This document shows positions 1 through 62,812 of a DNA stretch of 62,812 nucleotides, in pieces. The translations under genes and the position numbers were made by a program. The notes below the pieces were generated by a model, which had not been told where the DNA came from, ran no database searches, and saw nothing but the letters and a program-made list of their open reading frames with translations. Origin of the DNA: Thermoleophilia bacterium (lineage in GTDB: Bacteria > Actinomycetota > Thermoleophilia > Gaiellales > Gaiellaceae). Each line of letters opens with the position of its first letter. Position 1 is the first letter of the stretch. The DNA lies in assembly GCA_009694305.1 (NCBI GenBank), contig SHVL01000006.1:1-62812 (forward strand). Direction: 5' to 3'.

Positions 1-384
1 CGGATCGGCGAACTCCTTGGTCAGGAGCAGGCCGATGAACGTGCCGTACACCGCAAGCACGCTCGACCACGCGAACCAGTAACCGAACACCGCGATCGGG
101 CCGGCGAGCGAGAAGTGCTTGCGCCACCCCTCTCGCGCGTATACAGAAACGCCGCCCGGCTTGTCGGGGAACATCGCCGCAGGCTCCGCATAGACGTACG
201 CCTGGAGCGCACCGATCACCGCCGAGATGATCCAGAGGGCGATCGCCCACTTGCCGCCAAGGTAGACGATCGAGAACGCCAAGCCCACGAGCAGGAAGCC
301 CGGGTTCGCAAGGCCGATCACGACCCCGTCGTACCAGCGCATCGTCTTCAGCAGACGGCGTTCGTCAACCGCTACTTCTGCCAT
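1..384 (-). CDS. APC-family amino acid/amine permease, N-terminal part (runs off window)
   Basis: The first 128 codons of a membrane transporter, reading toward the window start and cut by it. The start is ATG at 382-384, with a GGAGGA ribosome site a few bases upstream. The N-terminus ([20 protein letters not shown]) is followed by two or three hydrophobic segments with the small-residue pattern [20 protein letters not shown] and the [20 protein letters not shown] stretch, which is typical of helix 2 and the following loop in APC amino acid permeases. Substrate unknown. It is divergent from the choline-dehydrogenase-like gene, with about 100 bp between them, so import of a quaternary or methylated amine or an amino acid used by the neighbours is plausible but unproven. 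Confidence 0.8.
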
Positions 385-487
385 TCGTCCTCCTCAACTC
401 ACGCGTAACAATCTGGGACAGAGTGACGCTAATACGCAGCCCGGACGTTTACAACCCCTCGCGCGCACTCCCCGGCCTTCGGCGCAT

Positions 488-2158
488 ATGCTCGGCTCCG
501 CGATGAGCCTGAGCACCACGTACGACTTCGTCATTGTCGGCGCCGGGGCGGCGGGCTGCGTCCTTGCCCACCGGCTGAGCGCCGACCCCACAACGCGCGT
601 GCTCGTACTTGAGGCCGGACGGCCTGACCCGCCGTGGGACGTGTATGTCCACATGCCCGCAGCGCTCTCGTTCCCGATCGGCAACCCCCGCTACGACTGG
701 CAGTACGAGTCGGAGCCGGAGCCCGAGATGGGCGGTCGGCGGGTCTATCACGCCCGCGGCAAGCTCTACGGCGGCTCCAGCGCGATCAACGGAATGATCT
801 TTCAGCGCGGCAACCCGCTCGACTACGAAACGTGGGCTTCGCGCCCGGGACTCGAACGTTGGGACTACGCGCATTGCCTGCCGTACTTCAAGCGGATGGA
901 GACGTGCCTCGCGGGAACGGACGCGTTCCGCGGCGGGGACGGACCGCTCGTGCTTGAGCGCGGCCCCGCAGCGACGCCGCTCTTCCAGGCCTGGTCCCAG
1001 GCAGGGCAGCAGGCGGGATATCCGCTGACGGACGACGTCAACGGGTTCCGCCAGGAGGGGTTCGGGCTGTTCGACCGGAACATCCATCGGGGCCGCCGCC
1101 TCACCGCGGCGCACGGTTACCTGCGCCCCGCGCTCCGCCGCCCGAACGTGACCGTCGTGCCCCGTGCACTCGTGACGCGCGTCGTGCTGCAGGGAACCCG
1201 CGCGGTCGGGGTCGAGTACCTCAAGGACGGGCGGCCGCACACGGTCGGCGCGGGCGAGGTGATCCTCTCCGGCGGGGCCTTCAACACGCCGCAGTTGCTC
1301 CAACTCTCAGGGATCGGCGCTCCCGAACACCTGGCAAGCGCCGGTGCGAGCGCGCACCACCCGCTCCCAGGGGTCGGCGAGAACCTCCAAGACCACCTCG
1401 AGGTCTACGTCCAGCATCTCTGTACGAAGCCGGTCTCCATGCAGCCCGCCCTCAAGCGGTGGCGCAGGCCGGAGATCGGGTTCCGCTGGCTCTTCCTGCG
1501 GAGCGGACCAGGTGCGACGAACCACTTCGAGGCGGGTGCGTTCTGCCGCTCAAACGACGAGGTCGCCTACCCGAACCTCATGTTTCATTTCCTCCCGCTC
1601 GCAATCCGCTACGACGGCTCACAGCCGGAGGGAGGGCACGGCTACCAGGTGCACATCGGCCCGATGAACTCGGATGCGCGCGGATCGGTGAAGATCACCT
1701 CTTCCGATCCGGCGACGAAGCCGGCGATCCGGTTCAACTACCTCTCGACAGATCAGGATCGCCGCGAGTGGGTGGAGGCGATCCGCGTCGCCCGGAGGAT
1801 CCTTGGGCAGCCCGCCTTCAGCGAGTTCGACGGGGGCGAGACTTCGCCGGGGCCCTCCGTCCAGACGGACGAGGAGATCCTTGAGTGGGTGCGCCGTGAC
1901 GCGGAGACTGCCCTCCACCCGTCCTGCTCGTGCCGGATGGGAACGGACGACCTCGCGGTCGTCGATCCGGACACGATGGGGGTTCGTGGCCTCGACGGAC
2001 TCCGTGTCGTCGATGCCTCGGTGTTTCCGACGATCCCGAACGCGAACCTCTACGCGCCGACGACGATGGTCGCAGAGAAGGCGTCCGACCTGATCCTGGG
2101 TAACACGCCGCTCGCGCCCGAACCGACGCCCTTCTACCGGCACCGGCAGGACACCTAA
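488..2158 (+). CDS. GMC oxidoreductase, choline-dehydrogenase-like
   Basis: FAD-dependent alcohol oxidoreductase of the GMC family, 556 aa, close to the usual length for choline dehydrogenases. The N-terminal Rossmann motif is [15 protein letters not shown]. The GMC signature region [18 protein letters not shown] follows near residue 95, then [17 protein letters not shown]. The C-terminal block has [26 protein letters not shown] and [10 protein letters not shown], with the catalytic His/Asn region. The BetA-like SCxCRMG motif suggests choline or a related alcohol as substrate (choline to betaine aldehyde), though GMC specificity is hard to read from sequence. An internal ATG at 503 gives a start nearer the Rossmann fold and is equally possible, as neither start has a clear ribosome site. 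Its stop overlaps the stop of the convergent iclR gene (shared CTAA). Confidence 0.85.
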
Positions 2159-2925
2159 GCGGTCGGCAGCCACCCGAGCCGCGCCGACAGCCCCGAGGCT
2201 GCAGCGGCGAGGACCGTGAGCGCCCGCTCCCGGGCGGCCTCTTCGAAGCGCGCGGCAGGACCCTGGACGCCGAGAATCGCGGCGAGCTCGCCGCGGCTCC
2301 CACGCACCGGTGCGGCGATCGCAGCAAGATCCGGCTCGCGCTCCCCCACCGCGTCCGCCCAGCCTTGACGCCGGACACGCTCGATCTCTCGCACGAGCGA
2401 GCGCGGATCGGCGATCGTGCGCGCCGTGTAGCGCGGTAACGAACCCGGCGGCGGCAGCACACCCCCAAACGCAAGGAGCACTTTGCCGGTCGCGGTCGCA
2501 TGGGCGACGCTCGGGCGGCCCACCTGGGCCACAGACTGCACCGCTTGCCTGGGATACGCGTAGTCCACCGTCACGGCTTCGTGCGCGCCTGCGACCGAGA
2601 GCGTTGCCGTCTCTCCCGTCGCGGCGACGAGTTCTTCGAGCAGCGGCCGCGCGAGTTCGCGCAGGTCGAGGCGGTCGGAGAAGGCCTGCCCGAGTTGGAC
2701 AAGCCGAACGCCGAGCCGATAGCGCCCGCTCGGCGCCTGGGTGACGTAGCCCGCCTCGGCAAGAGTCGAGAGGAGCCGCGACACGGTGCTCGCGTTCACG
2801 CCGGTGCGCCGCGCAAGTTCATTCGTCCCGAGCTCCGCATCGGGGCCTGCGAGCGCGTCGAGCACCGCGAGCGCACGAGAGACAGCGGCGACGTTCCTCG
2901 GGGCTTGTCGGCGGACGGCGCTCAT
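2155..2925 (-). CDS. IclR-family transcriptional regulator (1)
   Basis: One-component regulator with an N-terminal winged helix-turn-helix (about residues 10-70, [23 protein letters not shown]) and the C-terminal IclR effector domain ([35 protein letters not shown]). The chosen ATG at 2923-2925 gives 256 aa; an ATG at 2970 would add 15 residues. It lies between the GMC oxidoreductase (convergent) and a SoxB-like oxidoreductase (divergent, 79 bp away), so it most likely controls that neighbour and itself. A candidate operator sits in the divergent gap. It is a close paralogue in layout of the second IclR gene at 13.8 kb. Effector unknown; a betaine or methylated amine is a guess from context. 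Confidence 0.85.
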
Positions 2926-2955
2926 GCTACGGTCGCCGTGGATATTGACACACCG

Positions 2956-2970
2956 TTGCCCGCAAGGCAA
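2956..2970. promoter_or_regulatory. Candidate IclR operator (inverted repeat)
   Basis: TTGCC-CGCAA-GGCAA, a perfect 5-bp inverted repeat with a 5-bp spacer, extended to GTTGCC/GGCAAG. It lies in the gap between the iclR gene and the divergent SoxB-like gene. A similar element (GTTCCA-N5-TGCAAC) lies beside the second iclR gene at 13702-13718, also in a divergent gap. The repeat is seen in the sequence; binding by IclR is inference. Confidence 0.45.
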
Positions 2971-3004
2971 GACTTATGGGTTTGAGCTTCAGGGGGAGGT
3001 ACCG

Positions 3005-4321
3005 ATGTCGCAGTTCACATCGTCCCGCTACGTCGTCATCGGCGCTGGCATGCACGGCCTCTCGACCGCATATCACCTCGCGGTGGAGTTGCGCGCGCGG
3101 GGCGTCGGCTCAGGCGCAGACATCGTCGTCCTCGACAAGGCGACCCCCGGCGCAGGCGCCACCGGCATCGCGTGCGGCGTCGTTCGCAACAACTACTTCC
3201 AGCCCGCGATGAGCGAACTCATGCAGGCGTGCGTTGAGGTCTGGGAGTCCGACCCGGCCGCCTACCACTACAACCCAGTCGGCTACATCGCGCTCGGCCC
3301 GCAGGTGCAGGAGTCCGACCTCACCGCCGTCTACGAACGCCATGAGCGGATCGGCTACCGCTCAGAGTTGCACCTCGGCGAGCCCGCGGTACACGCGCAC
3401 ATGAAGTCCCTGTTCCCCGACTGGCGCGCGCAGGGCGTGACCGTCTGCCTGCACGAGCGTCAGGGTGGGTTCGCCTTCAACCTTGAATCCGTCCAGGGCT
3501 TACGCGACAAGTGCCTCTCCCAGGGCGTCACGATCCACTCCTACACGGAGGTGACCGGCTTCCGATTCGGCCCGGACGACAGCGTCACGGCGGTCGAGAC
3601 ATCCAGGGGTGACGTTCTGGTCGGTGAGCAGGTCGTGATCGCGCCCGGACCCTGGGCGCAGCGCTTCTGGTCGATGCTCGGTCTCCCCGCGCGGATCGAC
3701 ATCCACACGCCCTCGGGTGACGTCGCGCGCGACCAGCCGATGTGGACGTACTGGAACCTCCAGGAGGGCGAGATCAGCGTTGATCCGCTCATGTTCGCGA
3801 CGGCGGACGGCGGCGCGCCCCCGGTGATTCACCTCGACACCGACGCACCGCTCACCACGGACGACGGCGTGCTCGTGACCGACGAGTTGTGGGGGATCTA
3901 CTTCAAGCGCGACCGGCACGGCGTCCAAGGCGGCGCCTCACCGCTCACCGTGGACGGCGATGTCGAACTCGACCCCTACCCTGCCACCACGAACGTCGAT
4001 CCGTCGTTCTCGGTGATGTGGTGCGCGGCCCTTTCACACGCGATGAGCCGCTTTGAGGGCTGCAGCGCGAAATACAAGCACGCCCGCTCAGGCGGGGTCG
4101 GATCGTTCACCGCGGACAACTTCCCGGTGTTCGACTGGCTGAAGCCAAACGTGTACGGGGTCCTCGACTCAAACCACGGCTACAAGATGATCGGTGTCGG
4201 CCGCGAGGTGGCCCGGGTGCTGCTCGGCGAGACCGCACCACTGCTGACGCCGTTCCGGTTCGAGCGGTTCGCCACGGGCGATCTTCACCCGGTCTCGAAC
4301 AGCCCGTATCCCTGGAGCTAG
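3005..4321 (+). CDS. SoxB-like FAD-dependent amine oxidoreductase (DadA/GlyOx fold)
   Basis: 438 aa flavoprotein of the sarcosine oxidase beta / glycine oxidase family, which oxidises N-methyl or secondary amines. The ATG at 3005 is chosen because a strong GGGGGAGG ribosome site lies just upstream; the open frame extends further 5' but without homology. The dinucleotide-binding motif VIGAGMHGLSTAYHLA is at residues 10-25, and the substrate/flavin C-terminal motif is DSNHGYKMIGVGREVARVLLG. Unlike the mgdA-type beta subunit at 9-10 kb, the RHDAV-type histidine for covalent FMN is absent (FAFNLESVQGL at that place), so FAD alone is expected. Its divergent IclR neighbour and the choline-dehydrogenase-like gene nearby suggest a role in betaine/dimethylglycine-type demethylation. 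The exact substrate is not known. Confidence 0.8.
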   Translation: MSQFTSSRYVVIGAGMHGLSTAYHLAVELRARGVGSGADIVVLDKATPGAGATGIACGVVRNNYFQPAMSELMQACVEVWESDPAAYHYNPVGYIALGPQVQESDLTAVYERHERIGYRSELHLGEPAVHAHMKSLFPDWRAQGVTVCLHERQGGFAFNLESVQGLRDKCLSQGVTIHSYTEVTGFRFGPDDSVTAVETSRGDVLVGEQVVIAPGPWAQRFWSMLGLPARIDIHTPSGDVARDQPMWTYWNLQEGEISVDPLMFATADGGAPPVIHLDTDAPLTTDDGVLVTDELWGIYFKRDRHGVQGGASPLTVDGDVELDPYPATTNVDPSFSVMWCAALSHAMSRFEGCSAKYKHARSGGVGSFTADNFPVFDWLKPNVYGVLDSNHGYKMIGVGREVARVLLGETAPLLTPFRFERFATGDLHPVSNSPYPWS

Positions 4322-4366
4322 GTCCGTCCCCTTGCAACCGACGATCGCGACAGCGAGGATGACACC

Positions 4367-4588
4367 GTGCTCGTGATCCTCGTCGTCGGCGTGCCCGCGG
4401 CCCTCATGTGGGTGACGCTCGCGCTCGCGCTCTACCTCACCGTCATGGAACTGCGCGAGTTTGAGCCGCGCCCGCACTACCTGTGGTGGAGTTGGTGGCT
4501 TCTGCTCGTCGTCATGCTCCACTTCCCGGCCTACATCGGCCTGCGCGTGTACGGGATTGTCCGCAAGCGCCAAGCGCGCGCCGCATGA
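4367..4588 (+). CDS. Small membrane protein, two predicted TM helices
   Basis: 73 aa with a hydrophobic N-terminal helix (VILVVGVPAALMWVTLALAL), a short charged stretch (ELREFEPRPH), a tryptophan-rich second helix (LWWSWWLLLVVMLHFPAYIGL) and a basic tail (RKRQARAA) that should face the cytoplasm. The start is GTG, with CGAGGA eight bases upstream. It overlaps the next gene by 4 nt (ATGA), so the two are translationally coupled. No family recognised. Confidence 0.65.
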   Translation: MLVILVVGVPAALMWVTLALALYLTVMELREFEPRPHYLWWSWWLLLVVMLHFPAYIGLRVYGIVRKRQARAA

Positions 4589-4920
4589 GCGACCCGGACG
4601 CCCGCACGCCACGGTCATTCCGTGAGCGGCCGCTCGGGCGGATCGCAATTTTCGCAGTCGTTCTCATCGCGGCCTTCGCCGCCAGTCGCTCCTGCGCCGA
4701 CACGAGCCCGGACTTCTCGAAGGACGAGGCGCTCGCGAGCGCCCGGGCGATCGCCGCGTTCGAGCCTGGGCATGTCCAGATCCGCTTCATCCGCAGCGGC
4801 GTGCCGCCGCGCGGCTACTGGGCGGTGTCGATGTACCAGGGCGAAGCGACCGCACCGACGCGCACCCAACTCGTGCTCATCGACGCGAACACGGGAACGG
4901 TCACCGACGACGGACGTTGA
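4585..4920 (+). CDS. Membrane-anchored PepSY-like small protein
   Basis: 111 aa. One TM anchor near residues 18-36 (LGRIAIFAVVLIAAFAAS) is followed by an exported domain whose pattern (KDEALASARAIAAFEPG ... GYWAVSMYQ ... LVLIDANTGTVTDD) resembles a PepSY/peptidase-propeptide-like fold. The start ATG overlaps the stop of the upstream small membrane gene. A strong hairpin terminator follows immediately. Function unknown; resemblance to PepSY is from the motif pattern only. Confidence 0.6.
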   Translation: MSDPDARTPRSFRERPLGRIAIFAVVLIAAFAASRSCADTSPDFSKDEALASARAIAAFEPGHVQIRFIRSGVPPRGYWAVSMYQGEATAPTRTQLVLIDANTGTVTDDGR

Positions 4921-4922
4921 CG

Positions 4923-4960
4923 GTGAGGGGTCGGCCCGCTCGCGCGGGCCGACCCCTCAC
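4923..4960. terminator. Strong hairpin terminator, bidirectional
   Basis: A perfect 17-bp stem (4923-4939 with 4944-4960, starting GTGAGGGGTCGG) with a 4-nt loop, lying between the convergent ends of the small PepSY-like gene and the zinc-ribbon gene. No U-tract, as is common in high-GC actinobacteria. Confidence 0.8.
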
Positions 4961-4970
4961 GTCAGGACGC

Positions 4971-5180
4971 CTATGCCTGGAGCGGCCGGAGGCCGCTGAA
5001 CAGACGTGCCTGCCAGTCGGCGTGCTGATCCACGCACGACGGGCAAGCGTGCAGCGTGGCCGCGGCTGCGCCGGACCCGTCCTGCACGGGCACTTCGGTA
5101 CGCCGCCATGCGGCCCCCGAGAGCAGGCCGTTGGCCTGCTTATGGCCACAGAGGCCGCAATGGAGATAGAGCCGTGTCAT
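4971..5180 (-). CDS. Small zinc-ribbon-like protein
   Basis: 69 aa with two CxxC knuckles, CGLC at residues 8-11 and CPSC at 46-49, consistent with a single zinc ribbon; HDQH-type histidines follow the second pair. No other domain. Start ATG at 5178-5180. It lies between a terminator and the amt operon and has no obvious partner. Function unknown. Confidence 0.55.
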   Translation of the reverse strand: MTRLYLHCGLCGHKQANGLLSGAAWRRTEVPVQDGSGAAAATLHACPSCVDQHADWQARLFSGLRPLQA

Positions 5181-5190
5181 GAGTCGCAGA

Positions 5191-5343
5191 CTAGCCCCAC
5201 GGACCGATGAAGGGGCCGCTGATGTCGCTCAGCAAGATTGCCGCCACGGCGATGATGCAGAGAAACGAGAGCCCGAGCATGAACGGGGCGACCCGCTTGT
5301 CTTCTTTCTGTAGCGGCTGGAAGTCGATCTGTCTGTTCGCCAC
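5191..5343 (-). CDS. Tiny single-TM protein of the amt operon
   Basis: 50 aa (begins VANRQIDFQPLQKEDKRV), with one hydrophobic helix (PFMLGLSFLCIIAVAAILL) and the tail SDISGPFIGPWG. The start is GTG at 5341-5343 with a perfect AGGAGG ribosome site eight bases upstream; that site overlaps the stop of the preceding gene. Third cistron after amt and a 73-aa membrane protein, all on the same strand with 12-15 bp gaps. The good ribosome site and sense-strand TM helix argue that it is real. A small accessory subunit of the transporter is a plausible but unproven role. Confidence 0.6.
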   Translation of the reverse strand: MANRQIDFQPLQKEDKRVAPFMLGLSFLCIIAVAAILLSDISGPFIGPWG

Positions 5344-5355
5344 GATCCGGGCCTC

Positions 5356-5577
5356 CTAGGTCGTGCTGCCCTGGTCGAGACCGCCTGACCGACGCAGCAC
5401 TGCGGCCTGACGATCGAGCTTGCCATTCTCCATTTTCACGAACCCGATGAGCGAGGCCACGCAGAACACAAGCCCAACGGCCAGCATGATCCACGTGCCC
5501 GTCGAACCGGCGCCGCCGAACGTCCAGAACTCGGCGATCTCGGTGCTCCACTCAGTGAAGGGAAAGCTGTCGAACAT
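5356..5577 (-). CDS. Small single-TM protein of the amt operon
   Basis: 73 aa. The N-terminal part MFDSFPFTEWSTEIAEFWTF is amphipathic/aromatic, then one TM helix (WIMLAVGLVFCVASLIGFV) and a polar tail (KMENGKLDRQAAVLRR). Start ATG at 5575-5577, preceded by GGAGACG. It lies 15 bp after the amt stop and overlaps the ribosome site of the next small gene, so the three form a tight operon. No family recognised; its position suggests it assists or modulates the Amt channel. Confidence 0.65.
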   Translation of the reverse strand: MFDSFPFTEWSTEIAEFWTFGGAGSTGTWIMLAVGLVFCVASLIGFVKMENGKLDRQAAVLRRSGGLDQGSTT

Positions 5578-5592
5578 CGTCGTCTCCTTTCC

Positions 5593-7065
5593 CTACGCTC
5601 GGATCGTGCGGTGGTAGTCGTCGAGCAGCACGGCCCCAGCCTCGACTTCACGCCCGTCGGGCAGGACGACCGTCTCCGGCGCCCGCTCGAACTCGGGGTA
5701 GAAGTCCTGGCCGAACTCGGCGAGGTCGAGTCCTTCGAGTTCCACTTCAGGTGGCACCCGCAGGAGGTTCAGCTTCTTCAGCACCCAGCTGACCCCGTAA
5801 CCGGGCAGGAACGCCAGCGGCAGGAATGCGAGCATCCCCATGAGCTGACCGCCGAGCGAACTCTCAACATTGTTGAGCCCGGTTGGGTAGCCGCCAGCGA
5901 AGATCCCGACGAGGAGCACGCCGTAGAACCCGCAGAAGCCGTGCACCGCAACGGCGCCGACCGCGTCATCAATGCGGAGTTTCCGCTCGATGTAGCCGCC
6001 GACCCAGACAGCCAAGCATGCGCCGGAGGCCGAGAGCAGATACGCGAGCGCCGGGTGGTAGACGTCAGCCCCCGCAGAGACCGCGATCACCCCGGCGAGC
6101 CCGCCCGACAGTGTCCAGAACGGATCGCCCTTCGAGGCGAACCAGCCTCCCGTGAAGCCGCCCGCGAACCCGATCGTGATCACCATGGCGATCGCGCCGA
6201 GCGTCGTATACGAGCCGTAGATGTTGAGCCATCCCGGGAACGTCGTCGAGGTGATGAAGAGACACGCCGCGTAGAACCCGTAGAACCCGGTGAAGATCAG
6301 CATCAGGCCCATCAAGGTCATGTGCGTGTTGTGTGCACGGAAGGACCGCGCCTTCCCTTGGATGTCGTACTTCCCGATCCGTGGCCCGAGGTTCAGCAGT
6401 ACACCGAGCGTGAAGGCCCCGGCGACACCGTGCACCACGAGCGAAGCGATCGCGTCATGGAACCCGAAACGGGTGGTGAGCCAGCCGCCCGCGCTCCAGC
6501 CCCACGCCGCGTCCAGAATCCACACGAACGAGCCGAGCACGACCGTGAGGATGAGGTAGGCGGAGAGCCTGACCCGTTCGATGAGAGCGCCGGACATGAT
6601 CGATCCGGTCGTCCACGAGAACAGGAGGAACGCAAGGAAGAACACGAGGTTGAGATGGTTTTGGAGGTTCGGCCCCATCTCCGCTGCCCACGGCGCCGTC
6701 TGTCCACAGAAGCCCGGCCACTGCACAGGACCGGCGTGACCGTCGAGCGAGTCAGGCCCGATCGTCGGGAACCCTTGCTCGAAGCAGCCGTAGACGTACC
6801 ACCCCGCGTAATAGAACGTCGGGGTGACGACGGCGATCGTCAGGATGTTCTTCATCGCTGTCGACATCACGTTCTTGCGCCGCGCGGCACCGGCCTCGTA
6901 GGCCATGAAGCCCGCGTGGATCAGCCACATGATGACGACGGTGAAGAAGTAGAACTGCTCAAGAAGGACGTTTGAGTCCATCGCGAGCTTGTCCGCGATC
7001 GCCTGCAAGTCCTCTTCGGCGGCGGCGGCGAGTAGCGAAATATTTGCCAGAATCGTTGCGAGCAT
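5593..7065 (-). CDS. amt: Amt-family ammonium/methylammonium transporter
   Basis: 490 aa polytopic membrane channel for ammonium or methylammonium. The conserved pore region is visible: the pair of His-bearing helices SLVVHGVAGAF and AVAVHGFCGFYGVLL (twin-His pore), the D of FHDAIASLVVHG matching the Amt recruitment-site aspartate, and ERVRLSAYLI and DPFWTLSGGLAGVIAVSAGAD in the usual order. The sequence is divergent from textbook AmtB (for example TGSIMSGALIERVRLSAYL) and has an extended acidic C-terminal tail (DLAEFGQDFYPEFERAPE). No GlnK/PII gene is adjacent; two tiny TM proteins follow instead. A perfect palindrome shared with mgsA and gmaS lies about 100 bp upstream, so methylamine uptake for the N-methylglutamate pathway is the favoured role. 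Confidence 0.88.
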   Translation of the reverse strand: MLATILANISLLAAAAEEDLQAIADKLAMDSNVLLEQFYFFTVVIMWLIHAGFMAYEAGAARRKNVMSTAMKNILTIAVVTPTFYYAGWYVYGCFEQGFPTIGPDSLDGHAGPVQWPGFCGQTAPWAAEMGPNLQNHLNLVFFLAFLLFSWTTGSIMSGALIERVRLSAYLILTVVLGSFVWILDAAWGWSAGGWLTTRFGFHDAIASLVVHGVAGAFTLGVLLNLGPRIGKYDIQGKARSFRAHNTHMTLMGLMLIFTGFYGFYAACLFITSTTFPGWLNIYGSYTTLGAIAMVITIGFAGGFTGGWFASKGDPFWTLSGGLAGVIAVSAGADVYHPALAYLLSASGACLAVWVGGYIERKLRIDDAVGAVAVHGFCGFYGVLLVGIFAGGYPTGLNNVESSLGGQLMGMLAFLPLAFLPGYGVSWVLKKLNLLRVPPEVELEGLDLAEFGQDFYPEFERAPETVVLPDGREVEAGAVLLDDYHRTIRA

Positions 7066-7161
7066 GCGGTCTTCTCCTCCAGAGAGGAACCTAGGACTGC
7101 ATAAGCCTACGAGACGGATCGGACGGCTTCCAGGCTCCCAGCACCCATGTTTAGAACCGTC

Positions 7162-7184
7162 GGTATGGAGGTTTCCTCCATACC
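7162..7184. promoter_or_regulatory. Palindromic operator copy 1 (amt)
   Basis: A perfect 10-bp inverted repeat with a 3-nt spacer; the core is TATGGAGG-TTT-CCTCCATA, flanked by GG and CC. Its centre is about 108 bp upstream of the amt start. Close copies lie before mgsA (two) and gmaS, always in the same size and spacing, which argues for a protein-binding site rather than a terminator. Confidence 0.7.
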
Positions 7185-7250
7185 CCGCCGATCACCCGCG
7201 CGCGGAGCCGTAGGCCAGTGCGCCCACGGCGTCCAGACCGCGGGACCGCG

Positions 7251-8921
7251 TCAGAACAGACCGACGGTCTCGCCATTCGGGCCGAGATCAATCCCGAAGG
7301 CGGCGGGCTGCTTACCGAGCCCAGGCATCTGGAGCATCTCGCCGCAAAGCGGCACGAGCATCCCCGCGCCCGTGTAGGCGCGGACGTCGCGGATCGGCAC
7401 CGTAAACCCGGTCGGCCGATTGCGGACGGTCGGGTCGTGCGAGAGCGAAAGGTGCGTCTTCGCCATGCAGATCGGCAGGTGCCCAAGCCCTTGCGCCTCG
7501 TAGCGGGCGATCGAGGCGCGCGCGGCGTCCGACAACTCGATCCCGTCAGCGCCGTAGACGGTGGTCGCGATCCGCTCGATCTTCGTCGTAATCGGCTCGT
7601 CGTCCGTGTAGAGCATGCGGAAATCGGACGGGGCCTCGGCAGCCTCGGCGACAACCGCAGCGAGCTCGGTCGTCCCCGCGCCGCCCTCGCCGAACCCGTT
7701 GTGGATCGCGGCACCGAACGCGCCAGCCTCAAGCGAGCGCTGTTTGATGAGATCGAGCAACTCGGGTTTGTCGTCGGGCCGCGTATTGATCGCGACGACC
7801 GGTTGAATCCCGAACGCGCGCACGTTCTCGATGTGCTTGGCGAGGTTCTGGATCCCCGCCTCGACCTCGGCCGTCATCTGCTCAAGTGGCGCCTTCGTCG
7901 CATGGTCGCCGCCGCCGTGATGGCGGAGCGCGCGGACGGTTGCGACGACGACCACCACGTGAGGCCGCAGGTGGCCGACGCGACAGACGATGTCCATGAA
8001 CTTCTCCATCCCGAGATCGGCGGCGAAGCCCGACTCGGTGATGAGGTACTCGCCGAGCTTGAGCCCGATCCGGTCGGCGATGATTGAGTTGTTGCCGTGC
8101 GCGATGTTCGCGAATGGCCCCGCGTGCATGAGGCAGAGTTGACCCTCAAGCGTCTGTACCAGGTTCGGCTTGATTGCCTCCTTGAGGAGCACCGCCATCG
8201 AACCGGCCGCCTTGATCTCCTCCGCCGTCACGGGGACGCCCTCGGCGGTGTAGCCGACGGTGATCGCGCCGAGACGGCGGCGGAGATCGGCGAGGTCGGT
8301 CGCGAGGGCGAGGATCGCCATCACCTCGCTCGCGGCGGTGATGTCGAAGCCCGAGTCGGCTGGGATCCCGTTCTTCTCGCCGCCGAGTCCCGTCCGGATC
8401 TGGCGTAACGAGCGGTCGGGGACGTCGAGCGCGCGACGCCAGGTGACGGTCTCGAGCACGGGCGTGTGGCCGTGGAAGTTGTGCGCGTCCACGAGCGCGG
8501 AGAGGAGGTTGTGCGCCGCGGTGACCGCGTGGACGTCACCCGTGAAGTGGAGGTTGATGTCCTCCATCGGTACGACCTGGGCATAGCCCCCGCCCGCCGC
8601 GCCGCCCTTGACCCCGAAGACCGGGCCGAGCGACGGCTCCCGCAGCGCGAGGATCGGGCGGTGGCCGAGCTTTGCGAGCCCCTGCGTGAGCGCGACCGAG
8701 GTGGTCGTCTTGCCCTCGCCCGGCGGCGTCGGCGTGATCGCGGTGACGTTGACGAGTTTCCCGTCCGGCCGGTCTGCGAGCCGGTCGAGAATCGAGAGGG
8801 AGACCTTCGCCTTGAAGCGGCCGTGGAGTTCGAGCTCCTCGGGCAGGATCCCGAGCCCGGTCGCGATCTCCTCGATCGGCCGCAGGACGGCGTTCTGGGC
8901 GATCTCCAGGCTCGACAGCAT
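7251..8921 (-). CDS. fhs: Formate--tetrahydrofolate ligase
   Basis: 556 aa, the usual length for this cytosolic enzyme, which interconverts formate + THF + ATP and 10-formyl-THF. The ATP-binding P-loop TPPGEGKTTT is at about residues 65-75, followed by LREPSLGPVFGVKGGAAGGGYAQVVPMEDINLHFTGD and the C-terminal VPIRDVRAYTGAGMLVPLCG. The start ATG at 8919-8921 gives MLSSLEIAQNAVLRPI. It follows the four mgd/sox-type genes by 32 bp, so it is probably co-transcribed. In this setting it would handle the C1 unit released as methylene-THF when N-methylglutamate or sarcosine is demethylated, recovering ATP in the formate-releasing direction or feeding biosynthesis. Confidence 0.93.
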   Translation of the reverse strand: MLSSLEIAQNAVLRPIEEIATGLGILPEELELHGRFKAKVSLSILDRLADRPDGKLVNVTAITPTPPGEGKTTTSVALTQGLAKLGHRPILALREPSLGPVFGVKGGAAGGGYAQVVPMEDINLHFTGDVHAVTAAHNLLSALVDAHNFHGHTPVLETVTWRRALDVPDRSLRQIRTGLGGEKNGIPADSGFDITAASEVMAILALATDLADLRRRLGAITVGYTAEGVPVTAEEIKAAGSMAVLLKEAIKPNLVQTLEGQLCLMHAGPFANIAHGNNSIIADRIGLKLGEYLITESGFAADLGMEKFMDIVCRVGHLRPHVVVVVATVRALRHHGGGDHATKAPLEQMTAEVEAGIQNLAKHIENVRAFGIQPVVAINTRPDDKPELLDLIKQRSLEAGAFGAAIHNGFGEGGAGTTELAAVVAEAAEAPSDFRMLYTDDEPITTKIERIATTVYGADGIELSDAARASIARYEAQGLGHLPICMAKTHLSLSHDPTVRNRPTGFTVPIRDVRAYTGAGMLVPLCGEMLQMPGLGKQPAAFGIDLGPNGETVGLF

Positions 8922-8953
8922 CGTGGCGGTTCCTCTCGGGTCAGCGGGCGTCG

Positions 8954-10168
8954 TCAGTGACTCACGGCCGCGGCCGCAAGTTCCGAGACGAGCGTGTCGG
9001 TGTAGAAGCGCTCGAGTTTGAACGGCTCGATGAGCGCGGGCGTCTTGCCGGTCGCAATCAACTCGGCGAGCGTGACCCCGGTGATCGGCGCGGCCTTGAA
9101 CCCGTACGTCCCCCAGCCGCAGTCAACGAGGAACCCGTCGAGTTCGGTCAAGCCCATGATCGGGCTGTAGTCGGGACTCATGTCACAGAGGCCCGTCCAG
9201 TGGCGCAGGATCCGGGTCGAGTGGAGTTGCGGGAAGAGCTCGAGCACGTGCCGCGTCGAGTACTCGATAAAGGGGAACGTGCCCTTGTTCGAGTACGTCG
9301 GGTACGGCTCCACCTCGGCGCCGATCAAGAACTCGCCGCGATCGGTCTGCGAGACGTAGATGTGCATCTGCGCCGAGACGATGATCTTGTCGAGGAACGG
9401 CTTCACGGGTTCGGTCACGAACGCCTGCAGGATTGAGGTCGTGATCGGAAGCTCCACCCCGGCGAGCTTCGCGACCGGGCTCGACCAGCCCGCTGTTGCC
9501 GAGAGCACAACCCCTGCGGAGACGTTGCCCTGCGTCGTGCGGACACCGTGGCAGCGACCGTCGCGCACGTCGAAGCCCGTCACCTCGATGCCCTGGTGGA
9601 TCTCGATCCCACTGCGGCAGACCTGCTTCGCGAAGCCCCACACGACGGCGTCATGGCGGATGATCCCGCCCGGGGGGTGGTAGAGCGCGCCCTGGATCGG
9701 CCAGGTGACGTCATCGCCGACATGGATCTGGGGGCAGAGCCGCTTCACCTCGTCGCGGTCGATCACGCGGGAGTTGATCCCGAGCAACTTGTTCACCTCG
9801 GCGCGCTCGTTCTGGACAACGAGCGAACGGTCGGAATGCGCGAGCGTGAAGTGTCCGTGCTGCGAGAACATGAGGTTGAAGTCGAGCTCGGCGGAGAGTC
9901 GCTCATAGAGCGCGACGCTCTCCTTGTAGAACGCGGCGCCCTCGGGGGTGCGGTAGTTCGAACGGATGATCGTCGTGTTGCGGCCCGCGCCGCCAGACCC
10001 GATGTAGCTCTGCTCAAGGATCGCGACGTCGGTGATGCCGTGGTGCTTCGCGAGGTAGTACGCGGTCGCGAGCCCGTGCGAGCCGCCTCCGACGATGACG
10101 ACGTCGTAGTGGCGCTTGAGCCGGCCGGGGGCCTTGAGGATCTTCTGCTTGCGGAAGATGTCCTTCAT
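8954..10168 (-). CDS. mgdA: Heterotetrameric N-methylglutamate dehydrogenase / sarcosine oxidase, beta subunit
   Basis: 404 aa SoxB-type flavoprotein, the substrate-oxidising subunit of the four-subunit complex. The FAD-binding motif VIVGGGSHGLATAYYLA is at residues 24-40. His172 in GGIIRHDAVVWGFA aligns with the histidine that covalently binds FMN in the beta subunit of tetrameric sarcosine oxidase. The C-terminus has DCGWGTYGFKAAPITGVTLAELI. The ATG at 10166-10168 overlaps the stop of the gamma gene (ATGA); the longer open frame upstream is not homologous. The neighbouring gmaS and mgs genes favour N-methylglutamate as substrate over free sarcosine, but the two enzymes are homologous and sequence alone does not separate them. 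Confidence 0.88.
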   Translation of the reverse strand: MKDIFRKQKILKAPGRLKRHYDVVIVGGGSHGLATAYYLAKHHGITDVAILEQSYIGSGGAGRNTTIIRSNYRTPEGAAFYKESVALYERLSAELDFNLMFSQHGHFTLAHSDRSLVVQNERAEVNKLLGINSRVIDRDEVKRLCPQIHVGDDVTWPIQGALYHPPGGIIRHDAVVWGFAKQVCRSGIEIHQGIEVTGFDVRDGRCHGVRTTQGNVSAGVVLSATAGWSSPVAKLAGVELPITTSILQAFVTEPVKPFLDKIIVSAQMHIYVSQTDRGEFLIGAEVEPYPTYSNKGTFPFIEYSTRHVLELFPQLHSTRILRHWTGLCDMSPDYSPIMGLTELDGFLVDCGWGTYGFKAAPITGVTLAELIATGKTPALIEPFKLERFYTDTLVSELAAAAVSH

Positions 10169-10779
10169 GCGGAGCCCCCCCGCGCGAGCGCATCGACGCC
10201 GACCGGCCCGCCGCCGAGTGCCGAGGCGCGATCGAGGATGACCTCCCAGAGGTAGTGCCCGGACTCCTGCGGGCACACGACCCAGGTCGTCCCGCCCGGG
10301 GCGAGCACGTGCCCGTTGATGTGCGCGATCTCGCCGCTCGCGGGCAGGTGGTGCAGGTGGGTAATGCGCCGCAGCACCGTCTCGGCCTCGGGGCCCGCGA
10401 ACGCGATGATCGCGAATGCGCCTGAGAGGTCGAGGACGAAGCGGTCGCCGAGCGCCTCGCGCACGGCCGCCGCCCGTGCAGGCGGGCAGAAGACAAGCGC
10501 GCGCCGAGCCGAGAGCCGGTGGGTGATGACGCCGTCGAGTTCAAGCGTCGGCTCGGCCGGGCGCACCTCGAAGACGGAGAGATGCGAGAGGTCGGTGACA
10601 CCGACCGTGGCGAGATGCGCGGCCTCACCGGGGACGGAGACGGGGACGAGCCAGCCGTCCCGCTCCTCGAATGACGCACCAGCATCACGAAGTCGGCGGT
10701 CGAGCGGCGAGCGCGCGACCGGGTGGAAGCCCTTCGCGTCATGCGCGGCGCCAGGGGAGAGGAAGGCGAGCGCGCTCAT
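10165..10779 (-). CDS. mgdD: N-methylglutamate dehydrogenase / sarcosine oxidase, gamma subunit
   Basis: 204 aa SoxG-type subunit, a small GcvT-like fold without catalytic motifs that stabilises the complex. Features include SHLSVFEVRP, DLSGAFAIIAFAGPEAETVLRR and the conserved C-terminal ESGHYLWEVILDRASALGGGPVGV. The start at 10779 overlaps the alpha stop, and its stop overlaps the beta start, so all four subunits are translationally coupled. The gene order here (delta-alpha-gamma-beta) differs from the common beta-delta-alpha-gamma (soxBDAG) order. Confidence 0.82.
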   Translation of the reverse strand: MSALAFLSPGAAHDAKGFHPVARSPLDRRLRDAGASFEERDGWLVPVSVPGEAAHLATVGVTDLSHLSVFEVRPAEPTLELDGVITHRLSARRALVFCPPARAAAVREALGDRFVLDLSGAFAIIAFAGPEAETVLRRITHLHHLPASGEIAHINGHVLAPGGTTWVVCPQESGHYLWEVILDRASALGGGPVGVDALARGGSA

Positions 10780-13436
10780 GAGCGGAGCCGTGCCCCTTCG
10801 GGATCGTAGAAGTGGCCGAGCCGGACGATCATCCCGACGGCGCGGCCGTCTACCTGCACGTCGAACCTGCCGCCGTCCACTGCGAGCGCGACCGGAACGA
10901 CCGCAAGGCCGATCACCTTGTCGAGTTCCCTCGAGTGGCGCACGCTCGTGATCCGGCCTGCGGAGCGGCCAGCCACGACGACTTGGCCGCCCTCGACAGG
11001 CATCGCCCCGGACGGACTCTCAAAGCCGACGAGCATGTTGCGGAGGCCGCGGTCGGCAACCTGCTGGGTCGCCCACTTGCCGACCCACTCAAACTCCTTG
11101 TCGTTCTTCACAAGCCACGGCATCGCAGCCTCGTGCAGGTTCGACTCGGAGTCTGTGTCCTGGCCGATAATGACGTGGCCCTTCTCGAGGCGAAGAATCC
11201 GCTGCGGCTCAAGGCCGAACGGTGCCACTCCAAGATCGGCGCCGTGCTTGAGCAGCGCGTCCCAGACGTGCACCGCCTGCGGGCTCGCGAGGTGCAGCTC
11301 GTAGCCAAGTTCGCCGACAAAACCGATCCTGAGCGCGAGCGCAGGCACCCCCGCGACCGTCACCGCACGCGCGTCGAGATACGCGATCGCCTCGTTCGAG
11401 AAGTCGTCGTCGGAGAGCCGTGTCATCAACTCGCGGCTCGCAGGACCCGCGACGTTGATCGCGGCGAGCGCACCCGTGAGGTTCGCGAACTGCACGTCCA
11501 TGAACCACACCGCGTTCCACCAGCCAAACCACTGGTAGATGCCGTCGGCTCCCGTCGAGGACGTCGTCACATAGAACGTCTCGTCGTCGAGCCGCCCGAC
11601 CGTGCCATCGTCAATGATCCGGCCCGCGTCGCCCGTGATCACGCCGTACCGCACGCGCCCAACCTTCAGGTCGGAGAAGCGGTTCGGGTAGACGCGGTCG
11701 AGGAACGCGCCCGCGTCGGGGCCGGTGACGAGGATCTTCCCGAGCGTAGAGACGTCAATGAGTCCAACCTTCTCGTGCACGTTCTGCGCCTCAACACCCG
11801 CGTCCGCGCCGTAGGAGTGCGGACGGCGCCAGGCACCCGTCCACATGATCCGTGCGCCGAGGTCGCGATGGCGGTGGTGGAGCGACGTCCGTCTAGCGGG
11901 CTCCTGCGGATACCCGGCGACGAGCCCCATCGGCACCGGGGTGTACGGCGGCCGTGCGGTCGTTGTCCCGATCGTGTTCTCGTCCACGCCCTTCGTCTTC
12001 GCGTACGAGCGGATCGCGTTCGTCGAGCAGAGCCGACCCTGACAGGGGCCCATCGTCACGGTCGTGTAGCGCTTCGACAACTCGATCGAGTCGAAGCCCT
12101 CGGCAATCGCGTAGGCGAGATCCTTCGGCGTCTGGTCCTCGCAGAAGCAGACGAAGCACTTGTCGCCCTGGTGGCCGAGCACGGCGGCGGGCACCGCAGG
12201 CGCCCCAACGTCGCCAGCCGCAGAGCCGACGACCTCAACGTTCTCAGGCAGGGACTCCGGAACGAAGATCCCGCGGCTCGCGTCGTAGACGACCCGCGCG
12301 CCCGCCTGGGCGAGAAGCTTCGCGTTCGGCTGCGGGCTACCGCTCATGACGAGCAGGTCAGCCTTCACCGTCTCGCCGTTCACTGACACCGCGTGAAGGC
12401 GCCCGCGTCGGCCGCGCGCCTCGATGTTCGGCGGCTGCTCGACGCGCAGATCGATGACAAGCGCGACCAGAACGCCAGCGGTGCGAAGCGACGCTGCTGC
12501 TTCGAGTCCACGGTCGTCTGCCGTGATCACGACGGCGCGCTCACCCGGCTTGATCGACCACCACTCGACGAGGCGCTTCGCGGCTTCGGGGAGCATGACC
12601 CCGATGAGGTCGTTGCCGGGGAACACAAGCGGCTGCTCGATCACTCCGGCGGCGACGACGATGCGCTCGGCGCGGAACTTGAGCAGGAGGTTCCCAACCG
12701 CGACCGGGACGAAGCCGTACTCGAAGATCCCGATCGCGATCGCAGGGGCGATCACCTCGACCCCGGCCGCCTGGGCCCGGGCGCGGAGGTCGGCTGCGAC
12801 GCCCTTGCCTGCGGGGTCGGAAAGGAGCGCGCCGCCCGCCTCGGGTCCCTCGTCCACGACCGTCACCTGCCGACCCTCAGCCGCGTGCGTGATTGCGGCC
12901 TCAAGGCCCGAGCGGCCACCGCCGATCACGAGCACCTCCACGTGCCGGTTCTCGACGTCCACGCGCGCCTCGCGCTTGCCCTTCCGGTCGAGGACGCCGA
13001 GGCCGGCGGCGTTGCGAAGGAACTTCTCGTAGAGCGGCCACAGCTTCCGCGGCCGGATGAACGTCTTGTAGTAGAAGCCGGGCGGGGTGAACGGGCCGGC
13101 GAACTTGTCCGTCGCCTGCATCAGATCGAAATCGAGCGAGCCGACGAAGTTCTGCCCCTTCACGATGTCGCCGGAGGAGACCGGGGTCGCGCAGACGCGG
13201 ACGTTCGGTGTCCCGTTCACGTTCATCTGGCAGTTCGCGCAGTGTCCGATGCAGCACTGCAGGCCGCGCGGCCGGTGGTACTTGAACGAGCGCGAGAACG
13301 TGCGCCGACCGGCCGCGTACAGCGCAGAGCCGATCGTGTCGCCCTCGAACGCCTCGACCGCCGCGCCCTGGAACGTGAAGGAGACGGGCTGCGAGCGGTC
13401 GATCCGCTCGCCGTCGCGTGCCTCAAGCCTGCTCAT
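10776..13436 (-). CDS. mgdC: N-methylglutamate dehydrogenase / sarcosine oxidase, alpha subunit with two predicted 2Fe-2S sites
   Basis: 886 aa, THF-dependent large subunit. Domains in order: N-terminal ferredoxin-like domain (residues 15-95) with Cys61, 62, 66, 69 and 82; a Rossmann dinucleotide-binding fold (VLVIGGGRSGLEA at 168-180); a BFD-like domain with C430-x-C432 and C465-x4-C470 (CFCEDQ ... GPCQGRLC); a C-terminal GcvT/aminomethyltransferase domain from about 525, where the methyl carbon is passed to THF as methylene-THF. As I remember them, classical SoxA oxidases lack the BFD cysteines, so this version probably carries two iron-sulfur clusters and may pass electrons to a carrier rather than oxygen. 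Overlaps delta and gamma by 4 nt. Confidence 0.88.
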   Translation of the reverse strand: MSRLEARDGERIDRSQPVSFTFQGAAVEAFEGDTIGSALYAAGRRTFSRSFKYHRPRGLQCCIGHCANCQMNVNGTPNVRVCATPVSSGDIVKGQNFVGSLDFDLMQATDKFAGPFTPPGFYYKTFIRPRKLWPLYEKFLRNAAGLGVLDRKGKREARVDVENRHVEVLVIGGGRSGLEAAITHAAEGRQVTVVDEGPEAGGALLSDPAGKGVAADLRARAQAAGVEVIAPAIAIGIFEYGFVPVAVGNLLLKFRAERIVVAAGVIEQPLVFPGNDLIGVMLPEAAKRLVEWWSIKPGERAVVITADDRGLEAAASLRTAGVLVALVIDLRVEQPPNIEARGRRGRLHAVSVNGETVKADLLVMSGSPQPNAKLLAQAGARVVYDASRGIFVPESLPENVEVVGSAAGDVGAPAVPAAVLGHQGDKCFVCFCEDQTPKDLAYAIAEGFDSIELSKRYTTVTMGPCQGRLCSTNAIRSYAKTKGVDENTIGTTTARPPYTPVPMGLVAGYPQEPARRTSLHHRHRDLGARIMWTGAWRRPHSYGADAGVEAQNVHEKVGLIDVSTLGKILVTGPDAGAFLDRVYPNRFSDLKVGRVRYGVITGDAGRIIDDGTVGRLDDETFYVTTSSTGADGIYQWFGWWNAVWFMDVQFANLTGALAAINVAGPASRELMTRLSDDDFSNEAIAYLDARAVTVAGVPALALRIGFVGELGYELHLASPQAVHVWDALLKHGADLGVAPFGLEPQRILRLEKGHVIIGQDTDSESNLHEAAMPWLVKNDKEFEWVGKWATQQVADRGLRNMLVGFESPSGAMPVEGGQVVVAGRSAGRITSVRHSRELDKVIGLAVVPVALAVDGGRFDVQVDGRAVGMIVRLGHFYDPEGARLRS

Positions 13437-13690
13437 GCGGCGGGCTCCGGGTGCCAGGTGCGCTTCACGTCGTTCGAGTAGGTGTCGCGCTCGGCAAGGA
13501 ACCAGTCCTCACACGAACGGCAGAACCACCACTCCTTCTGCACGCCCCACTCGTTGCGGCGGAAGTAGACGTACGTGTTCAACTCGCGCACCGTCGGCGT
13601 TGTCTTCGGCCGCGAGGTGGACTCCCCCGCGCAGCGCAACTCGGGGATCTCCCGAGGGCCGCAGTTGGGGCAGTTGACGAGAAGTGACAT
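13433..13690 (-). CDS. mgdB: N-methylglutamate dehydrogenase / sarcosine oxidase, delta subunit
   Basis: 85 aa SoxD-type zinc-binding subunit. CPNCG at residues 7-11 and CRSC near 57-60 give four cysteines; FRRNEWGVQKEWWF is the conserved interface region of this family. Promoter-proximal cistron of the mgd-fhs operon, with start ATG at 13688-13690. It is divergent from an iclR gene across a 65-bp gap that contains a quasi-palindrome. Confidence 0.87.
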   Translation of the reverse strand: MSLLVNCPNCGPREIPELRCAGESTSRPKTTPTVRELNTYVYFRRNEWGVQKEWWFCRSCEDWFLAERDTYSNDVKRTWHPEPAA

Positions 13691-13701
13691 TGTGTGTCAG
13701 A

Positions 13702-13718
13702 GTTCCATCATGTGCAAC
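13702..13718. promoter_or_regulatory. Candidate IclR operator in the mgd-iclR divergent gap
   Basis: GTTCCA-TCATG-TGCAAC, an inverted repeat with one mismatch per arm and a 5-bp spacer, in the 65-bp gap between the mgd operon and the divergent iclR gene. It has the same geometry as the repeat beside the first iclR gene (2956-2970). IclR binding is inference. Confidence 0.4.
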
Positions 13719-13755
13719 GGTAATGCGCTGAACGCAACGCCGGGATCGTAGCGCG

Positions 13756-14520
13756 ATGCCCGCGCCACGTCAACCATCGTTACACCGCATCGCAACCGCG
13801 CAACGTGCGGTCGCGATCCTCGACACGCTCGCCGAGAACGGTGACCTCGGGACGAACGAACTCGCGCGGCGGGTCGCGCTCCCCGCGAGCACCGTCTCCC
13901 GCCAACTCGGGACACTTACAGACGCGGGTCTTGTTGAGCACGACGCGGCGAGCGGCCGTTACCGGCTCGGGATCCGGCTCGTCCAACTCGCGAATGCGGT
14001 GCTCGCCCGACTCGACGTCCGCACAGAGGCTCGGCCGCACCTCGAGGAACTCGTGCGGATCACGGGCGAGACCGCGACCCTGCACGTACCCGGCGAGGAG
14101 GACGCAATCACGGTGGACTTCGTTCCAAGCGCCCATTACGTCCAGCATGTGACGCAACTCGGTCGGCCCTCGATCGGGCACGCCACCTCGGCGGGCAAGG
14201 TGATGCTCGCCTTCTCCGAGCGGACGCTGCCGACGGGGCCGCTCCGCGCCTTCACCAAACGGACACTCACCACCCGCGCCGCCCTCGCGGCCGAACTCGA
14301 GCACGTCCGTGTGCAGGGGTACGCGGAGGCCTACGAGGAGCGCGAGTCTGGGCTCAACGCCGTCGCCGCGCCCGTGTTCGCCGCCTCGGGCGCACTCGCC
14401 GCGATCCTCGCGCTGCAGGGCCCGTCGGTGCGGTTCGGGCCGGACGAGGCCCATGCCGCGCTCCCCCACCTGCTCGAACGGGCCCGCGCCGTTTCCCGCG
14501 CACTCGGCTGGGAGGGGTAG
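13756..14520 (+). CDS. IclR-family transcriptional regulator (2)
   Basis: 254 aa. N-terminal winged HTH ([29 protein letters not shown]) and IclR effector domain (GETATLHVPGEEDAITVDFVPS, GHATSAGKVMLAFSE). Divergent from the mgd-fhs operon and convergent with mgsC, so it most likely regulates the demethylating complex. The first IclR protein at 2.2-2.9 kb has the same length and very similar HTH wording ([20 protein letters not shown]), suggesting paralogues with related operators. The mgd promoter lacks the TATGGAGG palindrome, so the two halves of the pathway appear to be under different regulators. Confidence 0.85.
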   Translation: MPAPRQPSLHRIATAQRAVAILDTLAENGDLGTNELARRVALPASTVSRQLGTLTDAGLVEHDAASGRYRLGIRLVQLANAVLARLDVRTEARPHLEELVRITGETATLHVPGEEDAITVDFVPSAHYVQHVTQLGRPSIGHATSAGKVMLAFSERTLPTGPLRAFTKRTLTTRAALAAELEHVRVQGYAEAYEERESGLNAVAAPVFAASGALAAILALQGPSVRFGPDEAHAALPHLLERARAVSRALGWEG

Positions 14521-14552
14521 ACGCCTAGCCCGAGCGGGGGCTGCGGGAACTC

Positions 14553-15911
14553 CTACTCCTCGCGTAGGCGCGCGGCGACCCGATCGGCGATCTCGTCGAG
14601 GAGCGGCGCCTGCATGCCCGCGAGCGGTACCCGCGCCATGAGCGACGCCTCAATCGTGAGCGCGACAAGATCCTCGGGCTCCAGATTGTGGACGTGCGAC
14701 TTGCCGCACGCCCGCGCGAGCGTCTGCGCCTCAAGCGTGAGCACGCGCAGATAGTTCGCGACCTTGCGGCCCCCGACCACCGGGTCGAAGCGAGCCGCGA
14801 GTTCCTCGTCCTGGGTCGAGATCCCGGTCGGGTCGCGACCCGCCTGCCAGTCGTCGTAGAAGCCGGCCGCACTCCCGAGCTTGCGGTACTCCTCATCGTG
14901 CTCGGGTGCGTTGTCACCCATCGCGATGAGCGCGCCGACCCCGATCGAGACCGCGTCCGCACCGAGCGCGAGCGCCTTCGCGACATCCGCCCCGGTCCGG
15001 ATCCCGCCCGACACGATCAGCTGCACCTTGCGATGCATCCCAAGCTCAAGGAGCGCCTGCACCGCGAGCGGGATCGCCGCGAGCGTCGGGATCCCTGCGT
15101 GCTCGATGAAGACGTCCTGGGTCGCGGCGGTGCCGCCCTGCATCCCGTCGAGCACGATCACGTCCGCGCCCGCCTTCACTGCGAGCTGCGTGTCGTAGTA
15201 CGTGCGCGTCGCGCCGATCTTCACGAAGATCGGCTTCTCCCAGTCGGTGATCTCGCGCAACTCGTGCAACTTGATCTCAAGATCGTCCGGCCCCGTCCAG
15301 TCGGGGTGGCGGCTCGCGCTCCGCTGGTCGATCCCCTTCGGGAGGTTCCGCATCGCGGCGACACGATCGGAGATCTTGTGTCCGAGCAGCATCCCGCCGC
15401 CACCCGGCTTCGCGCCCTGGCCGATCACCACCTCGATCGCATCCGCGCGGCGCAGGTCGTCTGGGTTCATTCCGTAGCGGGAGGGCAGCAACTGGTAGAC
15501 GAGGGTCTCCGAGTGCTCGCGCTCCTCAGCGGTCATCCCCCCGTCACCTGTTGTGGTCGAGGTGCCAACCTCGGTCGCAGCGCGGCCAAGCGCCTCCTTC
15601 GCTGGCCCCGAGAGCGCCCCGAAACTCATCCCTGCGATCGTGACCGGGATCTCCAAGTGGATCGGCTTGGAGGCAAAGCGCGTTCCGAGTACAACGTCGG
15701 TCGCGCACCGCTCGCGATAGCCCTCAAGGGGGTAGCGGGAGACGCTCGCGCCGAGGAAGAGGAGGTCGTCGAAGTGCGGCAACTTCCGCTTCGCGCCGAA
15801 GCCGCGGATGTCATAGATCCCTTCGCGCGCGGCGCGCTGGATCTCCGCGATGACGTTCCGATCGTAGAGGTACGACTCGCGCAGGCCCGGCGTCGGTTCG
15901 AACGTCGGCAT
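14553..15911 (-). CDS. mgsC: N-methylglutamate synthase FMN subunit (glutamate-synthase-like), lacking the 3Fe-4S cysteines
   Basis: 452 aa, FMN-binding glutamate synthase domain (TIM barrel). Visible motifs: AGMSFGALSGPAKEALGRAA, STTTGDGGM, QGAKPGGGGMLLGHKIS, VLDGMQGGTAA and VSGGIRTGADVAKALALGADAVSIG (FMN phosphate site). In GltB the next stretch carries C-x5-C-x4-C before PVGIATQD; here the ungapped equivalent is A-x5-W-x4-D before PTGISTQD, so no iron-sulfur cluster is expected. Forms, with mgsA and mgsB, an enzyme converting gamma-glutamylmethylamide or methylamine plus glutamate units to N-methylglutamate. The start ATG overlaps the mgsB stop. GlxD-type glutamate synthase paralogues of unknown role are the alternative. 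Confidence 0.82.
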   Translation of the reverse strand: MPTFEPTPGLRESYLYDRNVIAEIQRAAREGIYDIRGFGAKRKLPHFDDLLFLGASVSRYPLEGYRERCATDVVLGTRFASKPIHLEIPVTIAGMSFGALSGPAKEALGRAATEVGTSTTTGDGGMTAEEREHSETLVYQLLPSRYGMNPDDLRRADAIEVVIGQGAKPGGGGMLLGHKISDRVAAMRNLPKGIDQRSASRHPDWTGPDDLEIKLHELREITDWEKPIFVKIGATRTYYDTQLAVKAGADVIVLDGMQGGTAATQDVFIEHAGIPTLAAIPLAVQALLELGMHRKVQLIVSGGIRTGADVAKALALGADAVSIGVGALIAMGDNAPEHDEEYRKLGSAAGFYDDWQAGRDPTGISTQDEELAARFDPVVGGRKVANYLRVLTLEAQTLARACGKSHVHNLEPEDLVALTIEASLMARVPLAGMQAPLLDEIADRVAARLREE

Positions 15912-16618
15912 CAGTACGCCCCCGCGTTGTCGATCTTGAACGAGTAGAGCTGCCGGGCGGAGCCGTAGCGCTTGAACGAGGCGGGATCGACATCTGCGAT
16001 CCCCGCCTGCTTGAGCAGCTCCGCAACCTCGACGACGTGCTCATCGCGCAGCTCCTTCTCGATGCAATCGGCACCGAGTCCCTTCACCGTGCCGCGCACG
16101 TAAAGGCGGGCCTCGTAGATCGAGTCGCCGAGCGCATCGCCCGCGTCGCCGCAGACGACGAGACGGCCTGTCTGCGCCATGAACGCGCTCAAGTGCCCGA
16201 CCGAGCCCTTGACAACGATGTCGATCCCCTTCATCGAGATCCCGCAGCGGGCGGAGGCGTCGCCGTGGACGACGAGCAGGCCGCCCCTGCCGGTCGCGCC
16301 CGCCGACTGGCTTGCGCTCCCCTCCACGACCACCTGGCCGGACATCATGTTCTCCGCCAGGCCGGTCCCCGCATTGCCGTGGATGCGCACCGTGGCGCGC
16401 TTGTTCATCCCTGCGCAGTAGTAGCCCGCGTGGCCCTCGATCTCGACCTCGACGTCCGCATCGAGTCCGCAAGCGATCGCGTGCGCGCCGTTCGGGTTGA
16501 CGACGCGCCAGTGCGTCGGCCCCTCCTCGCGTGCGAGGTCGTGGAGCCGTTGGTTCAATGCGCGGAGCGGTGTGACCGCGAGATCGACAACCTCGACCCC
16601 TGTCGTGACGGTGCTCAC
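15911..16618 (-). CDS. mgsB: N-methylglutamate synthase GXGXG-domain subunit
   Basis: 235 aa homologue of the C-terminal beta-helix (GXGXG) domain of glutamate synthase, a structural subunit. The repeating glycine pattern is clear: GHAGYYCAGMNKRATVRIHGNAGTG, then GSASQSAGATGRGGLLVVHGDAS and GSVGHLSAFMAQTGRLVVCGDAGDAL. The start is GTG at 16616-16618, overlapping the mgsA stop (GTGA), and its stop overlaps the mgsC start (ATGA). This tight coupling supports a fixed-stoichiometry three-subunit complex. Confidence 0.83.
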   Translation of the reverse strand: MSTVTTGVEVVDLAVTPLRALNQRLHDLAREEGPTHWRVVNPNGAHAIACGLDADVEVEIEGHAGYYCAGMNKRATVRIHGNAGTGLAENMMSGQVVVEGSASQSAGATGRGGLLVVHGDASARCGISMKGIDIVVKGSVGHLSAFMAQTGRLVVCGDAGDALGDSIYEARLYVRGTVKGLGADCIEKELRDEHVVEVAELLKQAGIADVDPASFKRYGSARQLYSFKIDNAGAY

Positions 16619-17538
16619 GCTGCCACCGCCGCTCGGTCGGTCTCGCGCTCCCAGACATAGACAACACCCGGCTCCGGCTCCCACATCCGCGCCTCGGACG
16701 CGCCAGGAAGCACCGCAATCGCCCGCCACTCAGACGCCATCGCGACCCAGTCGTCCGTTTCCGCGAGCACCGCGGGCTTGCACGCGATCGGGTCGCGCAG
16801 CACCGCAAAGCCTTCCTGCGTGCCGCAGAGGAACGTGTAGAAGCCGTCGAGGTCTGAGAGGCAGCCCTCGAGCGCCTCCTGAAGCGTCGCCCCCTCGCGC
16901 AGTCGCCAGGCGAGGTAGCCAGCTGCCACCTCGGTGTCGTTCTCGGTGCGGAACTCGATCCCCTCGCGCCGCAGCGACGCGCGCAGCCGGTTGTGGTTCG
17001 AGAGCGAGCCGTTGTGGACGACGCAGAGGTCAAGCCCGGTCGAGAACGGGTGCGAACCCTCCGTCGTCACCTTGCTCTCGGTCGCCATCCGGGTGTGCCC
17101 GAGTCCGTGCGACCCGTACAGGTCGTGGAGTCGGAACTCAACGGCGAAGTCGGTCGGCAGCCCGACCTCCTTATAAATCTCGATTGAGCGACCAGCGCTC
17201 ATCGTCCGCAGGTCGGGCCGCTCGTCGTGGACCCACCGCGCCGCGTCGTCCGCCGCCGCCTCCACGACAACAACGGCGTGGCTCGCCCGCACGTCCGGCT
17301 CCTCGCAGCCCCCGAACACCGAGCGGAGGTCAGCCGCGACAGTGGCCCAGTCCTCGCGCGGGTCGCGCGAGTAGAGCGCGAGTTTGCACCATCCGGTAGG
17401 GGCAGGATCGCGATAGACGGCGACGCCCGCGCTGTCAGGACCGCGGTCAGACATCTGCACAAGCATCGCCCCAAGGTGGGCGCCGAGTCGCTCCTCAATC
17501 TCCGTGGACTTCGCAAAGAGGCCGACGATCCCGCACAC
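16615..17538 (-). CDS. mgsA: N-methylglutamate synthase amidotransferase subunit (class II GATase)
   Basis: 307 aa Ntn-type glutamine amidotransferase. The start is set at GTG 17536-17538 because it makes Cys2 the N-terminal nucleophile after Met removal (CGIVGLFAK); the open frame runs about 90 nt further upstream. Other active-site motifs: GHTRMATES (Arg/Thr site), HNGSLSN (oxyanion Asn/Gly) and ENDTEV (Asp). It would hydrolyse the amide of gamma-glutamylmethylamide or glutamine and channel the amine to the FMN subunit. Head of the mgsABC operon, with two copies of the TATGGAGG palindrome 50 and 115 bp upstream, between it and the gmaS stop codon. Confidence 0.84.
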   Translation of the reverse strand: MCGIVGLFAKSTEIEERLGAHLGAMLVQMSDRGPDSAGVAVYRDPAPTGWCKLALYSRDPREDWATVAADLRSVFGGCEEPDVRASHAVVVVEAAADDAARWVHDERPDLRTMSAGRSIEIYKEVGLPTDFAVEFRLHDLYGSHGLGHTRMATESKVTTEGSHPFSTGLDLCVVHNGSLSNHNRLRASLRREGIEFRTENDTEVAAGYLAWRLREGATLQEALEGCLSDLDGFYTFLCGTQEGFAVLRDPIACKPAVLAETDDWVAMASEWRAIAVLPGASEARMWEPEPGVVYVWERETDRAAVAA

Positions 17539-17578
17539 GTTGCTGACGCTCCTCCCGCTCCTATCGACGACTGGGCTA

Positions 17579-17597
17579 CATGGAGGGTATCTCCATA
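17579..17597. promoter_or_regulatory. Palindromic operator copy 2 (mgsA proximal)
   Basis: CATGGAGG-GTA-TCTCCATA, centred 50 bp upstream of the mgsA start codon. It matches copy 1 at 14 of 16 arm positions with the same 3-nt spacer. Its right arm continues into CTCCATATCGGAGGGGG (17591-17607), which is repeated in inverted form at 17634-17650 to form part of copy 3. Confidence 0.68.
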
Positions 17598-17643
17598 TCG
17601 GAGGGGGCGATTTGGCGCGCATCGCCATTATTTCCCCCTCCGA

Positions 17644-17662
17644 TATGGAGGCTTTCTCTATC
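17644..17662. promoter_or_regulatory. Palindromic operator copy 3 (mgsA distal)
   Basis: TATGGAGG-CTT-TCTCTATC, centred 65 bp from copy 2 and ending just before the gmaS stop codon. The left arm is identical to copy 1; the right arm is degenerate. Copies 2 and 3 lie in a larger 17-bp perfect inverted repeat (17591-17607 / 17634-17650). Confidence 0.62.
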
Positions 17663-17668
17663 TTCTTA

Positions 17669-19024
17669 CTAGAACCGCGTCAGGTACTCCCGGATCTCCC
17701 AGGGGGTCACCTGCTCGTGGTACTGGGACCACTCGCGACGCTTGACGGCCACGTAGTAGTCGACGTAGTCCTCGTCCCGGCCGCGACCGAGAGCCGCCCG
17801 CAGCACGTCGTCGGCCTCCAGCTCGCGCGTTGCGTCGAGGAGGTTCCCCGGCAGCGCCTTCATTCCGCGCGCGGTCAGTTCCGCGTACGACTTCGTGTAG
17901 AGGTTCTCGGTGTTCGGATCGCCCGCCTCGATCCCGCGCTCGATCCCGTCGAGGCCCGAGGCGAGGATGACCGCGGCCGCGAGATACGGGTTGCACGAGC
18001 CGTCGATCGTCCTGTCCTCGATCCGGCCCGGGTTGATCCGGAGCATCTGCGTACGGTTGTTGTAGCCGTGCGAGATCCACACGGGGGACCAGGTCGCGCC
18101 CGAGGTCGTCGAACCTATCTTCAACCGCTTGTACGAGTTCACCGTCGGTGCCGTGACCGCGCTGTACGCGCGTGCGTGCGCCTTCAGACCGCCCACGAAG
18201 TTGTACGCGAGCGAGGAGAGCCCGAGTCCGCGCGGGTCGTTCGCGTCCGTGAACACGTTCTCGCCGTCCTTCCAGAGCGACATGTGGAAGTGCGCCCCAT
18301 TCCCGGTGAGGTTCGCGAACGGCTTCGGCATGAAGGTCGCGATCATCCCGCGCTGCTCCGCGAGGGTGTGCACCATGTAACGGAAGAAGATCGCGCGATC
18401 ACACGTCGTGAGCGCGTCCGCGTACTGGAAGTTCTGCTCGAACTGGCCGTTCGCATCCTCGTGGTCGTTCGCGTAGTTCCCCCACCCGAGCGTGTTGCAG
18501 TGCTTCGACACGGTGGTCAGAAAGTCGTACTGGCGCGTCAGTCCCGCCATGTCGTAGCAGGGCTTGTCGAGAGTGTCTTGACGGTCGGCGACCTCGATCG
18601 AGCCGTCCTCGCGCTGATGGACAAGGAAGTACTCGAGCTCGATTCCGATCTTGAACTCGAAGCCCTGCGCCCGCGCCTTCGCGGCGACGTTCTTCAGGAT
18701 CGTGCGCGGGCAGTACGGCCACGGCTCGCCCTCGACCGTGATGTCGCACGCGAAGCGCGCGAGGTTCGGCTGCCAGGGGACGGGGGTGAAACTCGCGAGG
18801 TCGGGAATCGCGGCGATGTCCGGGTCAGCCGGCACCTGCCCGATCTCCCCGGCCGCGTACCCTGCAAACCCTGCTCCCTCGGCGACGAGGTCGTCGAGGT
18901 ACGCCGCGGGCACGAGCTTCGCGCTTGGCCGTGCGTACATATCGACAAACTGCGCGAAGAGGAACTCGATTCCGCGCTGCTCCACTTCCTGCTTGATCGC
19001 GGCGAGATCCGCTGCGGGCGCCAT
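17669..19024 (-). CDS. gmaS: Gamma-glutamylmethylamide synthetase (glutamine-synthetase-like)
   Basis: 451 aa member of the glutamine synthetase superfamily, predicted to ligate methylamine to glutamate using ATP in the cytosol. The start ATG 19022-19024 has GGAGGA five bases upstream. Metal and substrate motifs are present: GIELEYFLVH, GQFEQNFQYADAL, the ATP/glutamate block MPKPFANLTGNGAHFHMSLW, then NSYKRLKIGSTTSGATWSP and RIEDRTIDGSCNPYLAAA. The family assignment is sure. The choice of GMAS over ordinary glutamine synthetase rests on the adjacent mgsABC and mgdABCD-type genes and a shared operator. A polyamine-specific PuuA-like role is the main alternative. Confidence 0.83.
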   Translation of the reverse strand: MAPAADLAAIKQEVEQRGIEFLFAQFVDMYARPSAKLVPAAYLDDLVAEGAGFAGYAAGEIGQVPADPDIAAIPDLASFTPVPWQPNLARFACDITVEGEPWPYCPRTILKNVAAKARAQGFEFKIGIELEYFLVHQREDGSIEVADRQDTLDKPCYDMAGLTRQYDFLTTVSKHCNTLGWGNYANDHEDANGQFEQNFQYADALTTCDRAIFFRYMVHTLAEQRGMIATFMPKPFANLTGNGAHFHMSLWKDGENVFTDANDPRGLGLSSLAYNFVGGLKAHARAYSAVTAPTVNSYKRLKIGSTTSGATWSPVWISHGYNNRTQMLRINPGRIEDRTIDGSCNPYLAAAVILASGLDGIERGIEAGDPNTENLYTKSYAELTARGMKALPGNLLDATRELEADDVLRAALGRGRDEDYVDYYVAVKRREWSQYHEQVTPWEIREYLTRF

Positions 19025-19078
19025 ACATCCTCCTCGGTCGGTGGCAGATGCTTTTACCACGGCGCCACCGGGCGGCAG

Positions 19079-19097
19079 AATGGAAGAACCCTCCATC
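19079..19097. promoter_or_regulatory. Palindromic operator copy 4 (gmaS)
   Basis: AATGGAAG-AAC-CCTCCATC, centred 64 bp upstream of the gmaS start, in the 95-bp gap after the PucR-type regulator gene. Same arm length and 3-nt spacer as the copies before amt and mgsA; 13 of 16 arm positions match copy 1. Confidence 0.6.
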
Positions 19098-19119
19098 CGT
19101 CACGCCATGATGGTGTGTG

Positions 19120-20766
19120 TCAGCGGCGCTCGCGTGCCGCCCTGAGGCGCACGAGCTTCACGGCGATCTCGAGCGTCAGCCAGTCGTCCCGCCGCAGATC
19201 GAGGTCAGCCAACTCAGCGATCCGCCGTAGACGCTGACGCAGCGTGTTCGGATGGACATAGAGCGCCTCGGAGGTCGCCTGGATGCTCCCACGGCGGCGC
19301 AGGAACTCCTCAAGTGTCGCGAGCAGGTGGGTATGCCGCCCCGCGTCGTACTCCGCGAGCCGCGCCACCCGTGCGACCGTCTCGTCGCGGTCGTTCGTGT
19401 CGTCCGCGATCCGCAGGAGGAAGCGGTACGGGCCGAGGTCCGCGAACGAGACGACCTGCCCTCCGCCCGGAAGCACCGCGGCCCCCGCGAGCGCCTGCGC
19501 TGCCTCGTTGAAGACATCGGCGTAGCGCCCGGCCGTCGAGGGGCTGGAGAGTCCCGCGCGCGTGGCGGCTTGGTCGGAGAGCGCCCGCTCGAGCGCTGTG
19601 TGTAACGCTGCAACGCCCCCTCGCGGTAGACGGACGAGTGCCCGCAGGCGCTGCTCGCGCTGGTCAACGAGCGCGGCGGGGAAGGCCGAGCGGATCGCCG
19701 CTTCGATCACATCCGAGGCGGGTTCCGCCGCAACGACAACGTGAGCAGTTGCGAGATCGATTCCGAGCCGCACCGCGCGGCCATCGAGCTCCGCCGCGGA
19801 CCGCCCTGCCGCCAGTTCATCGAGAAAGTCGCTGACGAGATTCCGCTCGGTGAGCCGCTCGATCAGGCGCACCTTGCGAATCCCGACCGCGAGTTGGCCT
19901 GCGAGCGAGCGCGCCAGATCGACCCCGCGCGAGTTCTCCGCGACCACGAGCCCGACGAGTTCCTGCTCCGCCACAAGGGGAACCGAGAGTCGCCCGCGGC
20001 GCGTGCGCGGCGCAAGTTGAGGCCCAAGTTCGGCGAGTCCAATCCGCGCGGGTGCCTGCGCGCCGGAGGGAGCAGAGCGGCGCAGAGCAAGTTCCTCCCC
20101 GCCCGGCTCAATGAGGTAGAGATGGCAGGCGCTCGCCCCGAGCAGCGCGCGGGCGCCCTCCGTCGCCGCCGGCAGGAGTTGCTCAAGCGTGTCGGCCGCC
20201 GCGAGCGCTTCCGCGAGCCGCGTGAGCGCCTCCAACTCGGTCACGCGCCCGCGCATCGCGCCGTAGAGGCGCGCATTCTCGATCGCGCCAGCAACGAGCG
20301 AGGCGGCACCCACGAGGAATGCGACCTCGTCGTCCGTGAACTCGCGTGGCGCTTCGGTGTGGGCGGTGATTGCCCCGATCGCCGTGCCGTCCCGGGCGTT
20401 CAGCGGCACCGCGACGAGCGACTCGTAGCGCTCCTCCTCAAGTTCGGGGACGTACTTCACCCGAGGATCGGAGCGGAGGTCGTCCCTGATGAACGCCGGC
20501 TCGCGGTGCTCGAGCGCCCACCAGGCGAGTCCCTCGCCCCGTTCGAGCCGGATCGCGCCAACGTGCGCCGCGAACGGCTCCGACGCGGCGCGCAGTACGA
20601 GCCCGTCCCCCGCCTCGTCGATGAGGTACACGAAGCACGCGTGTACCGCACTCCCCTCGGTGAGGAGGCGCACGACCGACCGGAGCACCTCGTCAAGCTC
20701 AAGGCTCGACGCCACAGTCGAGATGATCTGGCCGAGGAAGGACTCGGAGCGGGTCCGGACGTCCAC
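19120..20766 (-). CDS. GAF-domain PucR/CdaR-type transcriptional regulator
   Basis: 548 aa starting at GTG 20764-20766; a longer open frame upstream overlaps the MFS gene and is not credible. Domain order: a GAF domain (about 15-165, FLGQIISTVASSLELDEVLRSV, VPLNARDGTAIGAITAHT), a second GAF-like region (175-320, ending LVGLVVAEN), a central GGDEF-like/CdaR region with a conserved tyrosine-aspartate stretch, and a C-terminal HTH_30 (YVHPNTLRQRLRRIAELADLDL), the hallmark of PucR/CdaR activators. It lies directly upstream of gmaS on the same strand and is the best local candidate to bind the TATGGAGG palindromes. It follows the MFS gene by 14 bp, so it may be in the kynU-MFS operon. Confidence 0.83.
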   Translation of the reverse strand: MDVRTRSESFLGQIISTVASSLELDEVLRSVVRLLTEGSAVHACFVYLIDEAGDGLVLRAASEPFAAHVGAIRLERGEGLAWWALEHREPAFIRDDLRSDPRVKYVPELEEERYESLVAVPLNARDGTAIGAITAHTEAPREFTDDEVAFLVGAASLVAGAIENARLYGAMRGRVTELEALTRLAEALAAADTLEQLLPAATEGARALLGASACHLYLIEPGGEELALRRSAPSGAQAPARIGLAELGPQLAPRTRRGRLSVPLVAEQELVGLVVAENSRGVDLARSLAGQLAVGIRKVRLIERLTERNLVSDFLDELAAGRSAAELDGRAVRLGIDLATAHVVVAAEPASDVIEAAIRSAFPAALVDQREQRLRALVRLPRGGVAALHTALERALSDQAATRAGLSSPSTAGRYADVFNEAAQALAGAAVLPGGGQVVSFADLGPYRFLLRIADDTNDRDETVARVARLAEYDAGRHTHLLATLEEFLRRRGSIQATSEALYVHPNTLRQRLRRIAELADLDLRRDDWLTLEIAVKLVRLRAARERR

Positions 20767-20780
20767 CGCGGAAGCGTACG

Positions 20781-21938
20781 TCAGGGCGACGCGTTCGCGA
20801 ACCGGGGGGCAAGCGTCGCGAGCGCGACGAGCCCGAGCGCAAGCGCGACGAGCCCTGCCGCCCCGACCCCGCCCCAGCCCCAGCGCTCCCACGCGAGCCC
20901 CGGGAGGTAGGCGCCGAGAGCGCCCGCCGCGTAGTAGGCGCTGAAGAAGAAGGCGCTCGCGACACCGCGGCTTGCGCGCGCGACGTCCGAGACCCCGAGT
21001 TGCGCCGCCGTGTAGCCGGAGAAGGTCGCGGTCGCGAGGCACGCGAGGCCGACAACAACGACCGGCAGCACCGTTGTGAGCGTCGCCGTCACCCCGACGA
21101 CCGCGAGGAAGAGCGCGCCGACCGCGAGCCTCCACCAGCCGATGCGCTCGGCAACTCGGCCCGCGACCGGCCCGAGCGCGCCCGACACCCAGACGAGAAA
21201 GACGAGGCTCGCCGTCTGCACGTCGAGCGAGAACGGCGGCTCGACAAGGCGGTACATGACGTACGTGAAGACCCCAACGAACGAAAAGAAGAGCGCGCCC
21301 CCCGCCAGCGTGACCGCGACGAGCGGAGGCCGGATCACCGCCCGCCAAGGGACGCCGTTCCGCGGGGCTCGGTCGCCGTCCTCAAGCGCGCCGCGCATCG
21401 CGACGGCGGAAGCGAGCGGCAGGAGCGCGAGCGCTGCGAGCGCGAGGCGCCAGCCGACCACGCCCGCGGCGAGCGCGACCCCGACGCGCCCGACGAGCCC
21501 GCCCGCGACGAGCGCCGCGACGTACCAGCCCATCGCCCGTGCGCCAACGCGCGGGACGATCGTCTCGACGACGTACGGCGCGCCCGCGACGAGCAGGCCC
21601 GGCATGCAGAGGCCCTGGAGGACACGGCAGATGAGAAGCGTCTCAAGCGTCGGCGCGACCGCGACGAGCGCGGTCGGGACGACGAGACAGAGGCTCGCGA
21701 GCCGCATCGCGGCTGGGCGCCCGATCCGGTCGGAGAGCGGACCCCAGAGCCAGGCCCCGACCGCGACCGCGACGACGACCGAGGAGATCGTGAGCCCCGC
21801 GCGCGACGGCGTCACCCCGAGGTCGCGCGATAACTCGGGCAGGATCGCCTGCGTCGAGTACATCGTCGCGAACATCCCGGCAGCGCCGAGGAGGAAGCCC
21901 GCGATCCCGATCCGCTCGGGCGCTCTGGCGGTACTCAA
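20781..21938 (-). CDS. MFS transporter
   Basis: 385 aa, 12 predicted TM helices. The MFS loop motif between helices 2 and 3 is visible as GPLSDRIGRPAAMRLAS, and the N-terminal GMFATMYSTQAILPELSRDLGVTPSRAGL resembles sugar/drug exporters of the AraJ/YdhP type. The likely start is TTG at 21936-21938, which overlaps the kynureninase stop (TTGA). Expression is therefore coupled to kynureninase, suggesting transport of a tryptophan-derived compound (for example anthranilate or alanine export), but substrate cannot be read from sequence. Confidence 0.8.
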   Translation of the reverse strand: MSTARAPERIGIAGFLLGAAGMFATMYSTQAILPELSRDLGVTPSRAGLTISSVVVAVAVGAWLWGPLSDRIGRPAAMRLASLCLVVPTALVAVAPTLETLLICRVLQGLCMPGLLVAGAPYVVETIVPRVGARAMGWYVAALVAGGLVGRVGVALAAGVVGWRLALAALALLPLASAVAMRGALEDGDRAPRNGVPWRAVIRPPLVAVTLAGGALFFSFVGVFTYVMYRLVEPPFSLDVQTASLVFLVWVSGALGPVAGRVAERIGWWRLAVGALFLAVVGVTATLTTVLPVVVVGLACLATATFSGYTAAQLGVSDVARASRGVASAFFFSAYYAAGALGAYLPGLAWERWGWGGVGAAGLVALALGLVALATLAPRFANASP

Positions 21939-23092
21939 TGGATCGCGACGGCGCCGCGATGGCGCTCGTGGGCGCCGGTCGCGAGGATCTCGCCGATCTG
22001 CTCCATCGCAAAGCCGATTTCGTCGTCGGTCGTGAAGTAATGCGGCCCGAGTCGGATTCCCGTCTCCGGGCGGAAGTCGCAGAGAATCTGCCGCTCCGAC
22101 AACTCACAATGAACGGCCGGGAAGTCCGGGACACGCACGGTGACGGTGCCGCCACGGCGGACAGGATCACGCGGGCTCACGATCTCGAAGCCCGCCGCGT
22201 CCGCAAGATCGATCACGAGTTGCGTCTGCCGCAGGCTGTTCTCGCGGATCCGGGCCACCCCGATCTCCTCGATCAAGTCGTAGCCGGCGGTGCCCGCGAA
22301 GTGGGCGGGGACGTTCGGCGTCCCGGTGAGGAAGCGCGCCGCACCCGGGGCGTAACGCATCTCCTCTTCGAACCCGAACGGCGCTTCATGGGCCTGCCAG
22401 CCGGTGAACGTCGGCTCAAGCTGCTCCGAAAGGTCGGGCCGCACATAGAGCCAGCCGTTCCCGGGTCCTCCGCAGAGCCACTTCACAGAACCGCCGACCG
22501 CGAAAGCGACACCGAGCGCGGTGACATCGAGTGGGACGATCCCTGCGGACTGGTAGCAGTCGAGGACCACGTGGGCACCCACCTCGTGGGCGCGCCGGAC
22601 GATCGGCTCGAGTGCCTGAATCTCCGCCGTCTTATAGAGAACGTGCGAGATGGGGACGAGCAGCGTGCGCTCGTCGATCGCGTCGAGGATTGCGCTCTCC
22701 GACTCGCAGACAACGACCTCGAGTCCCGGTTGCGCCTGGTAGAGGTAGCGCACCGAAGGGAAGTTGCCGCGCTCGTACACGACCCGGTTCCGCGCCGGAT
22801 CGACCGGGAGGAAGGCGCTGAGGACGACCGCCTCCGCGATCGCGACGTTCTGGTGCATGACGGTGGAGCCGGCGGGCGCACCGACGATCCGGCCTACCTG
22901 GTCGCCGACCGTCATCGGGGTCTGCCACCACCCCTCGCTCCAGGCGCGGATCCCGCGCTCGCGCCAGAGACGCGCGTACTCCGCGAGCCGCTCCTCCGCC
23001 CGCCGCGGCATCGCACCGAGCGAATGGTTCACTAGGTACGTCGTCTGCTCAAGGATCGGAAACTCGGAGCGGTAGTCGAGCAGCGGCCGCAC
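21935..23092 (-). CDS. kynU: Kynureninase-like PLP enzyme
   Basis: 385 aa fold-type I PLP enzyme of the class V aminotransferase/kynureninase group, predicted to cleave kynurenine to anthranilate and alanine. Motifs: NHSLGAMPRRAEERL at the N-terminus, HVVLDCYQSAGIVPLDV (PLP-binding Asp), and FAVGGSVKWLCGGPGNGWLYVRPDL, where Lys is the Schiff-base residue and CGGPGNGWLYVRP is characteristic of kynureninase. GTG start at 23090-23092. First gene of an operon with the MFS transporter and possibly the PucR regulator. No other tryptophan-degrading genes are seen here, so a different amino-acid-like substrate is possible. Confidence 0.75.
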   Translation of the reverse strand: MRPLLDYRSEFPILEQTTYLVNHSLGAMPRRAEERLAEYARLWRERGIRAWSEGWWQTPMTVGDQVGRIVGAPAGSTVMHQNVAIAEAVVLSAFLPVDPARNRVVYERGNFPSVRYLYQAQPGLEVVVCESESAILDAIDERTLLVPISHVLYKTAEIQALEPIVRRAHEVGAHVVLDCYQSAGIVPLDVTALGVAFAVGGSVKWLCGGPGNGWLYVRPDLSEQLEPTFTGWQAHEAPFGFEEEMRYAPGAARFLTGTPNVPAHFAGTAGYDLIEEIGVARIRENSLRQTQLVIDLADAAGFEIVSPRDPVRRGGTVTVRVPDFPAVHCELSERQILCDFRPETGIRLGPHYFTTDDEIGFAMEQIGEILATGAHERHRGAVAIH

Positions 23093-23110
23093 CCGGCCAG
23101 TCTACGCCGG

Positions 23111-24376
23111 TCAGGCGGGCGGACTCGTGTTCACGAGAATCGCAGCGAGGAGGAGCACCGCCATCACCACCGTGCTCTCGCACAGAAGACTCCGCACGAC
23201 ACCGCCCGTCTCGCCGCCACGCTCCAGGCGCGGCAGCACGACGAAGCGGTGGCCCGCCCCCCACGCGAGCGCGACCGAGACGAGGGCGACTTTGACGAGG
23301 AGCACGCGCCCGTACGGTGTCTCCCACGCGTCGGCGACGTCGGGCAGGCGGTCGATCGCGACGTAGGTCCCGGCTGCGACGAGGACGCTGACGCACGCCG
23401 TCGCGAGGCGACTGAAGCGGACGAAGGCGGCACGGCGCAACTCGGGCGCGAGCGGCCACACGATCGCTGCGAGCGCAACGAGGCCGCCGACCCAGAGGGT
23501 CGCAGCGGTGAGGTGCGCCCAGTCGGCAAATCGCTCGTCGAGCCCCGAGCCGACGGCAGTCGCCTGATGTCCGGACAAGGGATACGCGGTGAGGAGCAGG
23601 AGTCCAAGTACGAAGGCCGGTCGCCGCAGCTGCGGACGGTCGAGGACCCAGGCGAGCAGAAGGAGGGCAGCGAGCGCCCCTAGTCCAACCGTCGTCACCA
23701 TCCATGCAACGCCGAAGCGCGTCCGCTCGGCGAGCGGCGAAAGGTCGCCGTAGAGGAGATCGACGAACGAGAGTTGGAGCGCGTCCTGGCCGCGCAGCAC
23801 GAGCCCCGCCACGCCCGCATCGATCGCGGCGAATGCCGCCACCGTCGAGACGAGATGCACTCTGCGCTCAAGCGCGATCGGCACCGCGGCGGGAAGCACG
23901 AGCAGTCGGAAGCCGATCACGCCCACCGAGAGCGCGAACCCGACGAAGAGCGCAAGGCGGACGAGATCGTCACTCCAGGTCGGCCCGCTCGCGCCGACCG
24001 CCTCAGTCGGCGGCGGTGGCTCCACGCCAAGCCCGAACGTGTAGACACCGAAGATCGTGTGACCGTCCGGCGAGACTGCCTGCCAGCGCACCGTGTACGC
24101 CGCGCCGTCCTTGAATCCCGTAACCGGCACCTCGACCGCACGGCCCTCGTCAACGAGGCGGGGCGCTCCGTCGAGACGTGTTCCGTCCGCGGCGAACACC
24201 CGGATCGGCGACCGCCCAATCGAAACGGCCTGGTCGAACGAGAGCCGGATCACGGCAGGCGCCGCGGCGAGCCGCGACTGCGGGGCCGGACTCGCGACCC
24301 GAAGCGTCGCGTGCGCCGAGGCCGCCACCGGCACGGCGAGCGCAGTGAGCGCAAACAACGCCACGAGCCGTCTCAC
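23111..24376 (-). CDS. CopC-CopD fusion copper resistance/import protein
   Basis: 421 aa. GTG start (24374-24376), overlapping the upstream gene stop (GTGA). A signal peptide (RRLVALFALTALAVPVAASA) is cleaved before HATLRVASPAP, leaving the N-terminal His that binds copper in CopC. The second CopC motif SPDGHTIFGVYTF follows at about residue 100. From residue 140, about eight TM helices form the CopD domain, with LSGHQATAV and WAHLTAATLWVGGLVALA. Predicted to bind copper outside the membrane and move it across. The two membrane genes upstream belong to the same operon. Confidence 0.83.
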   Translation of the reverse strand: MRRLVALFALTALAVPVAASAHATLRVASPAPQSRLAAAPAVIRLSFDQAVSIGRSPIRVFAADGTRLDGAPRLVDEGRAVEVPVTGFKDGAAYTVRWQAVSPDGHTIFGVYTFGLGVEPPPPTEAVGASGPTWSDDLVRLALFVGFALSVGVIGFRLLVLPAAVPIALERRVHLVSTVAAFAAIDAGVAGLVLRGQDALQLSFVDLLYGDLSPLAERTRFGVAWMVTTVGLGALAALLLLAWVLDRPQLRRPAFVLGLLLLTAYPLSGHQATAVGSGLDERFADWAHLTAATLWVGGLVALAAIVWPLAPELRRAAFVRFSRLATACVSVLVAAGTYVAIDRLPDVADAWETPYGRVLLVKVALVSVALAWGAGHRFVVLPRLERGGETGGVVRSLLCESTVVMAVLLLAAILVNTSPPA

Positions 24377-24963
24377 GGCGTCGCCTGCCCGATGCGCGCC
24401 GCGTCGGGCGAAAGGTGCCCGAAGATGGGGGCGACGTCGCGGTCGGCGAAGAGCATCACCGCCATCGCAACGAATGTGAGCGCGAGCCCCGCTTGCCAGC
24501 CGCGGCGCGGCCGAAATGCATGGAGGAGCGGGAAGATCGTCGCAACGACGAGCGTCCAGCCGAGCAGGTGGTGGAGGAAGGCGGAGCGCGCGAAGAACCA
24601 TGCGTTCTGCTCGTGGACGATGAATGAGACGCCCGAGAGGAGAATCGCGGTCGCCGTCACGAGCGACCAGCGCGGGTCTGAGAGTTTGCCGCGCACGACC
24701 GCGAGTTGGACGCCGCCGGCGATCATCGCCGCCTGCGCCCAAAGCGCGTGCGCCGTCACGTGGAGGGTCGAGAACGTGGAGAGGACGGTGACGACCCAGA
24801 GCAAGACTCCGCCAGCAATCGCGAGGAGCGGCCACGCATGCGCCCGCCAGGAGCGGCGGCGGAACACCTCGGACCCGACGATCGCCTCGGCGAGCAGGAG
24901 GAGTCCCATAAAGAGGAAGACGGACGCGAACACCCAGTGGGCGATCTCAGCGCGTGGGGTCAT
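24373..24963 (-). CDS. Membrane protein of the copper cluster, 5-6 TM helices
   Basis: 196 aa from ATG 24961-24963, with GAGGG just upstream; an in-frame TTG nine bases earlier is less likely. Several TM helices, with histidines placed in or near them (EIAHWVFAS, STLHVTAHALW, FIVHEQNAW, FLHHLLGW), which could ligate haem or copper. Sits between a small membrane gene and copCD with overlaps on both sides, so a role in copper handling or membrane redox is inferred. No specific family recognised. Confidence 0.65.
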   Translation of the reverse strand: MTPRAEIAHWVFASVFLFMGLLLLAEAIVGSEVFRRRSWRAHAWPLLAIAGGVLLWVVTVLSTFSTLHVTAHALWAQAAMIAGGVQLAVVRGKLSDPRWSLVTATAILLSGVSFIVHEQNAWFFARSAFLHHLLGWTLVVATIFPLLHAFRPRRGWQAGLALTFVAMAVMLFADRDVAPIFGHLSPDAARIGQATP

Positions 24964-25237
24964 CGCCCTCAAGATCCTGAAGAAGTCCCGGTACGACCGC
25001 GAACGAGAACACGAGTCCGACCGCGATGACGAGAAGCGGCGGCTGCACGATCCAGTCGTAGACGCTCAGCGCCTCGCCCGAGAGAAAGACGATCCGGTAG
25101 GGCTGGAGGAACCCCCAAGCAACACCGCCGACAATCGTCGCAGGCCCAAGCGCCCCGATCAGGCGTGCGGCGGGCACTCTGCGGCGCCGCAGGCGGGTGC
25201 CTACACGCTCACTCAGCGGACGGATGTTCTCGCTCAC
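24947..25237 (-). CDS. Small membrane protein, first gene of the copper cluster
   Basis: 96 aa from GTG 25235-25237, which has AGGAGGAAC just upstream. N-terminal basic region (RPLSERVGTRLRRRRVPAARL), then two TM helices (LIGALGPATIVGGVAWGFL and WIVQPPLLVIAVGLVFSFAVV) and a short acidic tail (LLQDLEGDDPTR). Its end overlaps the next gene by 17 nt. Function unknown. The 159-bp gap upstream (25238-25396) shows no gene; it must hold the promoter. Confidence 0.6.
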   Translation of the reverse strand: MSENIRPLSERVGTRLRRRRVPAARLIGALGPATIVGGVAWGFLQPYRIVFLSGEALSVYDWIVQPPLLVIAVGLVFSFAVVPGLLQDLEGDDPTR

Positions 25238-25396
25238 TGTTCCTCCTCCCTCTTGCCCCGAGTTTCGCACAGGAGCACTCTCGGAACATCAGAGGCCCGT
25301 TGCTGGAGGTCAACACGTGGTTCGCGCAGGGAGGGCTCTCCTCCTGTCGCATGGGGGTTCACACCGATGGCCGGGTGGTCAACGCGCGGTAGGCGC

Positions 25397-26524
25397 TCAG
25401 GCGGGTGGGCCCGAGATGATTCCGCCCGGCGAGAGGCGTACCGCCCGCGCCCCGAAGTCCGCGCGGGAGAGGGAGCGCACCGTCTGGTGGGCGGCACCAT
25501 CAGGGTCAAACACGGGGAGTCCGGGTTCGACAAGCCGGGTCGCAACGAGCGTTCCCGTCTCGAACGTCCCGTCGGCGCGGAGCGTGACGCGGAGGATCGC
25601 GCCCTCGGAAAGGGCTCCGCCCAACTCGAAGACGCGGTAGGCGGCGAAGTTCCCGAGTGAGTACGCGACGAGGCGGCCCCTGTACCACTCCATCCCACGG
25701 AGCACGTGCGGGCCGTGGCCGACGACGAGGTCGGCGCCCGCGTCGATCGCAGCACGCGCGAACGCGACGACGTTCCCGCGCTCCTCGCCGAGGTAGCTCT
25801 CGTTCTCTGGCCGGACATGACGGTTCGCGACCCCTTCCGCGCCTGCGTGCATCGTCACGACGACAACATCAGCCTTCGCCGCCGCTCGACGCACAAGCCG
25901 CCGTACTGCGGGGAGGTCGCGCAGCGAGTTCGTCCAGACGTACGGCGCGAACCCGACCACGGCGACCTGTACGTCCCCAACCCGTTGCAGGGCGAACCGC
26001 TCGAGGAGCCCGGTCGGCGCGAGTCCGGCGGCGCGCACTGCGGCGACCGTCTCGTCGAGCCCTGGCTGGCCGTAGTCGTACGCGTGGTTGTTCGCGAGGT
26101 TGATGACGGTGAAGCCCGCCTCGCGCAGGCGCCACGCGTAGTTGGGCGGCGTCCGGAAGACGTAGCACCCCTCGCTCCCGCGCTGGCACTTCGGGATCCC
26201 GCCCGAGGCGAACGTCCCCTCGAGGTTGCCGAGCACGACGTCCCCGGCCAGGTCAGCCTGCACGTCCGCGAAGAAGCCACGGCCCGCATTCGGGGGGAGG
26301 ATCGTGTCCGTCCCCATCAGGATGTCGCCGGTCGCTGCGATCGTGACGAGCCGCGACGGCGCCCGCGGCTTCGGAGGCGGCGGCGGTTCGGGCCCGGGGG
26401 CGGACTCGAGCGGGATCGGCTCGGACTCAGGCGGGCGGGGCGGCTCGTCTGCGAGCCACGTCCCGACGAAGAGGGCCAGTGCGACAACGGCGCCCACGCG
26501 CAGGATGTGCGCGAGCGTCCGCAC
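25397..26524 (-). CDS. CapA-like polyglutamate-synthesis/metallophosphatase protein, membrane-anchored
   Basis: 375 aa from GTG 26522-26524. An N-terminal TM anchor (ILRVGAVVALALFVGTWLA), a proline-rich linker (PPRPPESEPIPLESAPGPEP) and then a CapA-type calcineurin-like domain: TIAATGDILMGTD, GDVVLGNLEGTFA, INLANNHAYDYGQPG, VVVTMHAGAE, VVGHGPHVLRG and VAYSLGNF. These are the family's metal-binding Asp/Asn/His positions. CapA is needed for poly-gamma-glutamate in Bacillus, but most actinobacterial members have no known substrate; no pgsBC partners are seen. Lies 11 bp downstream of the zinc peptidase gene. Confidence 0.8.
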   Translation of the reverse strand: MRTLAHILRVGAVVALALFVGTWLADEPPRPPESEPIPLESAPGPEPPPPPKPRAPSRLVTIAATGDILMGTDTILPPNAGRGFFADVQADLAGDVVLGNLEGTFASGGIPKCQRGSEGCYVFRTPPNYAWRLREAGFTVINLANNHAYDYGQPGLDETVAAVRAAGLAPTGLLERFALQRVGDVQVAVVGFAPYVWTNSLRDLPAVRRLVRRAAAKADVVVVTMHAGAEGVANRHVRPENESYLGEERGNVVAFARAAIDAGADLVVGHGPHVLRGMEWYRGRLVAYSLGNFAAYRVFELGGALSEGAILRVTLRADGTFETGTLVATRLVEPGLPVFDPDGAAHQTVRSLSRADFGARAVRLSPGGIISGPPA

Positions 26525-26535
26525 GAGGACGGAAC

Positions 26536-27180
26536 CTAGTCGCGCCGGCCGAGGAACATCATCGCGAAGTACGCGAGCTGCGCGACCGCAGCGAGGGCTG
26601 CCGCGACGTACGTGAGCGCGGCAGCGGTGAGCACCTTGCGTGCGCCGCCCGTCTCCGCCACCGACACAAGCCCGACGCCGCGCAACTGCGCAAGCGCGCG
26701 CTTCGAGGCATCGAACTCGACCGGGAGCGTGACGAGCTGGAAGAGGACGACGATCCCGAAGAGCAGAAGCGCGAGTTCGACGGCGCCTGCGATCTGCATG
26801 AAGGCGCCGACGAGGAGGAGCAAGAGCCAAGCCTGCGACGCGATGTTGACGACGGGGAACATCGCCGACCGCGCGCGGAACGCGCTGTAGGCGGTCGCGT
26901 GCTGGATCGCGTGCCCGACCTCGTGCGCGGCGATCGCGCCTGACGCAACCGAGCGTCCCGCGAACACGTCCGCCGAGAGGTGGATGGAACGGCTGCGCGG
27001 GTCGTAATGGTCGGAGAGCGCTCCGCCCCCGGCCGGCTCAACCGGAACCGCGTGGAGTCCGTTGCGATCGAGGATCGCGCGCGCGATCTCCGCACCCGTG
27101 AGCCCCGTCGAGCCGGCCACCTTCAACTGCTGCCGGACGGCTGAGCGCAGCCAGCCCTGCACCGCGAAGCCGATAAGCAT
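26536..27180 (-). CDS. Neutral zinc metallopeptidase, YugP-like membrane protein
   Basis: 214 aa from the first ATG (27178-27180). The motif AAHEVGHAIQHATAY gives the HExxH zinc site, and three hydrophobic stretches follow (SQAWLLLLLVGAFMQIAGAVEL, LLLFGIVVLFQLV, TYVAAALAAVAQLAYFAMMF). Reads as the Zn_peptidase_2/YugP family. The frame continues upstream for 14 codons as IDLGLYLLFLVPP, which would complete the usual N-terminal TM helix, but it contains no ATG, GTG or TTG and is closed by a TAG. The true start may be the ATC at the head of that stretch, or the start codon has been lost. Confidence 0.75.
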   Translation of the reverse strand: MLIGFAVQGWLRSAVRQQLKVAGSTGLTGAEIARAILDRNGLHAVPVEPAGGGALSDHYDPRSRSIHLSADVFAGRSVASGAIAAHEVGHAIQHATAYSAFRARSAMFPVVNIASQAWLLLLLVGAFMQIAGAVELALLLFGIVVLFQLVTLPVEFDASKRALAQLRGVGLVSVAETGGARKVLTAAALTYVAAALAAVAQLAYFAMMFLGRRD

Positions 27181-27296
27181 CGGCGGGACAAGGAAAAGGA
27201 GATAGAGCCCGAGGTCGATGCGCTACATCGTAGCGAGCGGAGCGGTCTGCACTGCTCCGGCGCGGAGCAAGCGACGCGGTGCGGGCAGGGCAGCGC

Positions 27297-28685
27297 TCAC
27301 CGCCCCGGCGCGAGGCGAGCGACGAGACGCGAGCGGCGCGCGGCGCGGCCAGTACGAGCCTCGACCCGGTCGGCCGACGCGAGCACGGTCGCAACCGCGT
27401 GTGCACCGAGCCAGCGGAGCGGCTCCAGCTCCCAGCGGGGCTGCTCGTGCCCGACCCAGGGCAGGGTGACGAGGTCGCTCTCGTGACCGAGGACAAGATC
27501 GGCGAGCGTCCTGCCGCCCAGGCTCGAGGCGACGACGCCGTGGCCTCCGTAGCCGCCCGCGGTCGCAAGCCCGCTCGCCCGCTCGAACCGGACAGCCATG
27601 CTCCAGTCGCGCGGGGCGCCGAACACCCCGCCCCAGCGATGCGTGATCGCGGCGTCGCGCGCGGCGGGGAAAAGCCGGTGGAGTGCCTCGACGAGCCGCT
27701 CGCCGACCGCCGGGTCGCGCTCGTCCTCCTCGCGGATCCTGCTTCCGGACCGGTAGGCGAGCCCGCGCCCGCCAAGCGCAATCCGCCCGTCCGGGGTGCG
27801 CTGGCCGTAGACGAAGTGGTGCGCCTGGTCGGCGATCGTCTCACAGCCCGTCCAGCCAAGCGCCGCCCACGTAGCGGCGGGGAGCGGCTCAGTCGCGATC
27901 ATCCGGGTCGCAAGCGGGAGGAAGCGGCGTCCGTGCCCGTGGATTCCGCCCGTGTACGCCTCGGTCGCACGGACGACCACCTCTGCCGTCACGGTGCCGC
28001 GCAGGGTCTCAGCGCGTCGTGGCGCGATCCGGGTCACCCGCGTCTCTTCGTGGATCGTGACCCCGTGCCGTTCGCACGCCTCCGCGAGTCCGCGCGCGAG
28101 TGCCGCCGGGTTGACGCGTGCGCAGTGCGGGGTGAAGACGCCTCCGAGCGCGCCCTCGATCGCGAGCCGTGCGCGGATCTCCTCCAGGGTCACGAAGGAG
28201 GTATCCGCCGGCCCGAGCCCGCGGCGGCGCTTCTCCTTGAGTCCCGCCTGCACGCGCGCAAGTTGCGGCGCGCTCGTCGCGACCCGGAGCGAGCCGCCCT
28301 TGACCCAGCTGCAGGCGATGCCCTCCGCTGCCACCACGGCGCCGATCCAGTCGATCCCCTCAACCATCGCCCGCTCGGCGCGGATCACCCCCTCAAGCCC
28401 CGCCCGCCGCTCGTAGACCGCTGCCTGCCCCGCGATCCCAGCCGAGACGAAGCCCGCGTTCCGGCCGGAGGCGCCGAAGCCCGCGGTCTCTGCCTCGAGC
28501 ACGACGATCCGCAGGGCCGGGTCGGCGACCGCAAGCGCGTACGCCGTCCAGAGGCCGGTGAAGCCCGCGCCGACGATCGCGACGTCGTACGCGCGGTCGC
28601 CGGGGAGCGCGAGCCTCGGCCCGAGCGACCCGGGCAGCACGTCAAGCCACAGACTGCGTTCGCGCCAGCGCCGCTCGTCGCTCAT
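27297..28685 (-). CDS. FAD-dependent amine oxidoreductase (PuuB/DadA-like)
   Basis: 462 aa DAO-family flavoprotein. The N-terminal segment RSLWLDVLPGSLGPRLALPGD before the Rossmann motif VAIVGAGFTGLWTAYALA (34-51) is typical of gamma-glutamylputrescine oxidase-like proteins, as is GFGASGRNAGFVSAG. The C-terminus has HRWGGVFGAPRDWSMAV and ATAGGYGGHGVVASSLGGRTLADL. ATG start 28683-28685. Immediately downstream (30 bp) of an aldehyde dehydrogenase, an arrangement that suggests amine oxidation followed by aldehyde oxidation, for example polyamine or monoamine breakdown. Substrate unassigned. Confidence 0.78.
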   Translation of the reverse strand: MSDERRWRERSLWLDVLPGSLGPRLALPGDRAYDVAIVGAGFTGLWTAYALAVADPALRIVVLEAETAGFGASGRNAGFVSAGIAGQAAVYERRAGLEGVIRAERAMVEGIDWIGAVVAAEGIACSWVKGGSLRVATSAPQLARVQAGLKEKRRRGLGPADTSFVTLEEIRARLAIEGALGGVFTPHCARVNPAALARGLAEACERHGVTIHEETRVTRIAPRRAETLRGTVTAEVVVRATEAYTGGIHGHGRRFLPLATRMIATEPLPAATWAALGWTGCETIADQAHHFVYGQRTPDGRIALGGRGLAYRSGSRIREEDERDPAVGERLVEALHRLFPAARDAAITHRWGGVFGAPRDWSMAVRFERASGLATAGGYGGHGVVASSLGGRTLADLVLGHESDLVTLPWVGHEQPRWELEPLRWLGAHAVATVLASADRVEARTGRAARRSRLVARLAPGR

Positions 28686-28715
28686 CGGGCCGACGCTATC
28701 CGGCCGCGGGGTCGC

Positions 28716-30152
28716 TCAGCCGGTGGCGAGAACGACGAGCCGCTCCTCCGTCATCTCGCGCACTGTGTAACCGGGGCCCTCCTTCGTGTTCCCGGAGGCC
28801 TTCGTGCCGCCGTAGGGCATCTGGTCAACCCGGTACTCGGGCGCCTCGTTGATCATCACGCTCCCAAACTCAAGTGCGCGGACAGCAGCGAGCGCGGGCG
28901 CGATCGAACGGGTGAAGATCGCTGCCTGTAGGCCGTACTCGGTCGAGTTCGCGAGCGCGAGCGCCTCGTCGAGCGTGTCGTACGGGATGAGCGTGCAGAC
29001 CGGCCCGAACACCTCCTGGCGGCAGACGCGCAGGTGGAGCGGCACGTTCGCGAGAAGTGTCGGTCGGATCACGCCCGCCTCGACGACTCCGCCCGAGAGC
29101 ACGGTCGCCCCGGCTTGCACGGCCTCCTCGATCCACTCGAGGACGCGGTCGCGGTTCTCCGCGTCGATCAGGGGGCCGACGTCGGTCGTTTCCTCGGCAG
29201 GATCGCCGACCCTGAGCGCGTCGATCTGCGGCACGAGGAGCGCGGTCAGGCTGTCGATCACGTCTCGATGCGCAATCACGCGCTGGATCGAGATGCACGT
29301 CTGCCCCGCGTAGGAATAGGCGTGGGTCGCGACCTTGCGGGCGACCAGTTCGAGGTCGGCGTCCGGCGCGACGATGACCGGGGAAGCGTTTCCGAGTTCG
29401 AGCACGACCTTCTTGCGGGCGGCCCGCGCCTTGATCTCCCAGCCGACCTCCGCCGAGCCGGTGAAGGTGATCATCCGCACCCTGTCGTCGGAGACGAACA
29501 CGTCGCCGATCGCGGCGGCGGCGCCCGGGATCACCTGAAGCCAGCCGGCGGGCAGGCCCGCCTCCTCGTAGAGCGCGGCGAGCCGCAGCGCGCTCACCGG
29601 GGTCTGGCTCGCGGGCTTCAAGATGATGGGACAGCCTGCGGCGATCGCCGGTGCGACCTTGTGCGCAACGAGATTGAGCGGGAAGTTGAACGGCGAGATC
29701 GCGCCGATGATCCCGATCGGGACGCGCACGGTGAACGCCACGTGTCCGTCGCCCGGCTCGGTGCCGGTGATCGGAATCATGTCCCCGGAGAGTCGGCGGG
29801 CCTCGATCGCCGAGAGCGCGTGTGTGCCGGCCGCGCGGGCAACCTCGACGCGCGCGTTTCGGATCGGCTTCCCCGCCTCGGCTGAGACGATCTGCGCGAT
29901 CTCCTCTTGCCGCTCACGCAGAAGTTGCGACACGCGCTCGAGGATCTCAGCGCGGCGCCACGGCGCAAGCGGTGCTGCGAGCGCGCGCGCGGCCGCATCG
30001 ACGGCGGCGCGGGCCTCGCCGGCGCCTGCGCGCGAGACGGTGGCGACAACCTCACCCGAGTACGGCGAGCGCACCTCGAGGTGGGAGCCGGTGTCGAGCC
30101 AAGCCCCGTCGAGATAGACGGGCTCGACCCCCGGGGTCACGGTCGTTGCCAT
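28716..30152 (-). CDS. NAD(P)-dependent aldehyde dehydrogenase
   Basis: 478 aa ALDH superfamily enzyme. Catalytic residues are visible: Glu in KKVVLELGNASPVIV and Cys in SYAGQTCISIQRV; cofactor-binding SPFNFPLNLVAHKVAPAIAAG and FTGSAEVGWEI. The C-terminus INEAPEYRVDQMPYGGTKASG is like lactaldehyde/glycolaldehyde and vanillin-type ALDHs rather than the BetB type. ATG start 30150-30152 with GTAGGAGG upstream. Followed by the FAD amine oxidase gene, so the aldehyde from that reaction is the likely substrate; betaine aldehyde from the choline-dehydrogenase-like enzyme is a weaker alternative. Confidence 0.87.
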   Translation of the reverse strand: MATTVTPGVEPVYLDGAWLDTGSHLEVRSPYSGEVVATVSRAGAGEARAAVDAAARALAAPLAPWRRAEILERVSQLLRERQEEIAQIVSAEAGKPIRNARVEVARAAGTHALSAIEARRLSGDMIPITGTEPGDGHVAFTVRVPIGIIGAISPFNFPLNLVAHKVAPAIAAGCPIILKPASQTPVSALRLAALYEEAGLPAGWLQVIPGAAAAIGDVFVSDDRVRMITFTGSAEVGWEIKARAARKKVVLELGNASPVIVAPDADLELVARKVATHAYSYAGQTCISIQRVIAHRDVIDSLTALLVPQIDALRVGDPAEETTDVGPLIDAENRDRVLEWIEEAVQAGATVLSGGVVEAGVIRPTLLANVPLHLRVCRQEVFGPVCTLIPYDTLDEALALANSTEYGLQAAIFTRSIAPALAAVRALEFGSVMINEAPEYRVDQMPYGGTKASGNTKEGPGYTVREMTEERLVVLATG

Positions 30153-30285
30153 GGGTTCCTCCTACGCGGATTCGGTCAGACGCACTGACACATCATGCCC
30201 GCGTCGGATCGGCCGCCGCTGCGGCGCGGTGTCCTCGTTCGCCTCGTGCGTGCCCGCCGCGGATGGCGCGGCGGCGGAGCAGGGA

Positions 30286-30358
30286 AGCCGACGGGGAGAC
30301 TCGAACTCCCGACCCCATCATTACGAGTGATGTGCTCTACCAACTGAGCTACGTCGGC
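30286..30358 (-). tRNA. tRNA-Thr (anticodon CGT)
   Basis: 73-nt cloverleaf on the minus strand: acceptor GCCGACG pairs with CGTCGGC, D-arm GCTCAGTTGGTAGAGC, anticodon stem CATCA/TGATG with loop CTCGTAA (anticodon CGT), T-arm with GTTCGAGTC. Discriminator T; CCA not encoded. Confidence 0.95.
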
Positions 30359-30444
30359 GGGAGGCGCATGGTACCGCCCCGTCGGTCAGTATCACGGCAC
30401 GTCGCTCGGTTTGCCGAGTCGAGCGGCGCATATGATCGGCGCGG

Positions 30445-31452
30445 ATGCGGCTCTCCGACTTCCCCCGCACGCCGCTCCTTTTCGGGCCCTCCCCCATCCA
30501 TCCGCTGCGGCGGCTCTCCGACCACCTCGGCGGCGCGGTCGAACTCTGGGCGAAGCGCGACGACTGCAACTCCGGGCTCGCGTACGGCGGCAATAAGGTG
30601 CGCAAACTTGAGTACCTCGCCGCTGACGCGCTAGCGCAGGGCTGCGACACGCTCGTCTCGGTCGGCGGGGTGCAGTCGAACCACACCCGCCAGGTCGCCG
30701 CGGTTGCGGCCCACCTCGGACTCGGGTGCGTGCTTGTCCAGGAGCACTGGGTCGAGTGGCCGGACCCCGTCTACGACAAGGTCGGGAACATCCTCCTCAG
30801 CCGCCTGATGGGTGCGGATGTCCGACTCTCGGAGTCTGGTTTCGACATCGGCTTCCGCCCCAGTTGGGAGGAAGCGCTCGCCTCCGTCGAGGCCGCGGGC
30901 GGCAAGCCGTACGCGATCCCCGCTGGGGCCTCCGACCACCCGCTCGGAGGGCTTGGCTTCGCCTCCTGGGCGATGGAGGTCGCCGAGCAGGAGCGAGAAC
31001 TGGGACTCTTCTTCGACACGATCGTCGTCTGCTCCGTCACCGGCTCAACCCAAGCGGGGATGATCGTCGGCTTCGCCGCACAGGAGCGGCCACGGAAGGT
31101 GCTCGGGATCGACGCCTCTGCCACAACCGCGCAGACCCGCGACCAGGTGGAGCGGATCGCGCGGTCGACCGCCGAGGCGGTCGCTCTCGGCCGCGAACTC
31201 GAACAGGAGGAAATCATCCTCCTTGACGAGTGGCACGCTGGGACGTACGGCATCCCCGACGCGAAGACGGTCGAGGCGATCCGCCTCGGCGCCCGCCTTG
31301 AGGGGATGATCACCGACCCGGTGTACGAGGGAAAGTCACTTGCGGCCATGATCGACCTTGTGCGCGACGGCCGGATCGCGCCCGGCTCCAGGGTGCTGTA
31401 CGCGCACCTTGGCGGGCAGTTGGCTCTCAACGGCTACGCGGGCGCGTTCTGA
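30445..31452 (+). CDS. acdS: 1-Aminocyclopropane-1-carboxylate (ACC) deaminase
   Basis: 335 aa PLP enzyme (fold type II) predicted to split ACC into ammonia and 2-oxobutyrate. It follows the characterised Pseudomonas-type enzyme almost colinearly: [44 protein letters not shown] (Schiff-base Lys in GGNK), [21 protein letters not shown] (catalytic Ser) and [14 protein letters not shown], whose Tyr-Glu pair distinguishes ACC deaminase from D-cysteine desulfhydrase (which has a Thr there). One notable change is QSNHTR where the Pseudomonas protein has QSNQTR. ATG start 30445. It stands alone between tRNA-Thr and a terminator. Confidence 0.87.
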
Positions 31453-31453
31453 G

Positions 31454-31488
31454 CGGGTAGACCGCCGCCTTCGGCGGCGGTCTACCCG
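31454..31488. terminator. Bidirectional hairpin terminator between acdS and holB
   Basis: A 16-bp perfect stem (CGGGTAGACCGCCGCC and its complement, 31454-31469 / 31473-31488) with a 3-nt TTC loop, immediately after the acdS stop and overlapping the convergent holB stop codon. Confidence 0.85.
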
Positions 31489-32543
31489 AACGCTCGCTTG
31501 ACCTGTACGAAGAGCGCCTCAACCCAGAGCGAGGAGTTGACGTTTAACTCCTCTGCGACCCGCCACGCCTCGCGCACCGCCTCCGCCGCAGCCGCCGCTC
31601 CCGCCGCCGCGCGCGGCGCATCCTCGCGCAGTTCCGCGAGCCGATCGGCGTTTACGACCGCCCCCTCCGCCCCGGCCGAGACGACGACGAGGTCGCGGAA
31701 CCACGACTCAAGTTCCCCGAGCGCGGCGAGCAGCTCGTCCCGCTCCGCTCCCCGAGTCGCCCGGCGCACCCGCTGCTCCGCCTCACGGGTGGAAAGATCA
31801 AGCGCGGCGACCGTTGTCTTCTCGCGCTCGCCAGCCTCGGCGCCCGCAGCCGCGCTTGCGTGCGCCACGACCGTGGCCCCGACCGCCGGGTCGAACCCCT
31901 CGCCCCGGTAGGCTGAGCGGGCAACCTCAAGGAGCGCTGCGCGGCGCGCCCGGGCACCGCCGTCCAGAAGTCGCGCAGCGCGATCCAGTCGACCCGAGGC
32001 GCTCCGGGTGATCGCCCGCACCTCATCCTCCCCAAGCCCCGACTCCTGCGCGTCCACCCAGGCGCGCACCGCCTGCTCCGGCAGCGGACGGAACGGTACG
32101 AGTTGACAGCGCGAACGGATCGTGTCGGGGATCGGCCCGAGCGTGTCCGCGACGAGGACGAGAGTCGCATACGCGGGTGGCTCCTCAAGATCCTTCAGTA
32201 GCGCGTCGGCCGCGTCGTCGTTCAGCAGGTGCGCGTCGAGCAGAAGGTACACCCGACGGTCGCCCTCGAAGGGGCGCAGGTGCAGGTCGTGGTGAAGCGC
32301 GCGAATCGCGTCGATCCGAATCATGTCGCCGAGCGCCTCCACCACCCGCAGGTCGGGGTGTGTCCCCGCTGCCACCCGTCGCCGGTCACCGAGCAGATCA
32401 CCGGCGAAGGCGCGGGCCGCGGTGCGTTTGCCGACCCCACGCGGGCCGTGAAAGAGATACGCATGCGCCGGCCGCCCCGCAAGCGCGGCAGCGAGGAGCC
32501 GCTCCGCAGCTGGCTGCGCGGTGGAATCAGCCGCAGAAACCAC
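31482..32543 (-). CDS. holB: DNA polymerase III subunit delta'
   Basis: 353 aa clamp-loader subunit of the AAA+ family. Walker A variant GPRGVGKRTAA near residue 30, DLRVVEALGDMIRIDAIRAL, LLLDAHLLNDDAADALLKDLEEPP (Walker B region) and the SRC motif in DTIRSRCQLVPFRPL. GTG start at 32541-32543 is chosen because it lies in the tmk 3' end (17-nt overlap) and gives the normal short N-terminus VVSAADSTAQPAAERLLAAA; the frame stays open further upstream inside tmk. The C-terminal third is alanine-rich and poorly conserved, as usual. Acts in processive clamp loading with DnaX and delta. Confidence 0.88.
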   Translation of the reverse strand: MVSAADSTAQPAAERLLAAALAGRPAHAYLFHGPRGVGKRTAARAFAGDLLGDRRRVAAGTHPDLRVVEALGDMIRIDAIRALHHDLHLRPFEGDRRVYLLLDAHLLNDDAADALLKDLEEPPAYATLVLVADTLGPIPDTIRSRCQLVPFRPLPEQAVRAWVDAQESGLGEDEVRAITRSASGRLDRAARLLDGGARARRAALLEVARSAYRGEGFDPAVGATVVAHASAAAGAEAGEREKTTVAALDLSTREAEQRVRRATRGAERDELLAALGELESWFRDLVVVSAGAEGAVVNADRLAELREDAPRAAAGAAAAAEAVREAWRVAEELNVNSSLWVEALFVQVKRAFG

Positions 32544-33114
32544 GGATCTCCGCTGCGACGGCCTCGGCCGGACGACACCCGTCCACCCGGACGAATCGGT
32601 CGGGCTCCGCCGCCGCGAACTCCCGGTAGGCCGCCGCAACCCGATCCCAGAGCGCGGCGCCGTCCCGTTCGATCCGGTCGCGTGTTTCCCCGACCCGGGC
32701 CGTGGCGGTCGCGCCGTCGATCTCGATCAGAAAGGTTCGGTCGGGGAGCAATCCGCCGGTGACGGCGAGGTTCAGCGTCCGCACTGCCTCGACCCCGAGT
32801 CCCCGGCCCGCGCCCTGGTAGGCGACGGACGAGTCGAGGTAGCGGTCGCAGATGACGGTCGCCCCCCGGGCGAGCGCCGGCCGGATTACCTCCGCTACGT
32901 GTTGTGCCCGCGAGGCCGCGTAGAGGGCCGCCTCCGCCCAGGCCGAAACGTGATCCCCGTGCAGGAGGAGTTCGCGCACCTGCTCGCCGAGCGGAGTCCC
33001 GCCCGGCTCGCGCGTGAGGACGACCTCCCGGCCATCCGCCCGCAGCGCCTCGGCGAGGAGCAGCGCCTGGGTGGACTTGCCCGAGCCGTCGATCCCCTCG
33101 AAGGTCACGAACAC
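32527..33114 (-). CDS. tmk: Thymidylate kinase
   Basis: 195 aa; phosphorylates dTMP to dTDP in the cytosol. P-loop FVTFEGIDGSGKST at the N-terminus, DRx-type dTMP site LTREPGGTPLGEQVRELLL, lid/base region CDRYLDSSVAYQGAGRGLG. The start GTG at 33112-33114 gives the family's normal N-terminus. Overlaps holB, a pairing common in bacteria. Only 18 bp separate this start from the divergent epimerase start, so the two share or overlap promoters. Confidence 0.92.
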   Translation of the reverse strand: MFVTFEGIDGSGKSTQALLLAEALRADGREVVLTREPGGTPLGEQVRELLLHGDHVSAWAEAALYAASRAQHVAEVIRPALARGATVICDRYLDSSVAYQGAGRGLGVEAVRTLNLAVTGGLLPDRTFLIEIDGATATARVGETRDRIERDGAALWDRVAAAYREFAAAEPDRFVRVDGCRPAEAVAAEIRGFCG

Positions 33115-33132
33115 AGCGCCTAGGATACGAGG

Positions 33133-34041
33133 ATGCGGGCGGTGGTCACCGGCGGGGCCGGGTTCATCGGCTCCCACGTCGCCGGGGCGCTCGTTGCGCG
33201 AGGCGACGAAACCCACGTCGTGGACGACCTCTCGCGCGGCCGCGCCGCGAACGTGCCCGCGAACGCCACGCTGCACGTGTGCGACATCACGCGGCCGCTC
33301 GATGACCTGTTCGACGAACTCCGGCCGGAGGTTGTCCTCCATCTCGCCGCCCAGATCGATGTGCGGGCCTCCGTCGCCGACCCTGCCGCCGATGGCCTCG
33401 CGAACGTCATCGGAACGATCCGCGTGCTTGAGGCCGCGCGCCCGCACGAGGCGCAGGTCGTCTTCGCCTCCACGGGGGGAGCGATCTACGGCGAGTGCGA
33501 CGGGCCGGTCAACGAGGATGCGCCCCGCACCCCGCTCTCCCCCTACGGCACCTCGAAGCTTGCTGCGGAGGAGTACCTCCGGACCTGGAACCGCCTGCGC
33601 GGCACCCGCCACGTCTCGCTCCGGCTCGGGAACGTCTACGGGCCACGCCAGGACCCGCATGGCGAGGCCGGGGTCGTCGCGATCTTCTTCGACCGGATCC
33701 GTTCCGGCCGCGCCGCAACGATCTTCGGGGACGGCACTCAGACGCGCGACTACGTCTACGCAGGCGATGTCGCCGAGGCGATGCTCGCTGCGATCGGCTC
33801 AGCGGGCGGCACGTTCAACGTCGGCACCGGGGTCGAGACCTCGGTCGTCGAGCTGTGGGAGGCGTGCCTGCGCTGCGCGGGGACTGTGTGCCAGGCTGAG
33901 GCTGCGTCGGCCCGCCTCGGGGAGTTGCAGCGGAGCGTGCTTGACCCGGCGCGCGCGGGGAATGCGCTCGGCTGGCGGCCGCGCACGTCACTCGCGGACG
34001 GGCTCGCAGCGACCTGGAGCGCTTTCGCCGGGGAGGAATAG
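33133..34041 (+). CDS. NAD-dependent sugar nucleotide epimerase (UDP-glucose 4-epimerase-like)
   Basis: 302 aa extended-SDR enzyme. NAD-binding VVTGGAGFIGSHVAGAL at the N-terminus, HLAAQIDVRASVADP, catalytic SPYGTSKLAAEEYLR (Tyr-x3-Lys), LRLGNVYGPRQDP and DYVYAGDVAEAM, as in GalE-type epimerases. ATG start 33133 with an AGGA just upstream. Probably supplies an activated sugar for cell-surface polymers, in line with the O-antigen-ligase-like gene downstream. Exact substrate unknown. Confidence 0.85.
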   Translation: MRAVVTGGAGFIGSHVAGALVARGDETHVVDDLSRGRAANVPANATLHVCDITRPLDDLFDELRPEVVLHLAAQIDVRASVADPAADGLANVIGTIRVLEAARPHEAQVVFASTGGAIYGECDGPVNEDAPRTPLSPYGTSKLAAEEYLRTWNRLRGTRHVSLRLGNVYGPRQDPHGEAGVVAIFFDRIRSGRAATIFGDGTQTRDYVYAGDVAEAMLAAIGSAGGTFNVGTGVETSVVELWEACLRCAGTVCQAEAASARLGELQRSVLDPARAGNALGWRPRTSLADGLAATWSAFAGEE

Positions 34042-34069
34042 CGCTGCTCCGGACGAACGAGTCCGAGCC

Positions 34070-34597
34070 GTGGAGTACGCCTATCGCCTGGAACGCTTCG
34101 CCGTGCCGGCACGCCCGTGGCGGATCGCCGCGGTCGCGCTCGCGGCGGTCGCGGCGCTCGAGTTGCTCGTGCTCGCGCTCGCGGGCGGCGCGCTCCTTGT
34201 CCAGGGAGGGGAACTGCCCGCCACGGTACGTGCTGCAACCCGGGCACACACCCCCGCGCCCGCTGTCGTGAAGACGGCTGTTCCCGTCCCTGCGCAGGTA
34301 TCCGGTCCGATGCTGCCCCGGCGACAGGTCGGCCTCATCGTCCTCAACGGGAGTGGCCGCACGGGCGCCGCTGGCGCTGTCGCCGAGCGCGCCGGACGCC
34401 GCGGCTACCGCGTGAACAGCATCGCGAACGCACCGGAGGCGCCGTATCCGCGCTCGCTTGTCATGTACCGCCGCGGCTTCGCTGCTGAGGGGCAGCGCCT
34501 CGCGCGAGACCTCGGGGTGCGGATTGTGGGCCCGCTCGACGGGATCCGCCCGTCGCAACTCCGTGGCGCGCACGCGATGCTCATTCTCGGCGGCTGA
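34070..34597 (+). CDS. Membrane protein with LytR_C (LytR cell-envelope C-terminal) domain
   Basis: 175 aa from GTG 34070-34072. One TM helix (IAAVALAAVAALELLVLALAGGALL) anchors an exported linker and a C-terminal LytR_C domain (VGLIVLNGSGRTGAAGAVAERAGRRGYRV ... GVRIVGPLDGIRP), ending HAMLILGG. The catalytic LCP domain is absent. The family is linked to cell-wall polymer attachment, role unproven. The last ~50 nt of the gene are duplicated 106 bp downstream as a gene fragment. Confidence 0.75.
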   Translation: MEYAYRLERFAVPARPWRIAAVALAAVAALELLVLALAGGALLVQGGELPATVRAATRAHTPAPAVVKTAVPVPAQVSGPMLPRRQVGLIVLNGSGRTGAAGAVAERAGRRGYRVNSIANAPEAPYPRSLVMYRRGFAAEGQRLARDLGVRIVGPLDGIRPSQLRGAHAMLILGG

Positions 34598-34708
34598 ACG
34601 CTCGCTCCCTCTGGCCCCGTCCCCCGATGTCGCTCTTCGTCTCAAGGACATCCGCCCGTCGCAACTCCGTGGCGCGCACGCGGTACTCATCCTCGGCGGC
34701 TAAACGCG
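34544..34708 (+). repeat. Tandem duplication of the LytR_C gene 3' end
   Basis: The segment 34544-34602, starting ATCCGCCCGTCGCAACTCCG and covering the last codons and stop of the LytR_C gene, recurs at 34650-34708 with only a few substitutions (including TGA to TAA). The copy lacks a start and is separated from the original by 47 bp, so it is a gene-end relic and not a gene. Confidence 0.8.
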
Positions 34709-34774
34709 TGCTTCCGCAGAGCTCGTGTCCTCCTGCCTCTCTCGCAATCCGTTCCCTCTCGAGATCGTTACTCC

Positions 34775-34794
34775 TATAATAACATGCTATCATA
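34775..34794. repeat. AT-rich imperfect palindrome, copy A
   Basis: TATAATAACATGCTATCATA, a 20-bp quasi-palindrome centred on CATG, very AT-rich against a high-GC background. It lies between the convergent 3' ends of the LytR_C gene and the O-antigen-ligase-like gene. A 14-bp core (ATAATAACATGCTA) recurs in inverted orientation at 48721-48734. The rest of this 257-bp gap (34598-34854) holds the duplicated gene end and no gene. Confidence 0.6.
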
Positions 34795-34854
34795 CGAGCA
34801 AGACCAGGGATCGAGGGATCGGAAAAGGCTAAGAGGTCACAGGGTGACGGGTGC

Positions 34855-36819
34855 TCATGGTTCGCAGGCCCCAGCGTTCACTGCATCGCGCGCGTCGTCG
34901 AGCGGGCCGCCGGGCACCCACCGGCTTGAGCGCGGATCAAGCGTGTACGCCTCGTTCAGCGCCTCGTAGCCCCCGCACCACCCCGGCGGCTCGGAGGCGA
35001 CCTGATAGCGGCCGAGCGCAAGCCAGGGCTCCGGGTCGCGCGGCTGCCGCTCCGTCGCCTCCACGAGCAGTTGGAGCGCACGAGCCGCGTCACCCGCCGC
35101 GTCAGCCACCTCGGCCTGTGCGTAGAGAGGCCCAAGCGCGACCGGGTCGAGGCGTCGCGCGAGCCGCGCCGCGTCTGCGGCCGCAGCGACATCGCCACGC
35201 TCGAGTGCGCGGTACACGTCGGCCACGGCTCCGGCTGCGAGCGAGGGAAGGACGAGGACGGCCACGGCAACCACAGCGAGCCCGAGGGTCGCGAGCACCG
35301 AGCCGCCGGGCCGTCTGCGGTGCGCCCCGGTCCGGCCGCACGAGAGGAGCGCGCCCGCCACGACGAGTGTGGGAGCGGTCACGGCCAGGAAGTCGAGGTC
35401 GTAGTCCACGAGCGCGTGGATCCCCCAGACGAGGGGGAGCGCCGCGAGCGCGACGAGCAGCCGACGCTCCTCGGCCCGCGCGCGGCGAATCGCGCGCCGT
35501 GCCGCGATACCGATCGCTGCAGCAAACACCGCGCCGAGTCCAAGCCCAACGGCGCCTAGATCCGCGAGGAGTTGGAGCGGGACGCTGTGTGGCTCGCGCA
35601 CGGCAATCGCGTCGTCACGCACCCCCAGCCGCGCGATCGCAAACGTCCCGGCCCCCGTGCCCACGACCGGGTGCGCGCGCGCGAGCTCGAGCGCGTCCCC
35701 CCACCAGGCGAGCCGATTGTTCGCGCAGAGGGTCGCGAGGCGCGACGGATCGTTCGCGCATTCGCCGCCTGAGACCTGGTCGCCCGCCCAGCGAACGGGG
35801 TTCCCGACCGCGACGGTGAGCGCGAACACACCCGTGATCGCCGCGGCCACAACGAGCGCGACGAGCAGGTGCGTCAACCCCCGCGCCCGCCGAACGGCGA
35901 GGGCCGCGATCGGTGTCCGCCAGGCAATCGCAACGGTGACAAGGAGTCCGAGGGCCGCGAATGCGACGAACCAGGGCGCGTCCGCCACGCGCGCGGCGCG
36001 GCCCGCTCCGTCCTCTACGAGCGCCGGTCTGGTGAACGCCCAGCCCGCCACGATCGCCGCCGGCACCGCACCCGTGGCGAGTGCGAGTCCCGCCTCGATC
36101 CGAGCCCGGTCGCACAACAACACGACTGCGACCGCCGCAACCGCTGCGATGAGTCCCGCCCGTGACTGGGTGAGCAGGAGCGCGAGCACCGCGAGATACG
36201 CGAGCGCCGAACCCGCGGCCCTCCGCACCCGACCGCGAGTCCCGGTCGCAAGGAGAACAGCGAGCGGAAGTGCCGAGCCCGCCAGCAGGGCGAGCGCATT
36301 CCAGTACTCAACTGGTTCCCGCAGCCGCGCGACGCGGTCGCCGTCTGGGTGGAAGGAGGGCACGGCAAGTCCGGCGAGCGCCCAGGCAAGCGCGACGGCG
36401 ACGACCCCGAGGAGCACGACGGCGAGAGTCCGGGTGCCGGTCCGCGCGGCACCGGCCGCGAGGCCGAGCAGGAGGAACGCGAAGCACGCGAGCAGCCGAC
36501 CGAACCACGCCCAGGTCTCCTCGCCCGACGTCGTCCACGCGAGCGAGAGCCCGGCCCAGGCGGCGAGTCCGGCTCCCGCGAGGACAGCGACGCGTCCGGC
36601 GCGATCGAGCGCGGGCAGAGGTAGGGCTGCGCGCCCGGTTGCGACGAGGACGAGCGCAGCAAGGGCGATCGCGATCGAGCCGACGAGCGGGAGCGCAGTG
36701 TCGCCCGAGCCGCCGCCGTGGAAGACGGCGAGCGCGAGCGCAGCCGCCGCCGCGAACGGCGCGGACGCGCGCAGCGCGCGCCCGCTCACGGAGTGCGCGA
36801 AGGAGTCGCGTCCATCCAT
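34855..36819 (-). CDS. O-antigen ligase/polymerase-like membrane protein with C-terminal TPR-like region
   Basis: 654 aa, about 12 TM helices, then a soluble C-terminal part. Wzy_C features: LLLTQSRAGLIAAVAAVAVVLL, the large periplasmic loop with GDALELARAHPVVGTGAGTFA and REPHSVPLQLLADLGAVGLGLGAVF, then ALVDYDLDFLAVTAPTLVVAGALL. Residues 540-620 have TPR-like repeats (ADVYRALERGDVAAAADAARLARRLDP, LGPLYAQAEVADAAGDAARALQLL). Likely polymerises or ligates a surface glycan. Start ATG 36817-36819. Convergent with the LytR_C gene. Confidence 0.8.
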   Translation of the reverse strand: MDGRDSFAHSVSGRALRASAPFAAAAALALAVFHGGGSGDTALPLVGSIAIALAALVLVATGRAALPLPALDRAGRVAVLAGAGLAAWAGLSLAWTTSGEETWAWFGRLLACFAFLLLGLAAGAARTGTRTLAVVLLGVVAVALAWALAGLAVPSFHPDGDRVARLREPVEYWNALALLAGSALPLAVLLATGTRGRVRRAAGSALAYLAVLALLLTQSRAGLIAAVAAVAVVLLCDRARIEAGLALATGAVPAAIVAGWAFTRPALVEDGAGRAARVADAPWFVAFAALGLLVTVAIAWRTPIAALAVRRARGLTHLLVALVVAAAITGVFALTVAVGNPVRWAGDQVSGGECANDPSRLATLCANNRLAWWGDALELARAHPVVGTGAGTFAIARLGVRDDAIAVREPHSVPLQLLADLGAVGLGLGAVFAAAIGIAARRAIRRARAEERRLLVALAALPLVWGIHALVDYDLDFLAVTAPTLVVAGALLSCGRTGAHRRRPGGSVLATLGLAVVAVAVLVLPSLAAGAVADVYRALERGDVAAAADAARLARRLDPVALGPLYAQAEVADAAGDAARALQLLVEATERQPRDPEPWLALGRYQVASEPPGWCGGYEALNEAYTLDPRSSRWVPGGPLDDARDAVNAGACEP

Positions 36820-36896
36820 GGGCGAGGCTACCAGGGCGTCCGGCCACCGCTGCCGTCTCGCCCGCGCATCGTTTACCCTTCGTTCACTCCCGGCTC

Positions 36897-37478
36897 ATGA
36901 GCGCCGGGGAGACTCCCGTTGATCGGATCTTGACCCGCGCTCTCGCCACACGACGTCTGGCCCCGGCCCTGCTCCTCGCGGCGGCGGCGGCAGCGACCCT
37001 CGCGTTCCTCATCGCTCCCGCTCCCGCAACGGCGGGGCAGGGCTGCGCCGACCAGATTGTGGGCGACTGGTACGAGGACGGCCGCGTCGATCGGCTCTTC
37101 CCGCTCCAGTGTTATCTCGATGCGATCAGCTCGCTCCCGGTCGATGTGCTCGACTATTCGAACGCGAGGGAGGACATTCTCCGCGCGCTCGCGTATGCGA
37201 AGCGCGGCAAACCTGACCCGGGCGACGCCGACTCGAAGGGCGGCAAGGGCGGTGCGACGGCGGGCGGGAGCGACCCAACCGGTGTCGATCCGACCGGAGC
37301 GGGGACGGGCGAGGGCACACAGGAAGTCGCGGGCGGCACGATCGACACGTCAGGCCCGTCTGCGCTGCCGGTGCCGCTCATCCTGCTCGGAGCGCTTGCC
37401 CTGCTCCTCCTCGCGGCAGGCGGGGTGGGGTACCTGAAGCGCCGCCGCAGTGCACGCGCGGGCGACGGCGAGCTGTAG
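36897..37478 (+). CDS. Secreted protein with C-terminal membrane anchor
   Basis: 193 aa from ATG 36897; the open frame upstream is in the ligase promoter region and not credible. Signal peptide (RLAPALLLAAAAAATLAFLIAPAPATA), a short domain with a likely disulfide (GCADQIVGDWYEDGRVDRLFPLQCYLDAI), a Gly/Ser/Thr-rich low-complexity stalk, a TM helix (LPVPLILLGALALLLLAAGGVGYL) and a basic tail KRRRS. Topology: exported head, single anchor, cytoplasmic tail. Function unknown. Confidence 0.7.
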   Translation: MSAGETPVDRILTRALATRRLAPALLLAAAAAATLAFLIAPAPATAGQGCADQIVGDWYEDGRVDRLFPLQCYLDAISSLPVDVLDYSNAREDILRALAYAKRGKPDPGDADSKGGKGGATAGGSDPTGVDPTGAGTGEGTQEVAGGTIDTSGPSALPVPLILLGALALLLLAAGGVGYLKRRRSARAGDGEL

Positions 37479-37566
37479 CCGTCGGCGTCGCGCGGCCGAA
37501 GTCATGCGCCGAGCCGCGCGGGCGCTGAGCGGACCGATATCATGGTGAAGCGGGACTGATCCAAAG

Positions 37567-37578
37567 AATCACATGATT
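37567..37578. promoter_or_regulatory. AT-rich palindrome in the nrdJ leader region
   Basis: AATCA-CA-TGATT, a perfect 5-bp inverted repeat, inside a larger imperfect repeat (CCAAAGAA at 37561-37568 against TTTCTTCGG further 3'). It lies about 125 bp upstream of nrdJ in the 223-bp gap 37479-37701. Candidate operator; it does not obviously match the NrdR box and I see no cobalamin riboswitch core. Confidence 0.35.
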
Positions 37579-37701
37579 TGCAGGTATTTCTTCGGAGGGT
37601 AGAACCGTCCGACCCGCGTCCTACCCTTCCGTGTCCCCACCCCGTGAGCAGCAACGCGCGGCGGGGAGGAGTTCGACCACAGTTCGGCAACGGAGGATGG
37701 C

Positions 37702-40700
37702 ATGGCGACCGCCAAGGACGCGACCACAGCAGCACCGCAGGCGCAGGGCGATTTCGTCAACGGCGTCGCAGACGGGGAAGCGAGCGTCGCCCCGCCGCGC
37801 TTCTTCACCGTCCCCGGTCGCGATCCACTCGACGAGTTCGAGTGGGAGATCCGGCACGCGCTCATCCCGGGCCGAAACGGTCCCGCATTCGAACAGCGCG
37901 ACGTTGAGTTCCCGCGCTTCTGGTCGCAGACCGCGACGAACATCGTCGCGCAGAAGTACTTCCGTGGCCGGATGGCCTCTCCTGAACGAGAGCGCTCTGT
38001 CAAGCAGATGGTCGGCCGGGTCGCGGACTCGATCACCGGCTGGGGGCGCGACGGCGGCTACTTCGTCGGCGACGAAGAAGCGGACACGTTCCACGCCGAA
38101 CTGAGCGCGATCCTCGTCAACCAGGTCGCCTCCTTCAACTCGCCCGTCTGGTTCAACGTCGGCTTCGAGGAAGCGCCGCAATGCTCGGCGTGCTTCATCC
38201 TCTCGATCGAAGACTCGATGGAGTCGATCCTCGACTGGATCCGACGCGAGGGGATCATCTTCTGCGGCGGCTCAGGCTCGGGTCTCAACCTTTCTCGCAT
38301 CCGCTCGTCGAAGGAGCAACTCTCAAAGGGCGGCCACGCCTCGGGCCCGGTTTCGTTCATGCGCGGTGCCGACGCCTCGGCGGGAACGATCAAGTCGGGC
38401 GGTAAGACGCGGCGGGCCGCGAAGATGGTCGTGCTCGACATCGATCACCCTGATATCGACGAGTTCATCTGGTGCAAGGCGCGCGAGGAGCGCAAGGCGC
38501 GGGTGCTCGAACAGGCCGGGTACGACATGTCGCTCGACTCGCCGGACTGGGCCTCGATCCAGTATCAGAACGCGAACAACTCAGTGCGCGTCTCGGACTC
38601 CTTCATGGAGGCGGTCGTCGAGGGGAGCGATTGGAGCCTCACCGCGCGCACCGACGGCTCGGTCGTCGAGACAGTCGGGGCGCGGGCACTGCTGAAGGAC
38701 ATGGCGGCCGCAGCGTGGGAATGCGCCGATCCAGGTGTCCAGTACGACACGACGATCAATGCGTGGCATACGAGCCCGAACACGGGCCGGATCAACGCGT
38801 CGAATCCCTGCTTCCCGGGCGATGCCCGAGTCCACACGACGAGAGGCCTCGTTCCGTTCGAGGAACTCTACCGGCTCGCCCGGGAGGGCGAGGAGTTCCG
38901 CGTCTACACCCATCGCGCGACAGCCGAGGAGCCGGGCGAGGGGGTCGTTGCAACCGTCCCGCTCGCGGTGATGCGGAACGGCGTGAAGCCAATCGTACGC
39001 CTGACGTTCGCGAACGGCCAGGAGTTGCGCTGCACGCCGAACCACCGGCTCTGGACCGTCACTCGCGGCTACGTGCGTGCGGAGGAACTAACGGAGGCGG
39101 ACGTCGTTCTGCTCAACGACTCCCCCACGCCGACCGACGCTGTGACGTGGGTGCTCCCCGTGCGCGTCGAGGCTCTCGCGACCTCGTTCAGCCGCGGTGG
39201 CACGAAGACCCTCCGCGAGTTGCCCGAACGGTGGAGCGAAGGCCTCGCCGAGATTCTCGGCCATCTGGTCGGGGACGGCTGCCTCACCGAGCGGCGAATC
39301 GACTGGGTCTACGGCGGAGACGACGTGGAGGACGGCCTCTGCGGCTCGCACGAGGGGATACTGCGCGAACTCGTCGGCGGCGTCTCGCACCAACGAATGG
39401 CGAACGGTACGGTGCAACTCCGCGTCGGCAGCGAGGCTGTCCGTGACCTCTTCCGTGGCCTCGGCGCGTCGTCGGCGCGTGCGGCGGACAAGCGCGTGCC
39501 CGCGGCGGTCTTCACCGCCCCGACGGAAGCGCAGGCGGCATTCCTGCGCGGCCTCTTCGGAGCGGATGGCTGCGTTGCCCGGGGCGAGCACGGGAAGGCG
39601 AACCGCTACGCCGGACTCGCCAGCCGCAGTCAGCGCCTGCTCCGCGACGTCGCACGCCTGCTCTCCAGTTTCGGGATCCGCAGCCGCATCTACGCGACCG
39701 GCGACACCGAACAGGGCCCGTTCTCGTACGTCCGCAAGGACGGCACCGCCGTGTCCTACGACTCGCAGCAGGGGTGGGACCTCCGGATCACGGGCTCCGA
39801 CCTTGAGCGGTTCGCTGCGGCGATCGGGTTTTCGGCGCCGCGTAAGCAGGCGGCCCTTGAGGCGCTCATCGCCGAGACTGGGCGCTACGCCACCAAACCC
39901 GGCACAACGCTCGTGACACGCGAGGTGGACGGACAGGAAGTCGTCTACAACCTGACCGAGCCGCTCCACCACTCATATATCGTGGACGGAGTCGTCGTCG
40001 CGAACTGTTCGGAGTACATGCACATCGACGACTCGGCGTGCAACCTCTCGTCGCTCAACCTCCTCAAGTTCCGCAAAGAGGACGGGTCGTTCGACGTCGA
40101 GCGGTTCGAGCACGCGGTCGATGTCATGTTCCTCGCCCAGGAGATCGTCGTCGGCTACTCCTCCTATCCGACTCCGGAGATCGGGCGCAACGCGAAGAAG
40201 TTCCGCCAGCTCGGACTCGGGTACGCGAACCTCGGCGCGCTCCTGATGGCGGACGGGCTTCCATACGATTCGGACGAGGGCCGCGCATACGCCGCAGCGA
40301 TCACCGCGCTCATGACGGGGCGCGCGTACCGCAAGTCGGCGGAGGTCGCCCGGCGGATGGGGCCGCACGCGGGCTACCAGGAAAACCGCGCCCCGATGAT
40401 CGGCGTGATCGCAAGGCATCGCGCCGCGGTCGGGAACATCCAGCACCCCGACGCAGTGCCGAAGAAGCTCCTTGAGGCGGCACGGCGTGCCTGGGACGAG
40501 GCGCTTGAGATCGGCGAGGTGCACGGGTTCCGCAATGCGCAGGCCACAGTGCTCGCGCCGACCGGGACGATCAGTTTCATGATGGATTGCGACACGACGG
40601 GAGTGGAGCCCGACTTCTCGCTCGTCAAGTCAAAGAAACTCGTCGGCGGCGGCGAGATCACGATCGTCAACCGCACTGTCCCGATGGCGCTCCGCCAACT

Positions 40701-41664
40701 CGGCTACGCGCCCGGCGAGGTGGACGAGATCGTCGCGTTCATCGACGAGCGCGGGGGAGTCGTCGGAGCGCCGTACCTCAAGAGCGAGCACTACCCGGTG
40801 TTCGACTGCGCCGTCGGCGAGCGCGCGATCCACTACATGGGGCACGTGAAGATGATGGGCGCGGTGCAACCGTTCATCTCGGGCGCGATCTCGAAAACGG
40901 TGAACCTGCCGGAGCACACCTCGGCGGACGAAGTCGCCCAACTCTTCATCGAGGCGTGGCGCCTCGGCGTCAAGGCGATCGCGATCTACCGCGACAACTG
41001 CAAGGTCGCGCAGCCGCTCTCGTCCGCGAGAGACGACAGGGGCCAGCCGCAACTCCTCCCCGTCGGGGATGCGCATCCCGCGCGGCGGCGGCTCCCAGAC
41101 GACCGCACCGAGGTTGGCCGCAAGTTCCGGGTCGGCGACTACGAGGGGTACATCCACGTCGGCCTGTTCGAAGACGGCACCGCCGGCGACATCTTCGTGG
41201 ACATCGCGAAAGAGGGCACGACACTCGCGGGCCTCATGAACTCGTTCATGATCTCCGTCTCGCTCGGGCTCCAGTACGGCGTGCCGCTTGAGGTGTACGT
41301 CTCGAAGTTCAGCCACATGCGCTTCGAGCCGAGCGGGGTGACGAACGACGCGGACATCCGAATCGCGAAGTCGCTCGTGGACTACATCTTCCGCTGGATG
41401 GGGAAGAAATTCCTTACTGCCGACCAGCAGGAGGAGGCGGGAATTTTGACCCCCGAGGTCAAGGCCCGCCTTGCGGCCGCTTACAGCGAGAACCCGGGCG
41501 CGGGCCTCGCGGCTGCGGCGATGGAGTCGGCGCCGCAGGGCCAGACGGCACTCTTCAACCAGTGGGAGGACGCGGTCGAGTGTGCCCGCTGCGGCGGCCG
41601 CATGGTGCGTACTGGCTCCTGTTACACATGCCGCGACTGCGGTACGAACACCGGCTGCTCGTAG
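37702..41664 (+). CDS. nrdJ: Adenosylcobalamin-dependent (class II) ribonucleotide reductase with in-frame intein
   Basis: 1320 aa precursor; about 921 aa after removal of the intein. Reduces ribonucleotides to deoxyribonucleotides using B12. Extein features: FNSPVWFNVGFEEAPQCSACFIL (first redox Cys), FCGGSGSGLNLSRIRSSKE, the active-site motif NP^CSEYMHIDDSACNLSSLNL interrupted by the intein, VLAPTGTISFMMDCDTTGVEP, and a C-terminal zinc-ribbon-like tail (CARCGG ... CYTCRDCG) with the redox cysteines. ATG start 37702 with GGAGGATGGC upstream. No class I (nrdAB) genes in the window. Followed by a strong terminator. Confidence 0.94.
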   Translation: MATAKDATTAAPQAQGDFVNGVADGEASVAPPRFFTVPGRDPLDEFEWEIRHALIPGRNGPAFEQRDVEFPRFWSQTATNIVAQKYFRGRMASPERERSVKQMVGRVADSITGWGRDGGYFVGDEEADTFHAELSAILVNQVASFNSPVWFNVGFEEAPQCSACFILSIEDSMESILDWIRREGIIFCGGSGSGLNLSRIRSSKEQLSKGGHASGPVSFMRGADASAGTIKSGGKTRRAAKMVVLDIDHPDIDEFIWCKAREERKARVLEQAGYDMSLDSPDWASIQYQNANNSVRVSDSFMEAVVEGSDWSLTARTDGSVVETVGARALLKDMAAAAWECADPGVQYDTTINAWHTSPNTGRINASNPCFPGDARVHTTRGLVPFEELYRLAREGEEFRVYTHRATAEEPGEGVVATVPLAVMRNGVKPIVRLTFANGQELRCTPNHRLWTVTRGYVRAEELTEADVVLLNDSPTPTDAVTWVLPVRVEALATSFSRGGTKTLRELPERWSEGLAEILGHLVGDGCLTERRIDWVYGGDDVEDGLCGSHEGILRELVGGVSHQRMANGTVQLRVGSEAVRDLFRGLGASSARAADKRVPAAVFTAPTEAQAAFLRGLFGADGCVARGEHGKANRYAGLASRSQRLLRDVARLLSSFGIRSRIYATGDTEQGPFSYVRKDGTAVSYDSQQGWDLRITGSDLERFAAAIGFSAPRKQAALEALIAETGRYATKPGTTLVTREVDGQEVVYNLTEPLHHSYIVDGVVVANCSEYMHIDDSACNLSSLNLLKFRKEDGSFDVERFEHAVDVMFLAQEIVVGYSSYPTPEIGRNAKKFRQLGLGYANLGALLMADGLPYDSDEGRAYAAAITALMTGRAYRKSAEVARRMGPHAGYQENRAPMIGVIARHRAAVGNIQHPDAVPKKLLEAARRAWDEALEIGEVHGFRNAQATVLAPTGTISFMMDCDTTGVEPDFSLVKSKKLVGGGEITIVNRTVPMALRQLGYAPGEVDEIVAFIDERGGVVGAPYLKSEHYPVFDCAVGERAIHYMGHVKMMGAVQPFISGAISKTVNLPEHTSADEVAQLFIEAWRLGVKAIAIYRDNCKVAQPLSSARDDRGQPQLLPVGDAHPARRRLPDDRTEVGRKFRVGDYEGYIHVGLFEDGTAGDIFVDIAKEGTTLAGLMNSFMISVSLGLQYGVPLEVYVSKFSHMRFEPSGVTNDADIRIAKSLVDYIFRWMGKKFLTADQQEEAGILTPEVKARLAAAYSENPGAGLAAAAMESAPQGQTALFNQWEDAVECARCGGRMVRTGSCYTCRDCGTNTGCS
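38809..40005 (+). other. Intein with LAGLIDADG homing endonuclease inside nrdJ
   Basis: 399 codons (residues 370-768 of the precursor), starting with Cys (CFPGDARVHTTRGLVPFEEL, block A) directly after ...NASNP and ending HHSYIVDGVVVAN before Cys+1 of CSEYMH. Block B is present (LRCTPNHRLWTVTRGYV, TxxH). Two DOD/LAGLIDADG blocks are visible, LAEILGHLVGDGCL and AAFLRGLFGADGCV, so the endonuclease looks intact. The penultimate residue is Ala instead of the usual His, as also in the Ssp DnaE intein. Splicing would restore the NPCSEY active-site motif, so it is required for enzyme activity. Confidence 0.92.
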
Positions 41665-41690
41665 CCCAGGCAGCAAGCCCCCAGCCGTGC

Positions 41691-41718
41691 AGAGAGGCCC
41701 GCAGCAGTGGGCCTCTCT
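41691..41718 (+). terminator. Hairpin terminator after nrdJ
   Basis: AGAGAGGCCC (41691-41700) pairs perfectly with GGGCCTCTCT (41709-41718), loop 8 nt, followed by CTTTG. It lies 27 bp after the nrdJ stop. Confidence 0.82.
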
Positions 41719-41825
41719 CTTTGCGCTACGAAACGCGCGCGCAACAACGGGCTACGCGCCCGCGCAGTCGGTAGAGCCGCGCTCGAATCCGTCGGGCGGC
41801 GCGACCGCCCCCCGCTGCCGATCCG

Positions 41826-43154
41826 TCAGGCGGTGCCGCAGAAGCGGAGCGCCGCGACGGCGAGCGCCTGCGCAACCGTGACGAGATCGTCCACCGGGAC
41901 GTGCTCGTCGATCGTGTGCGCTATCTTCGCGCCGTCCGGGGAGAAGCCCGCGGGGCCGTAGCCGATCGACGGCGTCGCGGCGAACTGCGTGAACGTCGCC
42001 CCGTCATACCAGGAGTCGAGTCCGTGCAGCCGGTCGGGGAGGCCAAGGTCGCGGTTTACCTCGCGCATCACGGCAACGATCGGCTCGTCCTCGGGGATCT
42101 CCATCGGCATCACGCCGTTCGGCCACCACTCGATCCGCGGGGGATGCTCGGCAAGCCACGAGTCGGCCGCCGCCGCGCGGGCGACCCAGCCCTCCACCTC
42201 CGCGCGCACGTCCGAGCCCCAGCCGTCCGCGTCCGCCTGCACCGGCTGGTAGAGCACCGCGATCCCAATCCGGCACTCGGCCGGGTACGTGACCGCCCAC
42301 TCGCCCGCCTTCACCATCGTCGGAACAATGTCAGGGACGGAGAGATAGGGGTGGCGGAAGCGGTGCTGCTTGCGCCAGTTCTCGCGGAGCGACTGGAGTG
42401 CCGCGAGCACGAGCATCGCCTTTTCGATCGCGTTCACCGCACCGCCGTCGTGCCAGTGGCCGTGCTCAACCTCGGCGTGGCCGGTACGGCCGGGGACGAC
42501 GATCTCGCCGTACTCGGAGCCACGGCACGCGACCCACACCGTGAACCCGGTCGCCTCGGTCACGATCCCCGCGTCCGCGGAGACGCCGTGCTGGACGAGC
42601 GCCTGCGAGCCAGCCCCCGACGACTCCTCGTCCGTGTTCGTCGCTACGACAAGGTCGCCCGCGAGCCGGATCCCGAGCGAGGCGAGCGTCTCCGCGGCGA
42701 ACGCCATCGCTGCGACGCCGCCCTTCATGTCACAGGAGCCGCGGCCGTAGAGCATCCCATCGCGCACCTCGGCGGCGAGCGGGTCGCTCGTCCATTGCCC
42801 GCGCGGCTCGTACGAGACCGCGTCGATGTGTCCGTTGAAGAGGAGCGACTTGCCGCCCCCCGCCCCCACGAAGCGCGCGACGAGTTGGGGTCTGCCCGTA
42901 AACCCAAGCCCAGGGGGGACGAGCGGCTTCCCCTCCACCTCGGCCCTAGACGGCTCGAACACCTCGACGGACGCGCCCGCCGCGGCGAGCCGGGCCGCGA
43001 GGTACGCCTGGAGGGCGGCCTCCTCGCGGGGCGGATCCTCGAGCTCGCGCGCGGTCGTGTCGAACCCGACGAGCGCGGCGGCGAAGGCGACAAGTTCGTC
43101 GCTCCGCGCTGCGATCGCATCGACGACCCGCTGCTCAAGCTCGCTCAGCCCCAC
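41826..43154 (-). CDS. M20-family metallopeptidase/deacylase (ArgE/DapE-like)
   Basis: 442 aa zinc hydrolase. Metal-binding motifs in order: LLFNGHIDAVSYEPRGQW (His/Asp), GRGSCDMKGGVAAMAFA (bridging Asp) and NTDEESSGAGSQAL (Glu-Glu catalytic base). A dimerisation domain with WHDGGAVNAIEKAMLVLAAL lies in the middle. Typical of acetylornithine deacetylase-like enzymes. GTG start at 43152-43154. Divergent from a nitrilase with 21 bp between the starts and next to a polyamine-type transporter, so hydrolysis of an N-acyl amino acid or N-carbamoyl amine is plausible. Confidence 0.83.
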   Translation of the reverse strand: MGLSELEQRVVDAIAARSDELVAFAAALVGFDTTARELEDPPREEAALQAYLAARLAAAGASVEVFEPSRAEVEGKPLVPPGLGFTGRPQLVARFVGAGGGKSLLFNGHIDAVSYEPRGQWTSDPLAAEVRDGMLYGRGSCDMKGGVAAMAFAAETLASLGIRLAGDLVVATNTDEESSGAGSQALVQHGVSADAGIVTEATGFTVWVACRGSEYGEIVVPGRTGHAEVEHGHWHDGGAVNAIEKAMLVLAALQSLRENWRKQHRFRHPYLSVPDIVPTMVKAGEWAVTYPAECRIGIAVLYQPVQADADGWGSDVRAEVEGWVARAAAADSWLAEHPPRIEWWPNGVMPMEIPEDEPIVAVMREVNRDLGLPDRLHGLDSWYDGATFTQFAATPSIGYGPAGFSPDGAKIAHTIDEHVPVDDLVTVAQALAVAALRFCGTA

Positions 43155-43175
43155 GGCGCACTACCCTACAATCCC

Positions 43176-44000
43176 GTGGCCGAGGCTCCGCACCCCGTCG
43201 TCGCCTGCGCCCAGCTCGACCCCACGGTCGGGGAGGAAGCGCACAACCACGCGCTTGTGCTCGAGGCGATCTCGGAGGCATCGCGCCAGGGCGCAGACAT
43301 CGTTGTCCTGCCCGAGCTCGTCACCTCAGGGTACGTCTTTGAATCCGAGGCGGAGGCCCGCTCCCTCGCGCAGCGACCCGACGGCCCGGCGCTCACGGCC
43401 TGGGTGGAGGCTGCGCGGCGCGCTGACCTCGTGATCGTGGGTGGCTTCGCCGAGGCAGGCGACGACGGATGCCTCTACAACAGCGCAGCTGTGATCGACG
43501 CGAGCGGCGTGCGAGCCGTCTACCGCAAAACCCACCTGTGGGACACCGAGAAACTCGTGTTCACCGCGGGCGACGAGCGCCCGCCGCTCGTTGAGACCCG
43601 CCACGGACGGATCGGGGTGTGCATCTGTTACGACCTCGCCTTCCCGGAAGTTCCACGCGCCCTCGCCCTCGCGGGCGCCGACCTCATCGTCCATCCTGCG
43701 AATAACCCGGTCTCGGCGATGGAGCGCAGAACGGAGGAGCCGCTTGAGCTTCTGCTCACCCGCGCGACCGCGCACCTGAGCCGCGTATTCGTCGCGAGTT
43801 GCGACCGGACCGGCAGCGAGCGCGGCGTGGACTGGGTCGGCGCGACGCTGATCGCGGACGAACTCGGCGGTGTCCTCGCCGGACCCCTCACCGGGAGCGG
43901 GATCGTGCTCGCGGAGTGCAATCTTGCCCGCGCGCGCGACAAGTCCTGGAACGTGCGCAACGACGTGTTCGCCGACCGGCGGCCCGACTTGTACGCCTGA
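43176..44000 (+). CDS. Carbon-nitrogen hydrolase (nitrilase superfamily)
   Basis: 274 aa from GTG 43176. The Glu-Lys-Cys triad is visible: E in ADIVVLPELVTSGY, K in AVYRKTHLWDTE and C in IGVCICYDLAFPEVPR; the second Glu is in the RRTEEPLELLL stretch. Cytosolic amidase/carbamoylase. Resembles omega-amidase or N-carbamoylputrescine amidase-like members; adjacency to PotABCD favours an amine-related substrate. The long open frame upstream is antisense to the M20 gene and is not coding. Confidence 0.82.
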   Translation: MAEAPHPVVACAQLDPTVGEEAHNHALVLEAISEASRQGADIVVLPELVTSGYVFESEAEARSLAQRPDGPALTAWVEAARRADLVIVGGFAEAGDDGCLYNSAAVIDASGVRAVYRKTHLWDTEKLVFTAGDERPPLVETRHGRIGVCICYDLAFPEVPRALALAGADLIVHPANNPVSAMERRTEEPLELLLTRATAHLSRVFVASCDRTGSERGVDWVGATLIADELGGVLAGPLTGSGIVLAECNLARARDKSWNVRNDVFADRRPDLYA

Positions 44001-44001
44001 C

Positions 44002-44030
44002 CACCCGTCGCGGCTTTCACGCGACGGGTG
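44002..44030 (+). promoter_or_regulatory. Hairpin between the nitrilase and potA genes
   Basis: CACCCGTCGCG and CGCGACGGGTG form an 11-bp perfect stem with loop GCTTTCA. It begins right after the nitrilase stop codon and its 3' arm contains the first possible potA GTG, so it could terminate transcription or occlude potA translation. Confidence 0.55.
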
Positions 44031-45182
44031 AACGTGCGAGACTCCCCCATCGTCGCGCCACAGACACCCCTGCGCCCTGCGGGGCACATCGTCCTTGACG
44101 AGGTCACGAAGGACTTCGGCGCGAACCGCGTGGTAGACCGGGTCAACCTCGAGATCGAGCGGGGCGAGTTCTTTACGATGCTTGGCCCGTCGGGCTGCGG
44201 CAAGACGACGACGCTCAGGATGATCTCGGGCCTGGAGGAACCGTCCTCCGGGCGCATCCGCCTCCAGGGCGTAGATGTCACCGACGTCCCGCCCGCGCGC
44301 CGCAACGTCAACATGGTCTTCCAGGCGTACGCGCTCTTCCCGCACATGACGGTCGCGGAGAACGTCGCCTTCGGGCCGAGGTTGAGGAAGGTGCGACGCG
44401 CGGAGCGCGAGCAGCGGGTCGCCGAGGCGATGCGGAGCGTCCGGCTCGAAGGACTTGAGGAGCGTCGCCCCGGCCAACTATCGGGCGGCCAGCAACAGCG
44501 GGTCGCCCTCGCGCGCGCGCTCGTCAACCGCCCTGCCGCGCTTCTCCTTGACGAGCCGCTCGGCGCACTCGACCTCAAACTCCGCAAGGAGTTGCAACTT
44601 GAACTGAAACACACGCAACTTGAGACGCAGACGACGTTCGTCTACGTCACGCACGACCAGGAGGAGGCGCTCACGCTCTCCGATCGGGTGGCGGTGATGA
44701 ACGAGGGCGCGATCGAACAGATTGCCACTCCCCGCGAGTTGTACGAACGGCCCGCGACCGCGTTCGTAGCGGGATTCATCGGGGTCTCGAACCTCATCCA
44801 CTTCCGCGCGGACGAGCGCGAGAACGGGCTCGCCCGCATGCGCTTCGGCGAGGGGCAGCAGGTCGCGCTCAGACGTCCACCCAGCGCGGGGACGGCGTCC
44901 GAGATCCTCGTCACTGTGCGGCCCGAGAAGATCAAACTCGAGCCGCTGCCAGAACCGGCCTCGCGGGTGGAGGCAACCGTGGCCGACGTGCTTTACCTCG
45001 GTTCGATGACGCAACTCGTCGTCGAGTTGCCGAACGGCGATCGGCTCACGGTGCATCGCATGAATGACGCTGTCGATGACAGGCAGTTCGCTCCCGGTGA
45101 GCGGGTCACGCTCTATTGGGCGGCGGAGCACAGCTTCGCGATCGAAGGACACGCACCACCCGTCCACGACACTGGGTCGTGA
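44028..45182 (+). CDS. potA: Spermidine/putrescine-type ABC transporter, ATP-binding protein
   Basis: 384 aa (start GTG 44028, or GTG 44034). ABC ATPase with Walker A GPSGCGKTTTL, Q-loop VFQAYALFPHMTV, signature LSGGQQQRVALARAL, Walker B LLLDEPLGALD and H-loop YVTHDQEEAL, followed by a C-terminal TOBE domain (VRPEKIKLEPL, VADVLYLGSMTQLVVEL). The TOBE and family wording match PotA. First gene of potADBC here; order A-D-B-C is slightly unusual. The transporter powers uptake of polyamines or related cationic amines. Confidence 0.87.
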   Translation: MNVRDSPIVAPQTPLRPAGHIVLDEVTKDFGANRVVDRVNLEIERGEFFTMLGPSGCGKTTTLRMISGLEEPSSGRIRLQGVDVTDVPPARRNVNMVFQAYALFPHMTVAENVAFGPRLRKVRRAEREQRVAEAMRSVRLEGLEERRPGQLSGGQQQRVALARALVNRPAALLLDEPLGALDLKLRKELQLELKHTQLETQTTFVYVTHDQEEALTLSDRVAVMNEGAIEQIATPRELYERPATAFVAGFIGVSNLIHFRADERENGLARMRFGEGQQVALRRPPSAGTASEILVTVRPEKIKLEPLPEPASRVEATVADVLYLGSMTQLVVELPNGDRLTVHRMNDAVDDRQFAPGERVTLYWAAEHSFAIEGHAPPVHDTGS

Positions 45183-45211
45183 CGGAAGGCCACGTGAACA
45201 AGGGAGGACGC

Positions 45212-46381
45212 ATGGGGATCGAAGGCATTTTCGACCGGCGCTACACCCGCAAGGGAGCGCTCGGGGTTGGCGGGGCAATCGGCATCGGGGCGCTGCTCGC
45301 CGCCTGTGGCGGCGGCGGTGATGGCGGCTCAAGTTCGACCGCAGCGGCTGCCATCGACGCGGCGTCCGAACCGGGCGGCCCGATCAAGATCTATGAGTGG
45401 GCCGGCTACGAGGCGAAGGAGATGTGGGGCAACTACCTCACCGGCCCGTATGCGGCGGACAGCCCGCTCAAGTTCACGTTCCTTGAGAATGACCAGCAGG
45501 CGCTCGCGAAGGTCGCGGCGGGGACGCACTTCGACATCATCCACCCGTGCGTTGCATACACGAAGGACTGGCTCGCAGCCGGACTCATCCAGCCGTGGGA
45601 CACGTCACTCCTGCCCGACTTCGAGGGCATCCCCGCGGGCGTCCGCGAGGGCGGCATGATCGACGGCAAGACGTACCACGTTCCGTTCGATGTCGGCTTC
45701 TCGACGCTCACATATCGGGCCGACAAGATCCAGCTTGCCGAGGGCGAGGAGTCGTGGAACATCCTGCTCGACCCTGCGTACAAGGGGAAGATCTCGATCT
45801 TCTCGGACGATGTCGCGATCATCAAGATCGGCCACCTCATCAACACGGGCAAGCCGGTCGATCCGAACATTCTCACGACCGACGAGATCCAGGCCGCGAA
45901 AGAGACGATGATCCGGGCGAAGCCGCAGATCCGGAACTTCTGGAACAGCCAGACGGATACGGTGAACGACTTCGTGGCGGGCAACGTCTGGGCGACGTAC
46001 ACGTGGCCGGACGGCTATTACAAGATCAAGACCCACGCGAGCATGAAGGACGTAGACGTGCGCTACATGTGGCCGAAGGAAGGCCGTCTGGCGTGGGTCT
46101 GCGGCTTCGTTCTCAGCTCCGCCACCAAACAGCCGGGCCGGGCACATGCCGCAGTCGCGGCGGCGAACACGCCGGCGGTGGCTGCGTGGCTCACTGACGC
46201 GTTCCAGTACGGCGGCGCGCAGCAGCAGGGCGTGCTCGACCTGATCCAGAACAAGGATCTCATCACAGCGTTCAGCCTGGATGATCCGACGGCGTTCGAG
46301 TCGCCGCGCGCGTGGTTCGAGAAGCCCCTTGCGAACCGCAAGGAGTTCGTGGACGCCGCAACCGAGGTCAAGGCGGCCTAG
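45212..46381 (+). CDS. potD: Spermidine/putrescine-type substrate-binding lipoprotein
   Basis: 389 aa from ATG 45212, preceded by GGGAGGACG. The signal region FDRRYTRKGALGVGGAIGIGALLAACGGGG has a Tat-like RRYTRK start and a lipobox (LAAC). Mature domain is a type II periplasmic binding protein: PIKIYEWAGYEAKEMW, FDIIHPCVAYTKDWLAAGLIQPWD, HVPFDVGFSTLTYRAD, SIFSDDVAIIKIGHLINTG and ATYTWPDGYYKIKT, as in PotD/SpuD-like proteins. Separated from potB by a strong hairpin, which should allow excess production of the binding protein. Confidence 0.87.
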   Translation: MGIEGIFDRRYTRKGALGVGGAIGIGALLAACGGGGDGGSSSTAAAAIDAASEPGGPIKIYEWAGYEAKEMWGNYLTGPYAADSPLKFTFLENDQQALAKVAAGTHFDIIHPCVAYTKDWLAAGLIQPWDTSLLPDFEGIPAGVREGGMIDGKTYHVPFDVGFSTLTYRADKIQLAEGEESWNILLDPAYKGKISIFSDDVAIIKIGHLINTGKPVDPNILTTDEIQAAKETMIRAKPQIRNFWNSQTDTVNDFVAGNVWATYTWPDGYYKIKTHASMKDVDVRYMWPKEGRLAWVCGFVLSSATKQPGRAHAAVAAANTPAVAAWLTDAFQYGGAQQQGVLDLIQNKDLITAFSLDDPTAFESPRAWFEKPLANRKEFVDAATEVKAA

Positions 46382-46390
46382 CACCAGAGC

Positions 46391-46420
46391 GAGCCGCGCG
46401 CCCGCCCGGGCGCGCGGCTC
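46391..46420 (+). terminator. Attenuator-like hairpin between potD and potB
   Basis: GAGCCGCGCGCCCG and CGGGCGCGCGGCTC, a 14-bp perfect stem with a 2-nt formal loop, 10 bp after the potD stop and 14 bp before the potB ATG. Likely partial terminator or mRNA-stabilising element. Confidence 0.7.
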
Positions 46421-46433
46421 ATGCTCCACAACA

Positions 46434-47603
46434 ATGACGACCGCCACCGAGACAGCCGAGCCCCCCGTCCCGGGACGGAAGATGCTTTCGCGCACCGCGC
46501 GAGAACGGCGGTCAGGGCTCACGCTCTCGCTGCCCGCGATCGTGATCCTGCTCGTCTTCTTCATTGTCCCCCTCTATTTCGTCGTCCGTTTCAGCCTCGG
46601 AATCGACCGCTTTGCGAGGACCGAAGCCGCCGCAGAGCTAACCGGCGAACTTGCGAGCTTCTCACTTGAGTTGTGGCGGGACTTCCTCGGACACGGGGTG
46701 GAGTTGGAGATCCTCGGGATGGCGACGATCGGACTCCCCCTCGCCGCCGTGGGGGTGGCGGCGGTTGCGCTCGTACTCGGCGCTGTCGGGGGCGGCCGCC
46801 TCGGTCGCCACGGCGGGTTCGTCTCGATGGGCTGCTTCGCCCTGCTGCTCGCCCCGTTCTTCACGATTCCGTGGGGCAACCACCTCCTCCGGGTCGCCCA
46901 ACTCTCATCGGAGGGTGACTTCCTCCGGCTCTTCTTCAAGTCGGTGACGATGGCGACGACGTCGTCGGTACTCGCGGTCGCGATCGCGTTCCCGATCGCG
47001 TACACGCTCGCCTACGGAGTGAGGGGCTCGAAGTACACGTGGCTCCTCATCGTCATCGCCCCGTTCCTCACGAGTTACCTGCTGCGGATTTTCGCCTGGA
47101 AGGTGATCCTCGGAGACCAGGGCGTCGTCAACACCGCGCTCTTCGGGATCGGCCTCCGCGATCCGGAGCATCCGCTCTCGTTTCTCATCTACAGCCAGTT
47201 CACGGTGATCCTCGTGCTGCTCTACGCATGGGTGCCGTTCATCGTGCTGCCGATGTTCATCGCGCTCCAGGCAATCGATCGCAAGCTGCTTGAGGCAGCG
47301 ACCGACCTTGGCGCGAGCCGACTCCAGGGTCTTCGCAAGGTCACGCTCCCGCTCGCGGCCCCGGGGATCGTGGCAGCGTTCCTGTTCGTCTTCATTCCGT
47401 CGATCGGGGAGTACATCACCCCGTCGCTCGTCGGCGGTACTCAGGGCTACATGTTCGGGCAGGCGATCGCGCAGCAGTTTGTCGGCGGCACCCTCAACTG
47501 GCAGACGGGTTCCGTGCTGTCGATCTTCCTGCTCGCCGTCGTCCTGTTCCTCACCCTCGCCACGTCCAAGTTCCTACGCCAGGGAGGAGGCACGGTCGCG
47601 TGA
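46434..47603 (+). CDS. potB: Spermidine/putrescine-type ABC transporter permease
   Basis: 389 aa from ATG 46434, longer than E. coli PotB because of an extra insert (about residues 60-165) containing two additional hydrophobic stretches (LPLAAVGVAAVALVLGAVGGG and VSMGCFALLLAPFFTIPWG). The rest is a standard BPD_transp_1 permease, with the EAA-type loop EAATDLGASRLQGLRKVTLPLAAPG near the C-terminus. N-terminal cytoplasmic tail is basic. Its stop overlaps the potC GTG start. Confidence 0.85.
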   Translation: MTTATETAEPPVPGRKMLSRTARERRSGLTLSLPAIVILLVFFIVPLYFVVRFSLGIDRFARTEAAAELTGELASFSLELWRDFLGHGVELEILGMATIGLPLAAVGVAAVALVLGAVGGGRLGRHGGFVSMGCFALLLAPFFTIPWGNHLLRVAQLSSEGDFLRLFFKSVTMATTSSVLAVAIAFPIAYTLAYGVRGSKYTWLLIVIAPFLTSYLLRIFAWKVILGDQGVVNTALFGIGLRDPEHPLSFLIYSQFTVILVLLYAWVPFIVLPMFIALQAIDRKLLEAATDLGASRLQGLRKVTLPLAAPGIVAAFLFVFIPSIGEYITPSLVGGTQGYMFGQAIAQQFVGGTLNWQTGSVLSIFLLAVVLFLTLATSKFLRQGGGTVA

Positions 47604-48424
47604 GCGACGTCTTCCTCTCACGGTCGGGTCGACGGGCGCTGCTCGGGTTCTTCGGAGCGTTCCTGATCTTCCTGTACGCCCCCACCCTCGTACTCGTCAT
47701 GTTCTCGCTCAATGACTCGGCGGTGGCAGGGTTCCCGTTCGTCGGCGCGACCCTTCGTTGGTATTCGGCCGCGGTACACGAGCCGGAGGTGCGGAAGGCG
47801 CTCCTCGCCTCGATCGAGGTGGGGCTCGCCACTGCGTTCCTCGCCACCGGCGTGGCGCTCGGCGTCTCATACGCGCTTGCGCGGCGACGGTTCCCTGGCC
47901 GTTCCGTTGTGTCGGCGCTCGCGCTCCTACCGCTCGTCGTGCCGACGGTGGTGATGGGGGTCTCGCTCCTCGTCCTCTTCCGTCCGAACGGCCCGGTCAT
48001 CCCAATCCCGCTGAGCCTCTGGGCTGTCCTCATCGGCCACGTTGTGGTCGCGCTGCCGTTCTGCATTCTCATTCTCATGCCGCGCATCGCGTCGATCGAC
48101 CGACGGCTTGAGGAGGCGGCTGAGGATCTCGGTGCCTCGTGGTGGCAGACGTTCCGGCTCGTCGTACTGCCGCTCATCGGCCCCGCGGTCGTGTCGTCGC
48201 TGCTCGTCGGGTTCGTCACCTCGGTGGACGAGGTGGTGATCGCAAGCTTCCTCGTCGGCGACCAGGTGACGCTGCCCGTCTACCTCTACTCGGGACTCCG
48301 CTTCGCCGAGCGCACGATGATGCTCGTGCCCGTCGCGAGCGTGATGATCGTCGCGAGTTTTGTGCTCGTCGTGGCGGCGGACCTCGTCCGCCGGGCCGGT
48401 GACCGGAGGCTAGGGGCGGCGTGA
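47600..48424 (+). CDS. potC: Spermidine/putrescine-type ABC transporter permease
   Basis: 274 aa, six TM helices, with the EAA loop EAAEDLGASWWQTFRLVVLPLIGPA for docking to the ATPase. N-terminal LGFFGAFLIFLYAPTLVLVMFSLNDS is the conserved first helix of PotC. GTG start overlaps potB (GTGA) and its stop overlaps the next small lipoprotein gene, so translation is coupled through the operon. Confidence 0.87.
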   Translation: MSDVFLSRSGRRALLGFFGAFLIFLYAPTLVLVMFSLNDSAVAGFPFVGATLRWYSAAVHEPEVRKALLASIEVGLATAFLATGVALGVSYALARRRFPGRSVVSALALLPLVVPTVVMGVSLLVLFRPNGPVIPIPLSLWAVLIGHVVVALPFCILILMPRIASIDRRLEEAAEDLGASWWQTFRLVVLPLIGPAVVSSLLVGFVTSVDEVVIASFLVGDQVTLPVYLYSGLRFAERTMMLVPVASVMIVASFVLVVAADLVRRAGDRRLGAA

Positions 48425-48648
48425 TGCGCTGCCCACTGCTCGCGCTCGCGGTCGTCGGCGCCGTGCTCGCCGTCGGTGCGGGCGGGTGTGGCGGGGAGGA
48501 GCCGTCCTCGCGGCCGGCAAGCCCCTCGACGGTGGCGCTCGTCTCGGGCGAGGGGGGCTGCGACTGCACCGGCGAGGCGCGCGCTCGCGACCGGATCGCG
48601 GACGGCCGCGCGGTGAAGCGCACCGGCACCGTCACCCTCGGCGGCTGA
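48421..48648 (+). CDS. Small secreted lipoprotein at the end of the pot operon
   Basis: 75 aa from GTG 48421 (or ATG 48424). Short signal sequence with lipobox (LAVGAGGC), then a polar tail with GEGGCDCTGEARARDRI. Overlaps potC by 4 nt. No family recognised. Its last 18 nt around the stop (CTCGGCGGCTGAACGCTC) are identical to the end of the LytR_C gene at 34.6 kb. Confidence 0.55.
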   Translation: MMRCPLLALAVVGAVLAVGAGGCGGEEPSSRPASPSTVALVSGEGGCDCTGEARARDRIADGRAVKRTGTVTLGG

Positions 48649-48713
48649 ACGCTCAGCGCGCTCCCCTCGATACGCCCCTTCAACACGTTCCTCCGTCGAC
48701 TTCTCGTGTTTCT

Positions 48714-48736
48714 ATCATGTTAGCATGTTATTATCA
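48714..48736. repeat. AT-rich element, copy B (inverted relative to copy A)
   Basis: Contains TAGCATGTTATTAT (48721-48734), the exact reverse complement of the 14-bp core of copy A at 34776-34789. It lies in the 152-bp gap (48649-48800) between convergent gene ends, as does copy A. No gene is seen in the gap. Confidence 0.55.
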
Positions 48737-48800
48737 GGTCAGACGGCTGACCCTCTCAACCATGACTCGGCCTCGCGTGGGACCATGAGGATTCAAGGGT

Positions 48801-49403
48801 TCAGCAGTTGCGGCGCAGCGTCCCAGCGAGGGCCCACTTCGCCCACTCGAGCGGGATCGCCCGAAGGAGACTGACGACCGGCTCGGGAGCGCCGCGGGCG
48901 ACAATCTCGACCTCGGTGCAGCGGCGGAAGATCCGCTCCGCCCGCAGTAGGTGAAAGCGCGAGGTGACGAGCACGATGCGCGTCCAGCCGCGCTCCTCGG
49001 CAATCCGAGAGACCATCCGCGCCTCCCCGCGGGTCGAGAACGGCACCGACTGTAGGCAGGCGACCTCGGCGGGGACGACCTCCGGATAGGCACAGATCGC
49101 CTCACGTACCGGGTCGAAGCCGGACGTGTCGGCACTCAGGATGAGCGTTGGCGCAACGCCCGACCGGATGAGTCGAATCGCGACCGGGAATCGCTCCGTC
49201 GAACCCGCGAGGACAACGACGGCATCCGCGGGGCGCAGCGGATCGTCTTCCCGTCCGAGGAACAACCACCACCCTGGGAGGTAGACGACGAGCAGCACCG
49301 CAGCGAGCGCGACCGCCCGTCCACGCGCGGTCCCGACAAGTGTTCGCACCCCGCGCCCCACCGCGAGAGTCTCGCAGCGCCAGCGCCGTACGATGCGGCG
49401 CAT
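48801..49403 (-). CDS. DUF218 (SanA/YdcF-like) membrane-anchored protein
   Basis: 200 aa from ATG 49401-49403. An N-terminal TM helix (VALAAVLLVVYLPGWWLFLG), then a DUF218 Rossmann-like domain: ADAVVVLAGSTERFPVAIRLIRSGVAPTLILS, SVPFSTRGEARMVSRIAEERGW and RIVLVTSRFHLLRAERIFRR. The family is tied to envelope/vancomycin-barrier traits in enterobacteria; function here unknown. The start codon abuts a reading frame on the other strand that is probably a gene relic. Confidence 0.75.
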   Translation of the reverse strand: MRRIVRRWRCETLAVGRGVRTLVGTARGRAVALAAVLLVVYLPGWWLFLGREDDPLRPADAVVVLAGSTERFPVAIRLIRSGVAPTLILSADTSGFDPVREAICAYPEVVPAEVACLQSVPFSTRGEARMVSRIAEERGWTRIVLVTSRFHLLRAERIFRRCTEVEIVARGAPEPVVSLLRAIPLEWAKWALAGTLRRNC

Positions 49404-49470
49404 GGAGTTCGAGACGCGCGCGATCCACGGTGGGCAGGAGCCGGATCCAGCGACAGGCGCTCGCACGGAC
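49402..49470 (+). pseudogene. Relic of the N-terminus of a cystathionine gamma-synthase-type PLP enzyme
   Basis: From ATG 49402 the frame reads MEFETRAIHGGQEPDPATGA, the classical start of actinobacterial cystathionine gamma-synthase / O-acetylhomoserine sulfhydrylase proteins. After about 22 codons the homology stops and the metallo-beta-lactamase domain begins in the same frame. A deletion seems to have removed the body of the PLP enzyme. The similarity is from memory of the family consensus. Confidence 0.55.
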
Positions 49471-50340
49471 GTGAGCCGCGAGCCGCTCGACCTCCGTCAT
49501 GACGGACTCGAACGGTCGGTCGGGGCCTATCTCGTCGAGACGCCCGACGGACTCGCCCTGTTCGACTGCGGCCCCGCGACAACGTTCGAGACGCTTCGGG
49601 AGGAACTGCACGCGCGCGGCGTCGAGTTCGCAGACCTGCGCCACCTGCTCCTCTCCCACATCCACCTCGACCACGCGGGCGCCGCGGGACTGGTCGCGCG
49701 CGCGAACCCCGCGCTCACGGTCCACGTCTCGGCAATCGGGGCCCCGCACGTCGTCGATCCGTCGCGGCTTGAGGCGAGCGCGCGGCGGCTCTACGGGGAG
49801 ACGTTCGACACCCTGTTCGGCGCGCTGATCCCCGTTCCGGAGGAGCGGGTGCACATCGTCAGCGACCGGGTCGCGGGACTCGACTGCTTCCCAACCCCCG
49901 GACACGCGGCGCACCACGTTTCGTACCTCCACCCCGACGGGACGCTTTACGCGGGCGACGCAGCCGGCGTCCGCGTCGCTCCCGCCCGCTTCGTCCTCCC
50001 CCCGCTCCCGCCGCCCGAGGTCGATCTCGACGCGTGGCGGGAGACCTTCGCAGCAATCCGCGCCCGTCGCCCGGAGCGGCTCGCGTGCATCCACTTCGGC
50101 GTGTTCGCGGACGTCGAAGCGCACCTCGACCGGCTTGAGGCGACGATCGCGCGTTGGAGCGGCTGGGTCGCGGGCGGCGCCGACGAGGCCAAGTTCGCCG
50201 TGGCCGCCCACGCCGACATCGCGGCAAGCGACCCGGAGTCCGCCGACCACTACCTCTCTGTCGTGCCGTCGTGGCACGCATTCCGCGGACTCGACCGGTA
50301 TCACCGCAAGTTGCGCGAAGCAGTAGCGGCAGCGCCGTGA
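49471..50340 (+). CDS. Metallo-beta-lactamase-fold hydrolase
   Basis: 289 aa from GTG 49471 (an in-frame ATG at 49402 would add a relic segment). The domain begins VSREPLDLRHDGLERSVGAYLVET; zinc site HIHLDHAGAAG (HxHxDH), GHAAHHVSYLHPDGTLYAGDAAG (His and Asp ligands) and the C-terminal His in CIHFGVF. Typical of the glyoxalase II-like/MBL-fold group. Stop overlaps the MFS gene start (GTGA), implying a coupled pair; substrate unknown. Confidence 0.82.
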   Translation: MSREPLDLRHDGLERSVGAYLVETPDGLALFDCGPATTFETLREELHARGVEFADLRHLLLSHIHLDHAGAAGLVARANPALTVHVSAIGAPHVVDPSRLEASARRLYGETFDTLFGALIPVPEERVHIVSDRVAGLDCFPTPGHAAHHVSYLHPDGTLYAGDAAGVRVAPARFVLPPLPPPEVDLDAWRETFAAIRARRPERLACIHFGVFADVEAHLDRLEATIARWSGWVAGGADEAKFAVAAHADIAASDPESADHYLSVVPSWHAFRGLDRYHRKLREAVAAAP

Positions 50341-51545
50341 GAGACGTCCTGGCGCCGCTCCGCCAGCGCGACTTCCGACTCCTCTTTGCAGGCCGCACCG
50401 TCTCATTCGCGGGGACGGCGATGGCGAACATCGCGCTCGCCTTCGCCGTGCTCTCGCTCGGCGGGGACGCGTCCGACCTCGGGTTGGTCCTGGCACTCGC
50501 GACCCTTCCCGCAGTCGGGTTCCTGCTCGTGGGAGGGATTCTTGCCGACCGACTGCCGCGCCACCACCTCATGGTCGGGGCAAACGTCGCCTCGGGCACC
50601 GTCCAGGCGCTCGTGGCGCTGCTGCTCCTCACAGGTCAGGCGGAGATCTGGCACCTCGCCGTCGCGGGGCTCGTCCGCACGGTGGCCCAGTCATTCTTCT
50701 GGCCAGCCCAGCAGGCGATCGTCCCGCAGGTGGTGCCCGCGGCGCAACTGCAGCAGGCGAATGCCCTGCTCCGCACCACCCTAAACTCCGCCCAGATCGG
50801 GGGTGCCGCGGCGGGCGGCGCGATCGTGGCGCTCGCAGGCCCCGGCTGGGCGATCGCGGTCGATGCCGCGAGTTACTTCGCCGCGGCCGTGCTGCTCATG
50901 GCGATGCGCGTCGGGCCGCCCGTCGCGGAGGCCACGGAACCGTTCGTGCGCGCGTTCCGGGTCGGGTGGCGCGAGTTCGCCTCCCGCACCTGGGTCTGGG
51001 TTGTTGTGATCGGCTTCGCGCTCGTCAACGGAGCCGAGTCAGCAGCGCTCAACGTGCTCGGCCCGATCGTCGCCGAGCGCTCGCTCGGCGGTGCAGCTGT
51101 CTGGGGACTCGTGCTCGCTGCCTCGGGTGTAGGGCTCGTGCTCGGTGCGATCATCGCCCTCCGCTACCGACCGACGCATCCGATCCGCGTGGGGATTCTC
51201 GCGACGTTCCCCCTGGCGCTCCCGGTTGCGCTGCTCGCAATCGAGGCGCCGTGGCCCCTGATCGCGCTCGGGATCCTGGTCGCGAGTATGGGGATCGAGC
51301 TGTTTGGCGTGCTCTGGGATACCTCGCTCCAGGCACACGTGCCGAACGACGTCCTCTCGCGGGTCGCCGCGTGGGACGCGGTCGGCTCGATCGTGCTCAT
51401 GCCCGTCGCCTACGTGGTGGTCGGTCCGATCGCCAGTGCATTCGGACTCCCCACGACGCTCTGGGGCTGCGCGACTCTGATCCTGGTCGCGACCGCGCTG
51501 CAACTCCTCTCGCGCGAAGCGCGAAACCTCAGGCGCGTCGCCTGA
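50337..51545 (+). CDS. MFS transporter (EntS/MFS_3-like)
   Basis: 402 aa, 12 predicted TM helices. N-terminus VRDVLAPLRQRDFRLLFAGRTVSFAGTAMANIALAFAVL is typical of the MFS_3 (enterobactin-exporter-like) group, with LADRLPRHHLMVGANVASG as the helix 2-3 loop and VPAAQLQQANALLRTTLNSAQIGGAAAGG later. GTG start overlaps the MBL stop by 4 nt. Probably an exporter; cargo unknown. Confidence 0.82.
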   Translation: MRDVLAPLRQRDFRLLFAGRTVSFAGTAMANIALAFAVLSLGGDASDLGLVLALATLPAVGFLLVGGILADRLPRHHLMVGANVASGTVQALVALLLLTGQAEIWHLAVAGLVRTVAQSFFWPAQQAIVPQVVPAAQLQQANALLRTTLNSAQIGGAAAGGAIVALAGPGWAIAVDAASYFAAAVLLMAMRVGPPVAEATEPFVRAFRVGWREFASRTWVWVVVIGFALVNGAESAALNVLGPIVAERSLGGAAVWGLVLAASGVGLVLGAIIALRYRPTHPIRVGILATFPLALPVALLAIEAPWPLIALGILVASMGIELFGVLWDTSLQAHVPNDVLSRVAAWDAVGSIVLMPVAYVVVGPIASAFGLPTTLWGCATLILVATALQLLSREARNLRRVA

Positions 51546-51548
51546 GCT

Positions 51549-51923
51549 TCAGTGATCGACCGCGTGCGCTTGCAGGTCCTTGAGCGAGGCGAACTCAAGC
51601 GACGCGAGTGAGGTCGCTTCGAGCACGACCTCGGGCGCCATCCCATCCTCGAACGCTTCCTGCCAGCGTGGCGCACACAGGCACCAGCGATCTCCCGCCG
51701 CCAGCCCCGGGAAGCCGTATTCAGGCTTCGGGGTCGAGAGGTCGTTGCCGACCTGGGCGCTGAAGCGGAGGAAGTCGTCGGTCATGACCACGCAGACACC
51801 GTGCACGCCGGCGTCCTGGCCGCCGGTGCGGCAGAAGCCATCACGCCAGAACCCGGTTACCGGATCGAACGAGCATGGCTCAAGCGGGCCGCCGAGGACG
51901 TTACGGGCCTCCATTCCCGACAT
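51549..51923 (-). CDS. DUF2237-family protein
   Basis: 124 aa. The conserved text of DUF2237 is plain: NVLGGPLEPCSFDPVTGFWRDGFC, TGGQDAGVHGVCVVMTDDFLRFS, GNDLSTPKPEYGFPGLAAGDRWCLCAPRWQEA and PEVVLEATSLASLEFASLKDLQ. Conserved cysteines could form disulfides or bind metal. Function of the family is unknown. Start ATG 51921-51923 (or ATG 51914). One base separates it from the end of the MATE gene on the same strand, so the two are probably co-transcribed. Confidence 0.82.
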   Translation of the reverse strand: MSGMEARNVLGGPLEPCSFDPVTGFWRDGFCRTGGQDAGVHGVCVVMTDDFLRFSAQVGNDLSTPKPEYGFPGLAAGDRWCLCAPRWQEAFEDGMAPEVVLEATSLASLEFASLKDLQAHAVDH

Positions 51924-51924
51924 T

Positions 51925-53232
51925 CTACGCCCAGCCGATCACAAGCCAGCGGCGACGGAGGAAGCGCGCGCCGAGGGTCGCAAGCCGCGCCGCGACGAGT
52001 ACGACAAGCGCGAGCCAGACCCCGCGGATCCCCCAGCCGAGCGCCGAGGAGGCAGCGAGCGCGGATGCGCACACCCCGAACGACGCCACCATCGCACCCG
52101 CGATAAAGCGCCCGTCACCCGCGCCGATCAAGATCCCGTCGAGTGCGAACACCGCGCCATTGAGCGGCTGCATGAGCGCGAACACAGGCCACGCGAGCGC
52201 ACACTGAGCGAGCACCGCTGGGTCATCCGTGAACGCACGCGGCAGCAACTCTGAGGAGGCAAGCAGGCCGACGGCGAACAGTACGCCGATGCCAACCGAG
52301 AGCCGGATCATGCGAGCGCTCGCTCGATAGGCCTCCTCGGCCCGGCCCGCCCCGAGTTCCCGGCCGACGACGATCTGACCCGCGATCGCGACTGCATCGA
52401 GGACGAGCGCGAGGAAGATCCAGAGTTGGAACGTGACCTGATAGGCGCCGAGCGGCGCGTCCCCGAGCCGTCCCACGACCCCACCCGCGAGGAGGAAGGC
52501 TGCCACGAGCGCAGTCGTTCGCAGGAACAGGTACTTCCCGATCGAGAGGAGCTTGAGAGCGGGCGCAAGCAGCGGGCGGCGGTCACTCGGCGCGATCCGG
52601 CGCAGGAGGAGCCAGACAAACCCGACTCCCATCGCGGTCTGCGCGATCGCGGTGCCCCAAGCGGAACCCTCGACCCCCCAGCCAAGCCCGTAGACAAACC
52701 ACACCTCAAGCACGACGTTCAGAAGGTTCCCGGCCAGCAGCAGGTGGAACGGCCGCCGCAGATCGGCCACTCCACGCAAGAACCCCTGCGCCCCGAGTGC
52801 GAGGAAGGCGGAGGGAACGCCAAGCGAGACGATCCGCAGGTATGTCTCGCCCAAGTCGGCGGAGCGGCCCTCCACCCCGACGAGCCGAACGAGCGGCCCC
52901 GCGCACGTGGCAAGCGCGATGGCGAGAACGACGCCCAACGCGAGCGAGAGCCACACCGTCTGCGCCCCAATCCGCCGCGCGTCACGCGCCTCCCCCGCTC
53001 CACCCGCGCGCGCCACCTGCGCGGTGGCGCCGTACTGGAGGAAGTTGAAGATCGCGAGCGCTCCGAGCACGGTCGCGGCGGCGGCGAGCGCCGCGAGCGG
53101 CTCGCGCCCGAGGTGTCCGACGATCGCAGTGTCAACAAGGATGTAGAGCGGCTCGGCAGCGAGCGCCCCGAGCGCCGGGAACGCGAGCCGCAAGATCGCG
53201 CCGTACCCGGTGCCCGGGGTCTCACCTGCCAT
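51925..53232 (-). CDS. MATE-family efflux transporter (DinF-like)
   Basis: 435 aa, 12 TM helices in two bundles. N-terminal ILRLAFPALGALAAEPLYILVDTAIVGHLG is the hallmark of the DinF branch, with VGVPSAFLALGAQGFLRGVADLRRPFHLLLAGNLLNVVLEVWFVYGLGWGVEGSAWGTAIAQ-type text in the middle. Likely cation- or proton-coupled drug export. ATG start 53230-53232, 9 bp after the cyclophilin stop, so the three genes cyclophilin-MATE-DUF2237 may be one transcript. Confidence 0.85.
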   Translation of the reverse strand: MAGETPGTGYGAILRLAFPALGALAAEPLYILVDTAIVGHLGREPLAALAAAATVLGALAIFNFLQYGATAQVARAGGAGEARDARRIGAQTVWLSLALGVVLAIALATCAGPLVRLVGVEGRSADLGETYLRIVSLGVPSAFLALGAQGFLRGVADLRRPFHLLLAGNLLNVVLEVWFVYGLGWGVEGSAWGTAIAQTAMGVGFVWLLLRRIAPSDRRPLLAPALKLLSIGKYLFLRTTALVAAFLLAGGVVGRLGDAPLGAYQVTFQLWIFLALVLDAVAIAGQIVVGRELGAGRAEEAYRASARMIRLSVGIGVLFAVGLLASSELLPRAFTDDPAVLAQCALAWPVFALMQPLNGAVFALDGILIGAGDGRFIAGAMVASFGVCASALAASSALGWGIRGVWLALVVLVAARLATLGARFLRRRWLVIGWA

Positions 53233-53241
53233 GCGACGCCG

Positions 53242-53697
53242 CTATGCGAGCGTGATGCGCTCGATCACAACCGGCTCAAGCGGCCGGTCGCGACCGTCGC
53301 GCGCGACAAGCGAAATCGCGTCCACCACGTCCTGCCCAGCCGTCACCTTGCCGAATACGGTGTGGCGGCCGTTCAGCCAGGAGCAGTCCGCCGCGGTGAC
53401 GACGAAGAACTGCGACCCATTCGTGTTCGGACCCGCGTTCGCCATCGCGAGCGCCCCGCGGACGACGGAGTGCTCGTTCGGCTCATCCTCGAACGTGTAG
53501 CCGGGACCGCCCGTCCCCTCACCGCGCGGACAGCCGCCCTGAATCATGAAGTCGGGGATGACCCGGTGGAACCCGATTCCGTCGTAGAACCCCTCGCCCG
53601 CGAGGCGGGCGAAGTTCTCGACGGTCTTCGGCGCGTCGGCGGGATAGAGCTCCAACTCGACGTCGCCCTTGCTCGTGTGAAGCGTCGCTGATGTCAT
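53242..53697 (-). CDS. Peptidyl-prolyl cis-trans isomerase, cyclophilin type
   Basis: 151 aa, single cyclophilin domain with no signal peptide, so cytosolic. Motifs: GDVELELYPADAPKTVENFARLAGEGFYDGIGFHRVIPDFMIQGG (catalytic FHRVI, Arg), GTGGPGYTFEDE, ANAGPNTNGSQFFV and WLNGRHTVFGKV. ATG start 53695-53697; the open frame extends upstream but outside the fold. Divergent from the FtsH-like gene with 57 bp between starts. Confidence 0.92.
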   Translation of the reverse strand: MTSATLHTSKGDVELELYPADAPKTVENFARLAGEGFYDGIGFHRVIPDFMIQGGCPRGEGTGGPGYTFEDEPNEHSVVRGALAMANAGPNTNGSQFFVVTAADCSWLNGRHTVFGKVTAGQDVVDAISLVARDGRDRPLEPVVIERITLA

Positions 53698-53754
53698 AGC
53701 GCGAGGGTAGCGACCACCGTCCGTGAGGCGTGCCGGCCAACGTAGACTGAAGCG

Positions 53755-56235
53755 ATGGCGGCCGAGGCACAGGCGATCGGGAGTCTCCCGCATGCGGAGG
53801 CCTCCCAGGAGTTGGCGCGGGGCTGGCGCCGCCTGACCCGCGCCACAACGATCGTGGCGCTCATGACGGCGCCCGCGCTCGTCGTCTGGTTCACCCAGCA
53901 GAACCACTGGTCGTGGCTGAGGTCGATCCTCGTCGCGCTCGCGATCGTCGCTGTCTTCCGCGGCTTCTCCGACCTGCTGCTTCGGCGGCTGATCCCCTGG
54001 CCGAGCCTGTTCGGGGTGGAGAGCGCTGAGTTGCGCGAGGCGGACGTCCTCGGCCGTCGGCGCGCGTGGTTCTGGCGCTTCTGGTTCAAGATCGCCACGT
54101 TCCTCGCGATCGTCGTGACGATCACCTGGTGGGCACGGGGGGGCACCTGGCTCGGCCAACTCGGCTTCCTCGCCAGCGCTCTCGGGTCGCTCGTCACGAA
54201 CCCGACGTTCCTCATCCAGATGGTGTTCGTCACCTTCCTGTTCATCGCGAACTTCGCGATCATGTTCGGCCCCCTGCTTCTGATGAACCTCTCGCAGATG
54301 CAGTCGTTCGAGCCGGGAGACGCAGAGTGGGGCGTGAAACTCGACCATGTCCGCGGGCAGGAGGAGGCGAAGGAGGAAGTCCGGCGCGTCGTCGATATCT
54401 GGCAGTCGGGTGAGGCGTTCGAGCGGGCGGGCGGCAAGCGCGAACGGGGCCTGCTCCTCTTCGGCCCACCGGGCACCGGGAAGACGATGCTCGCGAAGGC
54501 GATTGCGACAGGGTTCAACTCGCCTTTCATCTCGATGCCCGGCTCAGGCTTCGCGGCGACGTTCATCGGGATCGACGCGATCGTCGTGCGGCTCCTCGCG
54601 CGGCGGGCGAAGAAGCTTGCGCGCAAGTGGGGAGGCCAGTGCATCGTCTTCATCGACGAGATCGACGCGGTCGGGATGCGCCGGCAGGCGCTCGGGTCGG
54701 GGGCGAGCGCGCCAGCGTTCCAGCCGCTTAGGACCGGTGCCGACCTCGAGGAACTCCTCTTCTTCGGACCAAACGGCGCACGCAACCCGTCGGGCGACCT
54801 GATCCTCGAGACGCGGGCCTGGCGCGAGCGCCTCTTCGCGCAGCGAGCGCCCGTCACCCTGGGTGTCCCGAGCGGGCTCTACATGCGGCTCGGCCAGGTC
54901 TACAACTTCATGTTCCCCGGAGGAATGGGGATGGGTTCGCTCGCGCTCAACCAACTTCTCGTCGTGATGGACGGGATCGACAACCCACCCTTCCTGCGCC
55001 GCACGTTCACGAGCAAGCTGAACACACTGCTCGACGCGACCTTCGTCATCCCGCGACGGCTCGGCCGCGCCAAGCTGCGGATCCCTGCGGCACGGCCGCG
55101 CGGCGACCAGATTTATTTCATCGGCGCGACGAACGTCCCGATCGACCGGCTCGACCCGGCGCTCATCCGCCCGGGCCGGATGGGACGCCACGTCTGGTTC
55201 CGCACCCCGACGAAGAACGACCGGCTCGACATCCTCGACCTCTACATCGGCAAGGTCGCCCATGACCCAGAACTCGACACGCCGACGCGGCGAGACGAGA
55301 TCGCGCGGATCATGAGCGGCTACTCGCCCGCGATGATCGAGCAGGCGACCTCGATGGCACTGACGCTCGCCCACCACACGGGCCGCACCTCGTTCGGCTG
55401 GGACGATCTCGTAGAGGCTGTGACGACCCTCGATGCGGGCACCGCGATGGCGTGGGAGTACGTCGATCACGAGCGGCGCGCGGTCGCGATCCACGAGGCG
55501 GGCCACGCGGCCTGCGGCCACCTCTTCATGGAGGGCCGCGAGTCCACCCGCCTCACGATCAAGCGGCGCGGCGACACGGGCGGCCACCACTGGATGATTC
55601 AGACGGAGGAGCGGATGTTCCGCTTCCAGCACGAGCGGTTCAACGATCTCGTCTGGGGGCTCGGCGCGATGGCGGCAGAGCGGGTGTTCTACGGCGAGAA
55701 CACGGAGGGGGTCGGTGGTGACGTGTTCATGGTGACGGCGAATGCGGCACAGATGGTCGGGGGCGCGGCGATGGGCCCCGTGCCCTTCACCGCAACGCCA
55801 CGCGAGGGGCAGACCGACGAGCAGGCGCGGGCGGACGTCCTGCGTCGCTTCGAGCGGATCGGCGCCCAGATCATGAACCGCTCGGGCGGTGGTGGGCCGT
55901 TCGCGGCCGACCCAATCGCCAGCGTTCTCAGCGACCCGGCGAAGCGCGCCGTCGCGACCCAGCTTCTCGGCCAGGCCTACGTTTTCGCCCACAACGTCGT
56001 AACGGTGAACCGCGAGTCGATCAAGGGTATTGCCTCGGCGCTTGAGGAACGGCGCGAGATCATGGGCGACGAACTTCTTGAGTTGCTCCGCGCGGCGGGC
56101 CTCCAGAAGCCCGCGCTCGACTTCGCCGACGCTGCGATTTGGCCGCCGCTTGAGTTCTCGGCCACCGTCAGCCGTGACCAGCCCACAGGTGGTCAGAGCG
56201 AGGCTCCGGGCAATCCGCCGGGAGCAGACGCATGA
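53755..56235 (+). CDS. Divergent FtsH-like membrane AAA+ zinc protease with an enlarged AAA+ insertion
   Basis: 826 aa. Four hydrophobic segments in the first 185 residues (for example VALMTAPALVVWFTQ, ATFLAIVVTITWWA, FLIQMVFVTFLFIANFAIMF) replace the two of standard FtsH. AAA+ motifs: Walker A LLLFGPPGTGKTMLAKA (about 240-255), Walker B CIVFIDEIDAVG (about 300), sensor region FIGATNVPIDRLDPALIRPGRMGRHV (about 460). About 150 residues separate Walker B from the sensor, far more than in FtsH. Protease site HEAGHAACGH (about 580), with a third ligand Asp probably in GGDVFMVT. Membrane quality-control protease is the expected role. Confidence 0.83.
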   Translation: MAAEAQAIGSLPHAEASQELARGWRRLTRATTIVALMTAPALVVWFTQQNHWSWLRSILVALAIVAVFRGFSDLLLRRLIPWPSLFGVESAELREADVLGRRRAWFWRFWFKIATFLAIVVTITWWARGGTWLGQLGFLASALGSLVTNPTFLIQMVFVTFLFIANFAIMFGPLLLMNLSQMQSFEPGDAEWGVKLDHVRGQEEAKEEVRRVVDIWQSGEAFERAGGKRERGLLLFGPPGTGKTMLAKAIATGFNSPFISMPGSGFAATFIGIDAIVVRLLARRAKKLARKWGGQCIVFIDEIDAVGMRRQALGSGASAPAFQPLRTGADLEELLFFGPNGARNPSGDLILETRAWRERLFAQRAPVTLGVPSGLYMRLGQVYNFMFPGGMGMGSLALNQLLVVMDGIDNPPFLRRTFTSKLNTLLDATFVIPRRLGRAKLRIPAARPRGDQIYFIGATNVPIDRLDPALIRPGRMGRHVWFRTPTKNDRLDILDLYIGKVAHDPELDTPTRRDEIARIMSGYSPAMIEQATSMALTLAHHTGRTSFGWDDLVEAVTTLDAGTAMAWEYVDHERRAVAIHEAGHAACGHLFMEGRESTRLTIKRRGDTGGHHWMIQTEERMFRFQHERFNDLVWGLGAMAAERVFYGENTEGVGGDVFMVTANAAQMVGGAAMGPVPFTATPREGQTDEQARADVLRRFERIGAQIMNRSGGGGPFAADPIASVLSDPAKRAVATQLLGQAYVFAHNVVTVNRESIKGIASALEERREIMGDELLELLRAAGLQKPALDFADAAIWPPLEFSATVSRDQPTGGQSEAPGNPPGADA

Positions 56236-57122
56236 CCGTTGACGAGACCGCGACCCCGCCTGCAGCGGTGCCCGAACCCCGTGCGAGACGCCTCCGACGC
56301 GCGCGGGCCGGGGACAACGTCGCGTTGCGGCCGACGGGGGGCTACGCGCGCCGCTTCGCCGCCGTCTACCTCGTACTCGCGCTCTGCGCGGGAATCGCGG
56401 TCGGAGCTCTCGTCGTCCTCCTCGCCCGACCCGGGGCAGCGCCCGACCCGATCTGGTCTGCATGGCAGCCCGCGGGGTCAGACACGGCGAAGGCGCGACA
56501 GATCGCAGATCGCATCACGCGCACGTACCGGCTTGAAAACGGCGAGCAACTCGTTGTTGCGCTCGGCGGCCCTCCCTCCGTCGTAACCGGCGGCGACGAG
56601 TCGAGCAACGCTTTCCGCGTGAGCACGATTGTCATCCGCCCTGACACCTCCGCCGGGGTGCAGGAGGAGGACGACTTCGAGGTGATCGAGGTCAAGGGCG
56701 CTCACCAGTTCGTCCTTTGCGGACTCGGCCACGCGTGTTCGATCGCCTACGGGACGCCGTCGCCGGAGCGGCATTCGCTCCTCCGCCGCGAGGCGCTTGA
56801 GCTCGCGCTCTACACGTTCCGCTACTCGGAGTCGGTCGAGTCGGTTGCGGTCTTCCTCCCTCCGCCTCCATCGTCCCCCAAGTCGGAGCCAACGGCAGAG
56901 GCGACCGCTGTGTTCCTGCGGCGGGGGGACGTCGCGGAGGAGGTGCGGCTGCCGCTTCGCACGACGCTCGAGCCAGCCACCCCCCCGATTGGGCAGATGA
57001 CCTCCGCCGACCTCGCCTCGGTAAACCGGCTCACCCGGCCCAACCTCTACACGTACGAGTACCAGCAGGCGCAGGACGGCAGCGCGATCCTGGTTCTCGA
57101 CCCAATCGTCTCCTCGGGCTGA
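56232..57122 (+). CDS. Single-TM protein of unknown function, coupled to the FtsH-like gene
   Basis: 296 aa. Arg-rich cytoplasmic N-terminus (RARRLRRARAGDNVALRP), one TM helix (FAAVYLVLALCAGIAVGALVVLL) and a large extracytoplasmic domain (about 75-296) with VSTIVIRPDTS, AHQFVLCGLGHACSIAYG and RREALELALYTFRYS. The start ATG overlaps the FtsH-like stop (ATGA), so a functional link, for example an adaptor or substrate of the protease, is likely. No family recognised. Confidence 0.68.
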   Translation: MTVDETATPPAAVPEPRARRLRRARAGDNVALRPTGGYARRFAAVYLVLALCAGIAVGALVVLLARPGAAPDPIWSAWQPAGSDTAKARQIADRITRTYRLENGEQLVVALGGPPSVVTGGDESSNAFRVSTIVIRPDTSAGVQEEDDFEVIEVKGAHQFVLCGLGHACSIAYGTPSPERHSLLRREALELALYTFRYSESVESVAVFLPPPPSSPKSEPTAEATAVFLRRGDVAEEVRLPLRTTLEPATPPIGQMTSADLASVNRLTRPNLYTYEYQQAQDGSAILVLDPIVSSG

Positions 57123-57126
57123 CCTA

Positions 57127-57474
57127 ATGCTGGGCGCGCCCGACGCGCGTCTCGTACGCGCGAAGGCCAGGCTTGATCGGCTCGACTGGTGGCCCACGCC
57201 GGTGCGAGTGGAGCGGATCCGCATCGTGGTGACGCCGTGGCTTTTTCGCCTGCCACCGTGGCGCCGCTACGACGGCTTCGCGACCCACCGGGTCGTGTTC
57301 CTCCGCAGCAGCGACGTCTCCGACGACCTTCTCACCCATGAACTTTGCCACGTGTGGCAGATGCAACACCGGCCCTGGCGGATGCCTCTCTCCTACCTCC
57401 GTACCGGCTATCGCCGCAGCCCGTACGAGCGGCAGGCGCGCGAGGCAGCGGCCCGAACGCTTGACAATGCGTAG
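57127..57474 (+). CDS. Small putative zinc metallopeptidase-like protein (HExxH)
   Basis: 115 aa. The motif SDDLLTHELCHVWQMQH gives HExxH plus a further His, and LRTGYRRSPYERQAREAA supplies the Glu often used as third ligand in eCIS/DUF4157-like metallopeptidases. Basic N-terminus, no signal peptide. Starts 4 bp after the previous gene. Third gene of the FtsH-like operon, suggesting a shared role in protein turnover. Activity unproven. Confidence 0.65.
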   Translation: MLGAPDARLVRAKARLDRLDWWPTPVRVERIRIVVTPWLFRLPPWRRYDGFATHRVVFLRSSDVSDDLLTHELCHVWQMQHRPWRMPLSYLRTGYRRSPYERQAREAAARTLDNA

Positions 57475-57602
57475 GTCGCTCGCCGTCCTTGCGCTCGCGC
57501 ATGGCTCGTCCAGCGACACGTTCGCTCCGATGGAGGTCCGTATCTACATCGTGCCGCCAGCGGGGTTCCGCTGAGGCATCGGCGGTACGATCCTGGCCTC
57601 CG

Positions 57603-57675
57603 GGGCGGTTAGCTCAGTTGGTAGAGCACCTCGTTTACACCGAGGTGGTCGGCGGTTCGAGCCCGTCACCGCCCA
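57603..57675 (+). tRNA. tRNA-Val (anticodon TAC)
   Basis: Acceptor GGGCGGT/ACCGCCC with discriminator A, D-arm GCTCAGTTGGTAGAGC, anticodon stem CCTCG/CGAGG around loop TTTACAC (anticodon TAC), T-loop GTTCGAGCC. CCA not encoded. Confidence 0.95.
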
Positions 57676-57723
57676 TCCACTCGCCGTTCAGACCGCGGGG
57701 CGCGGCTATCCTCGGACTGCCGC

Positions 57724-57796
57724 GCCCCCATCGACTAGCGGCCTAGGTCACCACCCTTTCAAGGTGGCTGCACGGGTTCGAATCCCGTTGGGGGTA
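57724..57796 (+). tRNA. tRNA-Glu (anticodon TTC)
   Basis: Acceptor GCCCCCA/TGGGGGT with discriminator A, anticodon loop CTTTCAA between CACC/GGTG (anticodon TTC), T-arm ACGGG-TTCGAAT-CCCGT. 48 bp after tRNA-Val; probably one transcript. Confidence 0.95.
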
Positions 57797-57817
57797 TGTG
57801 CGCGAACGCTGCAGGGT

Positions 57818-57849
57818 GCGGGACCCCGGCCAACCGACCGGGGTCCCGC
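57818..57849. terminator. Terminator after tRNA-Glu
   Basis: GCGGGACCCCGG (57818-57829) and CCGGGGTCCCGC (57838-57849), 12-bp perfect stem with 8-nt loop. It can serve the tRNA transcript and the minus-strand genes converging on it. Confidence 0.82.
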
Positions 57850-57857
57850 GAACCTTC

Positions 57858-57983
57858 TCAGTGAGGTGCGGGGGAAGCCGTGTCCTCGCGGACGCGCTTG
57901 CCTGCCCTGTAGCCGACGAGTGCGATGAGGACGACGACAACGACGGAACCGATCGTCAGTACCTCGAACTTCGTCCGTGTCAC
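57858..57983 (-). CDS. Possible tiny membrane protein
   Basis: 41 codons from GTG 57981-57983: VTRTKFEVLTIG, then a strongly hydrophobic helix SVVVVVLIALVGYRAG and a charged tail KRVREDTASPAPH. The same frame reads upstream (LLWKVLGQDYGDFVEAWG) without an ATG/GTG/TTG start, so the true start is uncertain (a CTG near 58030 is possible). Lies between the broken kinase gene and a terminator. Plausible but unsupported by family. Confidence 0.35.
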   Translation of the reverse strand: MTRTKFEVLTIGSVVVVVLIALVGYRAGKRVREDTASPAPH

Positions 57984-58061
57984 ACCCCACGCTTCGACGA
58001 AGTCGCCGTAGTCCTGCCCAAGAACCTTCCAGAGCAGGCCCGGGCGAGTCCAACGGGCAGT

Positions 58062-60571
58062 TCAGGACCGGGCGCCGTCGCGCGCGGCTTGCGCCTCGGC
58101 GGCAAGTCGCGCGACCACGGCGACGAGTTCCGAGGGGCGGAAGGGCTTGTGGAGCATTCCGATCCCGCTCGCGGCGCCTACGGCGCGGAGCGGCACGTCG
58201 TACCCCGACATCAGCACCGCCCGCGCATGAGGCAGTACGCCCCGCAACTCGAACACCAACGCGTCGCCACGCCCGTCGGGCAACCCCACGTCCGCGACAA
58301 TGACATCGATCTCGTCGCCAAACTGCGCTACGACCGACTGCGCCTCGGCGAAACCTGCGGCCGAGACGACGTTGAAGCCGGCACGGGTGAGCGCGGCCCG
58401 GAGCACGCGCTCAGCTGCCTCGACGTCTTCGACGAGCAGCACGAGCCCGGTACGAGCGAGTCCCTGGACCTCGGCCGGGGTAGGTACGCGCAATGCCCGT
58501 TCCTGCGATTCTCCCGAGCGCTCGAGTGCGGGGAGAGCGATCGTCACCGTCGTTCCGTGCCCCTCCGTGCTCTCAACCCAGGCACTGCCTCCCGCAGCGC
58601 GTGCGCCGCCGTAAACCGCAGCGAGTCCGAGTCCCGCCCACCCACCTTCGTCGTGAAGAACGGCTCGAAGACGTGGCGGACATCGTCCGCACTCATTCCC
58701 GCACCGGTGTCGGTTCCCGTGAGCAGGACGTACAGACCGGGGGCAATGTCTCGCTCGTGCGCTTCAGCGCCGACAAACGCTGCTGCGTGGGTCGCGAGGG
58801 TGAACGTGCCGCCGAGGGGCATCGCCGCGCGCGCGTTCACGGCGAGGTTGAACACGCAGCGCTTGAGCTCCAGCCGGTCGTATGAGGCTGGGGGGCAAGC
58901 ATCGTCGGATACGCAATCGACCTTCACGTCTTCGCCCAAAAGCCCCTGCACGACGCGCACGAGGTGTCTCACCTCCTCGCCGATGTCGAGGGGCGTCGGG
59001 TCGAGCCGCAGGCGCCGGGCCACGAGCATCAGTTCCGCAGTCAACTCAGCAGCGCCCTCGACCGCTGCGGCGATCTCGTCGAGATCCGCGGCGATCTCCG
59101 CCCCGACGCCGAGCTTCGCGCGAGCGCCCTCCGCCAGGCCGCCGATCACGAGCAGAGCGTTGTTGAAGTCGTGCGCGATCCCGGCGACGAGCCGTCCCGT
59201 CGCCTCGAGCCTTCTGGCGTCCTCAAGCAAGGCCCGCGTTCGGGCCTCCGCCGTAACGTCGTCGATGAGCAAGACGAGGCCACCGTCACTACGTGTCGCG
59301 AACGCGACTATGATCTCAAGCGGCCCACCGGACCGGTCACGCAGGGGATATGTGCGCCGCAGCAAGGGATCTCCCGCCACTGCTCGACCGAAGACGTCGA
59401 GCATCTCGTCCCCACCCGCCTCCACCAGGAAGTCGGCGAGTCCGCGGCCTCGAACCTCGTCCGCGGCGTATCCGAACAGATGCGCCGCCCCCTCGTTCCA
59501 GTGGCTGATCTCATGCTCTGAGTTCGTCTCGATCACGGCGTCTGATGCCTCGGTGAGGAGCGCCTGACGCATCGCGAGCTCTGAGTCGCGCCTTGCGAGC
59601 AGCAGCCTGCTGAGCCGCCGGTCACGGCTGAACAGCAAGGCGACAATGACCAGCGCGGTGCTCAGAGCGCTGCCGAGGCCGAGCAGCAGCACCGGGTGAT
59701 GCTTCGGGTCGCCGTCCGTGAACGACGCGCGCGCGCAGGACGAGCGTGTAGTCAGCGACCGGTGCGGAGAGCTGCACGATCGCGATCCGCGGCCCGGCCA
59801 CGGACGCCGCCGCGACCAGGTCGTCCGCTCCCTCCGTGCCAACGAGGAGTGAGCCATCGGCGCGCGTAATCGCGAGGTCGATCTGCGTGCCCAGCGGCCC
59901 GAGCGCCAGGTCCGAGAAGCGAGCGTGATTGACAACAGCGATCACGATTCCCCGCAACGAGGCCGCCCCAGCTCCGGGGGCCGCCCCGACTTTGAACTCG
60001 GGGTACCACACGGTGAACACGTCTGGGCCACGCTGGGACAACAGCACGCCGAGCACCACGGGGCGTCGCGTGCGCACGACTTCCTTGATGACAGCGGCGG
60101 TCGAGGGCAGACCGTTCCCATCGATCCCGATCGTTCCGGCGTGGAACGGCTCCGTGTTCGCGACCGGGAAGTAGAAGGGGCGCGGTCGAGCGGAGCGGAG
60201 CCCGGTCATCGCGAGGGAAAGGCGTTCGGTGATCCCTGCCGACGCGATGCCCTCAGCGCGCCGCCGCGCTTCGAGCGCGGCCCGGTCAGCGTGGGCCACG
60301 TAGGGGACCCAGTTGAGCGCGAGCGTCGTCGCGGTCGGGCGCAACCGGAAAGCCTCAGTGAACTCAGCGGGGGACGGGTCGGGGTTCGCCAGCGTGAACA
60401 CCGCGATCCCCGCAGAGGTGGTCGCCAGTTCCCTGAACTCGGCCTCGACCGCCGCAGCTCGTCCTCGTAGCTCCGCTCGAGCACCGAAGCACCGGCGCCC
60501 GACAATCCGAACCCCAATAGGCCCAAAACAATCGCCGGGGCGAGAGCCCGGAGACGCCGACCGTTCGGCAC
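58062..60571 (-). pseudogene. CHASE-PAS-histidine kinase-receiver hybrid gene with three frame changes
   Basis: Starts at GTG 60569-60571 with a strong AGGAGGTAA ribosome site: TM helix and CHASE sensor (VLERSYEDELR | AVEAEFRELATTSAG ... FRLRPTATTLALNWVPY), second TM (PVLLLGLGSALSTALVIVALLF), PAS (ASDAVIETNSEHEISHWNEGAAHLFGY), H-box (ATGRLVAGIAHDFNNALLVIGG), ATPase (VFNLAVNARAAMP, TGAGMSADDVRHVFEPFFTTKVGG | GLGLAAVYGGARAAGG) and a receiver (VLLVEDVEAAERVLRAAL, VIVADVGLPDGRGD, MLHKPFRPSEL). The frame changes near 60470, about 59735 (in a GC-dinucleotide run) and about 58637. All domains are recognisable, so decay is recent or these are sequencing errors. Confidence 0.82.
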
Positions 60572-60667
60572 GTTTACCTCCTTGCCTCCACTGTGCGCCG
60601 ATCGAGTAGTCCGTGATGCGCCGGGAGCGGGAGACCGGGCGTTTGCGGCGCCTACACTGGCCCCGTC

Positions 60668-60740
60668 GGGCCGTTAGCTCAGCTGGTAGAGCAGGGGACT
60701 TTTAATCCCAAGGTCGCTGGTTCGAGCCCAGCACGGCCCA
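60668..60740 (+). tRNA. tRNA-Lys (anticodon TTT)
   Basis: Acceptor GGGCCGT/ACGGCCC with discriminator A, D-arm GCTCAGCTGGTAGAGC, anticodon loop CTTTTAA (TTT), T-arm GCTGG-TTCGAGC-CCAGC. CCA not encoded. Its 3' end borders less GC-rich DNA with a recombinase gene, so it is a likely integration site. Confidence 0.95.
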
Positions 60741-60789
60741 TATTGGGGGTAGCGGACATGAGGAAACCCAGTGTTTATGCGGGTTCGTG

Positions 60790-60816
60790 TCTGCGATATC
60801 TGCGGTTTCTGCGGTC
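60790..60816. repeat. Three tandem 9-bp repeats near the tRNA-Lys 3' end
   Basis: TCTGCGATA, TCTGCGGTT and TCTGCGGTC stand head to tail, followed within 5 bp by GTGTTGCAccgGTGTTGCA, another direct repeat. They lie 50-100 bp from tRNA-Lys in a 189-bp non-coding gap (60741-60929). Candidate arm-type recombinase-binding sites; no gene is seen in the gap. Confidence 0.5.
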
Positions 60817-60929
60817 CCGTGTTGCACCGGTGTTGCATTGGGAAATCGAACGGGGCGCCTTGTTGCCATCGTGGGCACCACGAAACGTGCTGCGCGGCGA
60901 CCCGCAAAACGTGACCATCAGAACGAGAC

Positions 60930-61943
60930 TCAACGGAACAGCACTAGGGGGGTGTCCGACTTGCGACCGCCGCGGCGCGCAGCTTCGGCCGGCGAGACGG
61001 GGGGTATTCCGCGGTCGGCTGCTGCTCTCGCGTCTTCGGGATTGCTCAACCCCTCGATAACCTCCGAGGCATCGTCGATGACACGGACGTGCCCTTGGTA
61101 CTTGGCCTCGAACTCGCGCGCCCACTTAAACTTATCGACGAGGCTGCGGACGAACCAGACTCGCCTCCCCTGCTCCGCCGCGATCCGCGCCTGCATCCGC
61201 GCACCACTCGTGCGGGTTGCTTCAACGACGACCGACCCCTGGGCTAGTCCACTCATGACGACGTTCCGCATTGGGAATGTGGCCGGAGTCGGTGGCGTGT
61301 CCGGTCGGAACTGCGAGACGACAGCACCTTCCGCCACGATCCTTTCCGCCAAACTTCGGTTTTCCTTCGGGTAGTAGGGCCTGAGCAGGCCGTGCCCGAC
61401 CACGGCGATGGTTCGGCCACCAGCGTCGAGCGCGCCGCTGTGCGCGGCTGTATCAATCCCCTTCGCGAGGCCCGAGTAGACGGTTACACCCGCCTCCGCG
61501 AGGTCCCGTCCTAGTTTGTGCGCCCGTGCGGCACCCTCGTTGCTCGGATGCCGGCTGCCGATGACGGCCACTCCCTTCGCATCCACTTCAAGGAGGTGAC
61601 CACGCATCACGAGGAAGGGCGGGGGGTTGAAGACCGACCGCAGCGCAACTGGATACTCGCGATCCAGGATGGTCACGAAGCGCAGCGTGGGGTCATCCCG
61701 CCGCCACAACGCTACCTTCTCTTGCCAGTTCATCACGGCGTCCAAAGTGAGTCCATGGTTGAGTGCAACGGCGACGTCGTTCTCCCAGCGATCGGAGGGA
61801 TCCCACGGGCCGTCGAGGAGTGCATGAGCCGACCCCAGGCGATCTACTACACGGGCGATCTGCCACCACGGGACGCGGCCCGCCTGAACTACCTCGCACG
61901 CGGCGAGGATCACGGAGAGCTCGCGATGCTGCGCTGCCGTCAC
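60930..61943 (-). CDS. DprA/Smf-like Rossmann-fold protein in putative integrated element
   Basis: 337 aa from GTG 61941-61943. The DprA core is clear: VAVIGSRHPSNEGAARAHKLGRDLAEAG, VYSGLAKGIDTAAHSGALDAGGRTIAVVGHG, YYPKENRSLAERIVAEGAVVSQF, FPMRNVVMSGLAQGSVVVEATRTSGARMQARIAAEQGRRVWFV. The N-terminal ~130 residues are a different, charged, Trp-rich domain (VAVALNHGLTLDAVMNWQEKVALW), and the usual C-terminal winged helix is replaced by a region with FKWAREFEAKYQGHVRVIDDASEVIEGL. It overlaps the ComF-like gene by GTGA. DprA normally loads RecA on transforming DNA; this accessory copy may act in defence or element biology. Confidence 0.8.
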   Translation of the reverse strand: MTAAQHRELSVILAACEVVQAGRVPWWQIARVVDRLGSAHALLDGPWDPSDRWENDVAVALNHGLTLDAVMNWQEKVALWRRDDPTLRFVTILDREYPVALRSVFNPPPFLVMRGHLLEVDAKGVAVIGSRHPSNEGAARAHKLGRDLAEAGVTVYSGLAKGIDTAAHSGALDAGGRTIAVVGHGLLRPYYPKENRSLAERIVAEGAVVSQFRPDTPPTPATFPMRNVVMSGLAQGSVVVEATRTSGARMQARIAAEQGRRVWFVRSLVDKFKWAREFEAKYQGHVRVIDDASEVIEGLSNPEDARAAADRGIPPVSPAEAARRGGRKSDTPLVLFR

Positions 61944-62659
61944 TTGACCGCCTTGCTGTAGATCTCCATTGCGATATTTGACTGAGTAAAATAACGAGCG
62001 TAGACCACGGCGCTGACGGACTCGGCGCCCGCGGCAAGGACAGCACGAGCTGCGTCGAAGATGGTGTGACCAGTTGTGTACACGTCGTCGATGAGAAGAA
62101 CGTGCCTCAGTCCGAGATCGACATTGCACTCATACTTCCCCTGTGCGGCCTCACGGCGCTCCGGGAGGGAGAGGCCGGTTTGATGCGGCCTGCTGGAATC
62201 CGCCGTGAGTCCCTCGATCACGGTCGGTCTGGGCCAATCCTTCTGAGCGCCCCACGCTTCAGCGCAGCGACTCATCAGTCCCGAGCGCGATGGGATCAAG
62301 ATGGCAACGAACTGTTCGTCGCTAGTGAAGAACCGCGGGAAGCTCACTTCTGCAGCAAGCGATGTTGACGCCGCGATTGACCTGACTGCTCCATCCAGGA
62401 CCTCTGGCGGAACTCTTTTGAACTTCGCGTCGAGAAGCAAGTCCCACGCGGGGGTGCCTTTGACAGCGTAGGTGGCGGCAGCGAACCCCTCAAGAATACG
62501 GGGATGTTGAGGGTAGCACGGGTGGCACTCACGATACGCGCGCTTGTCAGGGGGCAGCGGCGTCAGGCAGTGAGTGCAGGCCGCTGGCGGCTCCAGGGGT
62601 GGCCGCACGCGATCTTGCGCGATCAGCAAGTCGAGCATCTCTTTCCTGTCGTCGGCCAC
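61940..62659 (-). CDS. ComF-like phosphoribosyltransferase in putative integrated element
   Basis: 239 aa. N-terminal zinc-knuckle CTHCLTPLPPDKRAYRECHPCYP, central linker, and the type I PRTase signature HVLLIDDVYTTGHTIFDAARAVLAAGA (PRPP-binding DDVYTTG). Closely resembles ComF, the PRTase-fold competence protein, but the body between residues 60 and 160 looks unlike the housekeeping protein. Start ATG 62657-62659. Translationally coupled with the DprA-like gene. The two-gene pairing of competence-type proteins inside an element is notable; enzymatic activity and substrate are unknown. Confidence 0.78.
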   Translation of the reverse strand: MADDRKEMLDLLIAQDRVRPPLEPPAACTHCLTPLPPDKRAYRECHPCYPQHPRILEGFAAATYAVKGTPAWDLLLDAKFKRVPPEVLDGAVRSIAASTSLAAEVSFPRFFTSDEQFVAILIPSRSGLMSRCAEAWGAQKDWPRPTVIEGLTADSSRPHQTGLSLPERREAAQGKYECNVDLGLRHVLLIDDVYTTGHTIFDAARAVLAAGAESVSAVVYARYFTQSNIAMEIYSKAVK

Positions 62660-62675
62660 TGGAGCTTCCCGCCCG

Positions 62676-62812
62676 TCACCGTTCGCGGCCGAGGAGCGCC
62701 GCGTAGTCGAGTTCCGTTTCGTCCGCGAGAACGTGGGTGTAGGTGTTCGCGGTCGTCGCGATGTCGGTCTGTCCGACGTGTTCCCCGATGCGCGCCCACG
62801 GGACGCCGCGAA
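62676..62812 (-). CDS. Tyrosine recombinase/integrase, C-terminal part (runs off window)
   Basis: The last 45 codons of a phage-type integrase, cut by the window end. Reads VPWARIGEHVGQTDIATTANTYTHVLADETELDYAALLGRER: the GEHVGQTDIATT box corresponds to the usual LGHssisTT, and the Tyr in TANTYTHVL is the catalytic nucleophile. Ends 16 bp before the ComF-like gene on the same strand and faces tRNA-Lys, as expected for an integrase beside its attachment site. Confidence 0.85.
   Translation of the reverse strand, partial: RGVPWARIGEHVGQTDIATTANTYTHVLADETELDYAALLGRER

What the first reader, a model, noticed from the sequence alone, without database searches (positions are those of the whole stretch)
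60668..62812. Integrated element at tRNA-Lys carrying a coupled DprA-like/ComF-like pair: candidate defence or mobility module
Immediately 3' of tRNA-Lys the base composition drops, tandem 9-bp repeats appear, and a tyrosine recombinase faces the tRNA. The cargo so far is a ComF-like phosphoribosyltransferase overlapping a DprA-like protein whose N- and C-terminal domains are not those of housekeeping DprA. Competence proteins repurposed on an integrative element suggest sensing or processing of foreign single-stranded DNA. I recall proposals linking DprA-like and PRTase proteins to immunity but cannot verify them here.
Basis: partly seen in the sequence, partly recalled or inferred. Interest (0 to 1): 0.68.

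Follow-up and report, generated by a model that had tools for sequence, protein, structure and literature searches.

The report
Reversed DprA–PRTase toxin–antitoxin beside integrase
Next to a tRNA-Lys gene, behind the end of an integrase gene, lies a two-gene cassette (a phosphoribosyltransferase overlapping a DprA-like protein) that belongs to a known kind of anti-phage toxin–antitoxin pair, but with the genes in the opposite order to all 132 comparable pairs examined.

Summary
tRNA-Lys(UUU) 60668-60740 is followed by low-GC DNA with three 9-bp repeats and a 20-bp direct repeat, then dprA-like (60930-61943, 337 aa, not the 399-aa ORF), PRTase (61940-62659; stop and start overlap as GTGA) and the last 44 codons of a tyrosine integrase, cut by the contig end at 62812. 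All three genes are on the minus strand. It is not housekeeping: the genome has its own dprA (C96) and comF (C29), and the pair is missing in all six congeners. The DprA falls, with 100/100 support, in a PRTase-linked clade that also holds the P2-phage type shown elsewhere to protect against T7 and lambda; it carries that clade's residues (Q251, W274) instead of the housekeeping ones (T, G). Best reading: a ShosTA-like toxin (PRTase)/antitoxin (DprA) defence module carried as integrase-linked cargo. The novelty is the order: PRTase first here, dprA first in 132 of 132 others. The PRTase is deep-branching; whether it is closer to ComF or to paired PRTases cannot be resolved. Mobility is supported by att-like arms shared with contigs C86 and C92, but the second att site is not linked and no empty site was seen. 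New variant of a known kind.

The parts
60668..60740 (+). tRNA-Lys (UUU), presumed integration target
   Evidence: ARAGORN
60726..60741 (+). putative att core (tRNA 3' end, GCCCAGCACGGCCCAT); its CAGCACGGCCCAT occurs in only one other place in the genome, C86
60778..60838 (+). putative arm region: TGCGGGTTCGTGTCTGCG, three 9-bp TCTGCGNNN repeats (60790-60816) and direct repeat GTGTTGCACCGGTGTTGCAT (60819-60838)
   Evidence: like sequences flank cores on C86 and C92
60930..61943 (-). dprA-like gene, 337 aa, PRTase-linked DprA clade, predicted antitoxin
61940..62659 (-). ComF/ShosT-like phosphoribosyltransferase, 239 aa, one four-cysteine zinc-ribbon-like motif and PRPP loop LIDDVYTTG, predicted toxin
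62676..62812 (-). C-terminal 44 codons plus stop of a tyrosine integrase, cut by the contig end
   Evidence: full-length relatives match phage integrase

Best explanation
A DprA-PRTase toxin-antitoxin/abortive-defence module of the ShosTA kind, in reversed order (toxin first), carried as cargo between an integrase gene and the tRNA-Lys end of an integrative element. Proposed working: int, PRTase and dprA are transcribed together towards the tRNA, and the antitoxin is translationally coupled to the toxin by the GTGA overlap (inferred from anatomy). The PRTase, with an intact PRPP loop, is the toxin and would disturb PRPP/nucleotide pools; the DprA-like protein restrains or counteracts it. Disturbance of DNA metabolism by an incoming phage, or loss of the element, would release the toxin, stopping phage production and favouring cells that keep the element. 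Shown here: gene content, overlap, clade membership of DprA, fold class of the PRTase, absence in relatives, att-like arms. Inferred: co-transcription, toxicity, neutralisation, trigger, mobility.
For: DprA in the PRTase-linked clade with 100/100 support, apart from topA-linked housekeeping DprA. Q251 and W274 are invariant in 39 paired DprAs (window included) where 13 of 13 housekeeping DprAs have T and G. Two bands of profile scores in the class: 265 bits or more against 214 or less; window 403. Top PRTase structure matches are ComF (Z 9.4) and ShosT with PRPP (Z 9.0), then 8.7 (ShosT) and 7.2 for the next family. Separate housekeeping dprA and comF. Pair patchy: 2 of 103 family genomes. Such pairs on Gordonia phages Vasanti and Bosnia, Burkholderia phage Mana, Rhodococcus and Embleya plasmids. 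Published phage defence by a DprA-PRTase pair and antitoxin role of DprA homologues (PMC9122126); ShosT activity (PMC12593503). Integrase relatives have att cores just beyond the int stop, in two cases with toxin-like genes between.
Against: Gene order is reversed against all 132 others. The PRTase is only 17-29% identical to others and its placement is unresolved. The PADLOC ShosA hit is not diagnostic: the genome's housekeeping DprA scores 199 bits against 207 for the window. In the integrase relatives int lies at the tRNA-fragment side of the core; here it lies at the full-tRNA side. No experiment.
Confidence: 0.7

Rival explanations
1. A decayed or domesticated remnant: the element lost its far end, and the pair is a passenger with no current defence role.
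For: The integrase is seen only as a 44-codon end; C92 carries a decayed relative with split integrase pieces; the contig breaks inside int.
Against: Both cargo ORFs are intact, overlap properly, and keep the PRPP loop, all four cysteines and the DprA clade residues. The integrase end is intact in frame to its stop.
Confidence: 0.15
2. Not a toxin-antitoxin pair but a ComF/DprA pair aiding uptake or recombination of single-stranded DNA for the element or host.
For: The PRTase is as close to ComF (22-29% identity, mostly 27-29%) as to anything; p-AU 0.238 for a joint clade with ComF; ComF is the top structure match.
Against: The DprA is not of the housekeeping/competence clade; housekeeping copies exist elsewhere; the other paired genes do not sit with competence machinery in the contexts read, apart from a CoiA-annotated gene near the Embleya pair.
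Confidence: 0.1
3. The pair is a chromosomal defence module that merely lies near a tRNA and an unrelated integrase fragment.
For: In cellular genomes paired loci are not enriched for integrases within 8 kb.
Against: Only 16 bases separate the int stop (62676-62678) from the PRTase start at 62659, all three genes are on one strand, and att-like arms separate dprA from the tRNA.
Confidence: 0.12

Closest known systems
ShosTA (ShosT PRTase toxin / ShosA DprA-like antitoxin), with PsyrTA and RqlHI as cousins
   Same: A DprA-like protein of the same PRTase-linked kind beside a PRPP-loop PRTase; PRTase model matches ShosT-PRPP at Z 9.0.
   Different: ShosT of the solved structures is 432 aa against 239 here; remote in sequence; order PRTase first here; the two scores to PADLOC models are far below those of a P2-type pair (207 and 23 bits against 323 and 141 for phage Mana).
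DprA-PRTase pair of the P2-like phage hotspot (PMC9122126; here Burkholderia phage Mana, a Peduoviridae, as example)
   Same: Two genes, DprA clade, on an integrating element.
   Different: dprA first; proteobacterial PRTase without the zinc-ribbon cysteines seen here.
Actinobacterial DprA-PRTase pairs on Gordonia phages Vasanti and Bosnia and a Rhodococcus plasmid
   Same: Nearest in architecture: four-cysteine zinc-ribbon motif plus PRTase; on phages with integrase genes in the same region.
   Different: dprA first; DprA 35-39% and PRTase 17-22% identical to the window's.
Housekeeping DprA and ComF
   Same: Domain families PF02481 and Pribosyltran/ComF.
   Different: Separate copies exist in this genome (C96, C29); DprA in a different clade; no topA neighbour.

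Membership tests
DprA-PRTase (ShosTA-kind) toxin-antitoxin defence | DprA-like partner of the PRTase-linked clade, not the housekeeping clade | tested here: met
   Tree support 100/100; clade residues Q251 and W274
DprA-PRTase (ShosTA-kind) toxin-antitoxin defence | Adjacent PRTase with intact PRPP loop | tested here: met
   LIDDVYTTG; GTGA overlap; structure matches ComF and ShosT
DprA-PRTase (ShosTA-kind) toxin-antitoxin defence | Gene order dprA then PRTase (usual in this survey, not a formal requirement) | tested here: not met
   132 others dprA first, window PRTase first
DprA-PRTase (ShosTA-kind) toxin-antitoxin defence | Discriminating score to curated ShosA/ShosT profiles | tested here: inconclusive
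   Housekeeping DprA scores nearly the same as the window's on ShosA; ShosT 23 bits over the PRPP loop only
DprA-PRTase (ShosTA-kind) toxin-antitoxin defence | PRTase shares ancestry with the paired PRTases rather than ComF | tested here: inconclusive
   With actinobacterial paired PRTases at 92/79; with ComF not rejected, p-AU 0.238
DprA-PRTase (ShosTA-kind) toxin-antitoxin defence | Toxicity, neutralisation and phage protection | not testable with these tools
   Needs bench work
Housekeeping dprA/comF | The only copies of the genome, topA-linked DprA clade | tested here: not met
   C96 and C29 copies; tree
tRNA-targeted integrative element | Tyrosine integrase gene | tested here: inconclusive
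   C-terminal 44 codons only; 66-79% identity to integrases of seven family genomes
tRNA-targeted integrative element | att core duplicated at the far end (attL/attR) | tested here: inconclusive
   A 15-base match to the tRNA 3' end with family-type arm on C86, not linked to C17
tRNA-targeted integrative element | Empty site in a close relative | tested here: inconclusive
   tRNA-Lys found in congeners but flanks not syntenic; G005 has another integrase there

The most novel reading that the evidence does not exclude
The pair arose by partner exchange: a ComF-like PRTase was recruited upstream of a DprA antitoxin of the paired clade, on an integrase-linked cargo site, giving a toxin-first module formed independently of all the dprA-first pairs. 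The int-to-att interval of this integrase family would then be a general docking place for toxin-antitoxin cargo.
Probability: 0.25. Interest if true: 0.5.

Novelty: new variant of a known kind. Interest (0 to 1): 0.38.

Why it matters
It extends DprA–PRTase toxin–antitoxin systems to a deep branch with reversed gene order, gives residue markers (Q251, W274 in place of T, G) that tell antitoxin DprAs from housekeeping ones where a library profile does not, and suggests that an integrase family carries toxin-like cargo between the int stop and the att site.

Tried and rejected
Housekeeping copies: rejected. PADLOC ShosA hit as proof: rejected after the control with the genome's own housekeeping DprA. 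Partner exchange of the PRTase: neither shown nor excluded. General integrase linkage of such pairs in cellular genomes: not found. Extension past the contig end: no overlapping contig, and no contig carries the missing part of this integrase recognisably. Relatives of the PRTase in viral contigs (by short peptide patterns) and plasmids (tblastn): no match. Literature searches for the primary ShosTA mechanism paper found only a review.

Full report
What is there. The window is the whole of contig C17 (62,812 bases) of a 2.47-Mb assembly in 98 contigs. tRNA-Lys(UUU) lies at 60668-60740 on the plus strand. Behind it come 190 bases of GC 0.58 with three TCTGCG units at 9-bp spacing and the direct repeat GTGTTGCACCGGTGTTGCAT. 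Then, all on the minus strand, come a dprA-like gene, a PRTase gene and the end of a tyrosine integrase. The triple repeat is not found in 100 shuffles, and the GC of 60930-62812 (0.640) is lower than that of any of 120 windows of equal length.

Gene calls. The GTG at 61943 overlaps the PRTase stop as GTGA, has AAGGCGG before it, and gives 337 aa. The integrase frame ends at stop 62676-62678 with ...ARIGEHVGQTDIATTANTYTHVLADETELDYAALLGRER; 16 bases further the PRTase can start (GTG 62659; ATG 62638 is an alternative). The order along the coding strand is therefore int, PRTase, dprA, then the tRNA end.

Not housekeeping. A second PF02481 gene lies on C96 and a standard ComF on C29 (L011:964-1626). 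No congener has the pair, and a profile of paired DprAs finds it in 2 of 103 genomes of the family, this one included. In 399 genomes of the class, scores fall into two bands, 265 bits or more (paired) and 214 or less (housekeeping); the window scores 403.

Which DprA. In a tree of 52 DprAs the window protein falls with 38 PRTase-linked ones, 100/100, against 13 housekeeping ones, linked mostly to topA. All paired ones have Q at position 251 and W at 274 where the 13 housekeeping ones have T and G; Q211 replaces E in nearly all, and the arginine after RN is lost. The model (pLDDT 88.8) has a helical N-terminus, the Rossmann domain and a disordered tail; among its best matches are DprA 3uqz and ShosA of E. 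coli APEC O1, 8zva.

Which PRTase. The protein has four cysteines of a zinc-ribbon-like motif, a conserved lysine, PS, and the PRPP loop. Against local profiles it scores 65.8 bits for actinobacterial paired PRTases over nearly its full length and 56.1 for ComF. Pairwise identity is 27-29% to most ComFs of relatives (22% to the genome's own) and 17-24% to the paired ones aligned. One tree puts it between the two groups, another with the paired ones at 92/79, and a joint clade with ComF is not rejected, p-AU 0.238. The model (pLDDT 73) matches ComF at Z 9.4 and ShosT with PRPP at Z 9.0, ahead of other families at 7.2 and below. So it is a ComF/ShosT-type PRTase whose exact ancestry is open.

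Gene order. Among loci from GTDB genomes, class genomes and IMG/VR, 132 have the PRTase downstream of dprA on the same strand; only the window has it upstream. The pairs with long PRTases and the phage and plasmid pairs read by annotation are dprA-first too. The window order is unlikely to be an assembly join, as stop and start share bases.

Library control. PADLOC calls the window DprA ShosA at 207 bits, but the housekeeping DprA of the same genome gets 199, while the DprA of Burkholderia phage Mana gets 323 and its PRTase 141. The library hit alone is therefore not evidence of defence; the clade and residues are.

The element. The last 13 bases of the 16-base tRNA end at 60726-60741 recur once in the genome, on C86; there 15 bases match the tRNA end. 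The bases before that core on C86 (GGTGTTGCACCGGTGTTGCAT ... CATTTGCAGGGATGTTC) match in layout those that stand between int and a tRNA 3' fragment in relatives G032, G034, G038, G080 and G025. C92 has the same arm, a degenerate core and a broken integrase. C86 also has a window-like arm after the core, as at a junction of two elements. None of this joins C86 to C17.

Cargo place. Integrases 66-79% identical over the last ~40 residues occur in seven family genomes. Beyond the int stop the att core follows after about 50-90 bases in G032, G034 and G025 (G025 is a more distant integrase, 48%), but after about 800 bases with a Fic/Doc gene and a ribbon-helix-helix gene in G038 (C84), and 1.76 kb with a GNAT acetyltransferase in G080; G038 (C25) has about 620 bases with no recognised gene. 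In these the core beside int is the tRNA fragment; in the window int faces the complete tRNA, so the layout is not the same. The likeness of cargo place is suggestive only. Integrase linkage of dprA–PRTase pairs is not general in cellular genomes (3 of 39 against 5 of 41 control loci), though many IMG/VR contigs and several named phages carry such pairs.

Mechanism. A DprA–PRTase pair from the P2 hotspot protects E. coli against T7 and lambda, and DprA homologues are the antitoxins of shosTA, syrTA and rqlHI (PMC9122126). A review reports that ShosT is a phosphoribosyltransferase and pyrophosphatase that disturbs purine metabolism and DNA, that ShosA binds DNA and counteracts it, and that T7 Gp0.7 is a trigger (PMC12593503); another paper lists ShosTA among systems activated by a phage single-stranded-DNA-binding protein (PMC10732053). 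ShosTA calls are among the commoner defence calls in actinobacterial prophages (PMC10023795). By homology the window pair should be a toxin (PRTase) and antitoxin (DprA) that acts by abortive infection or stabilises the element. No step of this was tested for the window proteins.

Verdict. A real, non-housekeeping, probably mobile toxin–antitoxin/defence pair of a known kind, with a reversed order not seen in any of 132 comparable pairs.

Noticed in passing
contig C86:29478-29663 (L014:9478-9663): A tRNA-Lys 3' end (15 bases) without the tRNA, flanked on both sides by att-like arms, beside a pentapeptide-repeat gene; candidate far end of the element or junction of two elements.
   Followed up: partly
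contig C92 (L065:6236-10805): Decayed relative: integrase C-terminus next to a degenerate att core and the same arm, then a Schlafen-group-3 helicase gene and a second truncated integrase at the contig end.
   Followed up: partly
L311 (G038 C84:1-3139), L314 (G080 C77): Toxin-like genes (Fic/Doc with ribbon-helix-helix partner; GNAT acetyltransferase) between the int stop and the tRNA-fragment att core of related integrases.
   Followed up: partly
L059 (G005 C19:45869-46714) and L056 (G005 C60:12144-12188): In a congener tRNA-Lys(UUU) has another integrase beside it, and a 45-base copy of the tRNA 3' half lies on another contig: the same tRNA seems to serve a different element.
   Followed up: partly
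window 58062-60571, minus strand: One CHASE-PAS-histidine kinase-receiver gene appears split by two frame changes (near 59.7 kb and 58.6 kb): pseudogene or assembly errors.
   Followed up: partly
paired DprA family (alignments A1, A5): Position 251 Q and 274 W versus T and G separate PRTase-linked from housekeeping DprA without exception in 52 sequences; PADLOC's ShosA profile does not separate them well.
   Followed up: yes
L185 (Embleya plasmid): A dprA-comF-type pair lies about 2 kb from a gene annotated as competence protein CoiA and near a restriction endonuclease gene.
   Followed up: no
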